Positions 1 to 64,000 of a stretch of 64,000 nucleotides of DNA are shown here, one piece after another. Numbering within the stretch: position 1 is the stretch's first letter; each line of letters starts with the position of its first letter. The notes below the pieces were generated by a model. That model did not search any database, had not been told where the DNA came from, and was given only the letters and a program-made list of their open reading frames with translations. The position numbers and the translations under genes are program-made. The stretch comes from Anaerolineae bacterium (GTDB lineage Bacteria > Chloroflexota > Anaerolineae > Anaerolineales > Villigracilaceae), in NCBI GenBank assembly GCA_003130845.1, contig QEXW01000136.1, forward strand, positions 1 through 64,000, in the 5' to 3' direction.

Positions 1-536
1 ATCAGCGGTAAAGCCAGCAGGTAGTTCAATTCAATTTGGGTGGAGGCGCCGTGTGCAATCGGCACAGGGGGGGTGAAGACCAAGCGATGTTTTTCAAGCG
101 TGTAGTTGTTGATGGATATGCCATCTATCCCCAGGCGTTCGATACGGAAGATGCCACCTCGCCGGTTGGGTTCGACCGCCATGGTGATGGTTTCGAGTGG
201 TCTGCCGCTGTGGTTGGTGAAGGTCACTTTTTGGTTGACCAGTAGGGTTTTATTGTCGTAATCGAATAGGGCTTCGATGGTGTAAGTGATGTTTTGAAGC
301 GCCGAGGATGTGTCTGGTGGGGAGGTTTCAGGGGTCAGGGATGGAGGTGGCGGAAGGGCAGGGGGTGTTGGGGTTGGCAGGTCGGTTGGTAGCGGCGTTA
401 GGGTGGCGACATGGGTTGGGGTGGGGGCTGGATTCTCTGTGGGGGTAACGGTGACCAGACCGGGTAAGGCTGGGCTGCAGGAGGTCAAAAGCCAAAAAAT
501 AAGGATGAAGGTGCGTGAGGTGTGTTTTTTGCTCAT
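1..536 (-). CDS. M1-peptidase-like lipoprotein, partial (C-terminal part beyond window)
   Basis: Open on the minus strand from an ATG at 536 to the window edge. Residues 1-20 form a short lipoprotein signal with the lipobox LLTSC (lipidated Cys20), followed by a Pro/Thr-rich linker to about residue 70. A beta-rich segment then aligns by eye with the N-terminal domain of the upstream gene (YTIEALFDY... here against YTISAQMDY... there, and TMAVEPN against VMAVNPN). The ATG overlaps the TGA of the upstream gene (ATGA), so the two are translationally coupled tandem paralogues. Probably a membrane-anchored extracellular aminopeptidase-like protein. The catalytic half lies outside the window, so activity cannot be judged. 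Confidence 0.8.
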   Translation of the reverse strand, partial: MSKKHTSRTFILIFWLLTSCSPALPGLVTVTPTENPAPTPTHVATLTPLPTDLPTPTPPALPPPPSLTPETSPPDTSSALQNITYTIEALFDYDNKTLLVNQKVTFTNHSGRPLETITMAVEPNRRGGIFRIERLGIDGISINNYTLEKHRLVFTPPVPIAHGASTQIELNYLLALPL

Positions 537-2110
537 CGGTAGGTGAAGTAGGAACGAAGTAAGTCGGAGTAATCGGCGGCGGTATGGGCAGACAAGGTGG
601 TGAAAAAGTCGTTGGCGGTGGCGATACGTTCACGATGACGGGTGTAGTAATCTTGCAAGAAGGCTAGGAATGCGGCATCTCCTATGCGGGAGCGCAGGGC
701 TTCGAGAAATTTGGCGCCTTGGAAGTAGACGGCGTTGACGTAGGCCCGGAACGTGTTGCTATCGTAGATGTGCGAATCTACATAGCCGGTAGGATTGTAG
801 GAATAGATGCGGAAGTTCCACCACCAGTTGAGCGCGCCAGGGTAATTGTACTCGTAGAAAATGCGCTCGCTGTAGGTGCAAAGCGCTTCATCGAGCCAGG
901 GTTCAAGTGCTTGGTCGTTGGCCACGGCTCCATACCACCACTGATGGGCGGTTTCGTGAACTGTGATGACGGATAGGTTGTTGCGTACTGTGCCATCGTA
1001 GGTCTCATAAAAGTTGGCGGCTAGGAAATATAGGCCGTCGGTCTCTAGGCCGTCATTTAAGTCGGTTTCGACTACGGAGAGGGCGGTGTGCGGATAGGGG
1101 CCATAGAGGTTTTGGTAGGTTAGGATGGCTTGGCGGGTGAGTTCAAGGGCATGTGTGGCGGCAACGGCGTGCTCGGCAAAGTAGTATTTGTAGATGGTGA
1201 TGCCGTTTGCTTCGGCGGTTTGTACTAGGAAGTAGGGGCTGGCGCTGATGGTGAAGTTGCGAGCGTTGGGTAGCTCGTAGACGAATGCGTCGTTGAGGTA
1301 GCGTGCGGGCGCTGAGGCGGCTACGACGGGCGGGTTGGCATCGCTGAAGGTCAGGCGCACATGGAAATCGGCTAGGGGATAGACTAGGTTTTCTCCGTAG
1401 GGGTGGGGGGCATGCAAAATCCATGCACCGTTGCCCATGTATGGAACAACGAAGGGGTACCAATCAATTAGGTTCACTTGCCGCCAGGTGTAGCCGAAGT
1501 TTTCGTGAGCGGTGGAACTGTAGGGCAGGTTTAATTGATAGGCGATGCCGATTTCGATGGTGTGCGTGGCGGGGAGGGGTGGGGTTAGGTTAATTGTTAA
1601 CCACTGTCCACTGAGGGTGTAATCGGCAGGTGCATGGTTAATGGTCAGGTTTTGAAGCGAGAAGACTCCTCTCCATAAGTTTGGGTTGACGGCCATGACC
1701 AGGGTAGAAAGCGTTTCTCCTGTCTGGTTTGGGTATGTTACGACTTGGCTAACAGTGACGGTGCGGTTAGCGTAGTCCATTTGTGCGGAGATGGTGTATT
1801 GGGGGTTTTTCCCATTCCAGGAGGCTGGTATTTCGCTCGGCCAAGGGGATGGTGAAGGGGGATTGGTAGGGGTGGACGGGATGGTTGCGGTTGGGGATGG
1901 TTGAACGGTGGGTTGGGGAATGGGTGTTTCGGTATTGGGAGCAGGTTGGAAGGGGGTGGAACTGGCTCGTGGGTTGGCTGTGACAAAGACGTAGGCTTCT
2001 TGTGGTTTTGGGTCGGTGGATGTGACGAGGGGGGCGGTGAGACAGGAGGAAAGAACAAAAAGGCAAAGGGTGAAGAAGAAAGCGAGAAGGAATGGTTGGC
2101 GGGCAGGCAT
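533..2110 (-). CDS. M1-family zinc metallopeptidase lipoprotein
   Basis: 525 residues. The signal peptide ends in the lipobox LSSC (Cys23), a Pro/Thr/Ser-rich tether runs to about residue 100, an M1-type beta domain follows, and then a gluzincin catalytic domain. The zinc motif is HETAH (385-389) with the third ligand Glu408 in WLDEAL, the family's HEXXH-X18-E spacing. The GAMEN exopeptidase motif is not recognisable; the equivalent stretch reads NDGLETDGL (352-360), so N-terminal substrate selection may differ from classic aminopeptidases. Likely cleaves peptides outside the membrane. The gene has no Shine-Dalgarno sequence; a TATAAT lies 7 nt before the ATG. It overlaps the next gene by 4 nt. 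Confidence 0.88.
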   Translation of the reverse strand: MPARQPFLLAFFFTLCLFVLSSCLTAPLVTSTDPKPQEAYVFVTANPRASSTPFQPAPNTETPIPQPTVQPSPTATIPSTPTNPPSPSPWPSEIPASWNGKNPQYTISAQMDYANRTVTVSQVVTYPNQTGETLSTLVMAVNPNLWRGVFSLQNLTINHAPADYTLSGQWLTINLTPPLPATHTIEIGIAYQLNLPYSSTAHENFGYTWRQVNLIDWYPFVVPYMGNGAWILHAPHPYGENLVYPLADFHVRLTFSDANPPVVAASAPARYLNDAFVYELPNARNFTISASPYFLVQTAEANGITIYKYYFAEHAVAATHALELTRQAILTYQNLYGPYPHTALSVVETDLNDGLETDGLYFLAANFYETYDGTVRNNLSVITVHETAHQWWYGAVANDQALEPWLDEALCTYSERIFYEYNYPGALNWWWNFRIYSYNPTGYVDSHIYDSNTFRAYVNAVYFQGAKFLEALRSRIGDAAFLAFLQDYYTRHRERIATANDFFTTLSAHTAADYSDLLRSYFTYR

Positions 2111-2117
2111 TGCTGGA

Positions 2118-2123
2118 ATTATA
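2118..2123 (-). promoter_or_regulatory. -10 box of a leaderless promoter for the M1 peptidase
   Basis: TATAAT on the minus strand followed by 7 nt (TCCAGCA) and the ATG at 2110. Transcription would start at or within a base or two of the start codon. No convincing -35 is visible. The same TATAATTCCAGC string precedes the pseudouridine synthase gene at 24866. Confidence 0.6.
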
Positions 2124-2230
2124 CTTTTTATGTCGGTGGAAAATTTTTTGTATCCATCGCCCGTAAGAGGTTTGCTCGCTGTGGGGGTGGTTCGCTTTTT
2201 TGTTCGTTTTTGGGTGGGTGGAGGCCGGTT

Positions 2231-3493
2231 TTATTCTCGGCTGATTTCCAGTAGTGCTTCTTGTAATTTTTGCACTTCCTCGAGGGTGTTGTAATGCACG
2301 GCGCCAACGCGCACCATGCCGCCTGAGTCTTCTAGGCCGAGCCGTTCGGTGACGTTGATGGCGTAGTAGTTGCCATCCCAGACGTAGATGCTTCGTTCGG
2401 CCAGTTTTTGGGCGACTTGGCGGGGAGGAATGTCTTTGAGACGGAAGGAGAAGGTGGCAACACGTTGTTCGAGTTTGCGCGGGTCGGTGATGCCGTAAAG
2501 CCGTAGGCCAGGAACCGATTGCAGGGCACTGAGCAAGGCACGGTTGAGTTCATATTCGTAGGCGCGTAGGGCAGTGAGGGCTTTTTTGAGCTCTAGGCGC
2601 CGGCCATGGTAGCCTTCTTCGGCCAGACCTTCTACGTATTCTGCGCCAAAGGTGCGTCCGAGCCACTCAAAGTATTCGAGCGCGCCTAACACACCGGCTA
2701 TGCCCTCATGGTTTTGGGTGCCGGTTTCAAATTTGTGGGGGAGGGCATTGGATGCCGGGCGGACTTTGTAGGCAAATAAAGACTCTAGTAGATGTCGTTT
2801 GCCGTACAGGATGCCGCAATGCGGACCAAAGTATTTGTAGGAGGATGAGACCAGGAAGTCACATCCCAACTGTTGTACGTCAATTGGCCCGTGTGCGGCG
2901 TATTGTACAGCATCTACATAGACGAGTGTTCCCACTGCATGTGCCATTTCGATAATTTTCGGCAATGGGTTGATGGTGCCAAGCGCATTGGATGCGTAGC
3001 CAACTGCTAGCAAGCGCGGTTTGTGCTCGAGTGCGCGTTCTAGGTCGGTCAGGTTGAGTGTGCCATCTTCGGGATGGAAATCTACCCATAGGACGTTGAC
3101 GCCTTTATCTTGGGCAGCCAGCACCCACGGCGTGACGTTGGCATCGTGGTCAAGCCGCGTGACGACAATCGTATCACCCGCTTGCCAGGTGCGTGCTATG
3201 GAGCGGCTGATGTGCAGGGTGAGGGTGGTCATGTTGTTGCCGAAGATGATTTCTCCAGGGTCAGTCGCATTGTAAAAATCGGCCATTGCTTGGTGGGCTT
3301 CTTCTAGGATGGCATCGGAGGCGATACTCGTGGCAAAGGCGCCTTCGTGGTTGGCGTTGCACTCCAATAGGTAGTGATTGATGCGTTCGAGCGATTGACG
3401 TGCAATTTGTGTGCCGCCAGGGTTGTCGAAGAAGATGACAGGTTTTTGTAGGGCAGGAAATTGGGCGCGAATATTTGCCAGGTCAAGTGACAT
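2231..3493 (-). CDS. Class V aminotransferase / cysteine desulfurase-like protein
   Basis: 420 residues, a complete fold type I PLP enzyme. The PLP lysine lies in SSSYKYFGPH, and an Asp and His typical of the cofactor pocket occur in VYVDAVQYAAHG. The sequence resembles the cysteine-desulfurase-like subgroup (relatives of VC1184) more than the SufS or IscS housekeeping enzymes. No Suf or Isc scaffold gene is nearby, so a role in Fe-S assembly is not supported by context; the substrate is unknown. The minus-strand spacer to the peptidase gene (2111-2230) holds that gene's promoter. Confidence 0.8.
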   Translation of the reverse strand: MSLDLANIRAQFPALQKPVIFFDNPGGTQIARQSLERINHYLLECNANHEGAFATSIASDAILEEAHQAMADFYNATDPGEIIFGNNMTTLTLHISRSIARTWQAGDTIVVTRLDHDANVTPWVLAAQDKGVNVLWVDFHPEDGTLNLTDLERALEHKPRLLAVGYASNALGTINPLPKIIEMAHAVGTLVYVDAVQYAAHGPIDVQQLGCDFLVSSSYKYFGPHCGILYGKRHLLESLFAYKVRPASNALPHKFETGTQNHEGIAGVLGALEYFEWLGRTFGAEYVEGLAEEGYHGRRLELKKALTALRAYEYELNRALLSALQSVPGLRLYGITDPRKLEQRVATFSFRLKDIPPRQVAQKLAERSIYVWDGNYYAINVTERLGLEDSGGMVRVGAVHYNTLEEVQKLQEALLEISRE

Positions 3494-3696
3494 GAGTGCC
3501 TCCGATGGAATCGTATAGCGATGGGTGAATCATATCATTTTTTCTCAGTATGGCAGAAAAGACAGAAAAGTGTAACGCGATATTCGAGCGTTGGTTTTCA
3601 TTTTTGTATCCTCGTTCAAGAATGTGCGGTTGTTTGTCGGAGTGTTGGCTTTTTTCTAAAAGCGTGCTATGCTGAAAATTGTAAAGGAGGTGCTGT

Positions 3697-4122
3697 ATGT
3701 TCCAGAATGTTTTGCTTGCGTTTGATGGGTCTGAGCCGGCTCGCAGGGCAGCCCAAATGGTTGCTGGCTTGGTTCGCTTTTGCCCATCTCCCGTTGTTTT
3801 GCGGGTGGTGGTTGCGTATGACCCTATTCCATCATATCTGGGTGAACCTCAGTTGCAAAGTGTGATTGATGAACGGATTGCAGAAGCTGAGACTGTGCTA
3901 AGGCAAGCGTTGGATGTGCTTGGTGAAACCCCTGCCGATATTCACACCGAAATTTTGGAAGGCCCGGCAGCCGATGCTATTTTGCGCGTGGCTCAAACGC
4001 GTGGCAATGATTTGATTGTGATGGGGTCGCGTGGGTTGGGGCAGATTACAGGGCTGTTGTTGGGCAGTCAGTCGCAGAAGGTGCTGAATCATGCGCCTTG
4101 CCCAGTGCTGGTTGTGCGATGA
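3697..4122 (+). CDS. Universal stress protein (UspA family)
   Basis: 141 residues, the usual single-domain length. It starts with FQNVLLAFDGSEPARRA (Asp10 in the ATP pocket) and ends with the ATP-binding signature GSRGLGQITGLLLGSQSQ, so it is probably an ATP-binding, dimeric cytoplasmic stress protein. A strong Shine-Dalgarno sequence (AAAGGAGGTG) precedes the ATG. It is divergent from the aminotransferase gene and followed directly by the 65-bp repeat array. Confidence 0.9.
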   Translation: MFQNVLLAFDGSEPARRAAQMVAGLVRFCPSPVVLRVVVAYDPIPSYLGEPQLQSVIDERIAEAETVLRQALDVLGETPADIHTEILEGPAADAILRVAQTRGNDLIVMGSRGLGQITGLLLGSQSQKVLNHAPCPVLVVR

Positions 4123-4129
4123 AGAGGGC

Positions 4130-4430
4130 AGCGTATAAGCAACGGATGGTGAAACGGATAAACAGATGGGGCAACGGATGATGGCAACGGATGGTGAAGC
4201 GGATAAACGGATGGGGCAACGGATGAGGAAACGGATAAGCGGATGAGGGCAGCGGATGGTGAAGCGGATAAACGGATGGGGCAACGGATGAGGAAACGGA
4301 TAAGCGGATGAGGGCAGCGGATGGAGAAGCGGATAAGCGGATGGGGCAACAGATGAGGAAACGGATAAGCGGATGAGGGCAGCGGATGGTGAAGCGGATA
4401 AGCGGATGGAGAAGCGGATGCGAGTGTAGA
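4130..4430. repeat. CGGAT-word tandem array with 65-bp higher-order period
   Basis: The whole usp-mobA gap (4123-4459) is made of words such as GCGGATGGTGAAG, CGGATAAACGG, GGGGCAACGG and GATGAGGAAACGG. They are arranged in a 65-bp unit whose starts fall at about 4187, 4252, 4317 and 4382. There are no unique spacers. All frames stay largely open because the period is not a multiple of three, so ORFs here are artefacts. Read on the minus strand, the words (CCATCCG, TCATCCG, TTGCCCCA) match the repeat inserted in hisH at 22052-22425. Confidence 0.9.
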
Positions 4431-4459
4431 TCTAGTCCGCGCTCATTCTGCTTCCCAGT

Positions 4460-5062
4460 TCATTCATTCTTTTCCGTTGCGAGCATTTCGGCGTGGTGGA
4501 ATTCTTCAGGGGTGTTAACGTTCCAAAAAGCCAGGCCATGTGGGTCGTAAGGTTGAATTTCTTCTGGTTGAAGAAGGCGCACCTGTACTCGCGGAAACCA
4601 TGAGATCAGCTTCCACTGATCGGTTAGGAGCGCTTCCTGGCAGGCTGGTAGGCAGGTTTCGCGCCGGTAAAGACTGTGGAGAGGCTCCATGCCCTGCGGT
4701 CCGGCAGGGATGACAACATCTACTTTCTCGTCAAGTAAGATGCGCTTTTGAAATTCAATCAGCGCTGGGCTGACAAAGGGCATATCGCAGGCTACGATGG
4801 CTACGAAAGGGTGAGAAGCGCATGTTAAGGCCGTATGTAGTCCACCCAGTGCACCACGCTGGGGGTAAATATCTGTAAAAAGCGGTAAGCCGAGAAAGCG
4901 GTAGGCTTGTGGGTTGTTGGTGGTGATAATGATTTCGTCAGCAATCGGGCGCACTCGTGCGATGATGCGCTCGATGAGCAGTTGGCCTCGAAAGGGTATC
5001 AGTGCTTTATCTTGCCCCATGCGGCTTGATTTTCCACCTGCTTGAATCGAAACGGTAAGCAT
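4460..5062 (-). CDS. mobA: Molybdenum cofactor guanylyltransferase
   Basis: 200 residues. The nucleotidyltransferase signature AGGKSSRMGQDKA lies at residues 8-20, the GALGGLHTAL loop follows, and the metal-binding CDMPF motif is present. The enzyme attaches GMP to molybdopterin to give the guanine dinucleotide cofactor. No other molybdenum cofactor gene is adjacent. The start is fixed by the conserved N-terminal beta strand, yet there is no Shine-Dalgarno sequence; a TATAAT sits 6 nt upstream, so the mRNA is probably leaderless. Divergent from the radical SAM gene, sharing a 73-bp control region. Confidence 0.9.
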   Translation of the reverse strand: MLTVSIQAGGKSSRMGQDKALIPFRGQLLIERIIARVRPIADEIIITTNNPQAYRFLGLPLFTDIYPQRGALGGLHTALTCASHPFVAIVACDMPFVSPALIEFQKRILLDEKVDVVIPAGPQGMEPLHSLYRRETCLPACQEALLTDQWKLISWFPRVQVRLLQPEEIQPYDPHGLAFWNVNTPEEFHHAEMLATEKNE

Positions 5063-5068
5063 TGTTGT

Positions 5069-5074
5069 ATTATA
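5069..5074 (-). promoter_or_regulatory. -10 box of a leaderless promoter for mobA
   Basis: TATAAT followed by ACAACA and the ATG at 5062 on the minus strand, a gap of 6 nt. This predicts transcription starting at the A of the start codon. Confidence 0.65.
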
Positions 5075-5135
5075 TAGTTATGTCTTTCAGTTTACCAGTT
5101 TCTTTGTTTTTCTTGTTTGCTTGATGAGGTGTTCT

Positions 5136-6248
5136 ATGCAAGATTTGGGAATGTTTCTTGATGCGATGACTGCGCGGGGCGAACTTTATCTTCCGTTGGA
5201 GAATGGTGCTCTTCGTTGTACGGCTTGCGCGCATCGTTGTCTGATTCGGCCGGGTAAACGGGGTATTTGCCAAGTGCGCTTTAATCAAGAGGGGGAGTTA
5301 CGCGTTCCTTGGGGGTATGTAGCAGCGCTGCAGGCCGATCCAATTGAAAAGAAGCCGTTTTCACATGTTTTGCCCGGCGCTACAGCGCTGACGTTTGGTA
5401 TGTTGGGCTGTGATTTGCATTGTGAGTATTGCCAGAACTGGCTGACATCTCAAGCAATGCGCGATCCGGCTTCGGCAGTGGCGGTTAATTTGGTGCGACG
5501 CATCAGCGCTGAGGAGTTGGTGAGCTTGGCAAGGCGGTATGAGGCCGATGTGCTGGTTTCTTCTTACAATGAGCCGTTGATTACTTCTGAGTGGAGCGTT
5601 TCTATTTTCAAGAAGGCAAAGGCCGCCGGGTTGCTGTGCGCTTTTGTCTCTAATGGTAACGCAACCCCTGAAGCGCTGGAGTATCTGCGCCCCTGGTTAG
5701 ATGCTTATAAGGTGGATTTGAAATCGATGCAGGAGAAGAACTATCGCCGTTTGGGGGCGGTGCTTAAGAATGTGTTGGATTCTGTTGCGCTGGCGCATGC
5801 ACTTGGTTTATGGGTGGAAGTGGTTACGCTCATCGTGCCGGGTTTCAATGATAGTAATGATGAACTGTATGATGCGGCACGTTTTTTGCATTCCGTTTCT
5901 GCAGATATTCCCTGGCATGTGACGGCTTTTCATCCTGATTATAAGATGACAGACTATGATTACACTTCACCCCAAACGCTGCTGCGAGCCGCTGAAATTG
6001 GCCGCGAAGCCGGATTAAGGTATGTGTATGCCGGTAATTTGCCGGGTCTGGTGGAAGATTATGAGTCGACCCACTGCCCTGCTTGTAATCGGGTGCTCAT
6101 TAAACGTCGGGGCTATGTGGTGATGGCTTATCATATTACTGAGAATGGCGCTTGTCCCTATTGCGGGACATCCATTGCTGGTGTGTGGCCTTCGGGTTCG
6201 CGGCGCGCACGTTTGCATGGCAGGGGGATGCCCGTTCTTGTTAGGTAG
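5136..6248 (+). CDS. AmmeMemoRadiSam-type radical SAM protein
   Basis: 370 residues from the ATG at 5136, chosen because GAGGTG stands 5 nt before it; an in-frame TTG at 5121 has no such signal. The N-terminal cysteines C28, C31, C35 and C45 form a zinc-ribbon-like motif. The radical SAM cluster is C92-x3-C96-x2-C99 (GCDLHCEYCQNW). A C-terminal CPAC...CPYC pair looks like a second metal knuckle. The family is related to pyruvate formate-lyase activase and usually neighbours AMMECR1 and Memo genes; neither is present here, so its partner must lie elsewhere. The substrate is unknown. Confidence 0.85.
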   Translation: MQDLGMFLDAMTARGELYLPLENGALRCTACAHRCLIRPGKRGICQVRFNQEGELRVPWGYVAALQADPIEKKPFSHVLPGATALTFGMLGCDLHCEYCQNWLTSQAMRDPASAVAVNLVRRISAEELVSLARRYEADVLVSSYNEPLITSEWSVSIFKKAKAAGLLCAFVSNGNATPEALEYLRPWLDAYKVDLKSMQEKNYRRLGAVLKNVLDSVALAHALGLWVEVVTLIVPGFNDSNDELYDAARFLHSVSADIPWHVTAFHPDYKMTDYDYTSPQTLLRAAEIGREAGLRYVYAGNLPGLVEDYESTHCPACNRVLIKRRGYVVMAYHITENGACPYCGTSIAGVWPSGSRRARLHGRGMPVLVR

Positions 6249-6274
6249 TGATTAACCTGTTGTATAATTCTTTT

Positions 6275-6290
6275 ACTGGCATTTGCCAGT
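6275..6290 (+). other. Small stem-loop in the leader of the family 5 ABC operon
   Basis: ACTGGC-ATTT-GCCAGT, a perfect 6-bp stem, just downstream of a TATAAT at 6263-6268 and about 60 nt before the binding-protein ATG. It has no T-run, so it is probably a 5' stabilising hairpin. Confidence 0.4.
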
Positions 6291-6349
6291 TGCAGGAGAG
6301 AGTTGTTTTAGGCTCTACTCTATTATTCCCATTCTCTTAGGAGGAGAAT

Positions 6350-8095
6350 ATGAAACGTTCCTTGTACGCCTTGTTCTTGCTGTTTGTATTGACCAGTTTG
6401 GTCCTGGCGGCTTGCGGCGAAGCAACCCCTACTCAGGCGCCGGTAGAACCAACCCAACCACCTGAACAAACGGCTGCGCCTGCCGAACCAACTCCTGTCC
6501 CCGATATTCCGGTGGCAACTTTCGATGGTAAATCGTTGGTTGTTCCAAAAGAGGAATGTAACGGTGATTACGCTGGTCTTTTCCAGGCGATTGAGGCGGT
6601 GGATGATTACACCGTCAAGTTTACTCTTTGCCGCCCCGACCCGGCGTTTCTCTCTAAGATTGCTTTCTCTCCGTTTGCCATTTATCCCTCGGAATGGCTC
6701 GAACGCACGGCTGCAGATGGAAAACGTACGAGTGAAGGCCTGGAAAAGCCGATTGGCACAGGGCCTTATAAGATTTCCCAATGGAAACGCGGAGAAAGTG
6801 TGAATTTCACCGCTTTTGAGAATTATTGGGGAGAGCAGCCTTTTGCGCAGACCCTAGTTATCCGCTGGCAATCGGAAGCCGCTGCTCGTCTGCTGGAACT
6901 GCAATCTGGTACAGTGGATGGCATTGATAACGTCGGTCCCTCGGATTTTGAAGTGGTGCGCAATGACCCGAATCTGGTCTTGGTAGAACGCCCAGCGCTC
7001 AATATTTTCTACATTGGCATGACCAATACCTTTAAGCCTTGGGATGATGTGCGCGTGCGCAAGGCGATTGCGTATGGTATTGACCGCCAGCGGATTGTGG
7101 ATAATTTTTATCCGGCCGGTTCGGAAGTCGCCTCGCATTTTACTCCTTGTTCCATTCCGAATGGCTGCGTGGGGGATGCTTGGTATGAGTTCAACCCCGA
7201 AGAAGGCCGCAAATTGCTGGCCGAGGCCGGGTTCCCGAATGGTTTCAAGACCAAGTTGTATTATCGCGATGTGGTGCGCGGTTATTTGCCCCAGGTTGCT
7301 AACGTGGCACAAGATGTTCAGGCACAACTCAAGCAAAATCTGAACATTGAGGCTGAGATCGTGGTGATGGAATCTGGTGCGTTCATTGAGGCTTCTACCA
7401 CCGGCAAACTGGATGGTCTGTACTTTTTGGGTTGGGGTGCCGATTATCCGCATATTACCAACTTCCTGGATTTCCATTTTGGCGCCTCGAACCCGCAGTT
7501 TGGCAATCCTTTCCCGGAGATTTATGAACAGTTGGTGAAAGGCGCTCAAGTTGCCGACCCCAAAGAGGCTGAGCCTTTCTATGTGGCTGCTAACAATGCC
7601 ATTCGTGACTTGGTGCCAATGGTGCCGGTGGCGCATGGCGGCTCGGGTACCGCTTATCGTGCTGATGTCACAAACCCGCAAGCCAGCCCACTGACCAATG
7701 AGCAGTTTGCTGTTTCTGACCCCGGTGGGCGCGATGTGTTCGTCTTTATGCAAAATGCCGAACCGATTAGTTTGTTCTGCGCCGATGAAACCGATGGCGA
7801 ATCGCTGCGCGCTTGTGACCAGGTCATGGAAGCCTTGTATGGGTATGAGGTCAACGGCACGGCAGTTGTGCCCGTTTTGGCCGAATCGTGTGAGCCGAAT
7901 GCCGATTTGACGGTCTGGACCTGTACCTTGCGCAAGGGCGTTAAGTTCCACGATGGTACTGACTTCACCTCTGCCGATGTGGTGGCTACATTCAACATGG
8001 GCCTGAATATTGCCTCGCCGACCCATGCTGGCAACACCGGCGTTTGGGAGTATTATGATTATCTCTGGGGTCTGATGAAGAAGCCCGCGAAATAA
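6350..8095 (+). CDS. ABC importer substrate-binding lipoprotein, family 5, apparently circularly permuted
   Basis: 581 residues. Signal peptide with a lipobox ending at Cys22 and a Pro/Thr linker to about residue 53. The folded part begins with FDGKSLVV... and DYTVKFTLCRPDPAF (86-100), which in ordinary SBP_bac_5 proteins lies in the middle of lobe I. The usual N-terminal part instead sits at the C terminus, residues about 459-581: the segment with EALYGYE, VPVLAESCEP, LRKGVKFHDGTDFTSADVV. All pieces seem present, so this is a permutation and not a deletion. Family members bind peptides, nickel or sugars; the ligand is unknown. AGGAGGAG precedes the ATG. First gene of a binding protein-permease-permease operon. 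Confidence 0.85.
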   Translation: MKRSLYALFLLFVLTSLVLAACGEATPTQAPVEPTQPPEQTAAPAEPTPVPDIPVATFDGKSLVVPKEECNGDYAGLFQAIEAVDDYTVKFTLCRPDPAFLSKIAFSPFAIYPSEWLERTAADGKRTSEGLEKPIGTGPYKISQWKRGESVNFTAFENYWGEQPFAQTLVIRWQSEAAARLLELQSGTVDGIDNVGPSDFEVVRNDPNLVLVERPALNIFYIGMTNTFKPWDDVRVRKAIAYGIDRQRIVDNFYPAGSEVASHFTPCSIPNGCVGDAWYEFNPEEGRKLLAEAGFPNGFKTKLYYRDVVRGYLPQVANVAQDVQAQLKQNLNIEAEIVVMESGAFIEASTTGKLDGLYFLGWGADYPHITNFLDFHFGASNPQFGNPFPEIYEQLVKGAQVADPKEAEPFYVAANNAIRDLVPMVPVAHGGSGTAYRADVTNPQASPLTNEQFAVSDPGGRDVFVFMQNAEPISLFCADETDGESLRACDQVMEALYGYEVNGTAVVPVLAESCEPNADLTVWTCTLRKGVKFHDGTDFTSADVVATFNMGLNIASPTHAGNTGVWEYYDYLWGLMKKPAK

Positions 8096-8121
8096 TCGTT
8101 CTCCCTCGTCTTGTATAAACC

Positions 8122-8157
8122 ATACGGGATGACGGGTATTGAACCGTCATCCCGTAT
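8122..8157 (+). other. 14-bp stem-loop between binding-protein and permease genes
   Basis: ATACGGGATGACGG pairs perfectly with CCGTCATCCCGTAT around an 8-nt loop. No T-run follows, so it is not a classic terminator. In importer operons such hairpins often protect the abundant binding-protein mRNA and lower permease expression; that role is inferred. Confidence 0.75.
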
Positions 8158-8179
8158 TCACACAAGGAATTGCCTGCCC

Positions 8180-9262
8180 ATGATGCTTCAATATATCGCG
8201 CGTCGTTTGTTTGCTGCTGTGCCTGTTTTGCTTGGTATTTTATTGGTCACTTTTGCCTTGGCGCGCATGATTCCCGGCGATCCTTGTCGGGCTTTGCTTG
8301 GCGAAAAGGCTACTCAGGAGGTGTGTGACCGTTTTATGCGTGAAAAAGGGTTAGATAGACCCATTCATGAGCAGTTTTTGTTTTATATTCGAGATGTGGC
8401 ACGCGGAGATTTTGGCAATTCTATTCGCTTTAGCCAGCCTGTGACCCGTTTGCTGGTGGAGCGCTTGCCGACAACCGTTGAACTAAGTTTTTCTGCTCTA
8501 TTTGTAAGTATTGTGGTTGGCATTCCCTTAGGAATTATCTCGGCGATTCGCCACAATTCTTGGATTGATGTGCTGACTATGGTGTGGGCGAATATTGGCG
8601 TTTCGATGCCGGTGTTTTGGTTGGGGTTGATGCTGGCGTATGTTTTTTCCTTGTTGTTGAAAGATACTCCATTTTGGCTACCTCCTTCGGGCCGGGTCAG
8701 TGCAGGCATGGACACGACCCCCTTTTACGAAGTGTGGAGTTTAACCCTGCCTGAAAGTGGTTTTTGGCGGGCTTTAGGCGAATTTCTAGCGCGGTTGAAT
8801 ATTCTTAATGCGCTACTGACAGGGAACTGGGCGCTGTTACGCGATGCGATTCGCCATTTGATTTTGCCGGCTTTGGCTTTGGGAACGATTCCGATGGCTT
8901 TGATTGCCCGTATGACCCGTTCTTCTATGCTGGAAGTGTTGGGGCAGGATTACATTCGTACAGCGCGTGCTAAGGGGGTTCGCTATCGCGAAGTCATCTT
9001 AAATCATGCTTTTCGTAATGCGTTGTTGCCGATTGTGACTGTGTTGGGGCTTTCCTTGGGAACGTTGCTCGGTGGAGCGGTTCTGACGGAAACGATTTTT
9101 GGTCTTTCAGGGGTGGGGCGTATTCTTTATGATGCCATTACCGCGCGCGATTATGCCGTTGTGCAAGGTTTTACGGTGGTAATTGCTATTTTTTTCGTCG
9201 TTCTTAATCTGATTGTAGATATTTCTTACGCTTATATTGACCCACGGATTCGCCTAAATTAG
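8180..9262 (+). CDS. ABC transporter permease, DppB/OppB type
   Basis: 360 residues from the ATG at 8180 (a second ATG follows at 8183). AAGGAA lies 10 nt upstream, and MMLQYIARRLF is the standard family N terminus. About six membrane segments and the EAA-type cytoplasmic loop (DYIRTARAKGVRYREVILNHAFRNALLPIV) are visible. It should form the membrane channel with the next gene. A loop of roughly 50 residues after the third helix (DTPFWLPPSGRVSAGMDTTP...) is common in this family. The stop codon lies 2 nt before the next ATG. Confidence 0.9.
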   Translation: MMLQYIARRLFAAVPVLLGILLVTFALARMIPGDPCRALLGEKATQEVCDRFMREKGLDRPIHEQFLFYIRDVARGDFGNSIRFSQPVTRLLVERLPTTVELSFSALFVSIVVGIPLGIISAIRHNSWIDVLTMVWANIGVSMPVFWLGLMLAYVFSLLLKDTPFWLPPSGRVSAGMDTTPFYEVWSLTLPESGFWRALGEFLARLNILNALLTGNWALLRDAIRHLILPALALGTIPMALIARMTRSSMLEVLGQDYIRTARAKGVRYREVILNHAFRNALLPIVTVLGLSLGTLLGGAVLTETIFGLSGVGRILYDAITARDYAVVQGFTVVIAIFFVVLNLIVDISYAYIDPRIRLN

Positions 9263-9264
9263 CC

Positions 9265-10227
9265 ATGACTAACCAGACCTTGCCTCCCTCCTCGAACGTT
9301 GTAAGATTGGACGCTGAAGCCGTTTCTCTCGATTCGGTTAGCCTGTGGCGCATTACGTGGAGACGCCTGTTTCGCCGTAAGTCCTCTCTGGTCGGTTTGG
9401 GAATTATCCTGGTATTGATTCTGATTGCACTCACGGCGCCTTGGATTGCTCCGTATGACCCTTTGCAAGTTTTGATTGGGGTCGAAAACGTCAAGATGCG
9501 TCAGGCGCCGTGCATTCATTTGTTGGGATGCCCCAAAGAGCAGCCGCAGCACCTGATGGGGATTGATGGTAATGGACGCGACCAGTTTAGCCGTTTGCTC
9601 TATGGCACGCGTCTCAGTCTAATTGTTGGTTTTTCTACCGTGACGTTTGCCATTGTGGTCGGTACGATTTTGGGGGCTTTCGGTGGTTATTTTGGTGGAT
9701 GGATTGATAACGCCATTATGCGCGTCATGGATGTGTTACTGGCTTTCCCTTCGTTGCTGTTGGCGATTGCCATTGTGACCGTTTTGGGACCTGGGCTAAT
9801 CAACGCGCTGTTGGCCATTGGCATTGTCTCGATACCCGCCTATGCGCGTGTGGTACGCGCCAGTGTGTTATCTATCCGCGAAATGGATTATGTTTCTGCT
9901 AGCCGTGCCTTAGGGGGCAATACGGTACAGATTTTGTTTGGGCGCATTCTTCCGAATGCTCTAACGCCTCTCATTGTGCAGGGGACGCTCGGAATTGCGA
10001 CAGCCATTCTGGATGCTGCCGCGCTTTCGTTTCTGGGTTTGGGCGCGCAGCCGCCAACCCCCGAATGGGGTTCGATGCTGGGTGCAGAGCGTAACCAAGT
10101 TTTCACCGCACCCCATTTGGTCTTTTTCCCCGGTTTCGCCATTATGCTCACGGTGTTGGCTTTCAATTTGCTGGGCGATGGTTTGCGAGATGCCCTCGAC
10201 CCACGCTTGGCACATGTGAGCAAGTGA
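9265..10227 (+). CDS. ABC transporter permease, DppC/OppC type
   Basis: 320 residues with a soluble N-terminal stretch (WRRLFRRKSSLVG), a first membrane helix, a periplasmic loop with three cysteines or so (APCIHLLGCPKEQPQ), then five helices. The EAA loop is DYVSASRALGGNTVQILFGRILPNALTPLIV. It pairs with the DppB-type permease. The genes for the two ATPases that normally follow (DppD/DppF) are missing; the next transcription unit is the valS T-box. The ATPases must be encoded elsewhere or shared with another importer. Confidence 0.9.
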   Translation: MTNQTLPPSSNVVRLDAEAVSLDSVSLWRITWRRLFRRKSSLVGLGIILVLILIALTAPWIAPYDPLQVLIGVENVKMRQAPCIHLLGCPKEQPQHLMGIDGNGRDQFSRLLYGTRLSLIVGFSTVTFAIVVGTILGAFGGYFGGWIDNAIMRVMDVLLAFPSLLLAIAIVTVLGPGLINALLAIGIVSIPAYARVVRASVLSIREMDYVSASRALGGNTVQILFGRILPNALTPLIVQGTLGIATAILDAAALSFLGLGAQPPTPEWGSMLGAERNQVFTAPHLVFFPGFAIMLTVLAFNLLGDGLRDALDPRLAHVSK

Positions 10228-10258
10228 GCTTATGGTTCTTGTGCTCTAGATTTTGATG

Positions 10259-10264
10259 TATAAT
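10259..10264 (+). promoter_or_regulatory. -10 box for the valS T-box transcript
   Basis: TATAAT just upstream of the T-box stem I. The -35 region is weak by eye (TTGTGC is only 14 nt upstream). This start point would include the entire T-box RNA. Confidence 0.5.
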
Positions 10265-10269
10265 TGTTT

Positions 10270-10546
10270 TATCCAGGAGGAGTAAGCGACTGGAACGCTG
10301 ATAGAGAAGGCTGGCCATAGGCTGGAAGCCGCCACAGTCAACCCCTCGCTGAACGTCGCCTGGTGTATTTGCCGAAGAAAGCCCAAGCGGTGAGTAGAAC
10401 GGCACGGGTGCGCCCGTTAGCGCGTCGGCGGATGAGTGCGTCCGCCAGGAGAGCGTCTGGTATCTTCTTGCAGATTCACCAGACGAATTGAGGTGGTACC
10501 GCGGAGCATGGCGCTTCGTCCTCAACCGGAGGACGAAGCGTTTTTT
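10270..10546 (+). promoter_or_regulatory. T-box riboswitch controlling valS
   Basis: The conserved T-box AGGTGGTACCGCGG lies at 10491-10504. Stem I shows the AGTA (10281-10284) / GAA loop-E pairing. A GTC directly after GAAC (10355-10357) is the likely valine specifier codon. UGGU at 10494-10497 would pair with the ACCA end of uncharged tRNA, fitting discriminator A of tRNA-Val. An intrinsic terminator ends the element. Uncharged tRNA-Val should stabilise the antiterminator and switch on valS. Stem II/III were not folded in detail. Confidence 0.9.
10512..10546 (+). terminator. T-box regulated terminator
   Basis: CGCTTCGTCCTC pairs perfectly (12 bp) with GAGGACGAAGCG around AACCG, followed by TTTTTT. 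It lies immediately behind the T-box sequence, as expected for the terminator form. Confidence 0.9.
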
Positions 10547-10680
10547 GGTTGATATAAGACTGGCTGTGGTTTGTCCTCTGATAGATTACTTTGCCTCCCA
10601 GAATAGTTTTCTCCCAACCTACGGGTTGCTGGTTTATAGGGAAGGCTGGAACTTTATATATCTGCGAAAGGACAGTGTGA

Positions 10681-13380
10681 ATGACTCACGAACTTCCGAA
10701 AACCTATGATTTCAAATCTACCGAGCAACGCATTTATGCCATGTGGGAAGCGGGCGGTTATTTTCAACCGCATAACGATCCCAATAAACCCAACTTCGAC
10801 CCGAATGTGAAGCCTTTCGTTATCTCTATCCCACCCCCCAACGTTACCGGTGAGTTGCATCTGGGACATGCCATGTTCGTCAGCATGGAAGATTTGATGA
10901 TTCGCTATCATCGCATGAAAGGTTATTCCACGCTATGGGTTCCTGGCACTGATCACGCTGGTATTGCCACTCAATTGATGGTGGAGCGCGCCCTTGAAAA
11001 AGAGGGCCTCTCTCGTGAGAAACTCGGGCGAGAGAAATTTTTGGAGCGCACCTGGGCCTGGAAGGAAAAATACGGCGGCTTGATTACCCGTCAGATTCGC
11101 CGACTGGGGGCTTCGTGTGACTGGACACGTGAACGGTTCACGATGGACCCGGGCCTTTCTAAGGCGGTGCGCGAGGCGTTTGTGCGCCTGTACGAAAAAG
11201 GTCTTATCTATCGCGGGCCGCGCCTAATTAACTGGAGTCCCGGCCTGAAGACCGCCGTCAGCGACCTGGAGGTGGAATATTCAGAAGAGCCCGGTACGCT
11301 GTATTATTTCAAATACATGCTCTCCGGCGGGGAGGGCGAATATATCCCCGTGGCCACTACCCGGCCGGAGACGATTCTTGGCGATACGGCGGTGGCTGTT
11401 CATCCCGAGGATGAGCGCTATCAAAAGTATATCGGTAAGAAGGTGATAGTTCCAATTTTGGGACGTGAGATCCCGGTGATTGCCGATGAATATGTGGCGC
11501 GCGACTTTGGTACTGGTGCGCTCAAAATCACCCCTGGGCACGACCCGCACGACTACGAAATTGGTCATCGGCATGGCTTACCGGTCATCTCCGTGTTGGA
11601 CAAAGAAGCGCGCATCAACGAAAATGGCGGCCCGTATGTGGGTTTGGACCGTTTTGAATGTCGTAAACAATTGTGGGCCGATATGAAAGCCGCCGGGTTG
11701 GTGATTCGAGAAGAGCCTTATACCCTTAATGTGCCTCGCTCGCAACGGGGTGGCGAAATTGTTGAGCCCATGATTTCGGAACAATGGTTTGTCAAAATTG
11801 CTCCTTTAGCCCAAAAGGCGTTGGCTGCTGTCAAGAAAGGTGACATCAAAATCGTTCCAGAGCATTTTGAGAAGGTTTATTTCAACTGGCTTGAAAACAT
11901 CCAAGATTGGTGTATCAGCCGCCAACTGTGGTGGGGACACCGCATCCCGGTCTGGTATTGTGCGGATTGCGGCAAGGAAACCTGTGCTCGTGAAGACCCT
12001 TCTGCCTGCGCTCACTGTGGTTCGACCCGCATCGAACAGGACCCGGACGTGCTGGACACCTGGTTCTCCAGCGGTCTGTGGCCGTTTAGCACGCTGGGTT
12101 GGCCCGATGATACGCCCGACCTGCGCTATTTCTACCCGACTTCGTACATGGAGACCGGTTACGACATTTTGTTTTTCTGGGTGGCGCGTATGATTATGAG
12201 CGGCCTGGAGTTTACCGGTCAGGCTCCTTTTCATACGGTCTATTTGCATGGTCTCATCCGCGATGAGCATGGGCAGAAGATGTCTAAAACCAAGGGGAAT
12301 GTGATTGACCCGTTGATTGTGATGGATGACTTGGGGACGGATGCTTTGCGTTTTACCCTCTTGGTTGGTTCGACGCCCGGTAAAGATACCAATCTCTCAC
12401 TAAAAAAGGTGGAAGCCAACCGTAACTTTGCCAATAAGTTGTGGAACGCGGCGCGCCTGGTGATTGGTTTGCTCCAGAAGGCTCCTATTGCACCCGTCTC
12501 ACCCGAACCGAAGTGGACGCTGGCAGATGCTTTTATCTTTGCCCGCTTAAAAGCCCTAACCCGTGATGTAGAGCGTCTGTTTCAAACCTTCCAGTATGGT
12601 CAGGCTGGGCAAATGCTCTATGATTTCTTCTGGAACGATTTTGCCGACTGGTATTTGGAAATTGCGAAGTTACAGATTGCGGAAGGCGGCGACCGCGCCT
12701 TCTATACGGCAGACCTGCTGGTGCGCGTTTTCGAGACCACCCTGCGTTTGCTGCATCCGTTTATTCCCTTCGTGACCGAAGAAATCTATGGGCATCTTAA
12801 AAAGGCTTGTCATGAACATTCGACCTATTTTAAACCCCAGGATGGCCAATGGTCTGACGTGTTGATGATTGCTCGCTGGCCTGAACCCATGCGTGATGAA
12901 GGCTGGGAAGAAGAAAACCTGCGCGAGTTTGCTCTCTTTCAGGAGGTTGTACGCGCTATCCGTAATTTGCGCGCGGAGAAGAATGTTAAACCCGGCTTGA
13001 AACTGGCTGCGATTGTGGTCGAAGGCAAAGAACGTCAAGGCCTGTACCAGAGTTTGAGACGCGATTTGGCGGTTTTGGCCGGATTGGATGAGGCTCGTAT
13101 CACCGTCTATACAGAACTAGCCGAAAAGCCAGAGGGTCAGATTGCTTTGGTTGCCGGGCCGCTCGAAGTTTATTTGCCGTTGGCTGAAATGGTGGACCTG
13201 GACGAAGAACGCGCTCGCTTGAGGAAGGAATTAGCCGATGCTGAAGCGCAAATTGCCCGTTTAGAGAAGCTCTTGGCATCTGACTTTGCTAGCAAGGCGC
13301 CACCCCAGGTGGTACAAAAAGAGCGCGATAAACTCGCACTCTATCAGGAAACCGCTGCAAAATTGCGCGCACAGTTATAA
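10681..13380 (+). CDS. valS: Valyl-tRNA synthetase
   Basis: 899 residues, full length. Class I signature HLGH at 60-63 (PPPNVTGELHLGHAM), the CP1 editing domain in the middle, KMSKT at 533-537, the anticodon-binding helical domain, and a C-terminal coiled coil (about 830-899, rich in Glu/Arg/Leu) typical of ValRS. The CxxC pairs near residues 424-450 (YCADCGKETC, CAHCG) look like a zinc knuckle. The enzyme charges tRNA-Val and hydrolyses Thr-tRNA-Val. AAAGGA precedes the ATG by 8 nt. Regulated by the T-box upstream; convergent with the binding-protein gene downstream. Confidence 0.97.
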   Translation: MTHELPKTYDFKSTEQRIYAMWEAGGYFQPHNDPNKPNFDPNVKPFVISIPPPNVTGELHLGHAMFVSMEDLMIRYHRMKGYSTLWVPGTDHAGIATQLMVERALEKEGLSREKLGREKFLERTWAWKEKYGGLITRQIRRLGASCDWTRERFTMDPGLSKAVREAFVRLYEKGLIYRGPRLINWSPGLKTAVSDLEVEYSEEPGTLYYFKYMLSGGEGEYIPVATTRPETILGDTAVAVHPEDERYQKYIGKKVIVPILGREIPVIADEYVARDFGTGALKITPGHDPHDYEIGHRHGLPVISVLDKEARINENGGPYVGLDRFECRKQLWADMKAAGLVIREEPYTLNVPRSQRGGEIVEPMISEQWFVKIAPLAQKALAAVKKGDIKIVPEHFEKVYFNWLENIQDWCISRQLWWGHRIPVWYCADCGKETCAREDPSACAHCGSTRIEQDPDVLDTWFSSGLWPFSTLGWPDDTPDLRYFYPTSYMETGYDILFFWVARMIMSGLEFTGQAPFHTVYLHGLIRDEHGQKMSKTKGNVIDPLIVMDDLGTDALRFTLLVGSTPGKDTNLSLKKVEANRNFANKLWNAARLVIGLLQKAPIAPVSPEPKWTLADAFIFARLKALTRDVERLFQTFQYGQAGQMLYDFFWNDFADWYLEIAKLQIAEGGDRAFYTADLLVRVFETTLRLLHPFIPFVTEEIYGHLKKACHEHSTYFKPQDGQWSDVLMIARWPEPMRDEGWEEENLREFALFQEVVRAIRNLRAEKNVKPGLKLAAIVVEGKERQGLYQSLRRDLAVLAGLDEARITVYTELAEKPEGQIALVAGPLEVYLPLAEMVDLDEERARLRKELADAEAQIARLEKLLASDFASKAPPQVVQKERDKLALYQETAAKLRAQL

Positions 13381-13384
13381 AAAT

Positions 13385-13411
13385 GCAGGGCAAGAGTCAA
13401 TCTCGCCCTGC
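13385..13411 (-). terminator. Terminator of the NMT1-type ABC operon
   Basis: GCAGGGC (13385-13391) pairs with GCCCTGC (13405-13411), extended by GAG/CTC inside. On the minus strand the stem is followed by ATTTTTATAA, a usable U-tract. It sits in the 37-nt gap between the convergent valS and binding-protein genes and may act weakly in both directions. Confidence 0.75.
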
Positions 13412-13417
13412 TTGCAT

Positions 13418-14428
13418 TTACGGGTTGGTTGTTGCTTGCTCCCAAATTGTTTTGTCGAACGCTGCCTGCACATTGACACCGGCGGGTAGGGCGTTGTACT
13501 CTATCAGCATATCGGCGAGCGCTTGCCATTGTTCTAGGCTCTGCCAGCCGAAGCCTTGTTCGCTTTGCGCATCGCGCAGTTCGGTTTCTAGCATGTACTG
13601 CATGTGCGCAGGGTCAGTTTCGGGACCGGCGTATTTCATCACAATTTCAACGGCTTCGTTTGGATTGCTCTGGGCGTAAGCAATGCCTTTTAGCACAGCA
13701 CGCAAGAACTGGATAAGCGCTTCGCGATTCTGAGAGAGATAGGTTTCACTGGTGACGTAAGCAAGCCCAAGTGTGGGTACACCGTAGTCGGCTGCATCCC
13801 ACAGGGTGAGTTCGTAGCCCCATTTCCCTAATAAGTACGGTTCGTTTGACTTAAACAAGGGGTACACGTCTACTTGTTTTTCGGAAAGCGCGCGCGGGTC
13901 GAAGCCCACATTCACCAGGTTGACTTTGTTCACATCGGCTCCAGCAGCGGCCAGCAAGGCGTATAAATCTGGCGGGGGCGTGCCTTTATAGCCTACCGTT
14001 TTGCCTTCCCAGTCTTTCGGGCTGGTCAGGCCGGAATCTTTCAGCGCGGCAAACGCCTGCTGACCCTTTTGGCCGATGAGTGCAATCGAAACCACCGGCA
14101 GGCCTGGTTCGGCGCGGCGTTGAAGAACGGTGGCGGCATCCATAGTGGTCACTTGGATGGTGCCTGCGACAAGTAATTGCACATGCTCGCCTCGCCCCGG
14201 CGAATGTTCAATCGTTACATCTAATCCGTTTTCGGCGAAATACCCTTTTTCTTTGGCTATATAGGCACCCACAAAGGGTAAATTGGCTTGCGGTTTGTAA
14301 CCGGCCATAAAGGTTAGGGGCGTTAGATTTGATACGGCAGGTGTAACAGGCGCGGGGGGGAGGGGAGAAGCACACGCGCTCAACAACAGCAGGAGACAGG
14401 CAAATAGGGCAGTTAGGTGCTTGTTCAT
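13418..14428 (-). CDS. ABC transporter substrate-binding lipoprotein, NMT1/THI5-like
   Basis: 336 residues. Lipobox LLSAC at about residue 19, then a two-lobe NMT1-type fold (YKPQANLPFVGAYIAKEKGYFAENGLDVTI, then AGTIQVTTMDAATVLQ). Such proteins bind thiamine precursors, riboflavin (RibY), aliphatic sulfonates or similar ligands. In Chloroflexota the RibXY pair is a known riboflavin importer, but no FMN riboswitch or thiamine box was seen here, so the ligand stays open. Last gene of a regulator-permease-binding protein unit; the ATPase gene is absent. Confidence 0.85.
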   Translation of the reverse strand: MNKHLTALFACLLLLLSACASPLPPAPVTPAVSNLTPLTFMAGYKPQANLPFVGAYIAKEKGYFAENGLDVTIEHSPGRGEHVQLLVAGTIQVTTMDAATVLQRRAEPGLPVVSIALIGQKGQQAFAALKDSGLTSPKDWEGKTVGYKGTPPPDLYALLAAAGADVNKVNLVNVGFDPRALSEKQVDVYPLFKSNEPYLLGKWGYELTLWDAADYGVPTLGLAYVTSETYLSQNREALIQFLRAVLKGIAYAQSNPNEAVEIVMKYAGPETDPAHMQYMLETELRDAQSEQGFGWQSLEQWQALADMLIEYNALPAGVNVQAAFDKTIWEQATTNP

Positions 14429-14480
14429 TGGGCGAAAACTCCTTCGATGATAGATTGTGATTAGGAATCAGAAAGGCGGG

Positions 14481-15299
14481 TTAACGTTTCCAGTGAATGG
14501 CTTTACGTTCTAGCCAGACAATCACCCCGTAAAAGGCCATACCTGACAGAGACAAAATGAAGATGGCAGCAAACATGGGCGGCAGGTTGAGATTACTGTA
14601 GGCTAGCCACATGACACGTCCTAACCCGCTCGAGGCTCCGGTCCATTCGGCAATCACTGCGCCGACCAATGAGAGGGGGGCAGTGACCCGCAAGGCAGCA
14701 AATAAGTAGGGTAGGGCGAGCCAAACTCTCAAGTGAACGAGAATCTGCCACCGATTGGCACGTTGAACGTGCAACAAATCAAGCATGTCACGTTCAGCGC
14801 TTTGCAAACCGACCAAAACGTTTACCAGCGTGGGAAAAAAGGTGAGCAAAGCGGTGATGATGATTTTGGGCAGGACTCCAAACCCAAGCCAAATGGTGAG
14901 TAATGGGGCAATGGCTGCCAGTGGGGTGGATTTGACCAAGATGGCAAGTGTCATGACACCCCGTTCTAAGTTAGGATGCAGACTGACCAAGCCGGCAACT
15001 AAAATGCCGACTAGGCTACCTAGCAATAACCCACCGAGCGCTTCACCGAGTGTGATTAGCAATGCAGAAACGAAATAGACAGGGTTCTGCCAAAAGGTGT
15101 GTAGAATGCGCGATGGGGCCGGTAAAAGGTAGGCTGGTATATCATAGTATCTGACTATGCCTTCCCAGCCAGCAAATAACCCCACGAACATCAGCAAGGC
15201 CCAGAACAAGGAACGGTTGTGAGATGCAAGGCGCAGGGGATTTAGGCCAGGCCTTGCGAGGCGCTCAGCCAATCGGGCGTGATACGAAAGGCCTGCCAT
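14481..15299 (-). CDS. ABC transporter permease, SsuC/ThiX/RibX type
   Basis: 272 residues with about six helices and the EAA-type loop ([32 protein letters not shown]). It should form a homodimeric channel for the binding protein 52 bp downstream. The ATG at 15299 lies inside the upstream regulator gene, a 58-nt overlap. It is supported by a strong GGAGG 4 nt before it (GGAGGTCGAATG), which decides the start. No ATPase gene is linked. Confidence 0.88.
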
Positions 15300-16336
15300 T
15301 CGACCTCCGGCAACGGGCTATGTTGTCCCAAGTAGCGCCGCTGTAAACGGCGTAATAGATGGGGAACTTCTGCTTTTGAGAGTGACTGGGCAATCCCGCG
15401 TACCAACACGCGTCTTAAGGGTGGCCAGGGTTCATCCACTGTGAGCGAAACGCTCGGATTAGAGCGCACATATTCAGCCCATAATGAGCCTTGCCAGGCG
15501 GTGATGTAAAAATATTGGCCATCCCATTCTTGCCAGACCGGGACGACATGTGGCGTACCATCGGGACGCAAACAAGCCAAGCGGGCGATCCAAGGCCCGC
15601 CTAGGAAAGCGGTGATTTGGGCGTCATCCAGCGCGCGGCGCTGAATGGGGGATTCGAGCGTTGGGTTTTTCCAGGGTGTATAACGGAGTGCACCTAGCCG
15701 ATAGGAAAGCCGTGCGGCCAACTCGCGCAGGATCGGAAGGTAGTCGTTTAGCCGTTCACTGCTCCAACGAAAGGAAGGCACACTCAGGACCAGAGCGGCC
15801 GAGGGGGTTTGGCCATCCCGACAAATGGGAAGTGCCAGTTCTGTGCTTTCTATCTCATTGCTCATGGCATAACCGGTTTGCAACACCCTGGGCGGTGGGG
15901 ACGGCATAAGCACTAACGCCGGGGCACTTTCGGTGGTGAAACGTCTGGCTGCTGTGAAAACACTGCGCACTTGCGCCTTTCCTTCAACTTGTGCCACCAG
16001 TAAAGCACCTGTCGAAAACGGCAGGGCAAGCGCCAGCGTTTCTGGCAATTCAAGAGTCGAGGCTTCCTGATAAAAGGCAGCTTGTAACTTGGGGAAAAGC
16101 ACATTGCCGTTGCGCCAGGCCAACAGGCGCGGACCGGCGTGATAGCGCCCGCGCTTTTCCGCTTGTCCAACATACCCTAGTGTTTTGAGCGTGTTGAGCA
16201 AGACAAACAACGAACTGCGCGAAATTTCAATGCGCGTCAGCATCTCAGAAATATCCGCGCCTTCGGGTTGCTCCAGCAAAATTTCGAGCAACAACAACGC
16301 GCGTTCAACCGAGGAGAGTTCAGATTCTGTTGACAC
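15242..16336 (-). CDS. IclR-type HTH fused to a PNPOx-like flavin-binding domain (regulator)
   Basis: 364 residues from a GTG at 16336, chosen because AAAGGA lies 6 nt before it and because the preceding in-frame sequence has no family features. Residues 1-75 form an IclR-like winged helix ([48 protein letters not shown]). A weakly recognisable middle domain follows. Residues about 235-364 look like a pyridoxamine-phosphate-oxidase-like split barrel ([22 protein letters not shown]). It probably regulates the overlapping permease and binding-protein genes, sensing a flavin, F420, haem or B6-type ligand. Divergent from the his leader. Confidence 0.72.
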
Positions 16337-16433
16337 AAAAAATCCTTTTTTCTGGATTTTTGTCCAGTATAATGGATTTAATGTGCAAAGACAAGACCGG
16401 TTTATCCTTTTATCAATTTGTCTGACGACGCAG

Positions 16434-16462
16434 TTGACGAATTTTCCCTGCGCGAGTACAAT
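16434..16462 (+). promoter_or_regulatory. Sigma70-type promoter of the his operon
   Basis: TTGACG at 16434-16439 and TACAAT at 16457-16462, with exactly 17 nt between. Transcription is predicted at about 16469-16471, only 2-4 nt before the leader-peptide ATG at 16473, so the transcript is essentially leaderless. Confidence 0.8.
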
Positions 16463-16472
16463 CATCCCCAAG

Positions 16473-16541
16473 ATGAAACTAACCTTAGCCCTGCACCATC
16501 ATCACCTGCTTTTCCCCCTGCCTGACCAGAGCGCAGGTTAG
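16473..16541 (+). CDS. hisL: Histidine operon leader peptide
   Basis: A 22-codon reading frame with four consecutive histidine codons at positions 8-11 (CAC CAT CAT CAC), ending in TAG at 16539-16541. No Shine-Dalgarno sequence is present and the predicted transcription start is adjacent to the ATG. The frame overlaps two arms of mutually exclusive RNA hairpins. Stalling at the His codons when His-tRNA is scarce should favour read-through into hisG. Function is inferred from the architecture, which matches the his attenuators of enteric bacteria. Confidence 0.85.
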   Translation: MKLTLALHHHHLLFPLPDQSAG

Positions 16542-16597
16542 TTTCGCTTACTAACCCACCTAACCAGCCCTCGGTCAGTGACCGGGGGTTTTTGTTT
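16477..16597 (+). promoter_or_regulatory. his attenuator: competing antiterminator and terminator hairpins
   Basis: Arm A AACTAACCT (16477-16485) is perfectly complementary to arm B AGGTTAGTT (16535-16543). Arm B, extended to GAGCGCAGGTTAG (16529-16541), also pairs with CTAACCAGCCCTC (16560-16572) with two mismatches. That would consume the 5' side of the terminator. A third partner ACTAACC lies at 16550-16556. A ribosome stalled on the His codons would cover A and free B for the antiterminator; one reaching the TAG would cover B and allow termination. Confidence 0.82.
16568..16597 (+). terminator. his attenuator terminator
   Basis: CCCTCGGTC / GACCGGGGG stem (about 9 bp with one T-G pair, loop AGT), followed by TTTTTGTTT, 16 nt before the hisG ATG. 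Confidence 0.85.
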
Positions 16598-16612
16598 ATC
16601 CCGCGAGGTCTC

Positions 16613-17608
16613 ATGTCCCGTCCCATCCGCCTCTCTCTCCCCTCCAAAGGCCGCTTGGCCGATGAATCTGTCGCCTTCCTTAAGGAGTGCGGCTTCAGCA
16701 TTTACAAGCCCAACCCGCGCCAGTACGAAGCGTCTATCCCCGCCTTGCCGGGGGTCAGCGTCCTGTTCCAGCGCCCCACCGACATCGTGATTTCGGTGCG
16801 CAACGGCTCGGTGGATTTCGGCATCACCGGGTTGGATGTGCTGACCGAACACGGCGGCCCCAACGGGGCGATTCTGCCGATTCACACCGCGCTTGGCTTT
16901 GGGGCGTGTACCCTGAACGTCATCGTCCCCGAAGCCTGGAACGACGTGAACGTGATGGATGACCTGAAACGGAAGCAGGCCGAAGCCGGCCGTCCGCTGC
17001 GGGTGGCGACCAAGTTCCCCAACGCCGCCGCACCCTTCTTTGCACGGCACGGACTGTCGGAAGTCGTCTTTATCGAAGCCGAAGGCACGCTGGAGATTGC
17101 CCCCACCATCGGGTACGCCGACCTGATTACCGACCTGGTCTCCAGCGGCCAAACCCTGCGCGATAACCGCCTGAAAACCCTGGCCGATGGGCAAATTCTG
17201 GCCTCGCAAGCCTGCCTGATTGCCAACCGCGCCGTTCTGCAAGCAAACCCTGCCGCTCTGGCGGTCGCACGTCACCTGCTGGAGTTCATCGAAGCCCATC
17301 AGCGCGCCCAGAACAACGTCTCCATTTTCGCCAACATGCGCGGCGAAAGCGAAGCGGCGATTGCCGCGCGCGTCTTTTCCCAAAAGACAATTGGCGGGTT
17401 GAATGGCCCCACCATCAGCCGTATCATCCACCAGGACGGCGACCCCAACTGGTATGCCCTGCACATCGTGGTTCACCGCGATGAATTGTTCGCCGCCATC
17501 AACGAACTGCGCGCCATCGGCGGCAGCGGGGTCGTCGTTGCGCCCGTCACCTATATTTTTGAAGAAGAGCCGCCGCGCTACAAGGCCATGCTCGAAGCAT
17601 TGCGATAA
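16613..17608 (+). CDS. hisG: ATP phosphoribosyltransferase
   Basis: 331 residues from the ATG at 16613, preceded by CGAGG; a TTG at 16592 would start inside the terminator U-tract and is rejected. N terminus RPIRLSLPSKGRLADESVAFL, the FQRPTDIVISVRNGSVDFGITGLDVL region, the PRPP-binding stretch EGTLEIAPTIGYADLITDLVSSG, and a C-terminal extension consistent with the long, histidine-feedback form (HisG_C). It catalyses the first step of histidine synthesis (ATP + PRPP to phosphoribosyl-ATP). Codon third positions are much richer in C than in the flanking genes. Confidence 0.95.
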   Translation: MSRPIRLSLPSKGRLADESVAFLKECGFSIYKPNPRQYEASIPALPGVSVLFQRPTDIVISVRNGSVDFGITGLDVLTEHGGPNGAILPIHTALGFGACTLNVIVPEAWNDVNVMDDLKRKQAEAGRPLRVATKFPNAAAPFFARHGLSEVVFIEAEGTLEIAPTIGYADLITDLVSSGQTLRDNRLKTLADGQILASQACLIANRAVLQANPAALAVARHLLEFIEAHQRAQNNVSIFANMRGESEAAIAARVFSQKTIGGLNGPTISRIIHQDGDPNWYALHIVVHRDELFAAINELRAIGGSGVVVAPVTYIFEEEPPRYKAMLEALR

Positions 17609-17704
17609 AACCCCTAGGACACGGAACGCGCGGATTTACGCGCATAAAACTTAGAACAATCCGTGTTTTTCCGTCAAATCCGTGTGCTAAAAAGGAAAAC
17701 AGCC
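17609..17704 (+). repeat. hisG-hisD spacer with CCGTG-type words
   Basis: A 96-nt spacer containing GGAACGCGCGGATTTACGCG, AATCCGTGTTTTTCCGTC and AAATCCGTGTG, i.e. variations of one short word. The hisD Shine-Dalgarno AAAAAGGAAAA lies at its end. Confidence 0.6.
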
Positions 17705-19054
17705 ATGATTAAAATCTATGATGTTGAAACTGCAAAAAAATCCATCCTCAAAAGAATCCCGCCCGATGAAACCAGCGTCCCTCCGGTGGTTTTAGACCGC
17801 ATCGCAGCCACCTTTGGTGAGCGGATTTCTGCCGAAGAAGCCGTGCGCCGCATTTTACGGGATGTCCGCAATCGAGGTGACGCCGCCCTCTACGAGTGGA
17901 GCGCCAAACTGGACGGCTTCCCCGCCGACGCGCCGATTCGTGTCCCCGCCGAAGCCCTCTCTGCCGCCCTAGAAGCCCTCGACCCCCAAGTGCGCGCCGC
18001 GCTCGAACACGCCGCTGAACGCATTCGTGAATTTCACCGCCGCCAGCCGCTCACCAGTTGGTTCACCAACGACCTGGGCGGCACGCTGGGACAGTTCATC
18101 CGCCCGCACAGCCGGGTCGGCCTGTACGTCCCCGGCGGCACCGCCCCGCTGCCCTCCTCGGTGCTGATGTCGGCCATCCCGGCGCAAGTCGCGGGCGTTA
18201 AAGACATTGTGGTCGTGACTCCTCCGCTGCGCCAAACTACCAATTTGCCAATGACCAATTACCAATCGGTTTCTCCCGTCATCCTCGCTGCTTGCGCTCT
18301 GTGCGGCGTCAGCGAAGTTTACGCCCTGGGCGGCGCACAGGCCATCGCCGCGCTGGCCTACGGCACGGAATCCGTTCAACCCGTTGACAAAATCTTTGGC
18401 CCCGGCAACTTGTTCGTCACCCTCGCCAAGCGCCAGGTCTTTGGCGCGGTCGGCATAGACGGCCTGGCCGGCCCCACCGAAACCGTCGTCATCGCCGATG
18501 ACTCGGCCAAACCCGCCTGGGTGGCCGCCGACCTGCTGGCGCAAGCCGAACACGACGTGCTGGCCTCCGCCATCCTGCTCACCCCCTCGCGCGCGCTGGC
18601 CGAAGCCGTCCAAATCGAAGTTGCCCGACAGATGGAAACCCTGCCCCGCGCCGACATCCTGGCCCAATCCCTGCCTGGCCAGAGCGGCATTGTCATCACC
18701 CGCGACCTGGACGAAGCCGCCGCGCTGAACAATCTCTATGCCCCCGAACACCTGTGCCTGGCCGTGCGCGACCCCTGGGCGCTGAGCGAGAAAATCACCA
18801 ACGCGGGTGGCATCTTCATGGGCGAACACTCCTTCGAGGTGCTCGGCGATTACATTGCCGGGCCGAGTCACGTCATGCCCACCGGCGGCAGCGCGCGCTT
18901 TGCCTCCCCGCTCAACGTTTGGGATTTTGTTCACATCATCAGCCTGGTGGCGCTCAACCCGGCCACCACCGCCCAAATCGCCCCGCTTGCCGCCATCATC
19001 GCCCGCGCCGAAAGCCTAGAAGCCCACGCCCGATCGGCGGACTTCAGAGCATAA
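17705..19054 (+). CDS. hisD: Histidinol dehydrogenase
   Basis: 449 residues from the ATG at 17705 (AAGGAAAA upstream; an in-frame start at 17663 is rejected). It contains [28 protein letters not shown], the [14 protein letters not shown] loop, [11 protein letters not shown], the zinc/catalytic stretch [13 protein letters not shown], and [24 protein letters not shown]. It oxidises histidinol to histidine with NAD. Residues 179-189 ([11 protein letters not shown]) are extra relative to the usual family loop and are encoded by repeated ACCAAT words at 18239-18266. An 11-mer of this, ACCAATTACCA, recurs in the hisH-hisF spacer. Confidence 0.95.
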
Positions 19055-19197
19055 GTCAAAGGTCGTCAAGCACCTTTCGACGTTTGACCTTCACCAAACC
19101 GCAAAATCGCGTAACCGGATAACCGGATAACCGGAAAACCGAACAACCGGAAAACCGAACAACCGGAAACCTGAACAACTGCAAAACCGTACCCCCT
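19055..19197 (+). repeat. hisD-hisC spacer built from AACCGGA words
   Basis: Contains GTCAAAGGTCGTCAAG...CGTTTGACCTTCACC (a short inverted word) and then a run of AACCGGATAACCGG, AAAACCGAACAACCGG units up to the hisC ATG. There is no Shine-Dalgarno sequence before hisC. The 18-mer GGATAACCGGATAACCGG at 19117-19134 is identical to 23541-23558 at the start of hisI. Confidence 0.85.
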
Positions 19198-20286
19198 ATG
19201 GAACTTCCCTCCCACATCACCTCCCTGCCGCCCTACACGCCCATCGAACCGTTCGAGGTGCTTTCGGCGCGGGTGGGGCGCAAACCGGAAGACATCATCA
19301 AACTCGACGCCAACGAGAACCCCTACGGCATGTCACCGCGCGCCCGCCAAGCCCTGGCCAACCTGGCCTACGGACACATCTACCCCGACCCCGAAAGCCG
19401 CGTCCTGCGCGCTGCCCTCAGCCGCTTCACCGGCGTCCCTGCCGAAAACCTGCTGGCCGGAGCCGGCGCCGATGAACTGATTGACCTGATAATGCGCGTT
19501 GTGCTTTCGCCGGGCGATTGCATCCTCAACTGCCCGCCCACCTTCGGCATGTACGCCTTCGACGCTGACCTGAACAACGCCCGCGTGGTCAACGTGCCGC
19601 GCAAAGCCGATTTTTCGGTGGATGTGGAAGGGATTCTGACCGCCTTCGAGCAGCACCGGCCCAAAATCATCTTCCTGTCCTCGCCCAACAACCCCGATGG
19701 CTCGCTCCTCCCGCCGCCGGTCTTGCAAAAACTACTGGCCTTACCCTGCCTGATAGTCCTCGACGAAGCCTACATTGAATTTGCTGGCGTCCCCTCCCAA
19801 ATTAGCAACGTACCAATGGCCAACAACCTCATCGTCCTGCGCACCTTCAGCAAACTTGCCGGTCTCGCCGGATTGCGCGTGGGATACGGCGCCTTCCCGA
19901 CCTGGCTCATGCCCACCCTGTGGAAGGCCAAACAGCCCTACAACGTCAACGTGGCCGCCAGCGCCGCCGCGATTGCCTCGCTCGAAGACCCAGAGTATCT
20001 CGATTGGACGGTCAGAACGCTCGTGACGGAAAGAGAGCGCCTGTTCCAGAGCCTCGCCCGCATCCCGTGGCTTTCGCCCTACCCCTCCAGCGCCAACTTC
20101 ATCCTGTGCCGCGTCTCGCCGCCGGTGAATGCTGCCGAACTCAAAGCCGATTTGGCCCAAAAACACGGCATCTTCATCCGCTACTTCAACAAACCCGGCC
20201 TGACAGACTGCATCCGCATCAGCGTTGGCAAACCAGAGCAGACAGACAAACTATTGGGTGCATTACGCGATTTAGCGATTTGGTGA
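19198..20286 (+). CDS. hisC: Histidinol-phosphate aminotransferase
   Basis: 362 residues, fold type I PLP enzyme. N-terminal KLDANENPYGMSPRARQAL, nucleotide-loop AGAGADELIDLIMRVV, the NNPDGSLL region, DEAYIEF, and the PLP lysine in RTFSKLAGLAGLRVGYG. It converts imidazole-acetol phosphate to histidinol phosphate. The segment PSQISNVPMANN just before the strand leading to the PLP lysine is encoded by AATTAGCAACGTACCAATGG-type words (19798-19827) and may be another repeat-derived loop. No clear ribosome-binding site. Confidence 0.94.
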   Translation: MELPSHITSLPPYTPIEPFEVLSARVGRKPEDIIKLDANENPYGMSPRARQALANLAYGHIYPDPESRVLRAALSRFTGVPAENLLAGAGADELIDLIMRVVLSPGDCILNCPPTFGMYAFDADLNNARVVNVPRKADFSVDVEGILTAFEQHRPKIIFLSSPNNPDGSLLPPPVLQKLLALPCLIVLDEAYIEFAGVPSQISNVPMANNLIVLRTFSKLAGLAGLRVGYGAFPTWLMPTLWKAKQPYNVNVAASAAAIASLEDPEYLDWTVRTLVTERERLFQSLARIPWLSPYPSSANFILCRVSPPVNAAELKADLAQKHGIFIRYFNKPGLTDCIRISVGKPEQTDKLLGALRDLAIW

Positions 20287-20337
20287 TTTGGTCATTGAGT
20301 TTCAATCACCAAATCACAAATCACCAAATGGAGAATT
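20287..20337 (+). repeat. hisC-hisB spacer of CACCAAAT words
   Basis: A 51-nt spacer with GATTTGGTGATTTGGTCATT followed by ATCACCAAATCACAAATCAC, an inverted arrangement of the same word that could fold into a hairpin. GGAG lies 5 nt before the hisB ATG. Confidence 0.7.
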
Positions 20338-20928
20338 ATGCGCACCGCCAAAATCGAACGAAACACCAACGAAACGCAAATCACCATCGAATTGAATCTG
20401 GATGGCTCCGGCCTGCACAACATCGCCACCGGAATCGGCTTCCTTGACCACATGCTCACCCACCTGGCCGTGCATGGCCTCTTCGACCTGACGGTAAAAG
20501 CCAGCGGCGACCTGCACATTGACGTTCACCACACCGTCGAAGACGTGGCCCTCGTCCTCGGCGCGGCCTTCGACCAGGCCCTCGGCGACCGCAAGGGCAT
20601 TGTCCGCATGGCGAGTTTCTACGCCCCCATGGACGAGACCCTGGCCTTTGTCGCCCTCGACCTTTCGGGGCGTCCCTACAGCGTGATTGACGCCGAATGG
20701 GGACAGTCCCCGGTCGGCGGCATTCCTACCAGCCTGTTCCCGCACTTTTTTGAAAGCTTCGCCGTCACCGCCCGCTGCAACCTGCACGCGAGAATCCTCT
20801 ACGGGCGCGACGACCACCACAAAGCCGAAGCCCTCTTCAAAGCCCTGGCCCGCGCCCTCGATACGGCCACGACCCTGGACGGCAGACGACAAACTGTGCC
20901 TTCGACAAAGGGAACGTTGACCCGTTAA
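20338..20928 (+). CDS. hisB: Imidazoleglycerol-phosphate dehydratase
   Basis: 196 residues, the single-function form without the phosphatase domain. It has the two duplicated metal-binding motifs: [15 protein letters not shown] followed by DVHHTVEDV, and [12 protein letters not shown] followed by [21 protein letters not shown]. It removes water from imidazoleglycerol phosphate. The histidinol-phosphatase needed to complete the pathway is not encoded in this operon. Confidence 0.96.
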
Positions 20929-20988
20929 CTGGTTATCCAGTTCCCCGTCAAACTGGATAACTGGTCAACCGAAAAACCGCACAACTAT
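20929..20988 (+). repeat. hisB-hisA spacer of AACTGG words
   Basis: A 60-nt spacer reading AACTGGTTATCCAGTT... AACTGGATAACTGG...AACCGAAAAACCG. The first part is an inverted repeat (AACTGG-TTAT-CCAGTT). No Shine-Dalgarno sequence is visible before hisA. Confidence 0.75.
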
Positions 20989-21726
20989 ATGAATGACTTC
21001 ATCATCTTCCCAGCAATAGACTTACGCAACGGCAAAATCGTCCGCCTGGCCCAGGGCGACCCCAACCGCCAGACTGAATACGGCGATGACCCTCGCGCCC
21101 AGGCGCAGAAATTCAAAGACCAAGGCGCGGCCTGGGTTCACGTCATCAACCTGAGCGGCGCCTTTGGCGAAGACGCCCAGGCCAACCTCAACGCCTTGCA
21201 AGCGATTCTCACCGTCGGCCTGAAAGTCGAATTCGGCGGTGGCCTTCGGGATGAAGAATCCGTCAGAACCCCGCTCGAAATGGGTGTGGAACGCGTTTTC
21301 CTCGGCACCGCCGCCATCCAAAACCCCGCGCTGGTGGATTGGGCAATTGCCCGCTACGGCCCGCAACGGATTGCCGCCGATATTGGCGTGCGCGACGGCC
21401 TGGTGATGGTGCGCGGCTGGCAGGAATCCACCCCCCTGACCCTGCTCGAAGCCGGGCGGCGCTTCAAAGCGCAAGGGCTGGAATGGTGCGTCCTGACCGA
21501 TGTCCGCCGCGATGGGGTTGGCAGCGGCGTCAGCGTGGAATCTGCGGTTGCATTGCAAACCGCCACCGGCCTGAAGGTCGTCGCTTCGGGCGGCGTCTCC
21601 AGCATGGAAGATGTCCTCCGCGTCAAACAGGCCGGGCTGGCGGGCGTCGTCATTGGGCGGGCGCTGTATGAGGGCAAAATTACGCTTGCAGAATGCCTGA
21701 AACTAGAAAACGGGAGAACCGAATAA
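20989..21726 (+). CDS. hisA: ProFAR isomerase
   Basis: 245 residues, a TIM barrel. FIIFPAIDLRNGKIVRLAQGD carries the N-terminal catalytic Asp; the second catalytic Asp lies in WCVLTDVRRDGVGSG. Phosphate-binding glycines occur in FGGGLRDEESV and VASGGVSSMEDV. It isomerises ProFAR to PRFAR. Its stop codon is 1 nt before the hisH ATG. Confidence 0.95.
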   Translation: MNDFIIFPAIDLRNGKIVRLAQGDPNRQTEYGDDPRAQAQKFKDQGAAWVHVINLSGAFGEDAQANLNALQAILTVGLKVEFGGGLRDEESVRTPLEMGVERVFLGTAAIQNPALVDWAIARYGPQRIAADIGVRDGLVMVRGWQESTPLTLLEAGRRFKAQGLEWCVLTDVRRDGVGSGVSVESAVALQTATGLKVVASGGVSSMEDVLRVKQAGLAGVVIGRALYEGKITLAECLKLENGRTE

Positions 21727-21727
21727 T

Positions 21728-22690
21728 ATGATTACGTTGGTAGATTACAAAGCTGGAAACCTGACCTCCGTCCGACGGGCGCTCACGCACCTTGGCATCC
21801 CCAGCCAAATCACTGCTGACCCAGATGTCGTTCGCCGCGCCGAAAAAATCATCTTCCCTGGAGTGGGCGCCGCTGGCGCGGCCATGAGCGTCCTGCGCGA
21901 GCGCGGGCTGGATGCGGCCCTGAAAGAGTCTTTTGCCAAAGGCACGCCCATCCTGGGCATCTGCATCGGCTGCCAAATCATCTTAGAACATTCCGAAGAA
22001 GATGACACCGAATGCTTGGGTCTGCTCCCCGGTAGAACCATCCGCTTTTTCTCATCCGCTTCATCCGTTTCCCCATCCGTTGCCCCATCCGCTTCATCCG
22101 TTTCCAAATCCGTTGCCCCATCCGTTGCCTCATCCGTTGTCCCATCCGCTTCATCCGTTTCTCCATCCGTTGCCTCATCCGCTTCATCCGTTTCCAAATC
22201 CGCTGCCCCATCCGCTTCATCCGTTTCCAAATCCGTTGCCCCATCCGTTGCCTCATCCGTTGCCCCATCCGCTTCATCCGTTTCTCCATCCGTTGCCTCA
22301 TCCGCTTCATCCGTTTCCAAATCCGCTGCCCCATCCGCTTCATCCGTTTCCAAATCCGCTGCCCCATCCGCTTCATCCGTTTCCAAATCCGTTGCCCCAT
22401 CCGCTTATCCGCTTCCAAATCCGTTGAAAATTCCCCACATGGGCTGGAACGCCGTGACTGTCATCCGTCCGCACCCCCTGCTGGCGCATTTGCGTCCTGG
22501 TGACGAATTCTACTTCGTCCACTCCTACTACCCCCAGCCCGCCGACCTGGGCCAAATCTACGCCGTCAGCGACTACGGCGGCGAATTCCCGGTCGCCATT
22601 GGCAAAGACAACCTATTTGCCGTGCAGTTTCACACCGAAAAGAGCGGCGCGGTGGGGCTGCGGGTTCTTGAAAACTTCAGTAAATGGTAA
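21728..22690 (+). CDS. hisH: Imidazole glycerol phosphate synthase glutaminase subunit with large repeat insertion
   Basis: 320 residues against about 200 normally. The glutaminase core is intact: nucleophile Cys79 in GICIGCQI, oxyanion region PGVGAAG, and the His302/Glu304 pair in VQFHTEKSG. Residues about 109-228 are a low-complexity insertion of 11-residue units such as SASSVSKSAAP, placed exactly between LGLLPGRTIRFF and LKIPHMGWN. The reading frame is kept because the DNA unit is 33 nt. The insertion lies in a surface loop preceding the HMGWN strand, so HisH may still work with HisF. The enzyme supplies ammonia from glutamine to HisF. Confidence 0.93.
   Translation: MITLVDYKAGNLTSVRRALTHLGIPSQITADPDVVRRAEKIIFPGVGAAGAAMSVLRERGLDAALKESFAKGTPILGICIGCQIILEHSEEDDTECLGLLPGRTIRFFSSASSVSPSVAPSASSVSKSVAPSVASSVVPSASSVSPSVASSASSVSKSAAPSASSVSKSVAPSVASSVAPSASSVSPSVASSASSVSKSAAPSASSVSKSAAPSASSVSKSVAPSAYPLPNPLKIPHMGWNAVTVIRPHPLLAHLRPGDEFYFVHSYYPQPADLGQIYAVSDYGGEFPVAIGKDNLFAVQFHTEKSGAVGLRVLENFSKW
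22052..22425 (+). repeat. In-frame 33-nt-period tandem repeat inside hisH
   Basis: Words TCCGCTTCA, TCCGTTTCCAAA, TCCGTTGCCCCA and TCCGTTGCCTCA recur about 40 times in blocks of 33 nt, encoding Ser/Ala/Val/Pro-rich sequence. The same words, reverse-complemented, make up the non-coding array at 4130-4430. Confidence 0.95.
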
Positions 22691-22744
22691 TTGGCGATTG
22701 GGAATTACCATTTACCACTTACCAATTACCAGAAAGATGGTTCT
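22691..22744 (+). repeat. hisH-hisF spacer of ATTACCA words
   Basis: A 54-nt spacer with TTGGCGATTGGGAATTACCA, TTTACCACTTACCAATTACC, an imperfect inverted array of one word. It shares the 11-mer ACCAATTACCA (22721-22731) with the hisD coding sequence at 18254-18264. Confidence 0.75.
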
Positions 22745-23530
22745 ATGCTCTCAAAACGCATCATCTCCTGCCTCGACGTGCGCGATGGCAAACTTGCCAA
22801 ATCGGTCAAATTTGTAGATACCCGTGACATCGGCAACCCAGTGGCGAAAGCCCGCGAATATTACGAACAAGGCCTGGACGAACTGGTCTTTTACGACATC
22901 ACCGCCTCCAGCGAGAATCGCGGCATCATGCTGGATGTGGTCAGCCGCGTGGCCGAGCAGGTCTTCATCCCCTTTTCGGTGGGTGGCGGCCTGCGCACGG
23001 TGGAAGATTGCAGCCGCGTCCTACTCGCCGGGGCCGAAAAAGTCAACGTCAACTCGGCGGCGGTCAAAAATCCGCGCCTGATTGCCGAAGCCTCCAAGGC
23101 CTTTGGGGCGCAAGCGGTTGTGCTTTCGATGGACGTGCTGCGCGTCCCGCCCTCTGCCGCCATCCCCAGCGGATACGAAATCGTCATTAACGGTGGGCGT
23201 ACCCGTATGGGCCTGGACGCCATCGAATGGGCCAAGCGCGGCGAAGACCTGGGTGCCGGTGAAATCGTCGTCAACTCCATTGACGCCGACGGCACGCAAG
23301 CAGGCTACGAACTCACCCTGACGCGCCGGATTGCCGAAGCCGTCTCTGTGCCGGTCATTGCATCTGGCGGTGGTGGCAAGCCCGAACACCTGTACGATGT
23401 GCTGACCGAAGGCAAAGCCGACGCCGCGCTGGTGGCCTCCATGCTGCACTATGGCGAGTACACCGTCGGGCAGATTAAGGAATACCTGGCGGGGCGGGGA
23501 ATCAAAGTCAGAATGATAAATGCAAAATGA
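22745..23530 (+). CDS. hisF: Imidazole glycerol phosphate synthase cyclase subunit
   Basis: 261 residues from the ATG at 22745, where the conserved [12 protein letters not shown] begins; an in-frame ATG at 22691 would translate spacer words and is rejected. The catalytic Asp of CLDV and a second Asp in LSMDVLRV are present, as are phosphate-binding glycines ([23 protein letters not shown]). It closes the imidazole ring from PRFAR with ammonia from HisH. It overlaps hisI by 4 nt (ATGA). Confidence 0.95.
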
Positions 23531-23862
23531 TGAAGATACTGGATAACCGGATAACCGGACAACTGAAATTTGACTCCAACGGCCTGCTCCCCGCCGTCAT
23601 TCAAGACGCCGCCACCAAAGACGTGCTGATGGTGGCTTGGATGAACCCCGAATCGCTGCAAAAAACGCTCGAAAGCGGCGAGACCTGGTTCTGGAGCCGC
23701 TCGCGGGGGGAATTGTGGCATAAAGGCGGTACCAGCGGCAACACCCAAAAGGTGGTTGAAATCCGCTACGATTGCGATGGCGATACCTTGCTGGTGCTGG
23801 TAGAACCGGCGGGGCCAGCGTGCCATACGGGAGAAACATCCTGCTTCTATCGCAAAATCTAG
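23527..23862 (+). CDS. hisI: Phosphoribosyl-AMP cyclohydrolase
   Basis: 111 residues, stand-alone. [16 protein letters not shown] starts the domain. The family's [12 protein letters not shown] motif and the metal-ligand cysteines in [10 protein letters not shown] and [12 protein letters not shown] are present. It opens the adenine ring of phosphoribosyl-AMP. The first dozen residues (ILDNRITGQ and neighbours) are encoded by the GGATAACCGG word also found in the hisD-hisC spacer, so the N terminus has been extended by repeat DNA. Confidence 0.95.
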
Positions 23863-23994
23863 TCAAAAATCGAAGATTGAAAATTACCATCCAGCCTTTG
23901 ACTTTTGACCTTCAACGACCGGCAATCTCAATCACTAGCGAACTAGGCAACTGGACAACCGGAGAACTGGACAACCGGAGAACTGGACAACCAA
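23863..23994 (+). repeat. hisI-hisE spacer with 16-bp tandem repeat
   Basis: Two nearly three copies of AACTGGACAACCGGAG (from 23949) abut the hisE start; upstream are GTCAAAAATCGAAGATTGAA and TTTGACTTTTGACCTT words. No Shine-Dalgarno sequence precedes hisE. Confidence 0.88.
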
Positions 23995-24270
23995 ATGACC
24001 CTCAACGACCTGTACACCACCATTTTAGACCGCAAAAACAACCCCAAACCCGGCTCTTATACCAATTCGCTCTTCGATTCTGGCCTGCCGCGTATCGCCC
24101 AAAAAGTGGGCGAAGAAGCCACCGAAGCCATCGTGGCCGCGCTTGCACAAGATAACGCCCGTCTAGTGGAAGAAATCGCCGACCTGGCGTACCATGTCCT
24201 CGTCCTGATGGCTGCCAAAGGGCTAACCCCGCAAGACATCTTAGATGAATTGGCTCGCCGACACCGGTGA
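23995..24270 (+). CDS. hisE: Phosphoribosyl-ATP pyrophosphatase
   Basis: 91 residues, a MazG-like helical NTP pyrophosphohydrolase. It shows GSYTNSLFDSG, KVGEEATEAIVAAL (Glu metal ligands) and LVEEIADLAYHVLVLM. It hydrolyses phosphoribosyl-ATP to the monophosphate, feeding HisI. Last gene of the his operon; only 8 nt separate it from the convergent pseudouridine synthase gene and no terminator is visible. Confidence 0.95.
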   Translation: MTLNDLYTTILDRKNNPKPGSYTNSLFDSGLPRIAQKVGEEATEAIVAALAQDNARLVEEIADLAYHVLVLMAAKGLTPQDILDELARRHR

Positions 24271-24278
24271 TTAAACGC

Positions 24279-24866
24279 CTAATTTTTCCCTTGCCGTTGG
24301 TTTTGCGCTCGTCTGAGCATTCTTACTTCATCTGTTTCCAAAAAGCGCCATTCGCCTGGTTGTAAGCCCTCCAATCTCAGCGGCCCAATGGCAACTCGTA
24401 CCAGTCGCAGGGTAAACAGTCCTACCGCGGCAGTCATGTGTCGAATTTGCCGTTTTTTCCCCTCGCGCAACCGAATTTCTAGCCAAGCCGTTGGCCCATG
24501 CGGGGTGACAGGTTTCTCGCGTGGCGGCAGAGCAGGTTCTGAGATGACGCATACCTTGGCCGGCTGGGTCAGATAGCCTCCCTTGATGGGTACACCTCGT
24601 CGTAAGGCAGTGAGTTTCTCTTCCGTTGGTTCACCTTCCACCAGAACCCAATAGGTCTTTTCTACGTGCCGCTGTGGGTGAGTTAAGTCGTGTGCCAAGC
24701 GGCCGTCATCCGTCAGCAAGAGTAGCCCTTCGCTATCGCGGTCTAATCTACCGGCGGGATACACGTTAGGGACGGAAATATACTCTCGCAATGTACGATG
24801 CCCCGTCCCTTCGTCAGTAAACTGAGAAAGCACACCATACGGTTTATAGAACAACAGTGCAACCAT
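24279..24866 (-). CDS. rluE: 23S rRNA pseudouridine synthase, RluE-like (RsuA family)
   Basis: 195 residues without the S4 domain, as in E. coli RluE. It begins LLFYKPYGVLSQFTDEGTGH, and the catalytic motif is AGRLDRDSEGLLLLTDDG with Asp in RLDRDSEG. EGKKRQIRHMTAAVGL is the family's RNA-binding loop. It probably isomerises a uridine of the 23S peptidyl-transferase region. The ATG at 24866 has a TATAAT only 6 nt upstream and no Shine-Dalgarno sequence, so the mRNA is leaderless. Confidence 0.87.
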   Translation of the reverse strand: MVALLFYKPYGVLSQFTDEGTGHRTLREYISVPNVYPAGRLDRDSEGLLLLTDDGRLAHDLTHPQRHVEKTYWVLVEGEPTEEKLTALRRGVPIKGGYLTQPAKVCVISEPALPPREKPVTPHGPTAWLEIRLREGKKRQIRHMTAAVGLFTLRLVRVAIGPLRLEGLQPGEWRFLETDEVRMLRRAQNQRQGKN

Positions 24867-24872
24867 GCTGGA

Positions 24873-24878
24873 ATTATA
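24873..24878 (-). promoter_or_regulatory. -10 box of a leaderless promoter for rluE
   Basis: TATAAT, TCCAGC, ATG on the minus strand (6-nt gap). It lies in the 15-bp gap between rluE and ldh, so the -35 region would fall in the ldh 3' end. Confidence 0.6.
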
Positions 24879-24881
24879 TCG

Positions 24882-25844
24882 TTATGCTACCTGGTATAAG
24901 CTGGCAATGCTTTTTTTGAGAGTTTGCGCAGAATCTTTCAAAGCAGCGAGTTCTTCGGGATACAGTTCGGTTTCTACAATCCGCTTGACACCGCCACTTC
25001 CCACAATGGCCGGGATGCCCAGGCAGACATCCCGAATGCCATACTCGCCGGTCAGCAGGGTGGAAACCGTCAGCACGCTATTCTGGTCTTGCAAAATGGT
25101 TGCCACAATCCGCGTCAACGACATGCCAATCCCAAAATAGGTCGCGCCTTTGTAGTTGATGATGTGATAAGCCGAATCGCGCACTTCTTTGACGATGCGC
25201 TCCCGCTGACCGTGCCAATCGCGGCAATTGCCGCATACCGGGCAATACTTGTCCATCGGCACGCCAGCCACATGCGTCATAGACCAAGCCGCTACCTCGC
25301 TGTCGCCATGTTCGCCGAGAATGTAAGCGTGGACGTTACCGACATCCACCTTGCAATGCTGGCTGAGCAAATAGCGGAAGCGCGCGCTATCTAACACCGT
25401 GCCGGAGCCAATCACCCGTCCCTTCGGCCAGCCGGAACGCTTCAGAGCGACGTAAGTCAGCACATCTACCGGGTTGGTGGCCAGCACCAGCACCGCCGGC
25501 GATTTTTGCGAAACCAACTCGTCCACGATGGATTCGACCATGGCGGCATTTTTCTGCAAAAGGTTGAGACGCGACTCCCCCGGAGCCTGCTTCGCGCCCG
25601 CCGTCACCACCACCACTTGGGCATCGGCGTAGTCGCTGTTTTCTCCTAGTCGAATCTGCACCGACGGGTAGAACGGCAAGCCGTGCGCCAAATCTAGCAC
25701 CTGCCCGGCGGCAAAATCGCGGTTAATATCCGTCAGGCAAATTTCATCGGCTACGCCGCGCTGGGCGAGGGCATACGCAAACGTCGAGCCGACTGCGCCT
25801 GCGCCCACAATGACCACTTTGCGGGATTTCCAGAGTTCTTCCAT
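24882..25844 (-). CDS. ldh: L-lactate dehydrogenase
   Basis: 320 residues. Rossmann motif VVIVGAGAVGSTFAYAL, substrate loop AGAKQAPGESR with Gln where malate dehydrogenases have Arg, catalytic NPVDVLTYV and GEHGDSE. It interconverts pyruvate and lactate with NADH. An unusual CPVCGNCRDW segment (CxxCxxC) lies in the variable loop after HVAGVPMD and could be a metal or redox site. GGAAAGGATAGG precedes the ATG. Confidence 0.92.
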   Translation of the reverse strand: MEELWKSRKVVIVGAGAVGSTFAYALAQRGVADEICLTDINRDFAAGQVLDLAHGLPFYPSVQIRLGENSDYADAQVVVVTAGAKQAPGESRLNLLQKNAAMVESIVDELVSQKSPAVLVLATNPVDVLTYVALKRSGWPKGRVIGSGTVLDSARFRYLLSQHCKVDVGNVHAYILGEHGDSEVAAWSMTHVAGVPMDKYCPVCGNCRDWHGQRERIVKEVRDSAYHIINYKGATYFGIGMSLTRIVATILQDQNSVLTVSTLLTGEYGIRDVCLGIPAIVGSGGVKRIVETELYPEELAALKDSAQTLKKSIASLYQVA

Positions 25845-26003
25845 AAAAAATACCTATCCTTTCCGCTGCAAAATTGCGATAAAATCAGTCGCATTTTACC
25901 GCGCTTTGTGAAAATCAAGACAATTCTTATTTGATTCTAACAGGTCAGGTTGGTATTTTTGTATTTTTTATGAGATTTATGACAAAAATCATCCAAATTC
26001 ATG

Positions 26004-26045
26004 ACACTTAAGTGTATGCTAATTTAAAAATTTAGCATATACTAA
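26004..26045 (+). promoter_or_regulatory. Inverted repeats upstream of the iron importer (candidate operator)
   Basis: A perfect 12-bp palindrome ACACTTAAGTGT (26004-26015) overlaps an inverted repeat TATGCTAA-N9-TTAGCATA (26015-26039), which continues into TTAG-N6-CTAA (26032-26045). The 261-bp ldh/iron importer gap is otherwise AT-rich. Position suggests an iron-responsive operator (Fur or DtxR type), but neither consensus fits exactly. Confidence 0.5.
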
Positions 26046-26105
26046 CGCGCGCGACCGGTCGTAAAAACATATCATATCTGATAAAACCACCAGGAGATTA
26101 AAGAA

Positions 26106-27218
26106 ATGTTTATCTCTCGCCGCATATTAAATGTGCTTGTGTTGTTGGCGTTTTTGCTCAGCTCTTGTGCCTCTCCCACACCACAAGTGATAAAAGAAAC
26201 GGTTGTGGTCAAAGAAACGCAGCCCGTTAAGGAAACCGTCTTGGCAGTGATTACGACCACTCCGCAGCCCGCCGCCGCAGGAGTCGTCAACGTCTATTCC
26301 GCTCGCCATTATGGGGCGATGGAAGGCGTGTTACAGCGCTTTACGCAGGAAACCGGTATCGAGGTGCGGGTTTCACAAGGCTCCGTGCAGACCTTGTTGC
26401 AGCGTCTGGAGGCGGAAGGACAGCAAACTCCTGCGGATGTTTTCATGTCGATTGATGCTGGCGGCTTGGTGGTCGCAGCCAATAAAGGCTTGTTGCAACC
26501 GATTGAATCTGAAATTTTACTTCGCAACATTCCTGAAACCTTGCGCGACCCGCAAAACCGCTGGTTTGGGCTGACGCAACGTGTGCGCACTATCGTATAT
26601 AATCCGACTGTTGTTAAACCGGAAGAACTCTCTACCTACGCCGACCTGGCTGACCCCAAGTGGAAAAACCGCTTGTGCTTGCGTCCGGCCACACACATCT
26701 ACACCGTTGCCTTGGTTGCCAGCATGATTGCTGAACTGGGTGAAGCCGAAACACAGGCCATCGTTAAAGGCTGGGTTGCCAACGAGCCGCAGTACATTGA
26801 TAGCGATACCCGTATCCTAGAGACTATCGAAGCCGGCGGCTGTGACGTGGGCATTACCAATCATTACTATTTGGCCCGCAAATTAAGTGAAAATCCCAAT
26901 TTTGGAGTGGCCTTGCTATGGGCCAATCAGGCCGGAACAGGCGTTCACCGCAATATCTCTGGCATGGGCGTTACCGCTGCCGCTCGCAACCGAGAAAATG
27001 CCATTCGGCTGATTGAGTGGCTGAGTGAGCAAGGTCAGGCTGCGGATAACACCGGTTTACCCGGCGGAAATTTCGAATATCCGGTCAATCCCAATGCTCC
27101 CATCCACACCATTTTGCAAACGTTCGGTGAATTCAAAGTTAACCCCATTCCCCTGGCAACGTATGGAGAGTTTCAGGAAGCGGCTGTGAAACTGCTTGAA
27201 AGCGCTGGGTACAAATAA
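26106..27218 (+). CDS. fbpA: Fe(III) ABC transporter substrate-binding lipoprotein
   Basis: 370 residues. The lipobox LLSSC is followed by a KET/VVK-type linker, then the ferric-binding fold: VNVYSARHYGAMEGVLQRFTQETGIEV, QRVRTIVYNP, and the tyrosine-rich iron site GITNHYYLARKL. It captures ferric iron or a small ferric complex outside the membrane and passes it to the permease. AGGAG lies 12 nt before the ATG. First gene of a three-gene operon. Confidence 0.9.
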   Translation: MFISRRILNVLVLLAFLLSSCASPTPQVIKETVVVKETQPVKETVLAVITTTPQPAAAGVVNVYSARHYGAMEGVLQRFTQETGIEVRVSQGSVQTLLQRLEAEGQQTPADVFMSIDAGGLVVAANKGLLQPIESEILLRNIPETLRDPQNRWFGLTQRVRTIVYNPTVVKPEELSTYADLADPKWKNRLCLRPATHIYTVALVASMIAELGEAETQAIVKGWVANEPQYIDSDTRILETIEAGGCDVGITNHYYLARKLSENPNFGVALLWANQAGTGVHRNISGMGVTAAARNRENAIRLIEWLSEQGQAADNTGLPGGNFEYPVNPNAPIHTILQTFGEFKVNPIPLATYGEFQEAAVKLLESAGYK

Positions 27219-27240
27219 ACTCTGCAACAACACAACTGAG

Positions 27241-27266
27241 GGGACCGCTCGACTTTGGGCGGTCCC
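27241..27266 (+). other. 8-bp stem-loop between iron binding-protein and permease genes
   Basis: GGGACCGC pairs with GCGGTCCC around a 10-nt loop. No T-run follows. It has the same position as the hairpin at 8122-8157, after a binding-protein gene. Confidence 0.7.
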
Positions 27267-27287
27267 TGCTGCTCAAAACGTATAAGA

Positions 27288-28865
27288 ATGCGCATTCTAT
27301 CTATTCTACTCACGGTTCTCATTGTTTTGCCGATTCTTATCGTAGGCGGGCAATGGCTTACGCCACGTTGGGAAGTCTGGCAACATCTTTGGAATACACG
27401 TTTGCCTGAAATGATACGCACAACCGCTTTGCTGACGGTTGGTGTCGGGTTGGGGACGTTTCTGCTTGGCACCAGTTTGGCTTGGCTCGTTTCAGCGTAT
27501 CGCTTTCCGGGTCAATCGGTCTTTGAATGGCTGTTGATTGGGCCGCTGGCTATGCCCTCTTTCATTCTGGCGTATGTGTATATGGCCTTGTTCGATTTTG
27601 CCGGCCCAGTGCAAAAAGTGCTTCGAGCTTGGTTTGGCCCCCAGGTTTGGTTTCCTGAAATTCGCTCGTTGGGAGGAGCAATCCTGGTTTTGAGCCTGGT
27701 CTTATACCCGTATGTTTACTTGTTAGCGCGCGCCGCGTTTCTTGAGCAATCTGCCAGCACGTTCGAGGCTGCACGCTTGTCAGGTTATACGCGCACTCAG
27801 GCGTTTTTTAAACTCGTTCTACCACTGGCGCGTCCCTCTCTAGCGGCTGGTATGACCCTGGCCATGCTCGAAGCGCTGACGGATTTCGGCGCGGTACGTT
27901 TTTTCAGTGTCTCGACCATCAGCGAAGGCATTGTGCGACTGTGGGAAGGTGCGCTCGATCGTTCCTCGGCATTGGCGTTGGCCTCGCTGTTACTGCTTGC
28001 GGCACTGGTTGTCATTTTGGTGGAAAGGCTGCTGCGCGGACAATCCCGTTATTTTCAGGCCAATAGCACCTATCGCCGTCTCGAAGCCGTGCCTTTGCAT
28101 GGTCTACCAGCCTGGCTTGCTGCTGGGTTTTGCCTGCTGGTGTTTGCTGCAGCCCTCGGGTTGCCGCTGATGCAACTTTCTGCGTGGGTGGCTCAAGAAT
28201 GGAACAAAGGTACGCCCGGCACGTTTGATGCGGTTTACGTGCGTTACTTGCGCACCACGCTTGGCTTGGCGCTGACCGCTGCACTGATTGCGGTTGGTAT
28301 GGCGCTGATTCTGGCTCAACATGCCCGCTCTGGGCGCAGTCGTTTTCGCACTCTGTTCACCCGCTTGGCAACGCTCGGCTATGCCATGCCCGGCGCGGTG
28401 ATTGCGACCGGTGTTCTCATCACCCTCTCCCTGGCTGAGCGCTGGCTGATGTTACCGGTGTTATTGACCGGCTCTTTACTGGGCTTAATCTATGCCTACG
28501 TGGTGCGCTTTCTCTCACTGGCTTATAGCAGCGCCGATGCCAGCCTAGAGAAAGTCACGCCCAATCTGGTTGAAGCAGCCCGCACGATGGGCGCTGGCAC
28601 GGGGCGCATCCTGTGGCGCATTCAAATCCCCCTCATCAGCAGTGGATTGCTGGCTGGCGTGACGCTGGTCTTTGTAGATGTATTGAAAGAACTGCCGGCC
28701 ACCTTGCTCCTGCGACCGTTTGGCATGGATACGCTGGCCATTTGGGCCTATATGGCCGCCGCCGAATCGCTGTGGAGCGCTGCCGCATTGCCATCTCTCA
28801 CCATTTTGGTGATTGGTTTAATGACGGTCATTGTGCTGTTTCGCACCGGCAAGCTATTTTTATAA
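27288..28865 (+). CDS. fbpB: Fe(III) ABC transporter permease (fused two-domain)
   Basis: 525 residues from the ATG at 27288. Twelve or so helices in two halves, each with an EAA loop (FEAARLSGYTRTQAFFKLVLPLARPSL; LVEAARTMGAGTGRILWRIQIPLISSG). This is the FbpB/SfuB-type double permease, so a single chain forms the channel. No Shine-Dalgarno sequence is obvious; the hairpin upstream may modulate translation. It is followed 21 nt later by the ATPase gene. Confidence 0.92.
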   Translation: MRILSILLTVLIVLPILIVGGQWLTPRWEVWQHLWNTRLPEMIRTTALLTVGVGLGTFLLGTSLAWLVSAYRFPGQSVFEWLLIGPLAMPSFILAYVYMALFDFAGPVQKVLRAWFGPQVWFPEIRSLGGAILVLSLVLYPYVYLLARAAFLEQSASTFEAARLSGYTRTQAFFKLVLPLARPSLAAGMTLAMLEALTDFGAVRFFSVSTISEGIVRLWEGALDRSSALALASLLLLAALVVILVERLLRGQSRYFQANSTYRRLEAVPLHGLPAWLAAGFCLLVFAAALGLPLMQLSAWVAQEWNKGTPGTFDAVYVRYLRTTLGLALTAALIAVGMALILAQHARSGRSRFRTLFTRLATLGYAMPGAVIATGVLITLSLAERWLMLPVLLTGSLLGLIYAYVVRFLSLAYSSADASLEKVTPNLVEAARTMGAGTGRILWRIQIPLISSGLLAGVTLVFVDVLKELPATLLLRPFGMDTLAIWAYMAAAESLWSAAALPSLTILVIGLMTVIVLFRTGKLFL

Positions 28866-28886
28866 ACAACGAAAGCAAATCAAAAT

Positions 28887-29930
28887 ATGGTGATGACCCT
28901 GCAAATTCACAACCTGACCAAACGTTTTGCCCATACCAAAGCCCCTGCCGTTGAGAATCTAAGCTTCTCCGTGAAAAATGGTGAAATTTTGGCCTTGGTT
29001 GGCCCGAGTGGCTGTGGTAAAACCACCACCCTGCGGCTGATTGCCGGTTTGGAACGCCCTGATGGTGGTTCTATACACCTGAATGGCACGTTAGTTGCAT
29101 CAGGTACTGTCTTTATTCCGCCAGAGAAACGCGGTGTGGGCATGGTCTTTCAGGACCACGCCCTCTTTCCGCACCTAACTGTCTTCGACAATGTGGCGTT
29201 TGGCTTGCAAGGGCGAACACGCGCGGCGATTCAAGCGATTGTTTCTGAAATGCTTACATTGGTAGGATTGCAAGGGCTTGCAGGCCGCTATCCCCATGCT
29301 CTTTCTGGGGGTGAACGTCAGCGTGTGGCCTTGGCAAGAGCGCTGGCGCCGCGTCCAGCGCTCTTGCTGATGGACGAGCCTTTCAGCAGCCTGGATTCTG
29401 ACCTACGCTTGGAAATGCGCGAACAGGTGCGCACCATTCTCAAAACCATGCAAGCCACAGTGCTGTTCGTAACACATGACCAGGAAGAAGCCCTGTTTAT
29501 GGGTGATCGGCTGGCTGTCTTTCGTGATGGGCATATCGAACAAATTGGCCAGCCCGAGGAAATTTTTCATGCTTCCGCGACTCGTTTTGTGGCTGAGTTT
29601 ATGGGGGATAGTGATTTTTTACCCGGCTTGGCCTCTTCTGAAGGAATTGAAACTGAACTGGGGCGCTTGCCGCAAAAATTTCGTCCACATACTCCGGTAG
29701 AGATTGCCGTTCGCGCAGACGATATTGATTTTGTTCCCGATGAAGTGGGTAATGCCGTGGTTGCAGCGCGTTTCTTTCGGGGCGCATTCAATCTCTATCG
29801 TTTACGGCTTGATTCTGGGCATGTGCTCCATTCATTCAAGGAACACACTTACCTATTGCCTGTAGGCGCGCGGGTGCGGGCGTGGGTGAGTGCCGAACAT
29901 TCCTTAGCCGTGTTCGAAAAAGCCGATTGA
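28887..29930 (+). CDS. fbpC: Fe(III) ABC transporter ATP-binding protein
   Basis: 347 residues. Walker A GPSGCGKTT, Q-loop VFQDHALFPHLTV, signature LSGGERQRVALARAL, Walker B LLLMDEPFSSLD, switch His in FVTHDQEEAL. A C-terminal regulatory domain of the TOBE type follows (VEIAVRADDIDFVPDEVGNAV). It powers the iron importer. This is the only complete ABC importer operon in the window. Confidence 0.93.
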   Translation: MVMTLQIHNLTKRFAHTKAPAVENLSFSVKNGEILALVGPSGCGKTTTLRLIAGLERPDGGSIHLNGTLVASGTVFIPPEKRGVGMVFQDHALFPHLTVFDNVAFGLQGRTRAAIQAIVSEMLTLVGLQGLAGRYPHALSGGERQRVALARALAPRPALLLMDEPFSSLDSDLRLEMREQVRTILKTMQATVLFVTHDQEEALFMGDRLAVFRDGHIEQIGQPEEIFHASATRFVAEFMGDSDFLPGLASSEGIETELGRLPQKFRPHTPVEIAVRADDIDFVPDEVGNAVVAARFFRGAFNLYRLRLDSGHVLHSFKEHTYLLPVGARVRAWVSAEHSLAVFEKAD

Positions 29931-29998
29931 GCGACAAGCGCAAGAATCGGGTGGCGGCCATCCCATCACGGGAGTAATATATTGGCATGGAGGCACTC

Positions 29999-30826
29999 GT
30001 GAACCTGGATTATGTGCGTGTCGAACAAGCCATACAATATCTTGAAACCAACTATCGCCGCCAACCTGCACTAGCCGAAGTTGCCCAAGCCGTTGGATTG
30101 AGCGAATTTCACTTTCAGCGCTTGTTTACCCGCTGGGCCGGTATTAGTCCCAAGCGCTTCTTGCAATTCCTGACCAAAGAAGGTGCAAAAGAACTTCTTC
30201 AACGCACCAACGTCTTAGAAGCTGCCTATGGTGTTGGCCTTTCCGGGCCAGGTCGGTTGCATGATTTAATGATTGCAACGGAAGCCGTAACCCCTGGCCA
30301 AGCACGCAACCAAGGACGGGGCATGACGATTTCCTATGGTTTTGGAGAAACCCCCTTTGGCCAGGCCTTAATTGGCCTAACACCACGCGGAATTTGTTTT
30401 TTAGGCTTTGTCGAACAAGACCCGCACCTGACTCTGACTATGCTGCAGGACGAATGGCCACTTGCTACCCTGGAACATGCTCCAGAACAAGTCAATCAAA
30501 TTTTTTCTTCCATTTTTAGCATTGATTCTGTCTCTGCCCCGCTGCCTATTCATTTGAAAGGTACGAATTTTCAACTCAAAGTATGGGAAGCCCTGCTGAG
30601 AATCCCGGCGGGAAGTGCCGCCACATACGAAGAGATTGCCATTGCCCTCGGCCAACCGACTGCTATGCGCGCCGTGGGGGCGGCGGTTGGACAGAATCCA
30701 ATCGCTTACCTGATTCCTTGCCATCGCGTGATTCATAAAATTGGCACATTTGGCAAATATCGGTACGGCAGCGCACGCAAGAAAGCCTTGTTGATTTGGG
30801 AAGCCGCTTCAGTCGAGTCGCCATAA
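29999..30826 (+). CDS. AraC-type HTH / O6-alkylguanine-DNA alkyltransferase fusion (Ada-like)
   Basis: Start taken at the GTG 29999, which has GGAGG 5 nt before it; an ATG at 29987 (four residues longer) is the alternative, directly behind TAATAT. The first 100 residues form an AraC HTH (QAIQYLETNYRRQPALAEVAQAVGLSEFHFQRLF). The C-terminal 150 are an Ogt/Ada-C domain with the acceptor cysteine in PCHRVI, the helix motif AMRAVGAAVGQNP, and GKYRYGSARKKALL. The N-terminal zinc/phosphotriester domain of E. coli Ada is missing. It likely repairs alkylated guanine; whether it also activates genes is unknown. Confidence 0.88.
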   Translation: MNLDYVRVEQAIQYLETNYRRQPALAEVAQAVGLSEFHFQRLFTRWAGISPKRFLQFLTKEGAKELLQRTNVLEAAYGVGLSGPGRLHDLMIATEAVTPGQARNQGRGMTISYGFGETPFGQALIGLTPRGICFLGFVEQDPHLTLTMLQDEWPLATLEHAPEQVNQIFSSIFSIDSVSAPLPIHLKGTNFQLKVWEALLRIPAGSAATYEEIAIALGQPTAMRAVGAAVGQNPIAYLIPCHRVIHKIGTFGKYRYGSARKKALLIWEAASVESP

Positions 30827-30882
30827 AATCCAACACCTAAGAAGCCATCGCGTCTTCTGCAGGGCAGACACCGATTGCGTGC

Positions 30883-33054
30883 TTATCCCTCCCCTAAAGT
30901 AAAATAGAAAGTCGCCCCTTTTTCGACCTGTGCCTCGGCCCAAATGCGCCCACTATGCCGGTTAATAATGCGCTGCACAATTGCCAAGCTGGCTCCAACG
31001 CCTTCAAAGTCATCTACGTGATGCAGGCGTTGAAAGACGCCGAACAATTTGTCGTGATATTTCATATCAAATCCGATGCCGTTATCACGCACAAAGAATA
31101 CGTGTGTTCCTTCCTTGTCAAAGGCACCGATTTCGATAATGGCCGGCGTGCAATTCCGGGTGAACTTAATCGCATTGCTAATTAAGCCATCATACACTTT
31201 TTCTAACAGCATCGCATTGGCTGAGCAAGTCGGCAACGCATCAACTTGAACGGTGATTTGCCTACCTTCTAACTGGGGTTTCATTCGCTCTAAAACGGTT
31301 TGCACAATCTCTGCAGGCTGAATTTGCTGACGTTCGATAGGCACGCGCCCGCTATGCAGAAATTCTAGCAAGCCATCTACCAATTGCCCCATGCGCTGAC
31401 CGTTTTCCTTAATCGCTTCCAGTTGCCGGATTACATTGGGCGGAAAATTGTGCCTGTGCTCCTCTAATAACATCCCAGCATACCCATTTACGGCTCGCAA
31501 GGGGGCGCGCAAATCGTGCGAAATGGAATAACTGAACGATTCCAATTCTGACAGCGCATTTTCTAACTTGAGTGTGCGCTCAGCCACTCGGCGTTCTAGT
31601 TCTTGATTGAGCGTTTTTAGCCGTTCTTCATACTCTTTCTGAAAGGTAATATCTTGTACCGCACCGTACACGCCCGCCAAGCGATTTTCTTCCTGATTCC
31701 AAACCGGATAAGCAAAATTGCGCACCCAACGGAGTGTGCCATCCTTGCGCCGGATTTTGAGAATGGACCCTTCAAGAGGCCGATTCTCCAACAGTGCTTG
31801 CCGGTCCAATTCATCTTGGGGGATGGAATCAGGGTGACGAAGAGATTCCCATCCCCCGGCCGCGAGATATTCATCGAACCGATACCCGCTAATTTCATCA
31901 AATGCTCCTGCCACCCACTCGGGCCAGAACTGTCCTTGGGCATCTACCTTGGCCGAGTAGATGTAATCGGAGACCACGCTGGTGATGCGGCGATAGCGTT
32001 CTTCGCTTTCCCGCAGCGCTTTTTCCATCCAATGCCGTTCAGTAATATCGCGATTGACGCCGGTCACTCCAATGGCACGACCTTGCTCATTGCGCAAAAA
32101 ACTGGCCAATACTTCAACACGCACCTGCGACCCATCCTTGCGAATGTAATCCAGATGGAGAGTGCGTGCCCGGTTGGGGTCGGCAGCGCCGCTTTTTTCG
32201 TTTTTGAGCTCTTCTTGTAGGGTGCGATGCGCCAGTTGATACGATTCGGGCGTTAGCACCTGGCGTAAAGGAATTTGTAATACTTCTTGTCCCGAAGAAT
32301 AGCCCAAAAGACGTGCACCGGATTCGGTGATATAACGCGTTCGCAGCCGCAAATCGGCTATCCAAATCACATCCTGCGTATGTTCAGAAATCACCTGCAG
32401 CAGGCGTTCATTTTCGGTGAGTTGCACTGTTCGCTCTTGTACACGTTGTTCTAGTTCAACATTTAGGCGGTGAATGGTTTCCTGGTCTTGTTTTAATTGC
32501 GTCACAGATTGTTCCAATTGATTTAACATCAGCCCAGCCATGAGAGAAGTAAGGATAAAAATAGCAGATAAGGTTGACCAGATAAACCAACCATCTAAAA
32601 CTTGCGATGAATTGGGACGCCATCCCCACTTTTCTGCCAGGAATAACAGCAATCCCAGCCCGGCAGCACCGACTGCCGCAAAAAAGCCGACCTGTTTCCC
32701 CCAATATTGCGAAATGCCTAGCACAATCAGGACAAATGACATAAAGGCTGGCCCTCGAATGCCGGTTCCATGCCAGGCTGCCACAAAGAGAACACTCCCA
32801 CAGCCGGCTGCCATTAAAAAAATTGCTTGTTCAATCCACTGTTTGCGCAAAAGCAACAAAGAAATGGCTGTAATGCCCGCCATTATCACTGAGTTTTTGG
32901 CAATCATCTGACTCATTGCACTGGGCAGAATTCGATTTGCCAAACCACCCAACATCAGGAAACCCAAAAAAACCCACAAAACTGTCTGTAAAAATTGTTT
33001 TACATCTTTAGGCTCTAAGATGTCCGCCATGCCAAACGAGCGTTTTTTATTCAT
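30883..33054 (-). CDS. PAS-domain sensor histidine kinase with degenerate ATP-lid
   Basis: 723 residues. Six helices (about 24-180), a short coiled coil, two PAS/PAC domains (about 215-340 and 348-475), a second coiled coil, and HisKA with phospho-acceptor His513 (SISHDLRAPLRAV). In the ATPase domain the N box (GLISNAIKF) and G1 box (RDNGIGFD) are intact, but the G2 glycine loop reads GVGASLAIV where the paralogue next door has GTGIGLATV. Kinase activity may be weakened. The ATG overlaps the end of the upstream kinase gene by 8 nt; AGGAG lies 5 nt before it. No response regulator is adjacent. Confidence 0.87.
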   Translation of the reverse strand: MNKKRSFGMADILEPKDVKQFLQTVLWVFLGFLMLGGLANRILPSAMSQMIAKNSVIMAGITAISLLLLRKQWIEQAIFLMAAGCGSVLFVAAWHGTGIRGPAFMSFVLIVLGISQYWGKQVGFFAAVGAAGLGLLLFLAEKWGWRPNSSQVLDGWFIWSTLSAIFILTSLMAGLMLNQLEQSVTQLKQDQETIHRLNVELEQRVQERTVQLTENERLLQVISEHTQDVIWIADLRLRTRYITESGARLLGYSSGQEVLQIPLRQVLTPESYQLAHRTLQEELKNEKSGAADPNRARTLHLDYIRKDGSQVRVEVLASFLRNEQGRAIGVTGVNRDITERHWMEKALRESEERYRRITSVVSDYIYSAKVDAQGQFWPEWVAGAFDEISGYRFDEYLAAGGWESLRHPDSIPQDELDRQALLENRPLEGSILKIRRKDGTLRWVRNFAYPVWNQEENRLAGVYGAVQDITFQKEYEERLKTLNQELERRVAERTLKLENALSELESFSYSISHDLRAPLRAVNGYAGMLLEEHRHNFPPNVIRQLEAIKENGQRMGQLVDGLLEFLHSGRVPIERQQIQPAEIVQTVLERMKPQLEGRQITVQVDALPTCSANAMLLEKVYDGLISNAIKFTRNCTPAIIEIGAFDKEGTHVFFVRDNGIGFDMKYHDKLFGVFQRLHHVDDFEGVGASLAIVQRIINRHSGRIWAEAQVEKGATFYFTLGEG

Positions 33055-35488
33055 CTTGCTCCTGCTTGCTATTCAAAGTGAAATAAAATGTTGCACCTTT
33101 TTCCACCTCGGCCTCGGCCCAAATCTGTCCATTGTGCCGAGCAATGATGCGCTGAACAGTGGCCAACCCAATGCCTGTGCCTTCAAATTCTTCTTGGTGG
33201 TGTAAGCGCTGAAAAACGCCAAACAATTTCGTGACGTATTGCATATCAAACCCGACACCATTATCACGCACAAAATAAACGACGTTTCCCTCTTGCTCAA
33301 GACTTCCAATTTGGATGTATGCCTTGGGGCGTGTGCTGGTATATTTGATGGCGTTGCCTATCAAGTTGGTGTATACCAACCTTAATAACGATGAATCGGC
33401 AAGAGAAGATGATAAGGGCGAAATTTGCCATTCGATGTTGCGGTTTTGGACCTCTGTAGAGAAGGATTCAATAACCGATCGCACGATTTCGTTGACATCT
33501 ACCACTTGTAGGTTTAAGGGTTTGCGTCCAAGTCGGGCAAAGTCGAGCAAAGCGTCAATCATTTGTGTCATTTGCTCGCCGGCTTTGCAAATCTTAATTA
33601 AAAATTGCTGCGCGGATGGCGGCAAATCTTGGCTAAAATCCTCCTGCAAGATGTTAGCAAAGCCTGTGATGGACCGTAGAGGGGTGCGTAAATCGTGAGA
33701 AACAGAATAGGAAAACGCCTCCAGTTCTCGGTTGATCATCTCAAGTTGTGCGGTGCGTTCGCTGACCCGTTGTTCTAGCTCGGCATTGAGTGTGCGCAGC
33801 GCCTGCTCAGCGCGCAGGCGCTCAAGCGCAGCGGCGATCTGACCGGCAAGTGTCACCAGTAGATTTTCATCCGCATCGCTGAACGCATTGGCTTGACGGC
33901 TTTCAATGTTCAATACCCCTAATAGTTTTTCTCCGGCTAAAATAGGAACGCACAGCTCAGACTGAATCGAAGTATCAATTGCACAATACAGGGGATCACC
34001 CGCATGATTTATCCGGTAGGGGCGTCGCTCTGCCGCAGTTTTTCCCACTACTCCTTGATTGAGGCGCGTAACCAGTTGGGTCGGATCGAAGGTATCGGAT
34101 AGGCCGCGAATGGCACGGGCGTGTGTGCGTAAGACTTGTTCTTGCTCATCCCACAGTCCTATACCGACAATATCAGGGTAGAGTGAGTGATACAGCGTCT
34201 CAACCACCCATTCGAGTAGTTCGTCTTCACTTTTTCTCGTAGCGCTGGCCTGTGCTGCTGCATTAAGGATATAGAGTTCCTTAAGTCGCTGCTGCAATTG
34301 AAAATTAACTTGGCGGGTGAGTTCTTCCGCTTGTTTTCGTTCGGCCAATTCTTGCTGCAGGCGGGCAAACAAACGGGCATTTTCAATCGCAATGCCGGCT
34401 TGAATTGCTACCGATTCAACCAGTTGTAAATGTTCTTCTGTATACGCATTGAAGTCATATCGCTGAACGGTGAGTGCACCGATTGTTTGTCCATGCTTTT
34501 TGAGTGGCACGAAAATGACCGAAGCCGTGCAACGGTTGCGATCGCCCACAAGATGAAATTTGTCTTTGAACATTTCAAGTTCGTTTGGTTGGTAAAGACG
34601 TAGAATGGATTTGCCGCTCTCAAAGACCTCGAATGTTTCGTTGCTGGCTTGCAGGGGTGCATCTGGCTCATCCCAATAGCGACCGCTCTCATAGACCGCC
34701 AGATAAGTCATCGTGCGTGCTTCCACGTTGAACACCCGCACGGAATAAAAATCAAAGACCAAGAATTGCGCCAGCTTTTGGCGAATGATTTCCAGTACAG
34801 TATGCAAATCTGTCACTTCTGAAATGGCCAGCCCAATTTCGTTGAGAGTCGCTAAGTACCGAGCAGATTGTGCGGCGCGTTCTTCGGCTTGTTGGCGTTC
34901 TTTTAGTTCATGTTTTAGCCGCTCAAGCGCTTGATCGTTTAGACGCATTGTCATGAACAACATGCTGGCAGCTGCCGTAAAGTAAAATATGCTGTCTAGC
35001 CAAAAGGCAAAAGATGTCATTGGCACAGCCGAAGATGGCAAAAAGCCAGATGTTTCTGCATACAATAGGACATACCCTGTCCCCAAGCAGAGCAATGTAA
35101 CCAAAAGAGTAGCAATGCGCTTGCCTACAATCACCCCCGCGGCAATAATAGCCACCAGGTAACCATAATACCCTGAACTGCGCACGCCACCGCCGGTATA
35201 AGCCGCATACGTAAATACGAGCCAGAGCATTAAGGTGATTGCTGTGGAGACGGCACCCACATACCCTTTCTGAAGAAAGAACATTCCCAGCAACAGGCTT
35301 GTGATGAGGATGACCGTTTGCGCCAGATAGCGCATCCAATTTGAGATATCGGTCAGGCTGTTTAAGAGCGCATAAACCAGGCTAACCCCTATAAAAAATA
35401 CCAATAGATTGCGCAAAATCTGTGCTGTTTGTGGCTCGCTTTCTTGTTCTGTTGGGGGCAGCGTAAAAAGCGTTTGGAATATTTTCAT
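33047..35488 (-). CDS. GAF-domain sensor histidine kinase
   Basis: 813 residues. Six helices (about 27-182), coiled coil, two GAF domains (about 212-375 and 405-560), coiled coil, HisKA with His598 (SVSHDLRTPLRSI), N box LIGNAIKYT, G1 RDNGVGFD, G2 GTGIGLATV. The catalytic end is closely similar to the downstream kinase, so the two are paralogues with exchanged sensor domains. A TATAAT lies about 40 nt before the ATG on the minus strand and GGAGATGG serves as ribosome-binding site. Output partner unknown. Confidence 0.9.
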   Translation of the reverse strand: MKIFQTLFTLPPTEQESEPQTAQILRNLLVFFIGVSLVYALLNSLTDISNWMRYLAQTVILITSLLLGMFFLQKGYVGAVSTAITLMLWLVFTYAAYTGGGVRSSGYYGYLVAIIAAGVIVGKRIATLLVTLLCLGTGYVLLYAETSGFLPSSAVPMTSFAFWLDSIFYFTAAASMLFMTMRLNDQALERLKHELKERQQAEERAAQSARYLATLNEIGLAISEVTDLHTVLEIIRQKLAQFLVFDFYSVRVFNVEARTMTYLAVYESGRYWDEPDAPLQASNETFEVFESGKSILRLYQPNELEMFKDKFHLVGDRNRCTASVIFVPLKKHGQTIGALTVQRYDFNAYTEEHLQLVESVAIQAGIAIENARLFARLQQELAERKQAEELTRQVNFQLQQRLKELYILNAAAQASATRKSEDELLEWVVETLYHSLYPDIVGIGLWDEQEQVLRTHARAIRGLSDTFDPTQLVTRLNQGVVGKTAAERRPYRINHAGDPLYCAIDTSIQSELCVPILAGEKLLGVLNIESRQANAFSDADENLLVTLAGQIAAALERLRAEQALRTLNAELEQRVSERTAQLEMINRELEAFSYSVSHDLRTPLRSITGFANILQEDFSQDLPPSAQQFLIKICKAGEQMTQMIDALLDFARLGRKPLNLQVVDVNEIVRSVIESFSTEVQNRNIEWQISPLSSSLADSSLLRLVYTNLIGNAIKYTSTRPKAYIQIGSLEQEGNVVYFVRDNGVGFDMQYVTKLFGVFQRLHHQEEFEGTGIGLATVQRIIARHNGQIWAEAEVEKGATFYFTLNSKQEQDE

Positions 35489-35616
35489 GCCATCTCCGAA
35501 CGGCTCTAACAGTCAGTTATAGCTCATTATAGTCTTTTGCTAAAAAACAATTCATTCCGAATGTAGTCATTTTCTAAAATTCAGGTAAGAGTTGCGTTAG
35601 ATTAAACGCGCGGTAC

Positions 35617-35645
35617 TTGCACTGCCCTGTTAACAGTCATAGAAT
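35617..35645 (+). promoter_or_regulatory. Sigma70-type promoter for the J protein gene
   Basis: TTGCAC (35617-35622), 17-nt spacer, TAGAAT (35640-35645). The spacer contains the palindrome CTGTTAACAG (35627-35636), a possible operator. No CIRCE element (TTAGCACTC-N9-GAGTGCTAA) is present. Confidence 0.7.
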
Positions 35646-35663
35646 ACATCAGAAGGTGAAGTT

Positions 35664-36569
35664 ATGGAATACAAAGATTATTATCAGACTTTGGGCGTTT
35701 CACGGTCGGCCAGCGCGGATGAAATTCGCTCGGCCTACCGTAAATTGGCGCTTAAATACCATCCCGACCGTAACCCCGGCAACAAGCAGGCGGAGGAAAA
35801 GTTTAAAGAAATTAATGAGGCCTACCAGGTGCTTTCAGACCCGCAAAAGCGCGCCCGTTATGACCAGTTAGGCAGCGCTTATTCGGATTATACTCGGCGG
35901 GGCGGCACCCCTGGCGGTTTCGATTGGAGCGCTTGGACCACCGGCAGTCCGTATGGACAAGTCAATCTGGATGAACTGTTTGGCAACGTTGGCGGTTTTT
36001 CTGACTTCTTCCGCACCATTTTTGGCGGCATGGGCGCAGGCGCTCCAGATGTGGACTTCCGCTATGAACAACCTGCGCGTCCTGCTGAATACCCGGTCAG
36101 CATCAGTTTGCGGGAAGCCTACGAAGGCACAACCCGCTTGCTTTCAGTGGGTGAGAGCCGCAAGCAAGTCAAAATTCCACCGGGCGTTCGCACTGGCACA
36201 AAAATTCGTGTGCCAGAAGCCGGCCTTGGCGGCAAGGATGTCTACCTGAAAGTAACGGTGGAGCCAGACCCCCACTTTGAGCGCGATGGTGATAACCTCA
36301 GCACGACCACCACCATTGATGTTTTTACCGCCCTCTTAGGTGGTGAGGCCGCGGTGCAAACCCTCACCGGTCGCGTGAAACTGACCATTCCGCCGGGTAC
36401 ACAGCCAGACCAAAAGTTCCGCCTGGTCGGACGCGGCATGCCCAAACTGAAAGATCCGCAGTCTAAGGGTGATTTGTTCGTCAAGGTCAAGGTCACTTTA
36501 CCTAAACAGTTAACCGAAGAGCAAAAGCGGTTAATTCAAAAAGCAAAAATGTTAATGTCTGCGACATGA
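35664..36569 (+). CDS. CbpA-type J-domain co-chaperone
   Basis: 301 residues. N-terminal J domain (about 4-70) with HPD in [10 protein letters not shown], a Gly-rich linker ([26 protein letters not shown]), and two C-terminal beta-barrel substrate domains ([39 protein letters not shown]). There is no zinc-finger cluster, so it is a class II/CbpA-like protein. It stimulates DnaK and may bind DNA. GAAGGTGA precedes the ATG. It may be co-transcribed with the HtrA gene 44 nt downstream, which fits a protein-quality-control unit. Confidence 0.92.
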
Positions 36570-36613
36570 AACAATGCACGTGACGCCAACAATCCAAAGC
36601 ACAGGAGATTGTT

Positions 36614-37783
36614 ATGCTTAAGAAGTTCCGTTTACTGGTAGTGATTTTCGTTCTTCTTCTTGCCTCACTGGCCTGCCGGACGTTGCAAGGCACGGTCAAT
36701 CCACAATCTACCCCCATGCCTGCTGTATCGGTGGTCGCAACCCAGGCAGTTGACCCTGCCATACCAATCCAAGCTTCCTCGGCGTTAGCCGAGCAGGAAT
36801 TGCTTGTCACACTCTATGAGCGAGTCATCCCCGGCATCGTCTCCATTCAGGTTGTCACCAGCAACGGTGGCAGCCAGGGCTCAGGCTTTGTGTACGATAA
36901 GCAAGGGCATATTGTCACCAATGAACATGTCGTGGATGGGCAGACCGAAATGCAGGTCACTTTTCATTCTGGCCTGAAGGCGTATGCTCGCCTGGTGGGT
37001 GTGGACAAGGATTCCGATATCGCGGTTATCAAAGTAGATGTCCCCGAATCAGAACTCGTTCCACTCACGTTGGGCGATTCCTACCAGTTAAAGGTCGGTC
37101 AAAAAGTGATTGCGATTGGCAATCCGTTTGGGTTAAGTGGCACGATGACGACCGGCATCGTCTCAGCACTGGGACGTACCCTGCCTTCTAATCGGCAAAC
37201 TGCTAGCGGTGGGTTCTTTAGCGCGGGTGACCTGATTCAGACCGATGCGGCCATCAATCCCGGCAACTCTGGTGGGCCGCTCTTCAATCTAAACGGTGAA
37301 GTGATTGGCATCAATCGCGCCATCCGCACGGTCTCCTCGACTGCGATGGGCGAACCGGTTAATTCTGGTATTGGGTTTGCGATTGCTATCAACATTGTCA
37401 AACGGGTTGTGCCAGAAATCATCAAAACCGGTAAGTATGATTATCCGTACATGGGCATTTCTTCGGTAGACGATTTAGATTTGAGTGAAATCGAAGCCTT
37501 GGGCTTGCCTCAATATACCGGTGCGTATGTGACTACGGTCGTCCCTGGCGGACCAGCCGATAAAGCCGGCATTCGCGCCGGCACGCGTGATGTAGGACTG
37601 GGACCGAACCTAAAAGCTGGTGGCGATTTGATTGTGGCGATGGATGGCGTGCCGATTAAGAACTTCGACGACTTGCTGCGTTATCTCATCAACAATAAAA
37701 GCCCGGGTGACACATTGGTTTTGACTGTGCTGCGTGATAATCAGAAGCTCGATATAACGCTTACGTTAGATAAACGTCCCTGA
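36614..37783 (+). CDS. HtrA/Deg-type serine protease lipoprotein
   Basis: 389 residues. The N terminus carries a lipobox ending at Cys21 (LASLAC), and a linker follows. The trypsin-like domain shows the triad His105 (VTNEHVV), Asp135 (DSDIAVIKV) and Ser219 (NPGNSGGPLF). One PDZ domain (about 280-385) with the carboxylate loop YPYMGISS follows. It is probably an extracytoplasmic, membrane-tethered quality-control protease. It ends at a strong terminator. Confidence 0.93.
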   Translation: MLKKFRLLVVIFVLLLASLACRTLQGTVNPQSTPMPAVSVVATQAVDPAIPIQASSALAEQELLVTLYERVIPGIVSIQVVTSNGGSQGSGFVYDKQGHIVTNEHVVDGQTEMQVTFHSGLKAYARLVGVDKDSDIAVIKVDVPESELVPLTLGDSYQLKVGQKVIAIGNPFGLSGTMTTGIVSALGRTLPSNRQTASGGFFSAGDLIQTDAAINPGNSGGPLFNLNGEVIGINRAIRTVSSTAMGEPVNSGIGFAIAINIVKRVVPEIIKTGKYDYPYMGISSVDDLDLSEIEALGLPQYTGAYVTTVVPGGPADKAGIRAGTRDVGLGPNLKAGGDLIVAMDGVPIKNFDDLLRYLINNKSPGDTLVLTVLRDNQKLDITLTLDKRP

Positions 37784-37809
37784 GCGTTGTTCTCTTCCCT
37801 TTGCACAGA

Positions 37810-37843
37810 AACGCGCTTGTTCGCTCGAACGGGCGCGTTTTTT
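37810..37843 (+). terminator. Terminator after the HtrA gene
   Basis: AACGCGCTTGTTCG pairs with CGAACGGGCGCGTT (two G-T pairs), followed by TTTTTT. Confidence 0.92.
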
Positions 37844-37864
37844 GCATTTGCTGAAAAATGGCTC

Positions 37865-37892
37865 TTGACATTTAGAAATAATGTTCTATAAT
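37865..37892 (+). promoter_or_regulatory. Strong promoter of the membrane protein gene
   Basis: Consensus TTGACA (37865-37870), 16-nt spacer, consensus TATAAT (37887-37892). This is the best match to the sigma70 consensus in the window. Confidence 0.85.
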
Positions 37893-37923
37893 TTGTTTAT
37901 ACCCTATTAGAACATTTTTTCTA
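37873..37923 (+). promoter_or_regulatory. Two copies of TAGAA-N6-TTCTA (candidate operators)
   Basis: The first copy (37873-37888) sits between and over the -35 and -10 boxes, the second (37908-37923) near the transcription start and upstream of the ribosome-binding site. Their starts are 35 bp apart. The outer arms also form AATGTTCTA...TAGAACATT. Occupancy would block RNA polymerase, so a repressor is likely; its identity is unknown. Confidence 0.6.
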
Positions 37924-37940
37924 TGAAAAGGAGTGATTTA

Positions 37941-38756
37941 ATGAACACCCCCCTTCGTTCGCGGCCCTTCAATCCCAGTATCAACAAATTCATTCATGCC
38001 CTCGATGCACAGCGCGGACGGGCCTTCGGCTTCATGATCATTGGCGCATTGTTAGCATTCGAATTGTTTAACTTCAGCACGACCGAATTCGCCCTGCATG
38101 ATGTTTTGGGCAATCTGAAGTTCATGGGCATCAAATGGTCCACCATCCTCGCGATTGCGTTTTGTGGCATTGACTTCGCCGGAATTGCGCGCTTATTCAC
38201 GCCGGAACAAGGTGCCGATGAACCCGCCGAAGTCTGGTATCTCTTCGGCGCGTGGATTTTAGCCGCAGCCATGAATGCCACCCTCACGTGGTGGGGCGTA
38301 TCGGTTGCAATTGCCAACCACAACAGCCAAGGAGCCGCCGTCATCGGGAGTGAAACGGTGCGCACGGTTGTTCCGGTCTTCGTGGCTGTCATGGTTTGGG
38401 TCATTCGCATTCTGATTATCGGCACCTTTGCCTTGGCGGGGGAACGGATTTTTAGCCAGGCTGACCAACGCCTTGCCCGTACCCCTGCTCGCCCTTCGGT
38501 TGCCGAACAGCCGGTTGCTCGCCCGGTGCGTCCGACTGCTTCTACTAACCCGGCGGCACGTTCATTTTCTCCACAAACCACTGCAAAATATCAACCTCAA
38601 CACCGGCCTACCTATGCCGCACCGCAAGCTTCTATCCGTTCTGGGGTGGTCTCTAGCAGCCGGCCTGAGCCAACCTATGAACCAACGGATGAGCCGGTAT
38701 ATCACAACCTAATGAGCGCGCGCGAATTGTTGGAACGTAACCAAATGCGGCGCTAG
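37941..38756 (+). CDS. Four-helix membrane protein with Pro/Ala-rich cytoplasmic tail, function unknown
   Basis: 271 residues from the ATG at 37941 (AAGGAGTG upstream); the ATG at 37923 lies within the candidate operator and lacks a ribosome-binding site. Four hydrophobic segments: GFMIIGALLAFELF, STILAIAFCGIDFAGIA, WYLFGAWILAAAMNATL, and VVPVFVAVMVWVIRILIIGTFAL. A disordered tail rich in Pro, Ala, Thr and Arg ends in a conserved-looking helix ARELLERNQMRR. I do not recognise the family. The strong regulated promoter and the adjacent lytic transglycosylase gene suggest a cell-envelope or transfer-machine component. Confidence 0.75.
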   Translation: MNTPLRSRPFNPSINKFIHALDAQRGRAFGFMIIGALLAFELFNFSTTEFALHDVLGNLKFMGIKWSTILAIAFCGIDFAGIARLFTPEQGADEPAEVWYLFGAWILAAAMNATLTWWGVSVAIANHNSQGAAVIGSETVRTVVPVFVAVMVWVIRILIIGTFALAGERIFSQADQRLARTPARPSVAEQPVARPVRPTASTNPAARSFSPQTTAKYQPQHRPTYAAPQASIRSGVVSSSRPEPTYEPTDEPVYHNLMSARELLERNQMRR

Positions 38757-38828
38757 AAAATTCCCCTTTTCACCATGCTGATAATCATCCTTGATAATCA
38801 AGAGCGAACCTGAAGCGAATTGAACCTC

Positions 38829-39518
38829 ATGACTCCTACGCGCTCTCTCCCGACGTCTCGTCGCAGGCGCAGACAGACAGTCCCCTCGAGCGGCTGTCTG
38901 TCTGGCTTTTTACTGCCTCCCTTTGTGGCTTTGTGTTTTGGTGTTTTGTTGGCGTTCGTCACCCTTGGTCAGGGCGAACAGCGTGTGGATGTTGCTGCTG
39001 CGCCCGCTACGGGGTCGAATGGCCTTCTCGCGCCATTGTTTACCCCTGAAGTGCAGTTTTGGGCCGCTCAGATTGTCACCTGGTCGGCAGAACAGGGCCT
39101 GGACCCAAACTTGGCGGCAACGGTTATGCAAATTGAATCGTGTGGACATCCTGGCGTGCGCTCATCGGCCGGCGCGACCGGTTTGTTTCAGGTGATGCCG
39201 TACCACTTTCAACTGTTTGAAGATGCCTATGACCCGGCCACCAACGCCCGGCGGGGGCTGGATTATCTGCGCCGTGCCTTAGAGCGGGCCAACGGCGACC
39301 CGCGCTTGGCCCTGGCTGGCTACAATGGTGGTCTGGGGGTGATTGGGCGTGCAGAAGCCCGCTGGCCGGCGGAGACTCGTCGGTATGTTTACTGGGGCAG
39401 CGGGATTTACGCAGATGCGCAACAAAACGCATCTCACTCTGTTCGGCTGAACGAGTGGCTAGACGCCGGCGGGGCGAGTTTGTGTAAAAAAGCCCGTCAA
39501 TACCTGGGTTTGCGCTGA
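38829..39518 (+). CDS. Membrane-anchored lytic transglycosylase (SLT domain)
   Basis: 229 residues from the ATG at 38829 (a TTG at 38820 is less likely). A basic N terminus and one signal-anchor helix (LLPPFVALCFGVLLAFVTL) precede an SLT domain. Catalytic Glu lies in MQIESCGHPGVRSSAGATGLFQVM, and the domain ends with LALAGYNGGLGVIG. It should cleave the peptidoglycan glycan strand with formation of 1,6-anhydro ends. It is 72 nt behind the unknown membrane protein and probably in the same operon; such pairs often open the wall for a membrane-spanning machine. That role is inferred. Confidence 0.87.
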   Translation: MTPTRSLPTSRRRRRQTVPSSGCLSGFLLPPFVALCFGVLLAFVTLGQGEQRVDVAAAPATGSNGLLAPLFTPEVQFWAAQIVTWSAEQGLDPNLAATVMQIESCGHPGVRSSAGATGLFQVMPYHFQLFEDAYDPATNARRGLDYLRRALERANGDPRLALAGYNGGLGVIGRAEARWPAETRRYVYWGSGIYADAQQNASHSVRLNEWLDAGGASLCKKARQYLGLR

Positions 39519-39534
39519 GAGGCTAGAAAGGGAT

Positions 39535-40926
39535 TTACGTTGTTGGAATTGGATTGTTTTGCCCTTCCGTCAACGGTAAATAGACGGCAAAGGTTGTACC
39601 GCGCCCTTCTTGTGAATTGACTTCGATCCGCCCGCCGTGCGCATCCACAATGAAGTAGGCAATCGAAAGCCCCAACCCAAAGCCACTCGTCTTCGAGCGC
39701 GTGCGAGATTTCTCTCCACGATAGAAGCGGTCGAAGATGTGTGGCAAATCTTTGGCCGGAATCCCCGGCCCCATATCGCGGATAATCACGCGCGCCGTTT
39801 CCTGTGAACGTGAAAGACCAATGTACACATCGCCCCCAATCGGGCTGTAGTGAATGGCATTCGCAATCAGGTTGATGAACACTTGTTTTAGGCGGTCGCG
39901 GTCTGCAGTCAGCGTGATTTGATCAATCTCGGTTAATTTCAAATGCACTTTATCACCCGCCAATACGCGCATTTCCTGCAGCACGTCGGTCAGCAATTCA
40001 TCTAGCATGACGGTCCGCAAATTGAGCGGCAGCTTGCCCGATTCGGCTTGCGCCAGTAAGAGTAAATCTTCCACCATGCGTGTTAAGCGGTCGGCTTCGT
40101 CTTTAATTGAATCAAGCGACTCTTCATCCGGTCCAATTTTTCGAATCAGGTCGGCGTTGCCCTTGATGACCGTTAGCGGGGTACGTAGTTCATGGGAGAC
40201 ATCCGCCAAGAACCGTTGCTGAGCCGTGAAAAGCGTTTCTAGCCGCTCGAAAGTGCGGTTGAAGGCACGAATGAGCGTGCCGATTTCATCGTTGGAGGGA
40301 CCACTGTATGGAATACGGCGCGAAAGGTCATCGGCGCGGGTAATTTGTTCTGCGGTGTAGGTGACGGTGGCCAGTGGTGCAAGCGCCTGCCCAATCGAAA
40401 GCCAAGAAGCTGCAGCGGCTAGAATCATCGAAAGCAGCGTTAGAAATATGAGCAATGCCAGTAGCGTGCGCTGGATAGAATCCAGAATCGTCAGGTTGGT
40501 AGCGGCTTGTAATACGCCAGCCGGGCGGTCGCCGACCACAATCGGGGCGGTTAGGACGCGTAAATGAGTGCGTTGGATGTATACATCACGATACACAGGC
40601 TGTAATGCCATCAGATTGGCGGCATCGAGCGGCAATTCAAAGTCGCGAATACCTGGCGAGGCCATTTGCAAACGACCTTGTTTATCCCAGTATTGGACGT
40701 ACACATTGGCCGTCCACTCCAGCGAGGGCAGAGTCAACACATTCAGGTTGCCCACCGAGCTGACACGCGAATTGGTCAGAATGGTCGTCACGGTTTGGGC
40801 GAGGGTGCGGTCAATTTGATTGCGCAAAAAGGCGCCAACCAACAGATAGATGAGCACTCCAAACAAGAGCAGAATGCCACCAAGTAACGAAGTGTAAAGA
40901 AACGTGAGCCGTAGACGTAAAGACAT
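39535..40926 (-). CDS. Two-component sensor histidine kinase
   Basis: 463 residues from the ATG at 40926, where the first transmembrane helix is directly behind MSLRLRLTFLYTSLLGG. A longer in-frame start at 41013 adds an unlikely Ser/Thr leader. It has two helices flanking an extracellular sensor (about 35-160), a HAMP domain, HisKA (ADVSHELRTPLTVIKGN), and an ATPase with N box LIANAIHYSP, G1 RDMGPGIP and G2 SGFGLGLSIAYF. It pairs with the response regulator encoded upstream on the same strand. Confidence 0.9.
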   Translation of the reverse strand: MSLRLRLTFLYTSLLGGILLLFGVLIYLLVGAFLRNQIDRTLAQTVTTILTNSRVSSVGNLNVLTLPSLEWTANVYVQYWDKQGRLQMASPGIRDFELPLDAANLMALQPVYRDVYIQRTHLRVLTAPIVVGDRPAGVLQAATNLTILDSIQRTLLALLIFLTLLSMILAAAASWLSIGQALAPLATVTYTAEQITRADDLSRRIPYSGPSNDEIGTLIRAFNRTFERLETLFTAQQRFLADVSHELRTPLTVIKGNADLIRKIGPDEESLDSIKDEADRLTRMVEDLLLLAQAESGKLPLNLRTVMLDELLTDVLQEMRVLAGDKVHLKLTEIDQITLTADRDRLKQVFINLIANAIHYSPIGGDVYIGLSRSQETARVIIRDMGPGIPAKDLPHIFDRFYRGEKSRTRSKTSGFGLGLSIAYFIVDAHGGRIEVNSQEGRGTTFAVYLPLTEGQNNPIPTT

Positions 40927-41052
40927 TGCGCGAGGAGATTGGGCAGTCGGGAGGGTACGTTTTGAAGAGATTGTATCCGAAGTTGATAAGTTTAAACTGA
41001 AAACGCCGGGCAAATGCCAACGGCGTTTTTAACTTAAGTTCTTTCGTGCTTT

Positions 41053-41733
41053 TTACGGCGTTTCGCGCAAGACATAGCCTACCCCGCGCACGGTGTGAAT
41101 TAAGCGCGGCAAGGTCTCGTTATCTTCCAATTTTTGGCGCAGATAACGGATGTACACTTCTAACACGTTACTCTCTCCACCAAAATCATATCCCCACACC
41201 CGGTCGAAGATGACTTCGCGCGTGAGGACCTGTTTGGGATGCCGCATGAAGAGTTCTAGCAGCTCGTACTCCTTGGCGGTGAGTTGAATGAGTTTGCCAC
41301 CGCGTATGGCTTCCCGTGAGCCGGTGTCCAAGGTCAGGTCGGCAAATTTCAAGACCTGGTTGCGCTCGGGTTGCGTGCGGCGTAATAGGGCGCGAATGCG
41401 AGCCTGCAACTCGTCCAGGTTAAAGGGCTTAACCATGTAGTCGTCAGCGCCGGCATCTAGCCCTTGCACGCGGTCTTGAATTGAGTCTTTGGCGGTCAAC
41501 ATAAGAATAGGCATGCTACCGGCCAGCCGTAAGCGATGACAGACTTCTAGCCCATCCATGCCTGGCAACATCCAATCTAAGATTACCAGGTCGGGGTTGC
41601 GGTCACGTGCTAGGTTTAAGCCAGTGCGCCCATCGGTCGCCACATCAACTGCATACCCTTCATACGCCAGGCCGCGTTGCAACACTTTCAAGATGGCCTG
41701 GTCGTCTTCAATGATAAGAATTCTTTCGTTCAT
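41053..41733 (-). CDS. OmpR-family response regulator
   Basis: 226 residues from the ATG at 41733, where [14 protein letters not shown] starts the receiver domain. The phosphoryl acceptor is the Asp in [14 protein letters not shown], and Thr/Lys switch residues are in LMLTAKDS and MVKPFN. The C-terminal winged helix (about 130-226) contains [25 protein letters not shown] and [16 protein letters not shown]. It binds DNA as a dimer when phosphorylated by the adjacent kinase. A palindrome lies over its own -10 region. Confidence 0.93.
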
Positions 41734-41760
41734 ACCGAATGGCCCTTTCCAAATAAGATT

Positions 41761-41777
41761 ATACACAACCTGTGTAT
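41761..41777. promoter_or_regulatory. Palindrome over the response-regulator promoter
   Basis: ATACACAACCTGTGTAT: perfect 7-bp arms with a 3-nt centre. On the minus strand it runs into TATAAT, the likely -10 of the response regulator. It also lies upstream of the divergent sugar transferase gene, so it could control both. Autoregulation is an inference. Confidence 0.55.
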
Positions 41778-41791
41778 GACTTTTATAAAAC

Positions 41792-41820
41792 TGAACAAAT
41801 TCACAGCCCGATGGTAGAAT
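41792..41820 (+). promoter_or_regulatory. Leaderless promoter of the sugar transferase gene
   Basis: TGAACA (41792-41797), 17-nt spacer, TAGAAT (41815-41820), then 7 nt (TTAAGCG) to the ATG at 41828. No Shine-Dalgarno sequence. Confidence 0.55.
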
Positions 41821-41827
41821 TTAAGCG

Positions 41828-42445
41828 ATGTTCCCGGCTGAAATTCCCTTGTGCAAGCGGCTGTTCGACCTGTTTTTGGCTACCCTCGGACTGGTACTTC
41901 TCTCTCCCGTCTTGCTCCTTATTGCCTTATTGGTGCGGCTGTATCATGGCTCACCGGTCTTATTTAGGCAGCGTCGCCCTGGGTTGAAGGGCAAGCCGTT
42001 CTATATCTATAAATTTCGTACAATGACGGATGCGCGTGACGAAAACGGCAATCTGTTGCCCGATTCGCAACGGCTGACCCGTTTGGGACGTTTTCTGCGC
42101 GCTTCTAGCCTAGATGAACTGCCAGAATTGTTGAACGTTTTGCGCGGCGAAATGTCCATCGTCGGACCGCGACCGTTATTGATGCAGTACCTCGATCGTT
42201 ATACGCCTGAACAGGCGCGTCGGCATGATGTATTGCCTGGTATCACCGGTTGGGCGCAGGTGAATGGCCGCAATGCTATCTCTTGGGAAGAGAAATTTCG
42301 CTTGGATGTATGGTATGTGGACCATTGGAGTTTATGGCTAGACCTGAAAATCATCTTGCTCACGCTTTGGAAGGTTCTCAAGCGTGAGGGAATTAGCCAG
42401 CCTGGTCATGCCACCGCCGAAGAATTTTTGGGAAGCAACCACTAG
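41828..42445 (+). CDS. Undecaprenyl-phosphate sugar phosphotransferase (WcaJ/PglC-type)
   Basis: 205 residues, the minimal monotopic form without the multi-helix N-terminal region of WcaJ/WbaP. One re-entrant/membrane helix ([29 protein letters not shown]), then [21 protein letters not shown], the catalytic [24 protein letters not shown], and [21 protein letters not shown]. It transfers a sugar 1-phosphate to the polyprenyl carrier, the first step of glycan assembly. It heads the polysaccharide region. Confidence 0.9.
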
Positions 42446-42516
42446 GTCTAATGCCTTTCTTTGCGATGGCTGAATGGCCCCAGGCCTGGGTGGTGTGTTT
42501 TGGAGGAGTGTCAACA

Positions 42517-43485
42517 ATGAATTCCATTCCGCGCATTTCTTTTGCTCATTTACCAACTGCAATCGAAGAGATGCCCCGTCTAACGGCAGCACTGGGTGGT
42601 CCTAAACTGCTGATCAAGCGTGATGACCAGACCGGCTTGGCGTTTGGTGGCAATAAAACCCGTAAATTAGAGTTCTTGATGGCAGAAGCCAGAGAACAAG
42701 GTGCTTGCTTGCTCATAACGGGTGGCGCCATGCAATCCAATCATTGCCGTCAGACGGCGGCTGCGGCCGCTCGCTTTGGCATGGAGTGTATTTTGGTATT
42801 AACCGGTGAACACCAAGAGCAGCCTACCGGTAACTTGTTGCTCGATTTTCTCTTTGATGCCGATGTGGTCTGGGTGCAAAAACGGGAAGAACGAGATGCG
42901 CGTTTGCAGGAAATCTATCAGCAGGCGCAACAATCCGGTTGTAAGCCGTATCTCGTGCCGTATGGTGGCAGCAATGCCACCGGGGCCTTGGGGTATGCCT
43001 TTGCAGTGCAAGAAATGCTCAGCCAGGGCGTTCAGCCCGACTGGGTGGTGTTTGGCTCTTCGAGTGGTGGGACGCATGCCGGCTTGGTACTTGGGCAACG
43101 TGTGTTTGGCTACCAGGGGAAGATGCTTGGGATTAGCATTGATGAGCCTGCGGCAAAACTTAAGGCAGATGTGGCGGCCTTGGCTTCGGCCGCCGGTGAA
43201 AAATTAGGCACTCGCTTTGAGTTTACACCAGAGGATATTCTTGCCACCGATGACTATTGTCAGGCTGGCTACGGAGTCTTTGGAGAAGGAGAGCGCGAGG
43301 CCATTACCCTGTTTGCCCGATATGAAGGCATATTGCTGGACCCGGTCTATACGGGCCGGGCGGCTGCTGGGCTGCTTGACTTAATTCGGCAAGGGTTTTT
43401 TAAGAAAGACGAAACAGTGTTATTCTGGCATACCGGTGGTCAACCAGCCCTGTTCGCAGAGCAATATCAACCAGAGATTTTATAA
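42517..43485 (+). CDS. dcyD: D-cysteine desulfhydrase / ACC-deaminase-family PLP enzyme
   Basis: 322 residues from the ATG at 42517, which has GGAGGAG 8 nt before it; the longer ORF start at 42451 is rejected. Fold type II PLP enzyme with the PLP lysine in FGGNKTRKLEFL, TGGAMQSNHCRQTAAAAA and a phosphate-binding loop (FGSSSGGTHAGL). It most resembles D-cysteine desulfhydrase (D-Cys to pyruvate, H2S and ammonia). It interrupts the glycan genes and overlaps the convergent GT2 gene by 6 nt at their 3' ends. Confidence 0.85.
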   Translation: MNSIPRISFAHLPTAIEEMPRLTAALGGPKLLIKRDDQTGLAFGGNKTRKLEFLMAEAREQGACLLITGGAMQSNHCRQTAAAAARFGMECILVLTGEHQEQPTGNLLLDFLFDADVVWVQKREERDARLQEIYQQAQQSGCKPYLVPYGGSNATGALGYAFAVQEMLSQGVQPDWVVFGSSSGGTHAGLVLGQRVFGYQGKMLGISIDEPAAKLKADVAALASAAGEKLGTRFEFTPEDILATDDYCQAGYGVFGEGEREAITLFARYEGILLDPVYTGRAAAGLLDLIRQGFFKKDETVLFWHTGGQPALFAEQYQPEIL

Positions 43486-44460
43486 AAGCGGCGCCTGTGC
43501 CGATTTTTCTTCCTGCCCAGCCCGAATGACCTTCCGAACCGTATAGGTGGGTTTCTGTTGCGATTCGTGATACGTGCGAACGAGCAGCTCGGCAATCAGC
43601 CCCAGTAGAATGGTCTGAAAGCCTAGCAACGTGAGCAAAACGGAGAGGGTGAAGATAGGCGAGGTGAGAATATCTATTTCAAACAACAGCTTGCGCGCGA
43701 GCAGGAAAACCATGCCCAAAGCGCCAAGTATGCCCATCAGAAACCCTCCGCCACCAAACAGATAAATCGGTTTGGCTGCGTAGCGGGTGAGAAATTGCAC
43801 GGCAATTAGGTCGAGGACAACTTTGATGGTGCGCTCCAAGCCATATTTGCTCTTGCCAAACTTGCGGGCATGATGACGTACCGGCATCTCATAGATTTTT
43901 GCGCCAACCGCGCTGGCATAGACCGGAATAAAGCGGTGCATTTCGCCATACAGACGGAAGCCGGTGATGACCTCGCGCCGGTATGCCTTGAGGGTACAAC
44001 CATAATCGTGTAAGTGTACACCGGTGACGTTAGAAATTAACCAGTTGGCAATGTGAGAGGGCAAATTGCGTGTCAGGGCGTTATCTTCGCGGCTTTTGCG
44101 CCAACCGCTGACTACGTCGTAGCCTTCTTGCAGCTTTTCAAGCAGCATGGGAATATCGGCTGGGTCATTTTGCAGGTCGGCATCTAGGAAGACAATCACC
44201 TCGCCCTGGGCATGGTCAATCCCGGCAGCAATGGCGGTGGTTTGTCCAAAGTTGCGGCGAAATTCTACGACGCAAACGTGTTGCGGGTCCTCCAGGGCCA
44301 GGCGTTCCAGCACTTGCATCGAACGGTCACGGCTGCCGTCGTTGACGTAAATCACTTCCCACGCGTGAGGCAAAGCAGCCAACGCCGTACATAGCGCCGC
44401 ATGGAGATGCGGCAAACTCTCTTCCTCGTTGTACACAGGGATAACGATAGATAGATTCAT
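43480..44460 (-). CDS. Family 2 glycosyltransferase with C-terminal membrane helices
   Basis: 326 residues from the ATG at 44460. GT2 domain: SIVIPVYNEEES, VNDGSRDRS, the metal-binding Asp pair in VFLDADLQNDP, and YGCTLKAYRREV. Two helices follow (IYLFGGGGFLMGILGALGMVFLL; SPIFTLSVLLTLLGFQTILLGLI), as in polyprenyl-phosphate sugar transferases (dolichol-phosphate mannose synthase type, ArnC). It probably loads a sugar on undecaprenyl phosphate. It lies 35 nt downstream of gmd. Confidence 0.9.
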   Translation of the reverse strand: MNLSIVIPVYNEEESLPHLHAALCTALAALPHAWEVIYVNDGSRDRSMQVLERLALEDPQHVCVVEFRRNFGQTTAIAAGIDHAQGEVIVFLDADLQNDPADIPMLLEKLQEGYDVVSGWRKSREDNALTRNLPSHIANWLISNVTGVHLHDYGCTLKAYRREVITGFRLYGEMHRFIPVYASAVGAKIYEMPVRHHARKFGKSKYGLERTIKVVLDLIAVQFLTRYAAKPIYLFGGGGFLMGILGALGMVFLLARKLLFEIDILTSPIFTLSVLLTLLGFQTILLGLIAELLVRTYHESQQKPTYTVRKVIRAGQEEKSAQAPLL

Positions 44461-44495
44461 CGGCAATCGCTATCTAATCTGCGCTGTTCAACGAA

Positions 44496-45491
<996 letters not shown>

Positions 45492-45503
45492 TCAAACGCT
45501 GAA

Positions 45504-46901
45504 TTATAACGTATTCCGCTGTCGCAGCCTTTGCCATAACCAATCGCCCCCCACCAGCAACAGAGCAGCGCTGAGCGCAAGCAATAACGTGTTGCGAATG
45601 CCCAAGTTGAAGCCAATCTTCAAGTAACGCCAAGCGTACCAATGTGTGAAAACCAGCAGAATAATTGCCTCGACCCACACAATACGCCAAAACCAGCGTG
45701 TTTTGAGGGCATAAAAGGCCTGCGCGGATGTGATTGCCAGAAAGGCCAGCAAAATGACCCGGTAACGGGGATTATCCCATTGGTCACCGCCACCGCGCAT
45801 TGCTGCAATCACAATCCAGCCCCAGACAACGAGCGCTAGCCACAGCATGTTTCTGCGATGTTGGCTTTTGTTCAAGTTCCCCGCTGAAAAAAGCGCATAG
45901 GCCGCAAACGGCAGCAATAGATACCATCCCAGCGCGCGTAAGATGCCTAACCCTTGCCAAAACGGATTGCCCGGTTCGATCAGCGCGGCGGGCAAGACGG
46001 GCTGAAGGATGCCATACACGGTGACAAATGGCAAGGCCAGGCCACGCGGCAAGGTTTCAAATAAGAGTTGAACGATTCCTGAACTGCGCTTAAGAACATC
46101 CGCGTTCCATTTGATGGTTTCACGCGCCCAAGTCCCTACAATCCCCAATGCTCCGCCTTTTGGTGCTGTCACCAGCGTTTCCCAACTGGCAGCCAGCGCA
46201 GTCAGCGCAATCACAAACAGTCCTATGCTGATTACTATTGCTTGCCAGGGAATGCGTCGTTCTTGGCTGCTGAAGAAAACCCATCCGCTGAATGTAACCA
46301 TCGTTATCAAGGCGATGCCCGGTGAGAGAAAGACCATTCCAATCAGCGCCAAGAGAATCCATAGCCAGCCGGCCATTCTTTCTTTTGGCTTGGGGCTAGG
46401 GTTTATCTGTTGAAGCAAGCCGGCAAATGCGATGGCGACGAAGGTCATCAAAAAGGGTTCGCGCATTTGCGCAGCCCCGAGCAAAACGGAGTCAGGGTAG
46501 AAGAGAAAAACCAGGCAAGCCAGGTATGCAGTTCTTGTGTCGAAGAGCACCAGAGCGGCTCGATAAACGAACCAGCCACCCAGTGAGCCAACCAGGGCGG
46601 TCAGGGTGATTATCAGAAGAGGGCTTTCGTTGACATACCGGTACAAAAAGGCGCTCAGCCAAAGCAAGCCACCATATTGGTCGGAGGAGAACTTTTCATC
46701 AAAGGCCTTCAGTAAAGGCTCACCGGAGCGTGCTAAGGCGCGTGCCTGCGAATCGCGGTTGTACGCATCAAGGAACAGATACCCTGCCCGCTCGGTTTCA
46801 CTGCCATAGCCAACTTGTGCTAGACCTATCTGAGAAAACAGACCTAACCCTAAGCGGAGCAAAAAAGCCACTACGATGAGGATAGATACAGAGCGGGACA
46901 T
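45504..46901 (-). CDS. Polytopic membrane protein, possible GT-C glycosyltransferase
   Basis: 465 residues with around eleven hydrophobic helices. The large first loop (YNRDSQARALARSG...FSSDQYGGLLWLSAFLYRY) resembles the GT-C/PMT-type loop between helices 1 and 2, including acidic residues. C-terminal helices flank short loops. No decisive signature for O-antigen polymerase or PMT was seen. Context between gmd and a GT4 gene supports a role in assembling or extending a cell-surface glycan. Confidence 0.7.
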   Translation of the reverse strand: MSRSVSILIVVAFLLRLGLGLFSQIGLAQVGYGSETERAGYLFLDAYNRDSQARALARSGEPLLKAFDEKFSSDQYGGLLWLSAFLYRYVNESPLLIITLTALVGSLGGWFVYRAALVLFDTRTAYLACLVFLFYPDSVLLGAAQMREPFLMTFVAIAFAGLLQQINPSPKPKERMAGWLWILLALIGMVFLSPGIALITMVTFSGWVFFSSQERRIPWQAIVISIGLFVIALTALAASWETLVTAPKGGALGIVGTWARETIKWNADVLKRSSGIVQLLFETLPRGLALPFVTVYGILQPVLPAALIEPGNPFWQGLGILRALGWYLLLPFAAYALFSAGNLNKSQHRRNMLWLALVVWGWIVIAAMRGGGDQWDNPRYRVILLAFLAITSAQAFYALKTRWFWRIVWVEAIILLVFTHWYAWRYLKIGFNLGIRNTLLLALSAALLLVGGDWLWQRLRQRNTL

Positions 46902-46906
46902 ACAGT

Positions 46907-48058
46907 CTACTTGGTTCTGCGGGCCGGAAATTCATTCAGAATCCGTTTGGCCCGTTCCATCCAGGTGTATTGAGCGGCATCGGCGCGTGCCTGTTTGGCG
47001 AGTGCAGTGCGTCGAACAGGGTCATCAAGTAAGGCGCGAATGGCCCCCTCCCAGGCGCCGGGGCGCTCTGGCGGGCAAAAAATGGCGTTTCTTTCGTTCA
47101 GCACTTCGTGAAAAACTGCTAAGTCGCTGGCAACAATGGCGCGACCGGCGGCTAGGTATTCAAACATCTTCATTGGGCTAGAAACCTGTGCAGAATGTCC
47201 TGCGCCACTCGATATGCCAATTTCGCGCTCGTAAGGCATGAGCAAAATATCGGCAGCTGCCTGATACAAAGGCAATTGGGCATTGTGAATGAACCCGCTA
47301 AAGGTGACATTCACTAGCCCGCGCGACTGCGCTTTATGTTTCCATGTTTCTACATCTTCTGGGTTGCCGCCTGCCCAAAGGAAGCGGGCGTTTGGCAAGC
47401 GGGCGGCTAGTTCTAGGAACAGTTCCATGCCTCGACCGGTGTATAAGTGTCCGGTGCAAACGATGGTTGGGGCTTCGGGCAGGTTCAGCAGCCGGCGCGC
47501 GGTTGGGGGGTCGGGCAGGTGCGCGAACCGCTCGATTTCGACGCCGTTCGGCGTGACGATGGCTTCTCCTGGCAGAAACATTCCGTATTCGGCTTCTAAA
47601 CTCTGTTTGAGTGCTGCAGTGATAATGGCTTGACGTTTTTGGCCTTTGAGCGTTCGAAAGGCGCGGTACCACAAGGGGCCAAATTTCCCTGAGGGCAGGT
47701 CGTGCATTTCCAGAATCACCGGCAAGCCAGACAGCAATCCCAGTACTGCTGATTGGATTGGCCAAACGTAAAGCAAATCGGGCCGGATTTGCCGCGCACG
47801 CCATACGGCTGAGATGAAAAACATGCGGCGCGTGGTAACAGGCAGGTATTCAATACAAAACTCGGTGCGCAGGCCATACAAGTTGGCTAGGTTAGGCCAG
47901 GCCTGGCATGTTTGGTGCGTGTCGGTTGCTTGGTCTGCCGGCAGAATCAGGGTCACATCATGCCCATTTTCGGCCAAGGCATGTACGGCTTTGAGCGCTT
48001 GTATGCTGTTGGCGGTGTTTGAAGGAACGTGCGAAGCAGAAATGGCAGCGATTTTCAT
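46907..48058 (-). CDS. Family 4 glycosyltransferase
   Basis: 383 residues from the ATG at 48058, where MKIAAISASHVPSNTANSI starts a GT-B fold; the 149-residue in-frame extension to 48505 runs antisense-like through the flippase gene and is rejected. The C-terminal domain has CTGHLYTGRGMELFLELAARL, FLWAGGNPEDV, the donor-binding region SPMKMFEYLAAGRAIVASDLAVFHEVL. It lacks a clear Shine-Dalgarno sequence; the preceding spacer consists of ATTCATCATTCA words. It transfers a sugar from a nucleotide donor during surface glycan synthesis. Confidence 0.89.
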   Translation of the reverse strand: MKIAAISASHVPSNTANSIQALKAVHALAENGHDVTLILPADQATDTHQTCQAWPNLANLYGLRTEFCIEYLPVTTRRMFFISAVWRARQIRPDLLYVWPIQSAVLGLLSGLPVILEMHDLPSGKFGPLWYRAFRTLKGQKRQAIITAALKQSLEAEYGMFLPGEAIVTPNGVEIERFAHLPDPPTARRLLNLPEAPTIVCTGHLYTGRGMELFLELAARLPNARFLWAGGNPEDVETWKHKAQSRGLVNVTFSGFIHNAQLPLYQAAADILLMPYEREIGISSGAGHSAQVSSPMKMFEYLAAGRAIVASDLAVFHEVLNERNAIFCPPERPGAWEGAIRALLDDPVRRTALAKQARADAAQYTWMERAKRILNEFPARRTK

Positions 48059-48105
48059 AAGGTGAATGATGAATTCTGACTGATGATGAAATAGAGAAGG
48101 ATGAA
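48059..48105 (-). repeat. GATGAAT-word spacer between flippase and GT4 genes
   Basis: On the minus strand the spacer reads AATTCATCCTTCTC, TTTCATCATCAGTCAG, AATTCATCATTCACC. These are repeated ATTCATC words of the same style as the his-operon spacers, extending slightly into the flippase 3' end. Confidence 0.6.
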
Positions 48106-49446
48106 TTATGAATGAGAAATTGCCATCCAACCTCGCCATGCTGTCAGGCCGATGGTAACGACAAAATAGCCAGAAAAAATGGCAGCCAATACCAGCATCG
48201 AATGAGTGAATGGGACAAGGGTGAAGATTAGGGTCAATTCGATGATGCCAGCCAATAGGGCAATCAGCATCGGATAGGCTGGCTTGCCTAGTGCCAGGAG
48301 TAAGGGACGATTCCACTGAAATATACTGGCAAACCCATATCCTATCAACAAAATTAGCAAAATTGGGTAAGCCTGGACCGCTTGCGAGCCGTAGAACAAG
48401 GGCAATAGGAGCCACCCCGTCAGGGTCAACCCTGTTCCAACCGTGAGGACGATGCTGCCGGTTAGCAAACTGACTCGACGCAAAATACGGCGGGTGGTGG
48501 CCCAATCTTTTTGTGCCACTGTGGTGGTAATTTCAGCGTAGGTTGGCCAAATGAGCGGGTCGAGCGGTAAGATGATGAAATTAATGAGCATTTGTGCCAG
48601 CCGGTAGTAACCAACTTGTTCACTGTCGAACAGCCAAGCGGCGTAGAGGGGGAAGTTATCCCGTGTAAACAAGTTAATTGTACCGTTTAGATTGGTATGC
48701 ATCAAAAAAGAAACCATGGTGCGCTTGTCGGGCAAGTGGCGTAGGGATGTTTTCCACCAGTTTGCGCCAAGCAGGCGACGGCTTTCAATTTGCGCCAGTA
48801 GGGCCAACCCCAATCCGTTGATGCTCTTACCGAACACATACGCTAATACCACTTGGTAGGTACTGCCTTGAAACAAGAACGCTGCCACAATGATTGCAGC
48901 GGTGGTAAGGCTTTGCAGAATGTTCAGGCGTGCAATCCAATCGAAGCGCCGGACGGCCTGTAAGATGCCGGTTGAGCTCTCGGTGACAAAGTTGGTTAGT
49001 AAAATCAGACCATACAGACGAAAGAGTTCAATCGTTTGTGGGGCGTGCAGGAAATCGCTGGCAAATGTTGCGGTTGCCCACTCGGCAAGCGCTAATACCA
49101 CCAAATAAGCCACAACCGAAGTGATGGTTTCGATGAGCAGCGCCATCTTTATGGCAGCTGCACCTTCGGCGGGGTTCCCTTCGGCCAAGGCTGTATTCAA
49201 CCGTTTGACGACCACTTCGCTCATCCGAAAGGTCAGGAAGCGGTTGACATTCGAGACAAAGGTGATTACGGTTGTCACCAATCCCAGCGCCGGAATACCA
49301 ATCAGGCGTGCAATCAGAATCCCCTGGGCAAATCCAACCACTGCGCTGACTGCACTGCTGGAAAAGAGATGGCTGCTGTTTTTGATGACTTGTCTGAGTA
49401 GAGAGTCAGACCTCCAGGTTTCTTTGAGTTTGGAGAAGGTGGGCAT
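48106..49446 (-). CDS. Polysaccharide flippase (Wzx/MOP superfamily)
   Basis: 446 residues from the ATG at 49446 (MPTFSKLKETW), which avoids overlap with the epimerase gene. Twelve to fourteen helices, starting with SSHLFSSSAVSAVVGFAQGILIARLIGIPALGLV, the typical first two-helix unit. It probably moves a lipid-linked oligosaccharide unit across the membrane. No Wzy polymerase is obvious; the protein at 45504 could fill that place. Confidence 0.88.
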   Translation of the reverse strand: MPTFSKLKETWRSDSLLRQVIKNSSHLFSSSAVSAVVGFAQGILIARLIGIPALGLVTTVITFVSNVNRFLTFRMSEVVVKRLNTALAEGNPAEGAAAIKMALLIETITSVVAYLVVLALAEWATATFASDFLHAPQTIELFRLYGLILLTNFVTESSTGILQAVRRFDWIARLNILQSLTTAAIIVAAFLFQGSTYQVVLAYVFGKSINGLGLALLAQIESRRLLGANWWKTSLRHLPDKRTMVSFLMHTNLNGTINLFTRDNFPLYAAWLFDSEQVGYYRLAQMLINFIILPLDPLIWPTYAEITTTVAQKDWATTRRILRRVSLLTGSIVLTVGTGLTLTGWLLLPLFYGSQAVQAYPILLILLIGYGFASIFQWNRPLLLALGKPAYPMLIALLAGIIELTLIFTLVPFTHSMLVLAAIFSGYFVVTIGLTAWRGWMAISHS

Positions 49447-49487
49447 ATAGAGATGGGTAAGGTATCGGGTGGGGATGGATGATGCGT

Positions 49488-50462
49488 TTATTGTGTCAGG
49501 ATGTCTTTTGCCCAACTTCGTTCTTGTAAATACCACTCAACCAGTTGCTCGGTGCCGCGCTGCATGGTGTATTCTGGCTGCCAACCAAGCAGGTCACGCG
49601 CTTTGGTAACATCCGCCCAATTGGTGAACATATCTGCCAAGTTGGGCGGACCATATTCCACGATGGCTTTTTGACCAGTGATTGTTTCGATAAGTTTTAC
49701 CAAGTCGTTGATGGTGATGACTTCATGCCCTCCGAGGTTGATAATTTCGTACCCTACCGGGCGCAAAGCGGCTAAGATGCCGCGCACGATGTCATCAATG
49801 TAGGTAAAGCCACGCGATTGCGTTCCATCTCCATTGATACGCACGGGGCGGCCTTCGATAATCCATTGCACAAAGCGGAAGAGCGCCAAATCGGGACGAC
49901 CGGCCGGACCGTAAACGGTGAAAAAGCGCAGTACGGTCACATCTATCCCGTACAGATGATGATAACTGTGGGCAAGCACTTCGGCTCCTTTTTTGCTCGC
50001 GGCGTATGGTTGGAGCGGTTCACTGCTCGAGGCTGTCTCTGGTGTGGGGTAGGGAGGGTTAGCACCATAGATGCTGGAGGTGGAAGCCAGGATAAATTTG
50101 CAGTTCTCGCTTTGCCGTGAGATTTCGAGCATGTTGAGCGTGCCAAGTACATTCGATTCGAGAAAGACCCAGGGGTTTTCTACGCTGTAACGTACGCCAG
50201 CACGTGCAGCAAGGTGAATGATGCCCGCAAAGCGCATTTTTAGCGAGGGATGCTCAAGGATGCTGCGTTCAGAAATATCGGCGCGCAAGAAGGTGAAGCC
50301 GGGCAGCTGTTCCAGCTTTCGCAGGCGATATTCTTTCATGCGCGGGTCATAGGCGTCGTTCATGTTATCTATGCCCGTAACGTGATGACCCTGGACGAGC
50401 AGGACTTCGGCTGTGCGTGCGCCAATGAATCCGGCTGCACCGGTGACAAGATAGTGAGCCAT
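49488..50462 (-). CDS. NAD-dependent nucleotide-sugar epimerase (UDP-glucuronate 4-epimerase-like)
   Basis: 324 residues. GAAGFIGARTAEVLL, the DNMNDAYDPRMKEYRL loop typical of the glucuronate epimerases, HLAARAGVRYSVENP, STSSIYG, catalytic YAASKKGAEVL, and FFTVYGPAGRPDLALF. Substrate choice fits the neighbouring nucleotide-sugar dehydrogenase, which would supply a uronic acid. The spacer to that gene carries an inverted word CAGTCATC...GATGACTG. Confidence 0.87.
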   Translation of the reverse strand: MAHYLVTGAAGFIGARTAEVLLVQGHHVTGIDNMNDAYDPRMKEYRLRKLEQLPGFTFLRADISERSILEHPSLKMRFAGIIHLAARAGVRYSVENPWVFLESNVLGTLNMLEISRQSENCKFILASTSSIYGANPPYPTPETASSSEPLQPYAASKKGAEVLAHSYHHLYGIDVTVLRFFTVYGPAGRPDLALFRFVQWIIEGRPVRINGDGTQSRGFTYIDDIVRGILAALRPVGYEIINLGGHEVITINDLVKLIETITGQKAIVEYGPPNLADMFTNWADVTKARDLLGWQPEYTMQRGTEQLVEWYLQERSWAKDILTQ

Positions 50463-50533
50463 AGTTTTACCCCTTTACCCAGTCATCCGTTAGGCAGGAG
50501 AAGAACTTCGACGGCGAATGACTGATGACTGAA

Positions 50534-51862
50534 CTAGAGCCGAACAACTTTCTCACTTGCTTTTCCCATCTTTCCTAGGGCGTTGCGACTATCAAAGATA
50601 AACTGCGCAGCCTGCAAGATGGCGGGGTAATCGTAAACTTTGTGATTGGTGATGATGACCACCGCATCGGCCGCCGCGACATGCTCCAAGAGTTCGGCAT
50701 TGGATATGCTGTTCATTTCCCAACCCTCGTATTCGTGATGGATGTGGGGAATGTACGGGTCATGATATTCGACGAGCGCGCCTTTTTTCTTCATCAGAGC
50801 AATCACATCGAAGGCTGGTGATTCGCGCACATCATCAATATCTGGTTTATAAGCCGCACCTAACACCAAGACTTTGCTGCCTTTCAGGGGTTTGCCACGC
50901 TCGTTCAGGGCTTCCATCACACGCGTTACTACATAGCGGGGCATATTGGTGTTGATTTCGCTTGCCAGTTCGATGAAGCGAGCGTTGTAATTCATCTCCT
51001 TTAGTTTCCAAGACAAATAAAGCGGGTCAATCGGAATACAGTGGCCTCCTAACCCTGGGCCGGGGGTGAATTTCATGAAACCAAAGGGTTTGGTGGCGGC
51101 GGCTTCAATCACTTCCCATACGTCCACCCCCAGTCGTTCGCACATCACAGCCAATTCATTCACCAACCCAATGTTAATCATGCGGAAGGTGTTTTCGAGC
51201 AGTTTGGCCATTTCGGCTGCCTCTGGCGAGGAAACCGGTACGACGGTTTCTAATGCGCCCCCATACCAGGCTGTGGCCACTTCTACGCAGGCCGGGGTCA
51301 TGCCTCCCATCACTTTGGGCGTATTGTACGTCGTCCAATCGGTGCGACCGGGGTCCACACGCTCTGGGGAGAAGCAAATGAAAATATCTTCACCCACCCT
51401 CAGCCCGGATTTCTCCGTTAGCATTGGCACCAGCAGCTCGCGGGTTGTGCCAGGATAGGTCGTTGATTCCAGCACGATGACCATGCCGGGATGGACATAT
51501 TTGGCTAACTGTTCGGTTGCCGAAAGAATGTAAGACATATCCGGGTCGCCTGTTTTGCGCAGGGGGGTAGGCACGCAAATGGAAACGGCATCCATCTCAG
51601 CCAGGGCAGCAAAGTCAGCCGTCATTTGCAGCCGGCCAGATTGGCGCAAGCGGGCGACGGTCTCGGAAGGGACATCTTGAATGTAGGAAATGCCCTGTTC
51701 AAAAGTTTGCACTTTGCGTTGGTCTGGGTCAATTCCTAGGACTTGGAAGCCTTTTTCGGCAAAGACGACCGCCAGGGGCATACCCACATATCCCATACCG
51801 AGGATGCCGATTTTGGCAGTTTTTTCTTGTAGTTTTTGTATGAGAGTTTCTTTCGTAGTCAT
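50534..51862 (-). CDS. Nucleotide-sugar 6-dehydrogenase (UDP-HexNAc/UDP-Glc type)
   Basis: 442 residues. NAD motif GILGMGYVGMPLAVVFAEKG, VPTPLRKTGDPDMSY, ESTTYPGTT, the FCFSPERVDPG loop, and the catalytic cysteine in GPGLGGHCIPIDPLYL, a form of the motif seen in WbpA/TviB-type UDP-N-acetylhexosamine dehydrogenases. It oxidises the C6 hydroxyl to the uronate with two NAD. First gene of the minus-strand glycan block; 182 nt separate it from udg, with no clear promoter consensus found. Confidence 0.9.
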   Translation of the reverse strand: MTTKETLIQKLQEKTAKIGILGMGYVGMPLAVVFAEKGFQVLGIDPDQRKVQTFEQGISYIQDVPSETVARLRQSGRLQMTADFAALAEMDAVSICVPTPLRKTGDPDMSYILSATEQLAKYVHPGMVIVLESTTYPGTTRELLVPMLTEKSGLRVGEDIFICFSPERVDPGRTDWTTYNTPKVMGGMTPACVEVATAWYGGALETVVPVSSPEAAEMAKLLENTFRMINIGLVNELAVMCERLGVDVWEVIEAAATKPFGFMKFTPGPGLGGHCIPIDPLYLSWKLKEMNYNARFIELASEINTNMPRYVVTRVMEALNERGKPLKGSKVLVLGAAYKPDIDDVRESPAFDVIALMKKKGALVEYHDPYIPHIHHEYEGWEMNSISNAELLEHVAAADAVVIITNHKVYDYPAILQAAQFIFDSRNALGKMGKASEKVVRL

Positions 51863-52044
51863 AGTTTTATTGAGGCCTTTGGTGAGTGATTATTCCGGCT
51901 TGAGAGCAAGCCCTAACCTGTGTAGCATGCACTTGAAGTTATTGCTGGGTTTAAGGCCAGGCTTGCTTTCGTTGGTGAATATGCAATCGGTTGTACAAAA
52001 ACCGACGTCGAATTGATTGTTTTACACCTCCCACTACGCTTGTT

Positions 52045-52707
52045 TCAGAACAGTCTCATCTGTTTTGGGCTATCGTCTTTAGACGTTTCGTAGCGTGGTT
52101 GGGGTTCGGCCAGCATTGAAGGATGGGGCGTGGCTTGTGCCAGTTCACGGCGCGCCGTTTCTAGCAGCTCAGGTAAGCGGGCAAAATCCTGTTTGATGAG
52201 TGGCAGGTAGGTGGGGTTGTGTAGCGCTGCTGCTGGGTGGAACATGGCAATCACAAAGCGCTCTCCTACCCGGCGCATTTGCCCGTGAATGGCGCTGATG
52301 CGCGCGGTGGGGAAGAATTTGCCCATCGAAAAGCGTCCCAAGGTGACGATGATTTTGGGGTTCAGCACGGCAATTTGGCGTTCCAGGTAGGCATGGCACG
52401 CCTGCAATTCTTCAGGCAGGGGGTCGCGGTTGTTGGGTGGACGGCACTTAACGACGTTGCCAATCCATACATCGCTTCGCTTAAGACCTGCCAGTGCCAA
52501 CAATTGCTCTAAGAATTGCCCGGCCTGACCAACAAAAGGGCGTCCCTGTTGGTCTTCGTTGAACCCAGGGCCTTCGCCAATCAGCATAATTTCCGCTTGT
52601 TGGGGCCCTTCACCGGGCACGGCTTTGGTGCGGGTCTTGTGTAGAGCGCAGCGGGTGCAGGCTGAAACTTCACTGGCGATTTGGGCAAGGGAATCAGGGG
52701 TAGGCAT
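52045..52707 (-). CDS. Type 4 uracil-DNA glycosylase (Fe-S)
   Basis: 220 residues. N-terminal cysteines in VSACTRCALHKTR and later KCRPP and LQACHAYLE supply the 4Fe-4S cluster. GEGPGFNEDQQGRPFVGQAG is the catalytic motif 1 and HPAAALHNP motif 2. It removes uracil from DNA in base-excision repair. AGGAGT precedes the ATG. It follows rimI by 19 nt and likely belongs to the tsaE-tsaB-rimI-udg operon. Confidence 0.92.
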   Translation of the reverse strand: MPTPDSLAQIASEVSACTRCALHKTRTKAVPGEGPQQAEIMLIGEGPGFNEDQQGRPFVGQAGQFLEQLLALAGLKRSDVWIGNVVKCRPPNNRDPLPEELQACHAYLERQIAVLNPKIIVTLGRFSMGKFFPTARISAIHGQMRRVGERFVIAMFHPAAALHNPTYLPLIKQDFARLPELLETARRELAQATPHPSMLAEPQPRYETSKDDSPKQMRLF

Positions 52708-52726
52708 GGGTACTCCTGTGTTGTGT

Positions 52727-53248
52727 TCAAGACTTATGCTGATTTAATCTCAATGACATCAGAATTGCATCTTCACCATTCGAGTAGTAGCGCGGGCGGC
52801 GCCCATCTTCGATGAACCCAAAGGAACGATACAAATGCTGCGCTGGTTGGTTGCTGGCGCGCACTTCGAGCAGGATGCGCTTGAGGCCTAACAGAGCGGC
52901 TTGGTGGAGCGCGGTTTGCAGCAAGGCGCGCCCTACCCCTTGGCGCCAAAATTGGGGATGCACGGCTACGTTAGCAATTTCGCCTTCTCCGGCCACATCC
53001 CACAGTGTTAGTGAACCAATCACTGCCGGTGTGCCTGCTGGATAGGAGAGATTGCCAACCACTGATGGAAAAGGCGATACATACTCTAATGGTTGCTCGG
53101 TCAATCTCTCGCACACCCAGCACCAAGAAGTTGGCTTGCGTAGTTCAGCCGCATAAGCGGCTGGTGACCAGGGCAGTAATATACCGGCTAGGGTATCTAC
53201 CAAGACGACGGCTGGGATGTCATCGAGTTTCATTGGACGGATATTCAT
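52727..53248 (-). CDS. rimI: Ribosomal-protein alanine N-acetyltransferase (GNAT)
   Basis: 173 residues. GNAT fold with NVAVHPQFWRQGVGRALLQTAL (acetyl-CoA loop) and EVRASNQPAQHLYRSFGFIEDGRRPRYYSNGEDAILM, the typical RimI end. The N-terminal half has a longer loop than E. coli RimI. Linkage with tsaB and tsaE is conserved across bacteria and supports the assignment. Its ATG overlaps the tsaB stop by 4 nt. Confidence 0.88.
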   Translation of the reverse strand: MNIRPMKLDDIPAVVLVDTLAGILLPWSPAAYAAELRKPTSWCWVCERLTEQPLEYVSPFPSVVGNLSYPAGTPAVIGSLTLWDVAGEGEIANVAVHPQFWRQGVGRALLQTALHQAALLGLKRILLEVRASNQPAQHLYRSFGFIEDGRRPRYYSNGEDAILMSLRLNQHKS

Positions 53249-53904
53249 ATCGGTTCGCCAATGTGCAAGTAGAGAGGCGCTAGGCTGTGCAAAGGGTTGG
53301 TCTGTCCTGTTTGCAGGCGCTGCCAGGCGAGTTCGGCCAAAACCCCCGGTCGGCGGGTGGAAAGAGCCGGGGAGACCAATTGAATCAGCGGGTTGTTTTG
53401 CAGCAAAGAACGTTCGGCTATGGTCAAATCACCGGCGATGAGAGTTGGCTCTTTGATAGAGACGGATACTTCCTCTGCACTGCTAATGTATGGACTACCC
53501 ATCGCCCGCCAGCCGTTCCCCTCCGCTTGAAACCAACCCACAGCAAGTCGCCCTCGCCCGGCGGGCAGCAAGCAGGCTAAGGGGCGTTTGTCTAGTGCTA
53601 CCGGTGCAGCGATGACCTCTAGGGTTGAGATGCCGATTAGCGGCAGGGTACGGCTGATTGCTAGACCCTTTACAAACGATAATCCTACCCGCAAACTGGT
53701 GAAGGAGCCAGGACCCAGCGCAACCCCTAATCCGCTCAGGTCGGAGACTGTCAAGCCCGTTTGTTGGAACATTTTCTCCACCATCGGGGCAAGTTCAACG
53801 GTATGGCGAGACTGACTCACCCACAAGTGTTCAGCCAAAACGCGCGCGCCATCGTAGAGGGCAACGCCAATTTGCGGGGTGGAGGTATCAACGGCCAGCA
53901 ACAT
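53245..53904 (-). CDS. tsaB: tRNA threonylcarbamoyladenosine biosynthesis protein TsaB
   Basis: 219 residues from the ATG at 53904 ([16 protein letters not shown]), 66 nt inside the longest frame. ASKHA fold: [33 protein letters not shown]. It scaffolds the TsaD-TsaE complex that installs t6A37 on tRNAs decoding ANN codons. It overlaps tsaE by 17 nt and rimI by 4 nt. Confidence 0.93.
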   Translation of the reverse strand: MLLAVDTSTPQIGVALYDGARVLAEHLWVSQSRHTVELAPMVEKMFQQTGLTVSDLSGLGVALGPGSFTSLRVGLSFVKGLAISRTLPLIGISTLEVIAAPVALDKRPLACLLPAGRGRLAVGWFQAEGNGWRAMGSPYISSAEEVSVSIKEPTLIAGDLTIAERSLLQNNPLIQLVSPALSTRRPGVLAELAWQRLQTGQTNPLHSLAPLYLHIGEPI

Positions 53905-54379
53905 GGGGGGACGAGTGGTTCGCGAGCTGAAAATGGCGCAAGAGTTGCTGCGGCCGCTGGCCGGTAGCACGTAAAGTCAATTGACGACGGGTGTCATCAA
54001 GATAGCCAAGATGTATCCAGAGATGTTCGGCAGGCAAGACGGGTTGGATACGTTCCGGCCATTCAATCAGCAAAGGGCCTTGGGTAAGCATTGCATCCAG
54101 GTCGAGTTCTTCTGCTTCCGCAGGTGATTCGATGCGGTAGGTATCCAGGTGAAACAGGCGTTGTTCGTTGCTGTTACGATAGACGTTAATCAGGACAAAG
54201 GTCGGGCTGGAAACTTCATCGCGCGTACCCCAGCCAGCCGCCACACCTTGCACGAAGGTGGTTTTGCCTGCACCGAGGTCACCTTGTAGGCAGATGCAAT
54301 CACCAGGTTGCAGCAAGGCGCCAAGTGCTTGACCCAGTTGCCGAGTGTGTTCGGGAGATGTGCTGATGAGAGAAAGCAT
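53888..54379 (-). CDS. tsaE: tRNA threonylcarbamoyladenosine biosynthesis ATPase TsaE
   Basis: 163 residues. P-loop [21 protein letters not shown], and [19 protein letters not shown]. It hydrolyses ATP to reset the TsaBD complex in t6A synthesis. The ATG has TATAAT 8 nt upstream and no Shine-Dalgarno sequence, so the operon mRNA appears to start leaderless. Confidence 0.94.
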
Positions 54380-54387
54380 ATAATGAG

Positions 54388-54393
54388 ATTATA
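54388..54393 (-). promoter_or_regulatory. -10 box of a leaderless promoter for tsaE-tsaB-rimI-udg
   Basis: TATAAT, CTCATTAT, ATG on the minus strand (8-nt gap). It lies in the 83-bp region shared with the divergent MttB-like gene. Confidence 0.6.
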
Positions 54394-54462
54394 CCGTTAG
54401 GCGAGGGTTTTCTGAAAGTTGCTTTAAGGGAGTAGAATGTGGAAAAAACCACAGGAGCCAAG

Positions 54463-55887
54463 ATGTCCCCCAAGCATGTTCGCCCACAATTGTCGTTACT
54501 TTCCGAAGAGCAAATCGTTCAGGTGCATGAATATGCGCTTAAGATTCTTGCCACAACTGGGGTACGTGTGGATTCCGAGCCGGTGCGCAAGCAGATAGAA
54601 CAGCGATTGGGGGCGGCCTGCGTGGATGGTGCGCGTGTGCGCTTGCCGGCCGAGGTGGTGGAGTGGGCGATTCGAGCGGCACCGTCCAAAATTGATGTGT
54701 ATGACCGCGTCGGGCATCACGCTTTTCAATTGGGGGATGAACGCACCCATTTTGGCGTGGGCGTAACGGCGCTCTATTACCAAGACCCGCAAACCGACCA
54801 CCTGCGGCCTTTTTCGCGTACCAACATGCGCGATATGGTGCGGCTGGGGGCATCCCTGCCACACTACCAGGTGATTTCGACCGTTGGAATTGTCCAGGAT
54901 GTCCCGCCGGCCCTTTCAGATTTATACGGCAGCCTAGAGATGCTTGCGAATACCACCCGGCCATTGGTGCTGCTGATTTCGCAGGAGGAGAATTTCGCCC
55001 CGGTGCTGGATATGTTTGAGCAACTGGTCGGCGATTTGGGGGAAAAACCTTTCGTCATCCCGTATTTTAACCCGGTCTCACCCTTGGTGATGAACACCGG
55101 CACCATCGAAAAAATGCAAATTGCCGTTCAACGTGGCTTACCGGTGATTGTGTCCAGTTACAGTATGGCAGGGGCTTCTACACCTATCACCCCGGCCGGC
55201 ACGCTGGTGCTCCTGCTGGCTGAATTGCTCGCCGGGCTGGTCATCAGTCAGGTTTTCAAAGAGGGGGCGCCGGTCATTTTGGGCATCTTGCCTGCTTATT
55301 TTGATATGAAAACAATGGTCAATTTCTACGACCCGCAGAGTTTCTTGCTGAACCTGGCCTGCGCCGAGATGATGGCGCATTACAATTTGCCGCACTGTGG
55401 CACTTCGGGCAGTGGTACGGGGTGGGGTATGGATTTGCTGGCTGCTGACACCTATTGGATGAATATGTTGACGTATGCTTTGAAACGGGGCGGGCTGGCG
55501 CCTTTTGTGGGAGATACGCTCACTTCAAAAGCCATTTCGCCCAAAACGCTGGTTTACATTCACGAAGTGATTGACCAAGCCTTGCGCTTTGCGGATGGTT
55601 TTCCGTTGGACGATACAACCGTTGTGTTGGATGAAATTGCAAATGTTGGGCCGGGCGGCAGCTTTTTGGGTGCGCTTTCTACGCGTCGCGGGTTTCGCGA
55701 TGGATATTACCCCAGCCCAATTTTCCCGCGCCTGAGCTTGGAAAAATGGCAGGCTGCCGGGGAGCCAACCGCTGAGAGCATCTTGCGCGAGACCACCCTC
55801 CGCTTGCTTTCTACTGCATCGGCGCCACAGGACTATGCTGAAGTGTGCGCCAAGGGGGAGGAATTCATTGCACGCCTAAAACGTTAA
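54463..55887 (+). CDS. MttB-family methyltransferase without pyrrolysine
   Basis: 474 residues from the ATG at 54463 (AGGAG 5 nt upstream); a GTG at 54439 has no such support. The trimethylamine-methyltransferase superfamily TIM barrel is recognisable: HVRPQLSLLSEEQIVQVHEYALKILATTGVRV, THFGVGVTALYYQD, PLVMNTGTIEKM. The frame has no internal TAG, so it is a non-pyrrolysine homologue, like the glycine-betaine methyltransferase MtgB and relatives. Likely demethylates a quaternary amine onto a corrinoid protein; no corrinoid or MtaA/MtvA-type gene is adjacent, so the substrate is open. Confidence 0.88.
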   Translation: MSPKHVRPQLSLLSEEQIVQVHEYALKILATTGVRVDSEPVRKQIEQRLGAACVDGARVRLPAEVVEWAIRAAPSKIDVYDRVGHHAFQLGDERTHFGVGVTALYYQDPQTDHLRPFSRTNMRDMVRLGASLPHYQVISTVGIVQDVPPALSDLYGSLEMLANTTRPLVLLISQEENFAPVLDMFEQLVGDLGEKPFVIPYFNPVSPLVMNTGTIEKMQIAVQRGLPVIVSSYSMAGASTPITPAGTLVLLLAELLAGLVISQVFKEGAPVILGILPAYFDMKTMVNFYDPQSFLLNLACAEMMAHYNLPHCGTSGSGTGWGMDLLAADTYWMNMLTYALKRGGLAPFVGDTLTSKAISPKTLVYIHEVIDQALRFADGFPLDDTTVVLDEIANVGPGGSFLGALSTRRGFRDGYYPSPIFPRLSLEKWQAAGEPTAESILRETTLRLLSTASAPQDYAEVCAKGEEFIARLKR

Positions 55888-55906
55888 TCTTGGCTGAATA
55901 TGCATA

Positions 55907-55928
55907 GCGACCGTCATTTGACGGTCGC
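55907..55928 (+). terminator. Terminator after the MttB-like gene
   Basis: GCGACCGTCA pairs with TGACGGTCGC with a 2-nt centre, followed by TTGTGTTTG. It lies between convergent genes and the U-tract is modest. Confidence 0.75.
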
Positions 55929-55962
55929 TTGTGTTTGAAAGCCGAGAGAGCCGTAATAAAAA

Positions 55963-56337
55963 TCAGCCAACGAGTTTGACCAAGTCTTCCGCAGCGCGGC
56001 GCATTTCGAGGAAAACCAGCCCTAATTTGCCTTCTTGGCGCGCCAAGGCCGTCAACACGGCTTCGTCACCAATCGAAATGAGCACGATGAACCCGTTATT
56101 GCCTTTGATGTAGACTTGTTCGAGCTGACCGCGTCCGAGTTCTTGGGCGATGCGCTCACCCAGCGAGAGCATCGCGGCGGACATGGCCGAAACACGGTCT
56201 TCTTCTGCGCCCTGTTGCAGTGCGGAGGCCATAATCAGGCCATCTACGGAAACAACAGCAGAGGCTTCGATATCGGGAGCGGCGGCCTGCATTGCGCGCA
56301 AGCGTTCGACCATTAACTGGCTGCGGTTTTTGCTCAT
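55963..56337 (-). CDS. Roadblock/LC7 domain protein
   Basis: 124 residues, a single domain: VERLRAMQAAAPDIEASAVVSVDGLIMASAL, then GNNGFIVLISIGDEAVLTALA. Relatives such as MglB act on small Ras-like GTPases that control polarity or motility. No GTPase gene is next to it. GGAGAATG precedes the ATG and a TATAAT lies about 38 nt further up on the minus strand, so it is a monocistronic unit. Confidence 0.85.
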   Translation of the reverse strand: MSKNRSQLMVERLRAMQAAAPDIEASAVVSVDGLIMASALQQGAEEDRVSAMSAAMLSLGERIAQELGRGQLEQVYIKGNNGFIVLISIGDEAVLTALARQEGKLGLVFLEMRRAAEDLVKLVG

Positions 56338-56443
56338 GGGGCATTCTCCGGGCGTAAAATTCTGTGAGAGTTTACCATGAAATTATAAGATAAAGCGGAG
56401 TTTTTTGCACAGACTTTGCGCAATTGTGAGCACAAGCTAGGGG

Positions 56444-56722
56444 CTATTTGAATCTGGCTTCAAGATAATGGTTGATTCGATAAATAAGAAAGCCATTGAC
56501 CAGCAAGGTGACTACACAACCAGGCAGCGAAAGCAGTAACAAAATCCGGCGAGAAACGTAGCGCAAGGTTTCGTCTTGTATGGCGTCATATAACCAGAAG
56601 GCTGAGGAGAGAGTGAGAAGCAGGCACAACGCCAGAATCGGCAGAGAAATTGCGACTGTGACAGCATAAACGAGTACCGACCGACCAGTTTGGTGTGCAA
56701 AGTCGGCGATTGTTTTCTTCAT
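56444..56722 (-). CDS. Small membrane protein, function unknown
   Basis: 92 residues with two hydrophobic helices (VLVYAVTVAISLPILALCLLLTLSSAF and ILLLLSLPGCVVTLLVNGFLIY) joined by a charged loop (DAIQDETLRYVSRR). No family recognised. It starts 5 nt after the guaB stop codon, so it is likely co-transcribed with guaB, although a functional link is not evident. Confidence 0.65.
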   Translation of the reverse strand: MKKTIADFAHQTGRSVLVYAVTVAISLPILALCLLLTLSSAFWLYDAIQDETLRYVSRRILLLLSLPGCVVTLLVNGFLIYRINHYLEARFK

Positions 56723-56727
56723 AATTT

Positions 56728-58209
56728 TTAGCGCGGAATTTGATAGTTGGGCGCTTCTTTCGTAATGATGACATCATGGGGGTGGCTTTCGATCAGCCCG
56801 GCATGGGTAATTTTCACCAAGCGGGTGTTGTTACGCAAGTCATCCAACGATTTTGCACCTGCGTACCCCATGCCAGAGCGCAAGCCGCCCACCAGCTGGT
56901 AGACAAAATCGCGCAACAGGCCTTTGTATGGCACGCGCCCTTCGATGCCCTCTGGCACGAGTTTGCCGAGTGTTCCTTGGCCTGTGCCATAACGGTCCTT
57001 GCCATACCCTTGTAATGCGCCCATGGAACCCATGCCCCGATATTCCTTGAAACGACGGCCTTCAAAGATAATCGTATCGCCGGGAGATTCCTCTAATCCG
57101 GCCAGCAATGAGCCGAGCATGACCGTATCGGCCCCGGCCACAATGGCCTTGACAATATCGCCAGAATACTTAATGCCGCCATCGGCAATAATGGGAGTGT
57201 TGGTTTTGCGGGCTTCTTGGGCGCAAATATAAATGGCCGATAACTGTGGCATGCCGGCCCCGGCGACTACGCGGGTCGTACAGATGGAACCCGCTCCTAC
57301 GCCGACTTTGACCGCATCGGCCCCGGCTTCGATCAGCGCGCGCGTCCCTTCGGCAGTCACTACGTTGCCTGCAATGATAGGTAGTTGTGGAAAAGCGGCT
57401 CGTACACGCCGAATGGCCGTCAGCACGCCTTTCGAGTGTCCATGCGCTGTATCAATTGCGATTACATCTACCCCGGCATCGTACAGCTTACCAACCCGTG
57501 TTTCTAAATCTGCCCCTACGCCGACTGCAGCGCCCACCCGCAGCCGTCCGCGTTCATCAAGAGCAGCGTTCGGATGTTCAATTTCGGTCAGGATATCTTT
57601 GACGGTCAGCAAACCTTTTAGGTATCCGGCATCATCTACGAGTAATAGTTTCTCAATGCGGTGTTTTTGTAACAGAACTTTGGCCTCGGCGTTGGAAATG
57701 CCAACCGGAGCCGTCACCAGCCGTTCGCGGGGCGTCATAAACTCGCGAATGGGGCGCGCAAAGTCCGCCGGTTCCACAAACCGAATGTCGCGGTTGGTCA
57801 AAATGCCGGTCAGTTGTCCATCGTGCGTGACGATGGGGACGCCGCTGATTTTATAGCGCGCCATGATGTTTTCAGCATCTTGCAAAGTGGCATCCGGTGG
57901 CAGTGTGACGGGGTCTGAAATCATGCCGGCTTGCGAACGTTTAACCTTATCCACTTCCGCCGCCTGTTCATCGGGCGAGAGGTTACGATGAATGATGCCT
58001 AGTCCTCCTTCACGTGCCAGGGCAATCGCCAGGCGCGCTTCGGTTACCGTGTCCATTGCGGCTGAGAGGAGCGGAATGTTAAGATGGATGTCACGAGTCA
58101 AGCGGGCACGCACATCTACGTCAGCCGGGAGGGTTTCAGTGTAACCAGGGACGACCAGCACATCATCAAAGGTCAGTGCTTCGGAAGCGTGAAAAAGTTC
58201 TTCGTTCAT
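56728..58209 (-). CDS. guaB: Inosine-5'-monophosphate dehydrogenase
   Basis: 493 residues from the ATG at 58209 (GGAGAAAA upstream; the longer frame to 58281 is rejected). [18 protein letters not shown], two CBS domains (about 97-215), catalytic Cys in [15 protein letters not shown], the IMP loop [24 protein letters not shown], and the flap [11 protein letters not shown]. It oxidises IMP to XMP with NAD, the first committed step to GMP. Divergent from the IMP cyclohydrolase gene. Confidence 0.95.
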
Positions 58210-58384
58210 TTTTCTCCAAGGTACGTGTGAATTCAAAATAGCTGATGAGGCGCTAGCAAGCAGAACGCCGGGTGTTAGCAAGGCCAGAATACATTTAGAA
58301 TTATACTGTATCCCCTTGCTGGTCTATACCGGTTGAATGGTATCAGGTAAACTTGCTGGAAGAATTCTGATAAGGAGTCATTAG

Positions 58385-58966
58385 ATGCCAATTGCCATTC
58401 TTTCTGTTCATGACAAAACCGGCCTGGTGGACTTTGCGCAGGGCCTGACTCATCTTGGCTGGACTTTGCTTGCTTCGGGTGGAACAGCCCGTTTGCTGCG
58501 TGAAAACGGTCTGCCTGTCACCGAAGTGGCCGATTACACCGGTTCGCCCGAAATTTTGGGTGGGCGGGTTAAGACCTTGCACCCGGCTATTCATGGTGGC
58601 TTGCTGGCGCGCCCAACGCTGGCCGACCGCCAGGAATTGCTGACTTTAGGCTGGGATTTCATTGACTTAGTGGCGGTCAATTTGTATCCTTTTGAGGCGA
58701 CGATTGCCAAGCCACAAGTCTCTTACGAGGAAGTGATTGAGAATATTGATATTGGCGGAGTGACGTTGATTCGCGCTGCCGCTAAAAATCATGCTCGCGT
58801 GACGCTGGTTTGTGACCCGGCCGATTACGGAGCAGTTTTGCAGGCGCTTGAGCGCGGAGAAGTGCCGGTTGAAATGCGTAAAAATTTAGCGGTCAAAGGT
58901 TTTGACACGACGGCGCATTATGATAGAGCCATTGCCGATTATTTGGCACAGCGCCAATGGCCGTGA
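58385..58966 (+). CDS. IMP cyclohydrolase, single-domain PurH homologue
   Basis: 193 residues, covering only the N-terminal MGS-like IMP cyclohydrolase domain of PurH (full PurH is about 510). It shows [58 protein letters not shown] and [16 protein letters not shown]. The domain closes with a stop codon after the helix in [14 protein letters not shown]. No AICAR transformylase domain follows in any frame, so this is a stand-alone enzyme and not a frameshift. It closes FAICAR to IMP. AAGGAGT precedes the ATG. Confidence 0.88.
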
Positions 58967-59000
58967 CCTCAAAAAACTTCCATTTTAAGGTCTTGTATAG

Positions 59001-59155
59001 TATAATCTTGCGCCGCAGGCTAGCCCCGCTCGATTGCCGTCTTGGTGGTCAAAAGGAGTTGTCCGAAAGCTTGATGCGCAGTGATGTTGATGGTTGTTAT
59101 CGTTTCTGATGGCAATAGCGTTCGGCTGAGTCTGCAATCAGCCGAATTTATTTTT
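59001..59155 (+). promoter_or_regulatory. rpsU-infA leader with -10 box and internal terminator-like hairpin
   Basis: TATAAT at 59001-59006 is followed by a leader of about 180 nt. At 59121-59146, TTCGGCTGA pairs with TCAGCCGAA around 8 nt, followed by TTTATTTTTCT, an intrinsic-terminator look. The rpsU Shine-Dalgarno GGGAGGTGAG follows. The segment may attenuate rpsU or release a small RNA. No reading frame of note lies in it, and no known RNA family was recognised. Confidence 0.55.
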
Positions 59156-59189
59156 CTCTATCCCTTCAAAGAAGGGAGGTGAGTAAAGC

Positions 59190-59387
59190 ATGACGATTGT
59201 GGTATTGCGAAACAATGAAACCCAGGACCAACTGCTCAAACGCTTTCGCAAGAAGGTCGTGAAGAGTGGCGTCCTTAGCACTGTGCGCCGCAAACGCTGG
59301 TTTGTTTCCAAGAGCGAACAGCGCCGCATGGATGAGAAGAAAGCCGCCCGCCGTCTCAAGCGGCGCCAGGTGAAGCTGACCGAATAA
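59190..59387 (+). CDS. rpsU: 30S ribosomal protein bS21
   Basis: 65 residues, very basic: the N-terminal strand TIVVLRNNETQDQLLKRFRKKV, then KRWFVSKSEQRRMDEKKAARRLKRRQ. bS21 sits on the small-subunit platform near the anti-Shine-Dalgarno region and assists initiation. GGGAGGTGAG lies before the ATG. It is co-transcribed with infA, 18 nt downstream. Confidence 0.93.
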   Translation: MTIVVLRNNETQDQLLKRFRKKVVKSGVLSTVRRKRWFVSKSEQRRMDEKKAARRLKRRQVKLTE

Positions 59388-59405
59388 AGCGAACCGGAGG
59401 TGTGT

Positions 59406-59651
59406 ATGGCGAAAGACGATGACAAACTTATGGTAGAAGGAACGGTGGTCGAAGCCCTGCCCGGCACGCAGTTTCGTGTTCGACTAGATAACGGACATGA
59501 AATTTTGGCGTATCTTTCAGGCAAAATGCGCAAGTTTTACATTCGTATTTTGCTGGGTGACCGCGTAAAGGTAGAAATGTCCCCTTATGACCTGACGCGC
59601 GGGCGCATTACGTTCCGTCAACGTAAGTCATCCTCCCCCTTTGAAGAATAA
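59406..59651 (+). CDS. infA: Translation initiation factor IF-1
   Basis: 81 residues from the ATG at 59406 (GGAGGTGT upstream). S1-like OB fold: [58 protein letters not shown]. The C-terminal tail ([10 protein letters not shown]) is slightly longer than usual. It binds the A site of the 30S subunit during initiation. The unit ends at a strong terminator. Confidence 0.95.
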
Positions 59652-59679
59652 GCCATACACGTCATTATCCGTTACTACG

Positions 59680-59712
59680 AACAGGATACCCGAGCGGGTG
59701 TCCTGTTTTTTG
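59680..59712 (+). terminator. Terminator of rpsU-infA
   Basis: AACAGGATACCCG/CGGGTGTCCTGT stem (about 12 bp) followed by TTTTTTG. Confidence 0.92.
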
Positions 59713-59725
59713 TTGGGGGCTAATC

Positions 59726-60424
59726 CTACTGGCAGAATTTCGCCAGTCCTTGGCGGTCTAAAATCACCAGTTTACCAGCGGGGTTTATGCTAATCAGTCC
59801 CATTTCGCGGAACGAAACCATGGCCTGGTTGACGCTTTTGCGTGAAGCACCGACCAAGTCGGCGATGTCACTCTGGGTGAGGATAATTGGAATGACGATG
59901 GGCAATCCGGCCTGTGCTGAGCCGTAGCGGTCGGCGAAGGCGAGCAGTTGACGTGCCACTCGCCCTTTGATGTCCAGGGTCGCTAGGGATTGAATGAGTT
60001 CGTTGTTCATGCGCAGGCGTGCACCCATAATTTGCACCAGGTTGCGCGCAACGCGAGGGAATTCATCTAACATTTGATGGAAGGCGGCTTTGTCCATCCA
60101 TAACATGAGCGAGTCTTCGAGCGTGATGGCACTGGCAGAGTGACCGGCGCTATCGAGCAGGCTAATTTCCCCCAAGGTGTCACCGGCGCCGATGATGGAG
60201 AGAACGACCGGTTGTTTGTCGAGCTGGTCAATATAAATTTTAACTGTGCCAGAGAGGATAATGTAAACTGCTTCGCCAACTTGGTCGGCAACGAGAACAT
60301 TGGTGCCGGCCGGAAACAGCCGACGATGTGCGCGGCGGGCAATCCACTCCAGTTCTGCCTGGTTCAGTCCCCGAAAGAGTGGAATGGAGGTGAGAATATT
60401 TTGCGTGTCGTACAAGTCTGGCAT
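59726..60424 (-). CDS. Crp/Fnr-family regulator, paralogue 1
   Basis: 232 residues. N-terminal cyclic-nucleotide-binding-like barrel (AGTNVLVADQVGEAVYIILSGTVKIYI, GDTLGEISLLDSAGHSASAITLEDS), a dimer helix, and a C-terminal winged helix (LTQSDIADLVGASRKSVNQAMVSFREMGLI). No Fnr-type cysteine cluster is evident, so it is Crp-like; the effector is unknown. Very similar along its length to the gene at 60642. GAGGTAGAA precedes the ATG. Confidence 0.9.
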   Translation of the reverse strand: MPDLYDTQNILTSIPLFRGLNQAELEWIARRAHRRLFPAGTNVLVADQVGEAVYIILSGTVKIYIDQLDKQPVVLSIIGAGDTLGEISLLDSAGHSASAITLEDSLMLWMDKAAFHQMLDEFPRVARNLVQIMGARLRMNNELIQSLATLDIKGRVARQLLAFADRYGSAQAGLPIVIPIILTQSDIADLVGASRKSVNQAMVSFREMGLISINPAGKLVILDRQGLAKFCQ

Positions 60425-60490
60425 ATCTGGATTCTACCTCGAACATGTTGATAGCATAAAAATAACAATTGGAAGGTACATAAGCAAAAT

Positions 60491-60522
60491 CGCAGGGTCG
60501 AAAAATGCTCTCCGACCCTGCG
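60491..60522 (-). terminator. Terminator of the second Crp/Fnr gene
   Basis: CGCAGGGTCG pairs perfectly with CGACCCTGCG around 12 nt. On the minus strand the stem is followed by ATTTTGC. It separates the two paralogue transcription units. Confidence 0.8.
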
Positions 60523-60622
60523 ATGATAGCAGTCTTAATCCCCCGCTCCCCCTATGCAGTTCTTACACAATTCTTATTATTCTCAATTTTGATTTTTTTA
60601 CAAGGAAGTGTGTAACAGGTTC

Positions 60623-60642
60623 GGTGAGAAATTTTTCTCACC
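60623..60642. promoter_or_regulatory. Near-perfect palindrome between Crp/Fnr paralogues
   Basis: GGTGAGAAATTTTTCTCACC: 9-bp arms, 2-nt centre, overlapping the stop codon of paralogue 2 and about 200 bp upstream of paralogue 1. The 13-mer GAAATTTTTCTCA inside it recurs at 62504-62516 in the MBL/YHS intergenic region. A candidate binding site for one of the paralogues. Confidence 0.5.
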
Positions 60643-61355
60643 TAGCGGCAGTAATTCATCAATCCGGCGCGGTTGAGGACAATGATGCGACCGGAGGCGT
60701 TGCTTGAAATCAGTTCTTGTTCGCGAAAGGCGACCATCACCTGATTCACACGGCGGCGCGAGGCGCCGACCAGGTCAGCGATGTCGCTTTGGGTCAGGTG
60801 AATCGGTATGAGCACCGATTCGCCTTCGTTGCGGCCATATTTATCGGCAAAGGCCAGCAGTTGCCGGGCTACGCGCCCGTTGACATCCATGGTCGCCAGC
60901 GCCTGAATCAGTTCATTGGCTAACCGCACGCGCGCTGAAAGAATCCGCACCAGGTTTTGGGCTAGGCTGGGGAATTGTTGCAGGGCTTGCTGAAAGGCCA
61001 ATTTATCCATCCACAGCAGCAGGCTATCTTCCAGGGTAATGGCACTGGCAGAGCGCCCGGCGCTATCAATCAGGCTCATTTCACCCAGGGTGTCACCTGT
61101 GCCTAAAATGGCCAGCACCACATCTCTTCCGTCTGGCTGTTCGACATGGATTTTGACCGTGCCATGCAGGATGATATAGACGGCTTCCCCAGGTTGTTGC
61201 GCCGTGAGAATGTTTGTCCCTGCAGGAAATACCCGACGATGGGCCCGCATACTCAGCCAGTTTAAGTCGCTCTGGCTCAAGCCCTCGAAGATGGGAATGC
61301 CTTCTAGCAGGCTGCGAGTACTATCGGCGGTTGAGGGAAACATAGATAAGGTCAT
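60642..61355 (-). CDS. Crp/Fnr-family regulator, paralogue 2
   Basis: 237 residues from the ATG at 61355 (AAAAGGAT upstream); a 60-residue upstream extension to 61535 overlaps the MBL gene and is rejected. Same build as its neighbour: AGTNILTAQQPGEAVYIILHGTVKIHV, GDTLGEMSLIDSAGRSASAITLEDS, and the HTH LTQSDIADLVGASRRRVNQVMVAFREQEL. The recognition helices differ only slightly (SRKSVNQAM against SRRRVNQVM), so the two could share or compete for sites. It follows the MBL gene by 25 nt, probably one operon. Confidence 0.9.
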   Translation of the reverse strand: MTLSMFPSTADSTRSLLEGIPIFEGLSQSDLNWLSMRAHRRVFPAGTNILTAQQPGEAVYIILHGTVKIHVEQPDGRDVVLAILGTGDTLGEMSLIDSAGRSASAITLEDSLLLWMDKLAFQQALQQFPSLAQNLVRILSARVRLANELIQALATMDVNGRVARQLLAFADKYGRNEGESVLIPIHLTQSDIADLVGASRRRVNQVMVAFREQELISSNASGRIIVLNRAGLMNYCR

Positions 61356-61380
61356 TTTACATCCTTTTGAACAATCTGTA

Positions 61381-62364
61381 TCAACGCTTTTGCTCAGCGA
61401 AATTTTCGACTGTACTGCGCAGTGACCTGGTTTGTGTAGCAAGTCGGGCAGGAGGATTGGCGGTGGTTGGATGCGAAAGGATGACTTGTAAACCTTCGCG
61501 GGCAGCAAAAACGTTTGGAAAAAGCTGCTGCGCATTGCTTTCCTGTTGACGAACCATCACGTCGCTATAGGTCGGGTCGTGATGGAAGAGAGCCAGCTGT
61601 TTTACTCCTGCTGCGTGTGCCAGTTCACAAGCCATTTGAGGCGTAGAATGGCCGTAGCCTTGGGTGGCATTCCAGCCATTTAAGCCGCGATAATGTTCCT
61701 CCGCATATTGCGCATCGTGAATGAGCAGGTCGGCACCTTTGGCAAAGGCCGCCAGCCGGCGGTCGGTTCCGATGTAGCCCTCGGTGTCGGTGGCATAGAC
61801 AATGCTCAAACCACGCCATTCAATGCGATAGATGTATACCCCGCCGGGATGTGCGTAGGATTTCATCAGGCGGATGGATAAGTCATCGGTCGGTTGTTTG
61901 CCTAGATGAGGCGTATTGGCAGTGAAATTGATAACTTGTGTTTCGCTTAGCGAGCGGATTTCTTTTGCAGCGTTCATATCACGCAAGGTTACCGGAAAAG
62001 CGGGTGGCATTTGGTTGCGTGCCAGCAGTTCCTCGAGTGCTTGTTCAGGTGCGCCTGGACCAAACAGGTACAGACGGCTGGTGGGGTTGTAGGCAGGGGC
62101 GAAGAAGGGAAAGCCTTGTGTGTGGTCGTGATGAAGGTGACTGAACAACAGGGTCGCTTGCACCGGTTTACCTGTTTGCTTGGCGCGAGCTAGTAAGTCA
62201 CGTCCCAAGGGGATGATGCCGGTGCCGGCATCTAGGATGACGATATGACCGCCGGCATTCACTTCGACACAGGCTGTATTGCCACCATAATACACCGTAT
62301 CACCGCCCGGTGTTGGGTGACTACCGCGCACACCCCAAAATTTGATAATCAAGTTTTCGGTCAT
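61381..62364 (-). CDS. MBL-fold metal-dependent hydrolase
   Basis: 327 residues. KFWGVRGSHPTPGGDTVYYGGNTACVEV and the metal motif HLHHDHTQGFPFF (HxHxDH), further ligands in ANTPHLG, YATDTEGY, and HDAQYAEEHY. It resembles the phosphodiesterase-like MBL group (PhnP/ElaC relatives), often found with cyclic-nucleotide-binding regulators. Its position in an operon with a Crp-type regulator would fit turnover of a cyclic nucleotide, but this is an inference. AAGGAGA precedes the ATG. Confidence 0.85.
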   Translation of the reverse strand: MTENLIIKFWGVRGSHPTPGGDTVYYGGNTACVEVNAGGHIVILDAGTGIIPLGRDLLARAKQTGKPVQATLLFSHLHHDHTQGFPFFAPAYNPTSRLYLFGPGAPEQALEELLARNQMPPAFPVTLRDMNAAKEIRSLSETQVINFTANTPHLGKQPTDDLSIRLMKSYAHPGGVYIYRIEWRGLSIVYATDTEGYIGTDRRLAAFAKGADLLIHDAQYAEEHYRGLNGWNATQGYGHSTPQMACELAHAAGVKQLALFHHDPTYSDVMVRQQESNAQQLFPNVFAAREGLQVILSHPTTANPPARLATQTRSLRSTVENFAEQKR

Positions 62365-62477
62365 TTCGGTCTCCTTGTGTTAGGGGATAGCTGCTTTGTT
62401 TTGTTGGCAGCTATCGGGTCTGAACGTATTATCTATCAGCACGAGGTGGACCGAAAGGAAGGATGTAGCAAGGAATT

Positions 62478-62521
62478 TGAGAATTTTTTCACAGAATTTT
62501 GGGGAAATTTTTCTCAACCCC
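62478..62521. promoter_or_regulatory. TGAGAA-type half-sites between MBL and YHS genes
   Basis: TGAGAATTTTTTCACA (62478-62493) and GGGGAAATTTTTCTCAACCC (62501-62520) lie in tandem. The second shares 13 identical bases with the palindrome at 60623. They are upstream of both divergent genes (MBL and YHS). Confidence 0.45.
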
Positions 62522-62531
62522 AAAAATTAGG

Positions 62532-62559
62532 TTGGATTAACCACGCTCATGGGTATAAT
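62532..62559 (+). promoter_or_regulatory. Leaderless promoter of the YHS protein gene
   Basis: TTGGAT (62532-62537), 16-nt spacer, TATAAT (62554-62559), then TTGTGC and the ATG at 62566. Confidence 0.65.
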
Positions 62560-62565
62560 TTGTGC

Positions 62566-62787
62566 ATGGATGCCAGTTCTAATCGTCATTCTTCCAAAGA
62601 ATATTACAGCGCCTGCGGTGATAAATTGGATGTGCCCTGGCGCTATCCGATGGTGACCTATAAAGGTCGGCAGGTTCTCTTTTGTTCGGTAGATTGTTTG
62701 AAGCAATTTCAAAAAGACCCCGACGGGTTCATGTCCGGCGAGGTTATCCACATCAACAGCAACAAACGCACCAAAGTATGTCCTTGA
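62566..62787 (+). CDS. Small YHS-domain protein
   Basis: 73 residues. The YHS core is YYSACGDKLDVPWRYPMVTYKGRQVLFCSVDCLKQFQKDPDGFM, with four cysteines in CG and CSVDC that can bind a metal (copper, iron or zinc) in this family. Only the reading frame from 62566 is believable; the longer frame to 62245 runs over the MBL gene. It is convergent with the methyltransferase gene (6-nt gap). Possibly a metal-handling accessory protein; function not established. Confidence 0.8.
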   Translation: MDASSNRHSSKEYYSACGDKLDVPWRYPMVTYKGRQVLFCSVDCLKQFQKDPDGFMSGEVIHINSNKRTKVCP

Positions 62788-62793
62788 ATGCGT

Positions 62794-63618
62794 TCACTTT
62801 TTGCGGATGATAATCATCGGGTATTGACCGTTTTCGGCGAAGAAGCGGGGAAATACGCCCTCGAGCCAGAAAATCAGTTTTAGGAGTAGATGTCCGCCCA
62901 GTTTGGGGTGGATAAACCAGCGTAGTACTTCGGTGGAGAGGCTGCGCCACGGGCGTAATTCGATGAGAATTTTGCTGCCAACTTCGCGCTTGAGCCAGGC
63001 AGGGGTAGGTTTTTCTACGAAAGTCCCTTCCGGGGTTTGGGCGGTTAGCCATTTTTTCTTTTTTTTGGGGCCGCGTCCAGTGATGCGGCGTAAAATTGCG
63101 ATGATAGGCTCGGCCAAGGCTGTGAGCAAAGGGCTGAACCAGCCGTTGACGATGACCGCTGTTCGTCCAGGGGAGAGGACACGGTGCAATTCCCCATAGG
63201 CTCGGGGGTGTTCTTCAATGGGTAGGTGGTGGATGGCGTGCATGGAGACAACGCCATCGAAGGCATCTGGTTTGAAGGGCAAGTTTGCCAAATCGCCAAC
63301 GACAAATAAGCCGTGTGCCCCCAGCCGTTGACGGGCTTCGCGCAGGGCTTGAATGGAAATGTCTAAGCAAACACGTTTTTGATACCCTTGGGAATAGGTC
63401 AGGTATTCCTCGTATTGTACCGGGCCGGAGCCGGCATCTAGCAAGAAGCGACCGGTGGGAACCAGGCCTTGGTTGACGCGCAAGCGGGTCTTGTGGATAT
63501 ATTCTGCTGAAACAGGCCGCAGGTCCTCATAGCGTGCGTTTTGGTAGTTGCCATCCGCTTCTTGTTGCCAACCGATTTCATCGTAAAATTCGCGTACTTT
63601 TTGTTTGGGGTTGTTCAT
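62794..63618 (-). CDS. SAM-dependent methyltransferase
   Basis: 274 residues, class I Rossmann methyltransferase. Motif I LLDAGSGPVQYEEYL, motif II region VCLDISIQALREA, VVGDLANLPFKPDAFDGVVSMHAIHHLP, HRVLSPGRTAVIVNG. A C-terminal extension (KKKKKWLTAQTPEGTF...FPRFFAENGQYPMIIIRKK) is basic then hydrophobic. The substrate is unknown. The neighbouring capsule-type gene suggests a carbohydrate or lipid target, as an inference. Confidence 0.85.
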   Translation of the reverse strand: MNNPKQKVREFYDEIGWQQEADGNYQNARYEDLRPVSAEYIHKTRLRVNQGLVPTGRFLLDAGSGPVQYEEYLTYSQGYQKRVCLDISIQALREARQRLGAHGLFVVGDLANLPFKPDAFDGVVSMHAIHHLPIEEHPRAYGELHRVLSPGRTAVIVNGWFSPLLTALAEPIIAILRRITGRGPKKKKKWLTAQTPEGTFVEKPTPAWLKREVGSKILIELRPWRSLSTEVLRWFIHPKLGGHLLLKLIFWLEGVFPRFFAENGQYPMIIIRKK

Positions 63619-63636
63619 AGGTTTCCGGTGGGTGCA

Positions 63637-64000
63637 TCAATATTCTATCGGTGTGCCTGTTAGGTAGTCAAAGGTTTTGCCAAAGGCGGTGCGGCCTTCC
63701 TCAGACAACACCCGGGCGAGGGGCCAGGTTTGGTAATCTTTCCAGAAGTGCATGAGCCGCCAGGGAAAGTCGAATGGAAAGTCAAAGAAGAAGCGATAGG
63801 CGTAATTCCACGCAATTTCGACCTGTGTTTCTGTTAGGCGCATCGGCGGAGAGGCTGCCAGAAGTGTATTGAGCATCTCAAAATATTCAGTATATGTGCT
63901 GGGGTCGTAGGTGAATCCACGACCACGATAGTGTGTTTGACCGGCTACAATCACCGGCACGCTCCGCATTGCCATTTCCATGCCGACGGTGGTGGTGTAG
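63637..64000 (-). CDS. Capsule-polysaccharide-biosynthesis-like protein, C-terminal part only
   Basis: The frame runs off the window edge: the last codons before the edge read TTTVGMEMAMRSVPVIVAG, so the gene continues upstream. TVGMEMAMRSVPVIVAGQTHYRGRGFTYDPSTYTEYFEML is the donor-binding end seen in capsule-synthesis type glycosyltransferases (KpsC/KpsS relatives). At least 121 residues are visible. It probably modifies surface carbohydrate together with the methyltransferase gene that follows 18 nt downstream. Confidence 0.7.
   Translation of the reverse strand, partial: YTTTVGMEMAMRSVPVIVAGQTHYRGRGFTYDPSTYTEYFEMLNTLLAASPPMRLTETQVEIAWNYAYRFFFDFPFDFPWRLMHFWKDYQTWPLARVLSEEGRTAFGKTFDYLTGTPIEY

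Follow-up and report, generated by a model that had tools for sequence, protein, structure and literature searches.

In Escherichia coli and Salmonella, the his operon is preceded by hisL, where a leader peptide with His codons, mutually exclusive RNA helices and an intrinsic terminator lie ahead of hisG. The enterobacterial peptide carries seven His codons. For the Firmicutes, the available text of PMC9413887 describes T-box control of some his genes, HisR and, in the Bacillus cereus group, Peptostreptococcaceae and Erysipelotrichales, predicted His-leader attenuators with 3–5 His codons and a terminator plus antiterminator before the his operons; a leaderless start is not described for them in that text. 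The original prediction for the DNA studied here had named T-boxes as the device of Firmicutes his genes, which is correct for some of these genes only. In Sinorhizobium meliloti, the rnTrpL/trpL leader RNA has the AUG of its leader peptide right at the 5′ end and acts in ribosome-mediated attenuation (PMC7298713, PMC10117765). Mycobacteria have leaderless poly-Cys short ORFs ahead of biosynthetic genes, which the available parts of the sources describe as regulating translation of the downstream genes (PMC4633059; Canestrari 2020 as cited in PMC9031893).

The window analysed here (the whole stretch of DNA, 64 000 nucleotides) contains the operon hisGDCBAHFIE, and the RNA ahead of hisG is very probably a ribosome-mediated his-operon transcription attenuator with a near-leaderless leader peptide (predicted 5′UTR of 0–3 nt). 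Among named sequences, those closest to this hisG come from Anaerolineales MAGs (Chloroflexota). With the enterobacterial his attenuator the Anaerolineales leader shares the His-codon peptide, the exclusive helices and the terminator before hisG; the window leader differs in having four His codons, no Shine–Dalgarno (SD) sequence, a predicted 5′UTR of 0–3 nt and one helix arm (arm 1) placed at the leader's start codon. The S. meliloti trpL peptide is likewise leaderless, but it concerns tryptophan, another operon and the Alphaproteobacteria; the mycobacterial ORFs, too, are leaderless and contain stretches of the amino acid under control, but that amino acid is cysteine and no his genes are involved. 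A literature search, which covered few subscription papers so that an earlier prediction is possible, found no description of attenuation in Chloroflexi/Chloroflexota, in line with the expectation that this type is little described there. The mechanism is classical, and its leaderless version appears to be undescribed in Chloroflexota, to which ribosome-mediated his attenuation would thus be extended with order-wide conservation in the Anaerolineales.

Table 1. Features of the his leader and adjoining genes (positions in the window).
Feature	Position	Strand	Remarks
Divergent gene upstream of leader	15242–16333	-	
Sigma70-type promoter TTGACG-N17-TACAAT	16434–16462	+	TTGACG 16434–16439, TACAAT 16457–16462, spacer 17 nt; top promoter score in 400 nt before hisG; kept across family and order
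Predicted transcription start A16470, 5′UTR AAG (3 nt)	16470–16472	+	From base conservation after the -10 box
Near-leaderless leader peptide ORF MKLTLALHHHHLLFPLPDQSAG	16473–16541	+	22 codons, stop UAG
Arm 1 (holds UG of start codon)	16474–16485	+	Partner arm 2; coevolution, see text
Four His codons in a row (regulatory codons)	16494–16505	+	Read from the ORF
Antiterminator 5′ arm CTGACCAGAGCGC	16522–16534	+	Partner 16567–16578; coevolution, see text
Arm 2 AGGTTAGTTTCG (UAG stop inside)	16535–16546	+	Partner arm 1 or arm 3; triple covariation, columns 11/71/83
Arm 3 ACTAACC	16550–16556	+	Partner 16536–16542, nested in antiterminator
Intrinsic terminator	16567–16597	+	16567–16576 with 16580–16589, then T-run; coevolution, see text
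hisG	16613–17608	+	First gene of hisGDCBAHFIE (operon to 24270)

Promoter and predicted transcription start

The promoter was taken as the highest score within 400 nt upstream of hisG, blind to any ORF. In the window this choice falls on the element of the original prediction, and the coordinates of the promoter, with its -10 box 10 nt before the leader ATG (16473), and of the 22-codon frame with four His codons were confirmed. Of 130 His-ORF loci in the blind scan, 60 share this 10-nt spacing and 105 fall between 6 and 11 nt; in ten further His-ORF loci, an in-frame TTG or GTG follows the -10 box at 0–1 nt, and almost all of these also have an ATG farther along in the same frame. When the spacing is 10 nt (40 non-redundant leaders), position 8 downstream of the -10 box holds A in 32 leaders and G in seven, mostly with C in the three preceding positions. 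A spacing of 7 nt puts the start codon's first base at this position. The pattern points to transcription beginning at the conserved purine, which would leave a 5′UTR of 0 or 3 nt. No SD-like tetramer (GGAG, GAGG or AGGA) precedes the leader ATG in any of the 88 non-redundant leaders; such tetramers are present at 82 of 128 hisG starts. A -10 box that implies a 5′UTR of 0–5 nt, together with the lack of an SD, is the signature of a leaderless mRNA, and the leader is predicted from its sequence to be one. Leaderless genes in general have the -10 signal about 12 bp before the start codon, and about 4.7% of genes are leaderless in 4 of 12 Chloroflexi genomes (Zheng et al., 2011, PMC3160421). Our literature search found no start-site mapping papers on Anaerolineae.

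A genuine attenuator could also carry its leader ORF on a longer 5′UTR made from an upstream promoter, in which case it would not be leaderless. Alternative in-frame starts in a few relatives would suit such an arrangement, but we regard it as improbable given that the blind best promoter stands 6–11 nt ahead of the ORF at most loci, that a purine is kept eight bases 3′ of the -10 box and that the leaders are free of SD-like tetramers. The single apparent exception, L016, does have a TTG in frame, 9 nt 3′ of its -10 box. The gene just upstream is divergent, so a distant upstream promoter for the his operon is unlikely and the promoter should be sought in the short stretch between the two genes. 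On the near-leaderless reading, the predicted leaderless start is the rule and not the exception for this attenuator, and the conserved promoter-to-AUG distance makes the coupling of transcription start, 70S loading and attenuation open to direct test.

Leader peptide and its distribution

Regions upstream of hisG were sampled at four ranks (family, order, class and phylum), and an ORF was called His-rich when it had at least three His in 8 codons, the chance level being set by dinucleotide shuffles. A His-rich short ORF lies 6–11 nt after the top promoter in 105 of 128 regions from the family and order (Anaerolineales), against 0.3 in shuffles, and at class level a His ORF is present in 16 of 40 loci (shuffles, 0.1); these counts are lower bounds, the script having overlooked real cases that were recognized by eye (e.g. 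L013, L028, L051, L055 and L086). None of the 11 loci from other classes of Chloroflexota has a His ORF. All 88 non-redundant leaders have at least three His within 8 codons, and the His leader is present under every order-level family label that yielded a hisG match. Two same-genus genomes (L022 and L023) lack a His leader immediately before hisG, which is preceded there by other sequence; this suggests that the attenuator has been lost or has moved elsewhere. Three order-level relatives (L218, L221 and L222) have very short leaders such as MSNTTHHHHHHSF (then a stop codon), with six His codons; a terminator is present in these, without a clear antiterminator within the ORF.

The His ORF might be incidental to a terminator that is constitutive or under the control of a His-binding RNA or protein, and terminators are indeed common in operon leaders. 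This we consider very improbable: when the same ORF count was made for other amino acids in the 128 family and order loci, Val came next with 11 and none exceeded it, the antiterminator arm follows right after the His run in most leaders, and at the gathering threshold Rfam shows neither a riboswitch nor a T-box in the window. The available text of PMC9413887, in which some Firmicutes his genes are T-box-regulated, would allow the same type of control here. For this operon, however, the chance of T-box control is negligible, as it is contradicted by the Rfam scan, which found no T-box in the window, and the RNA from promoter to hisG is only about 140 nt, mostly leader ORF and terminator.

No Rfam match was accepted in the window, whether the threshold applied was the gathering one or a permissive one. 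Against the His_leader model (RF00514) the window scores 16.0 bits, compared with a gathering threshold of 49 bits, and it therefore falls outside that family in its present definition; the Anaerolineales his leader represents a family absent from Rfam. In the sampled relatives, no Trp leaders were seen upstream of trpE and no branched-chain leaders upstream of ilvB, which apparently has ilvD before it there, so that the stretch covered would lie inside the operon; a T-box was not found upstream of ilvB either.

Terminator and competing helices

The leader RNA folds with a predicted energy of -40 kcal/mol (z = -3.7 relative to shuffles). In the idle form, arm 1 is paired with arm 2 and the terminator is also formed; in the alternative form, the antiterminator (16522–16534 with 16567–16578) encloses the hairpin of 16536–16542 with 16550–16556. 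In most leaders, the 5′ arm of the antiterminator comes shortly after the His codons. An ORF rich in the operon's own amino acid, an intrinsic terminator between this ORF and the first gene, and a mutually exclusive antiterminator under selection define ribosome-mediated attenuators of the his class, and each of these is found here. The terminator had been correctly placed just before hisG. The original prediction had further proposed three alternative pairings of one GGTTAG arm, with 16474–16485 (12 bp), ACTAACC at 16550–16556 and CCTAACC at 16559–16565. All three can form in the window, but the third is not kept in relatives and was dropped as a conserved partner. The GGTTAG pairings are not enough alone to disrupt the terminator; the separate antiterminator had been overlooked.

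Coevolution of the arms was measured by exchanging them between the 88 non-redundant leaders, with reversed arms as controls. This took the place of duplex shuffling sequence by sequence, which for the antiterminator has little power at most loci, since chance pairing between GC-rich arms is already good. Swapping weakens the pairing of the antiterminator (z = -6.1), of the ORF-start helix formed by arms 1 and 2 (z = -14.9) and of the terminator (T5:T3, z = -26.2), values that are not exact probabilities, as related leaders are not independent and the permutation significance is inflated. The reversed-arm controls gave +1.6 for the antiterminator and -3.5 for the ORF-start helix, the latter somewhat under its own swapped mean.

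In an alignment of 16 genomes, both alternative forms have 94–96% standard pairs, compared with 25–54% after a shift by 1–3 columns. Column 71 of this alignment (arm 2) is A in most genomes and C in four, and the same four have T to G at both partners of column 71, column 11 (arm 1) and column 83 (arm 3). The four genomes occupy three places on the hisG tree, so the A-to-C switch in arm 2 with T to G in both partners has probably happened three times. On that tree, the count was four changes per column pair, one of the four being unpaired in either pair. Of the three partners originally proposed for covariation, arms 1 and 3 thus covary with arm 2. The comparison of leader sequences shows that the competing pairings coevolved, and the reading as a his attenuator with a near-leaderless four-His peptide in Chloroflexota is supported by the conserved His run, the conserved -10-to-ATG spacing, the lack of an SD-like motif, the coevolving helices and the terminator.

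Ribosome position and proposed mechanism

The ribosome was modelled with its 3′ edge 17 nt beyond the first base of the P-site codon. With this assumed geometry, a ribosome on the first His codon leaves the antiterminator free and one on the stop codon covers it. In the simulation, before the 3′ arm of the terminator is made, upstream RNA binds most of the 5′ arm in 72 of 88 leaders when the ribosome has stalled on His and in 13 of 88 when it is at the stop codon; the 5′ arm is held more at the stall than at the stop in 74 leaders, and the opposite is true of three. Part of this difference is expected because the stop position exposes less RNA, and the His-stall value was therefore set against shuffled upstream RNA (0.70 versus 0.44, p = 8e-11). 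Even when the RNA is full-length, the window leader has its lowest energy in the antiterminator form if the ribosome has stalled at the first His codon; if the ribosome stands on the last one, the lowest-energy form is the terminator. Antitermination from this last position therefore needs the antiterminator to form first, a kinetic precedence that is assumed. In one subgroup of leaders (L030, L031, L075–L077 and L080), the stop codon is reached only about 30 nt beyond the antiterminator arm (about 31 in L031), and a ribosome at the stop would therefore not mask the arm; release timing may matter in this subgroup instead of masking.

From the leader's anatomy, its conservation and the coevolution of its competing helices, all read in the sequences themselves, we infer a start site, leaderless loading, stalling and a regulatory response as follows. 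The RNA would begin about 3 nt ahead of the AUG of the four-His peptide, and a ribosome would load at its 5′ end without an SD sequence. With charged His-tRNA, the ribosome would reach the UAG in arm 2 and mask 16522–16534, and the terminator would form. With uncharged His-tRNA, it would stall at the His codons and hide most of arm 1; arm 2 would then pair with arm 3, and 16522–16534 would take the 5′ arm of the terminator before the 3′ arm exists, letting RNA polymerase enter hisG. If there were no translation, arm 1 would pair with arm 2 and termination would be the default. In 58 of 88 leaders, the best ORF-start duplex includes two or all three of the AUG bases. We put forward tentatively, as a rather doubtful extension, that having the start codon in this helix makes first 70S loading on a bare 5′ end and the default-terminating helix mutually exclusive, and that a single first-ribosome decision could thus sense both His-tRNA and the capacity for leaderless (70S) initiation throughout the Anaerolineales.

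The his operon and neighbouring sequence

The divergent gene upstream of the leader seems to encode a fusion protein, in which an N-terminus of the IclR regulator type, with a weak KdgR/BhcR match, is joined to a domain resembling F420-dependent PPOX-class oxidoreductases. Within the operon, hisH (21728–22690) has an in-frame low-complexity insert of about 120 amino acids at 22051–22426, built of tandem CATCCG-type units. It falls between HisH profile positions of about 108 and about 119, and both halves still match HisH. Tandem arrays of related GGAT/AACCGGA units are found at 4139–4420, 19112–19189 and 23940–23992 of the window, and also before ilvB of the same genome (locus L245).
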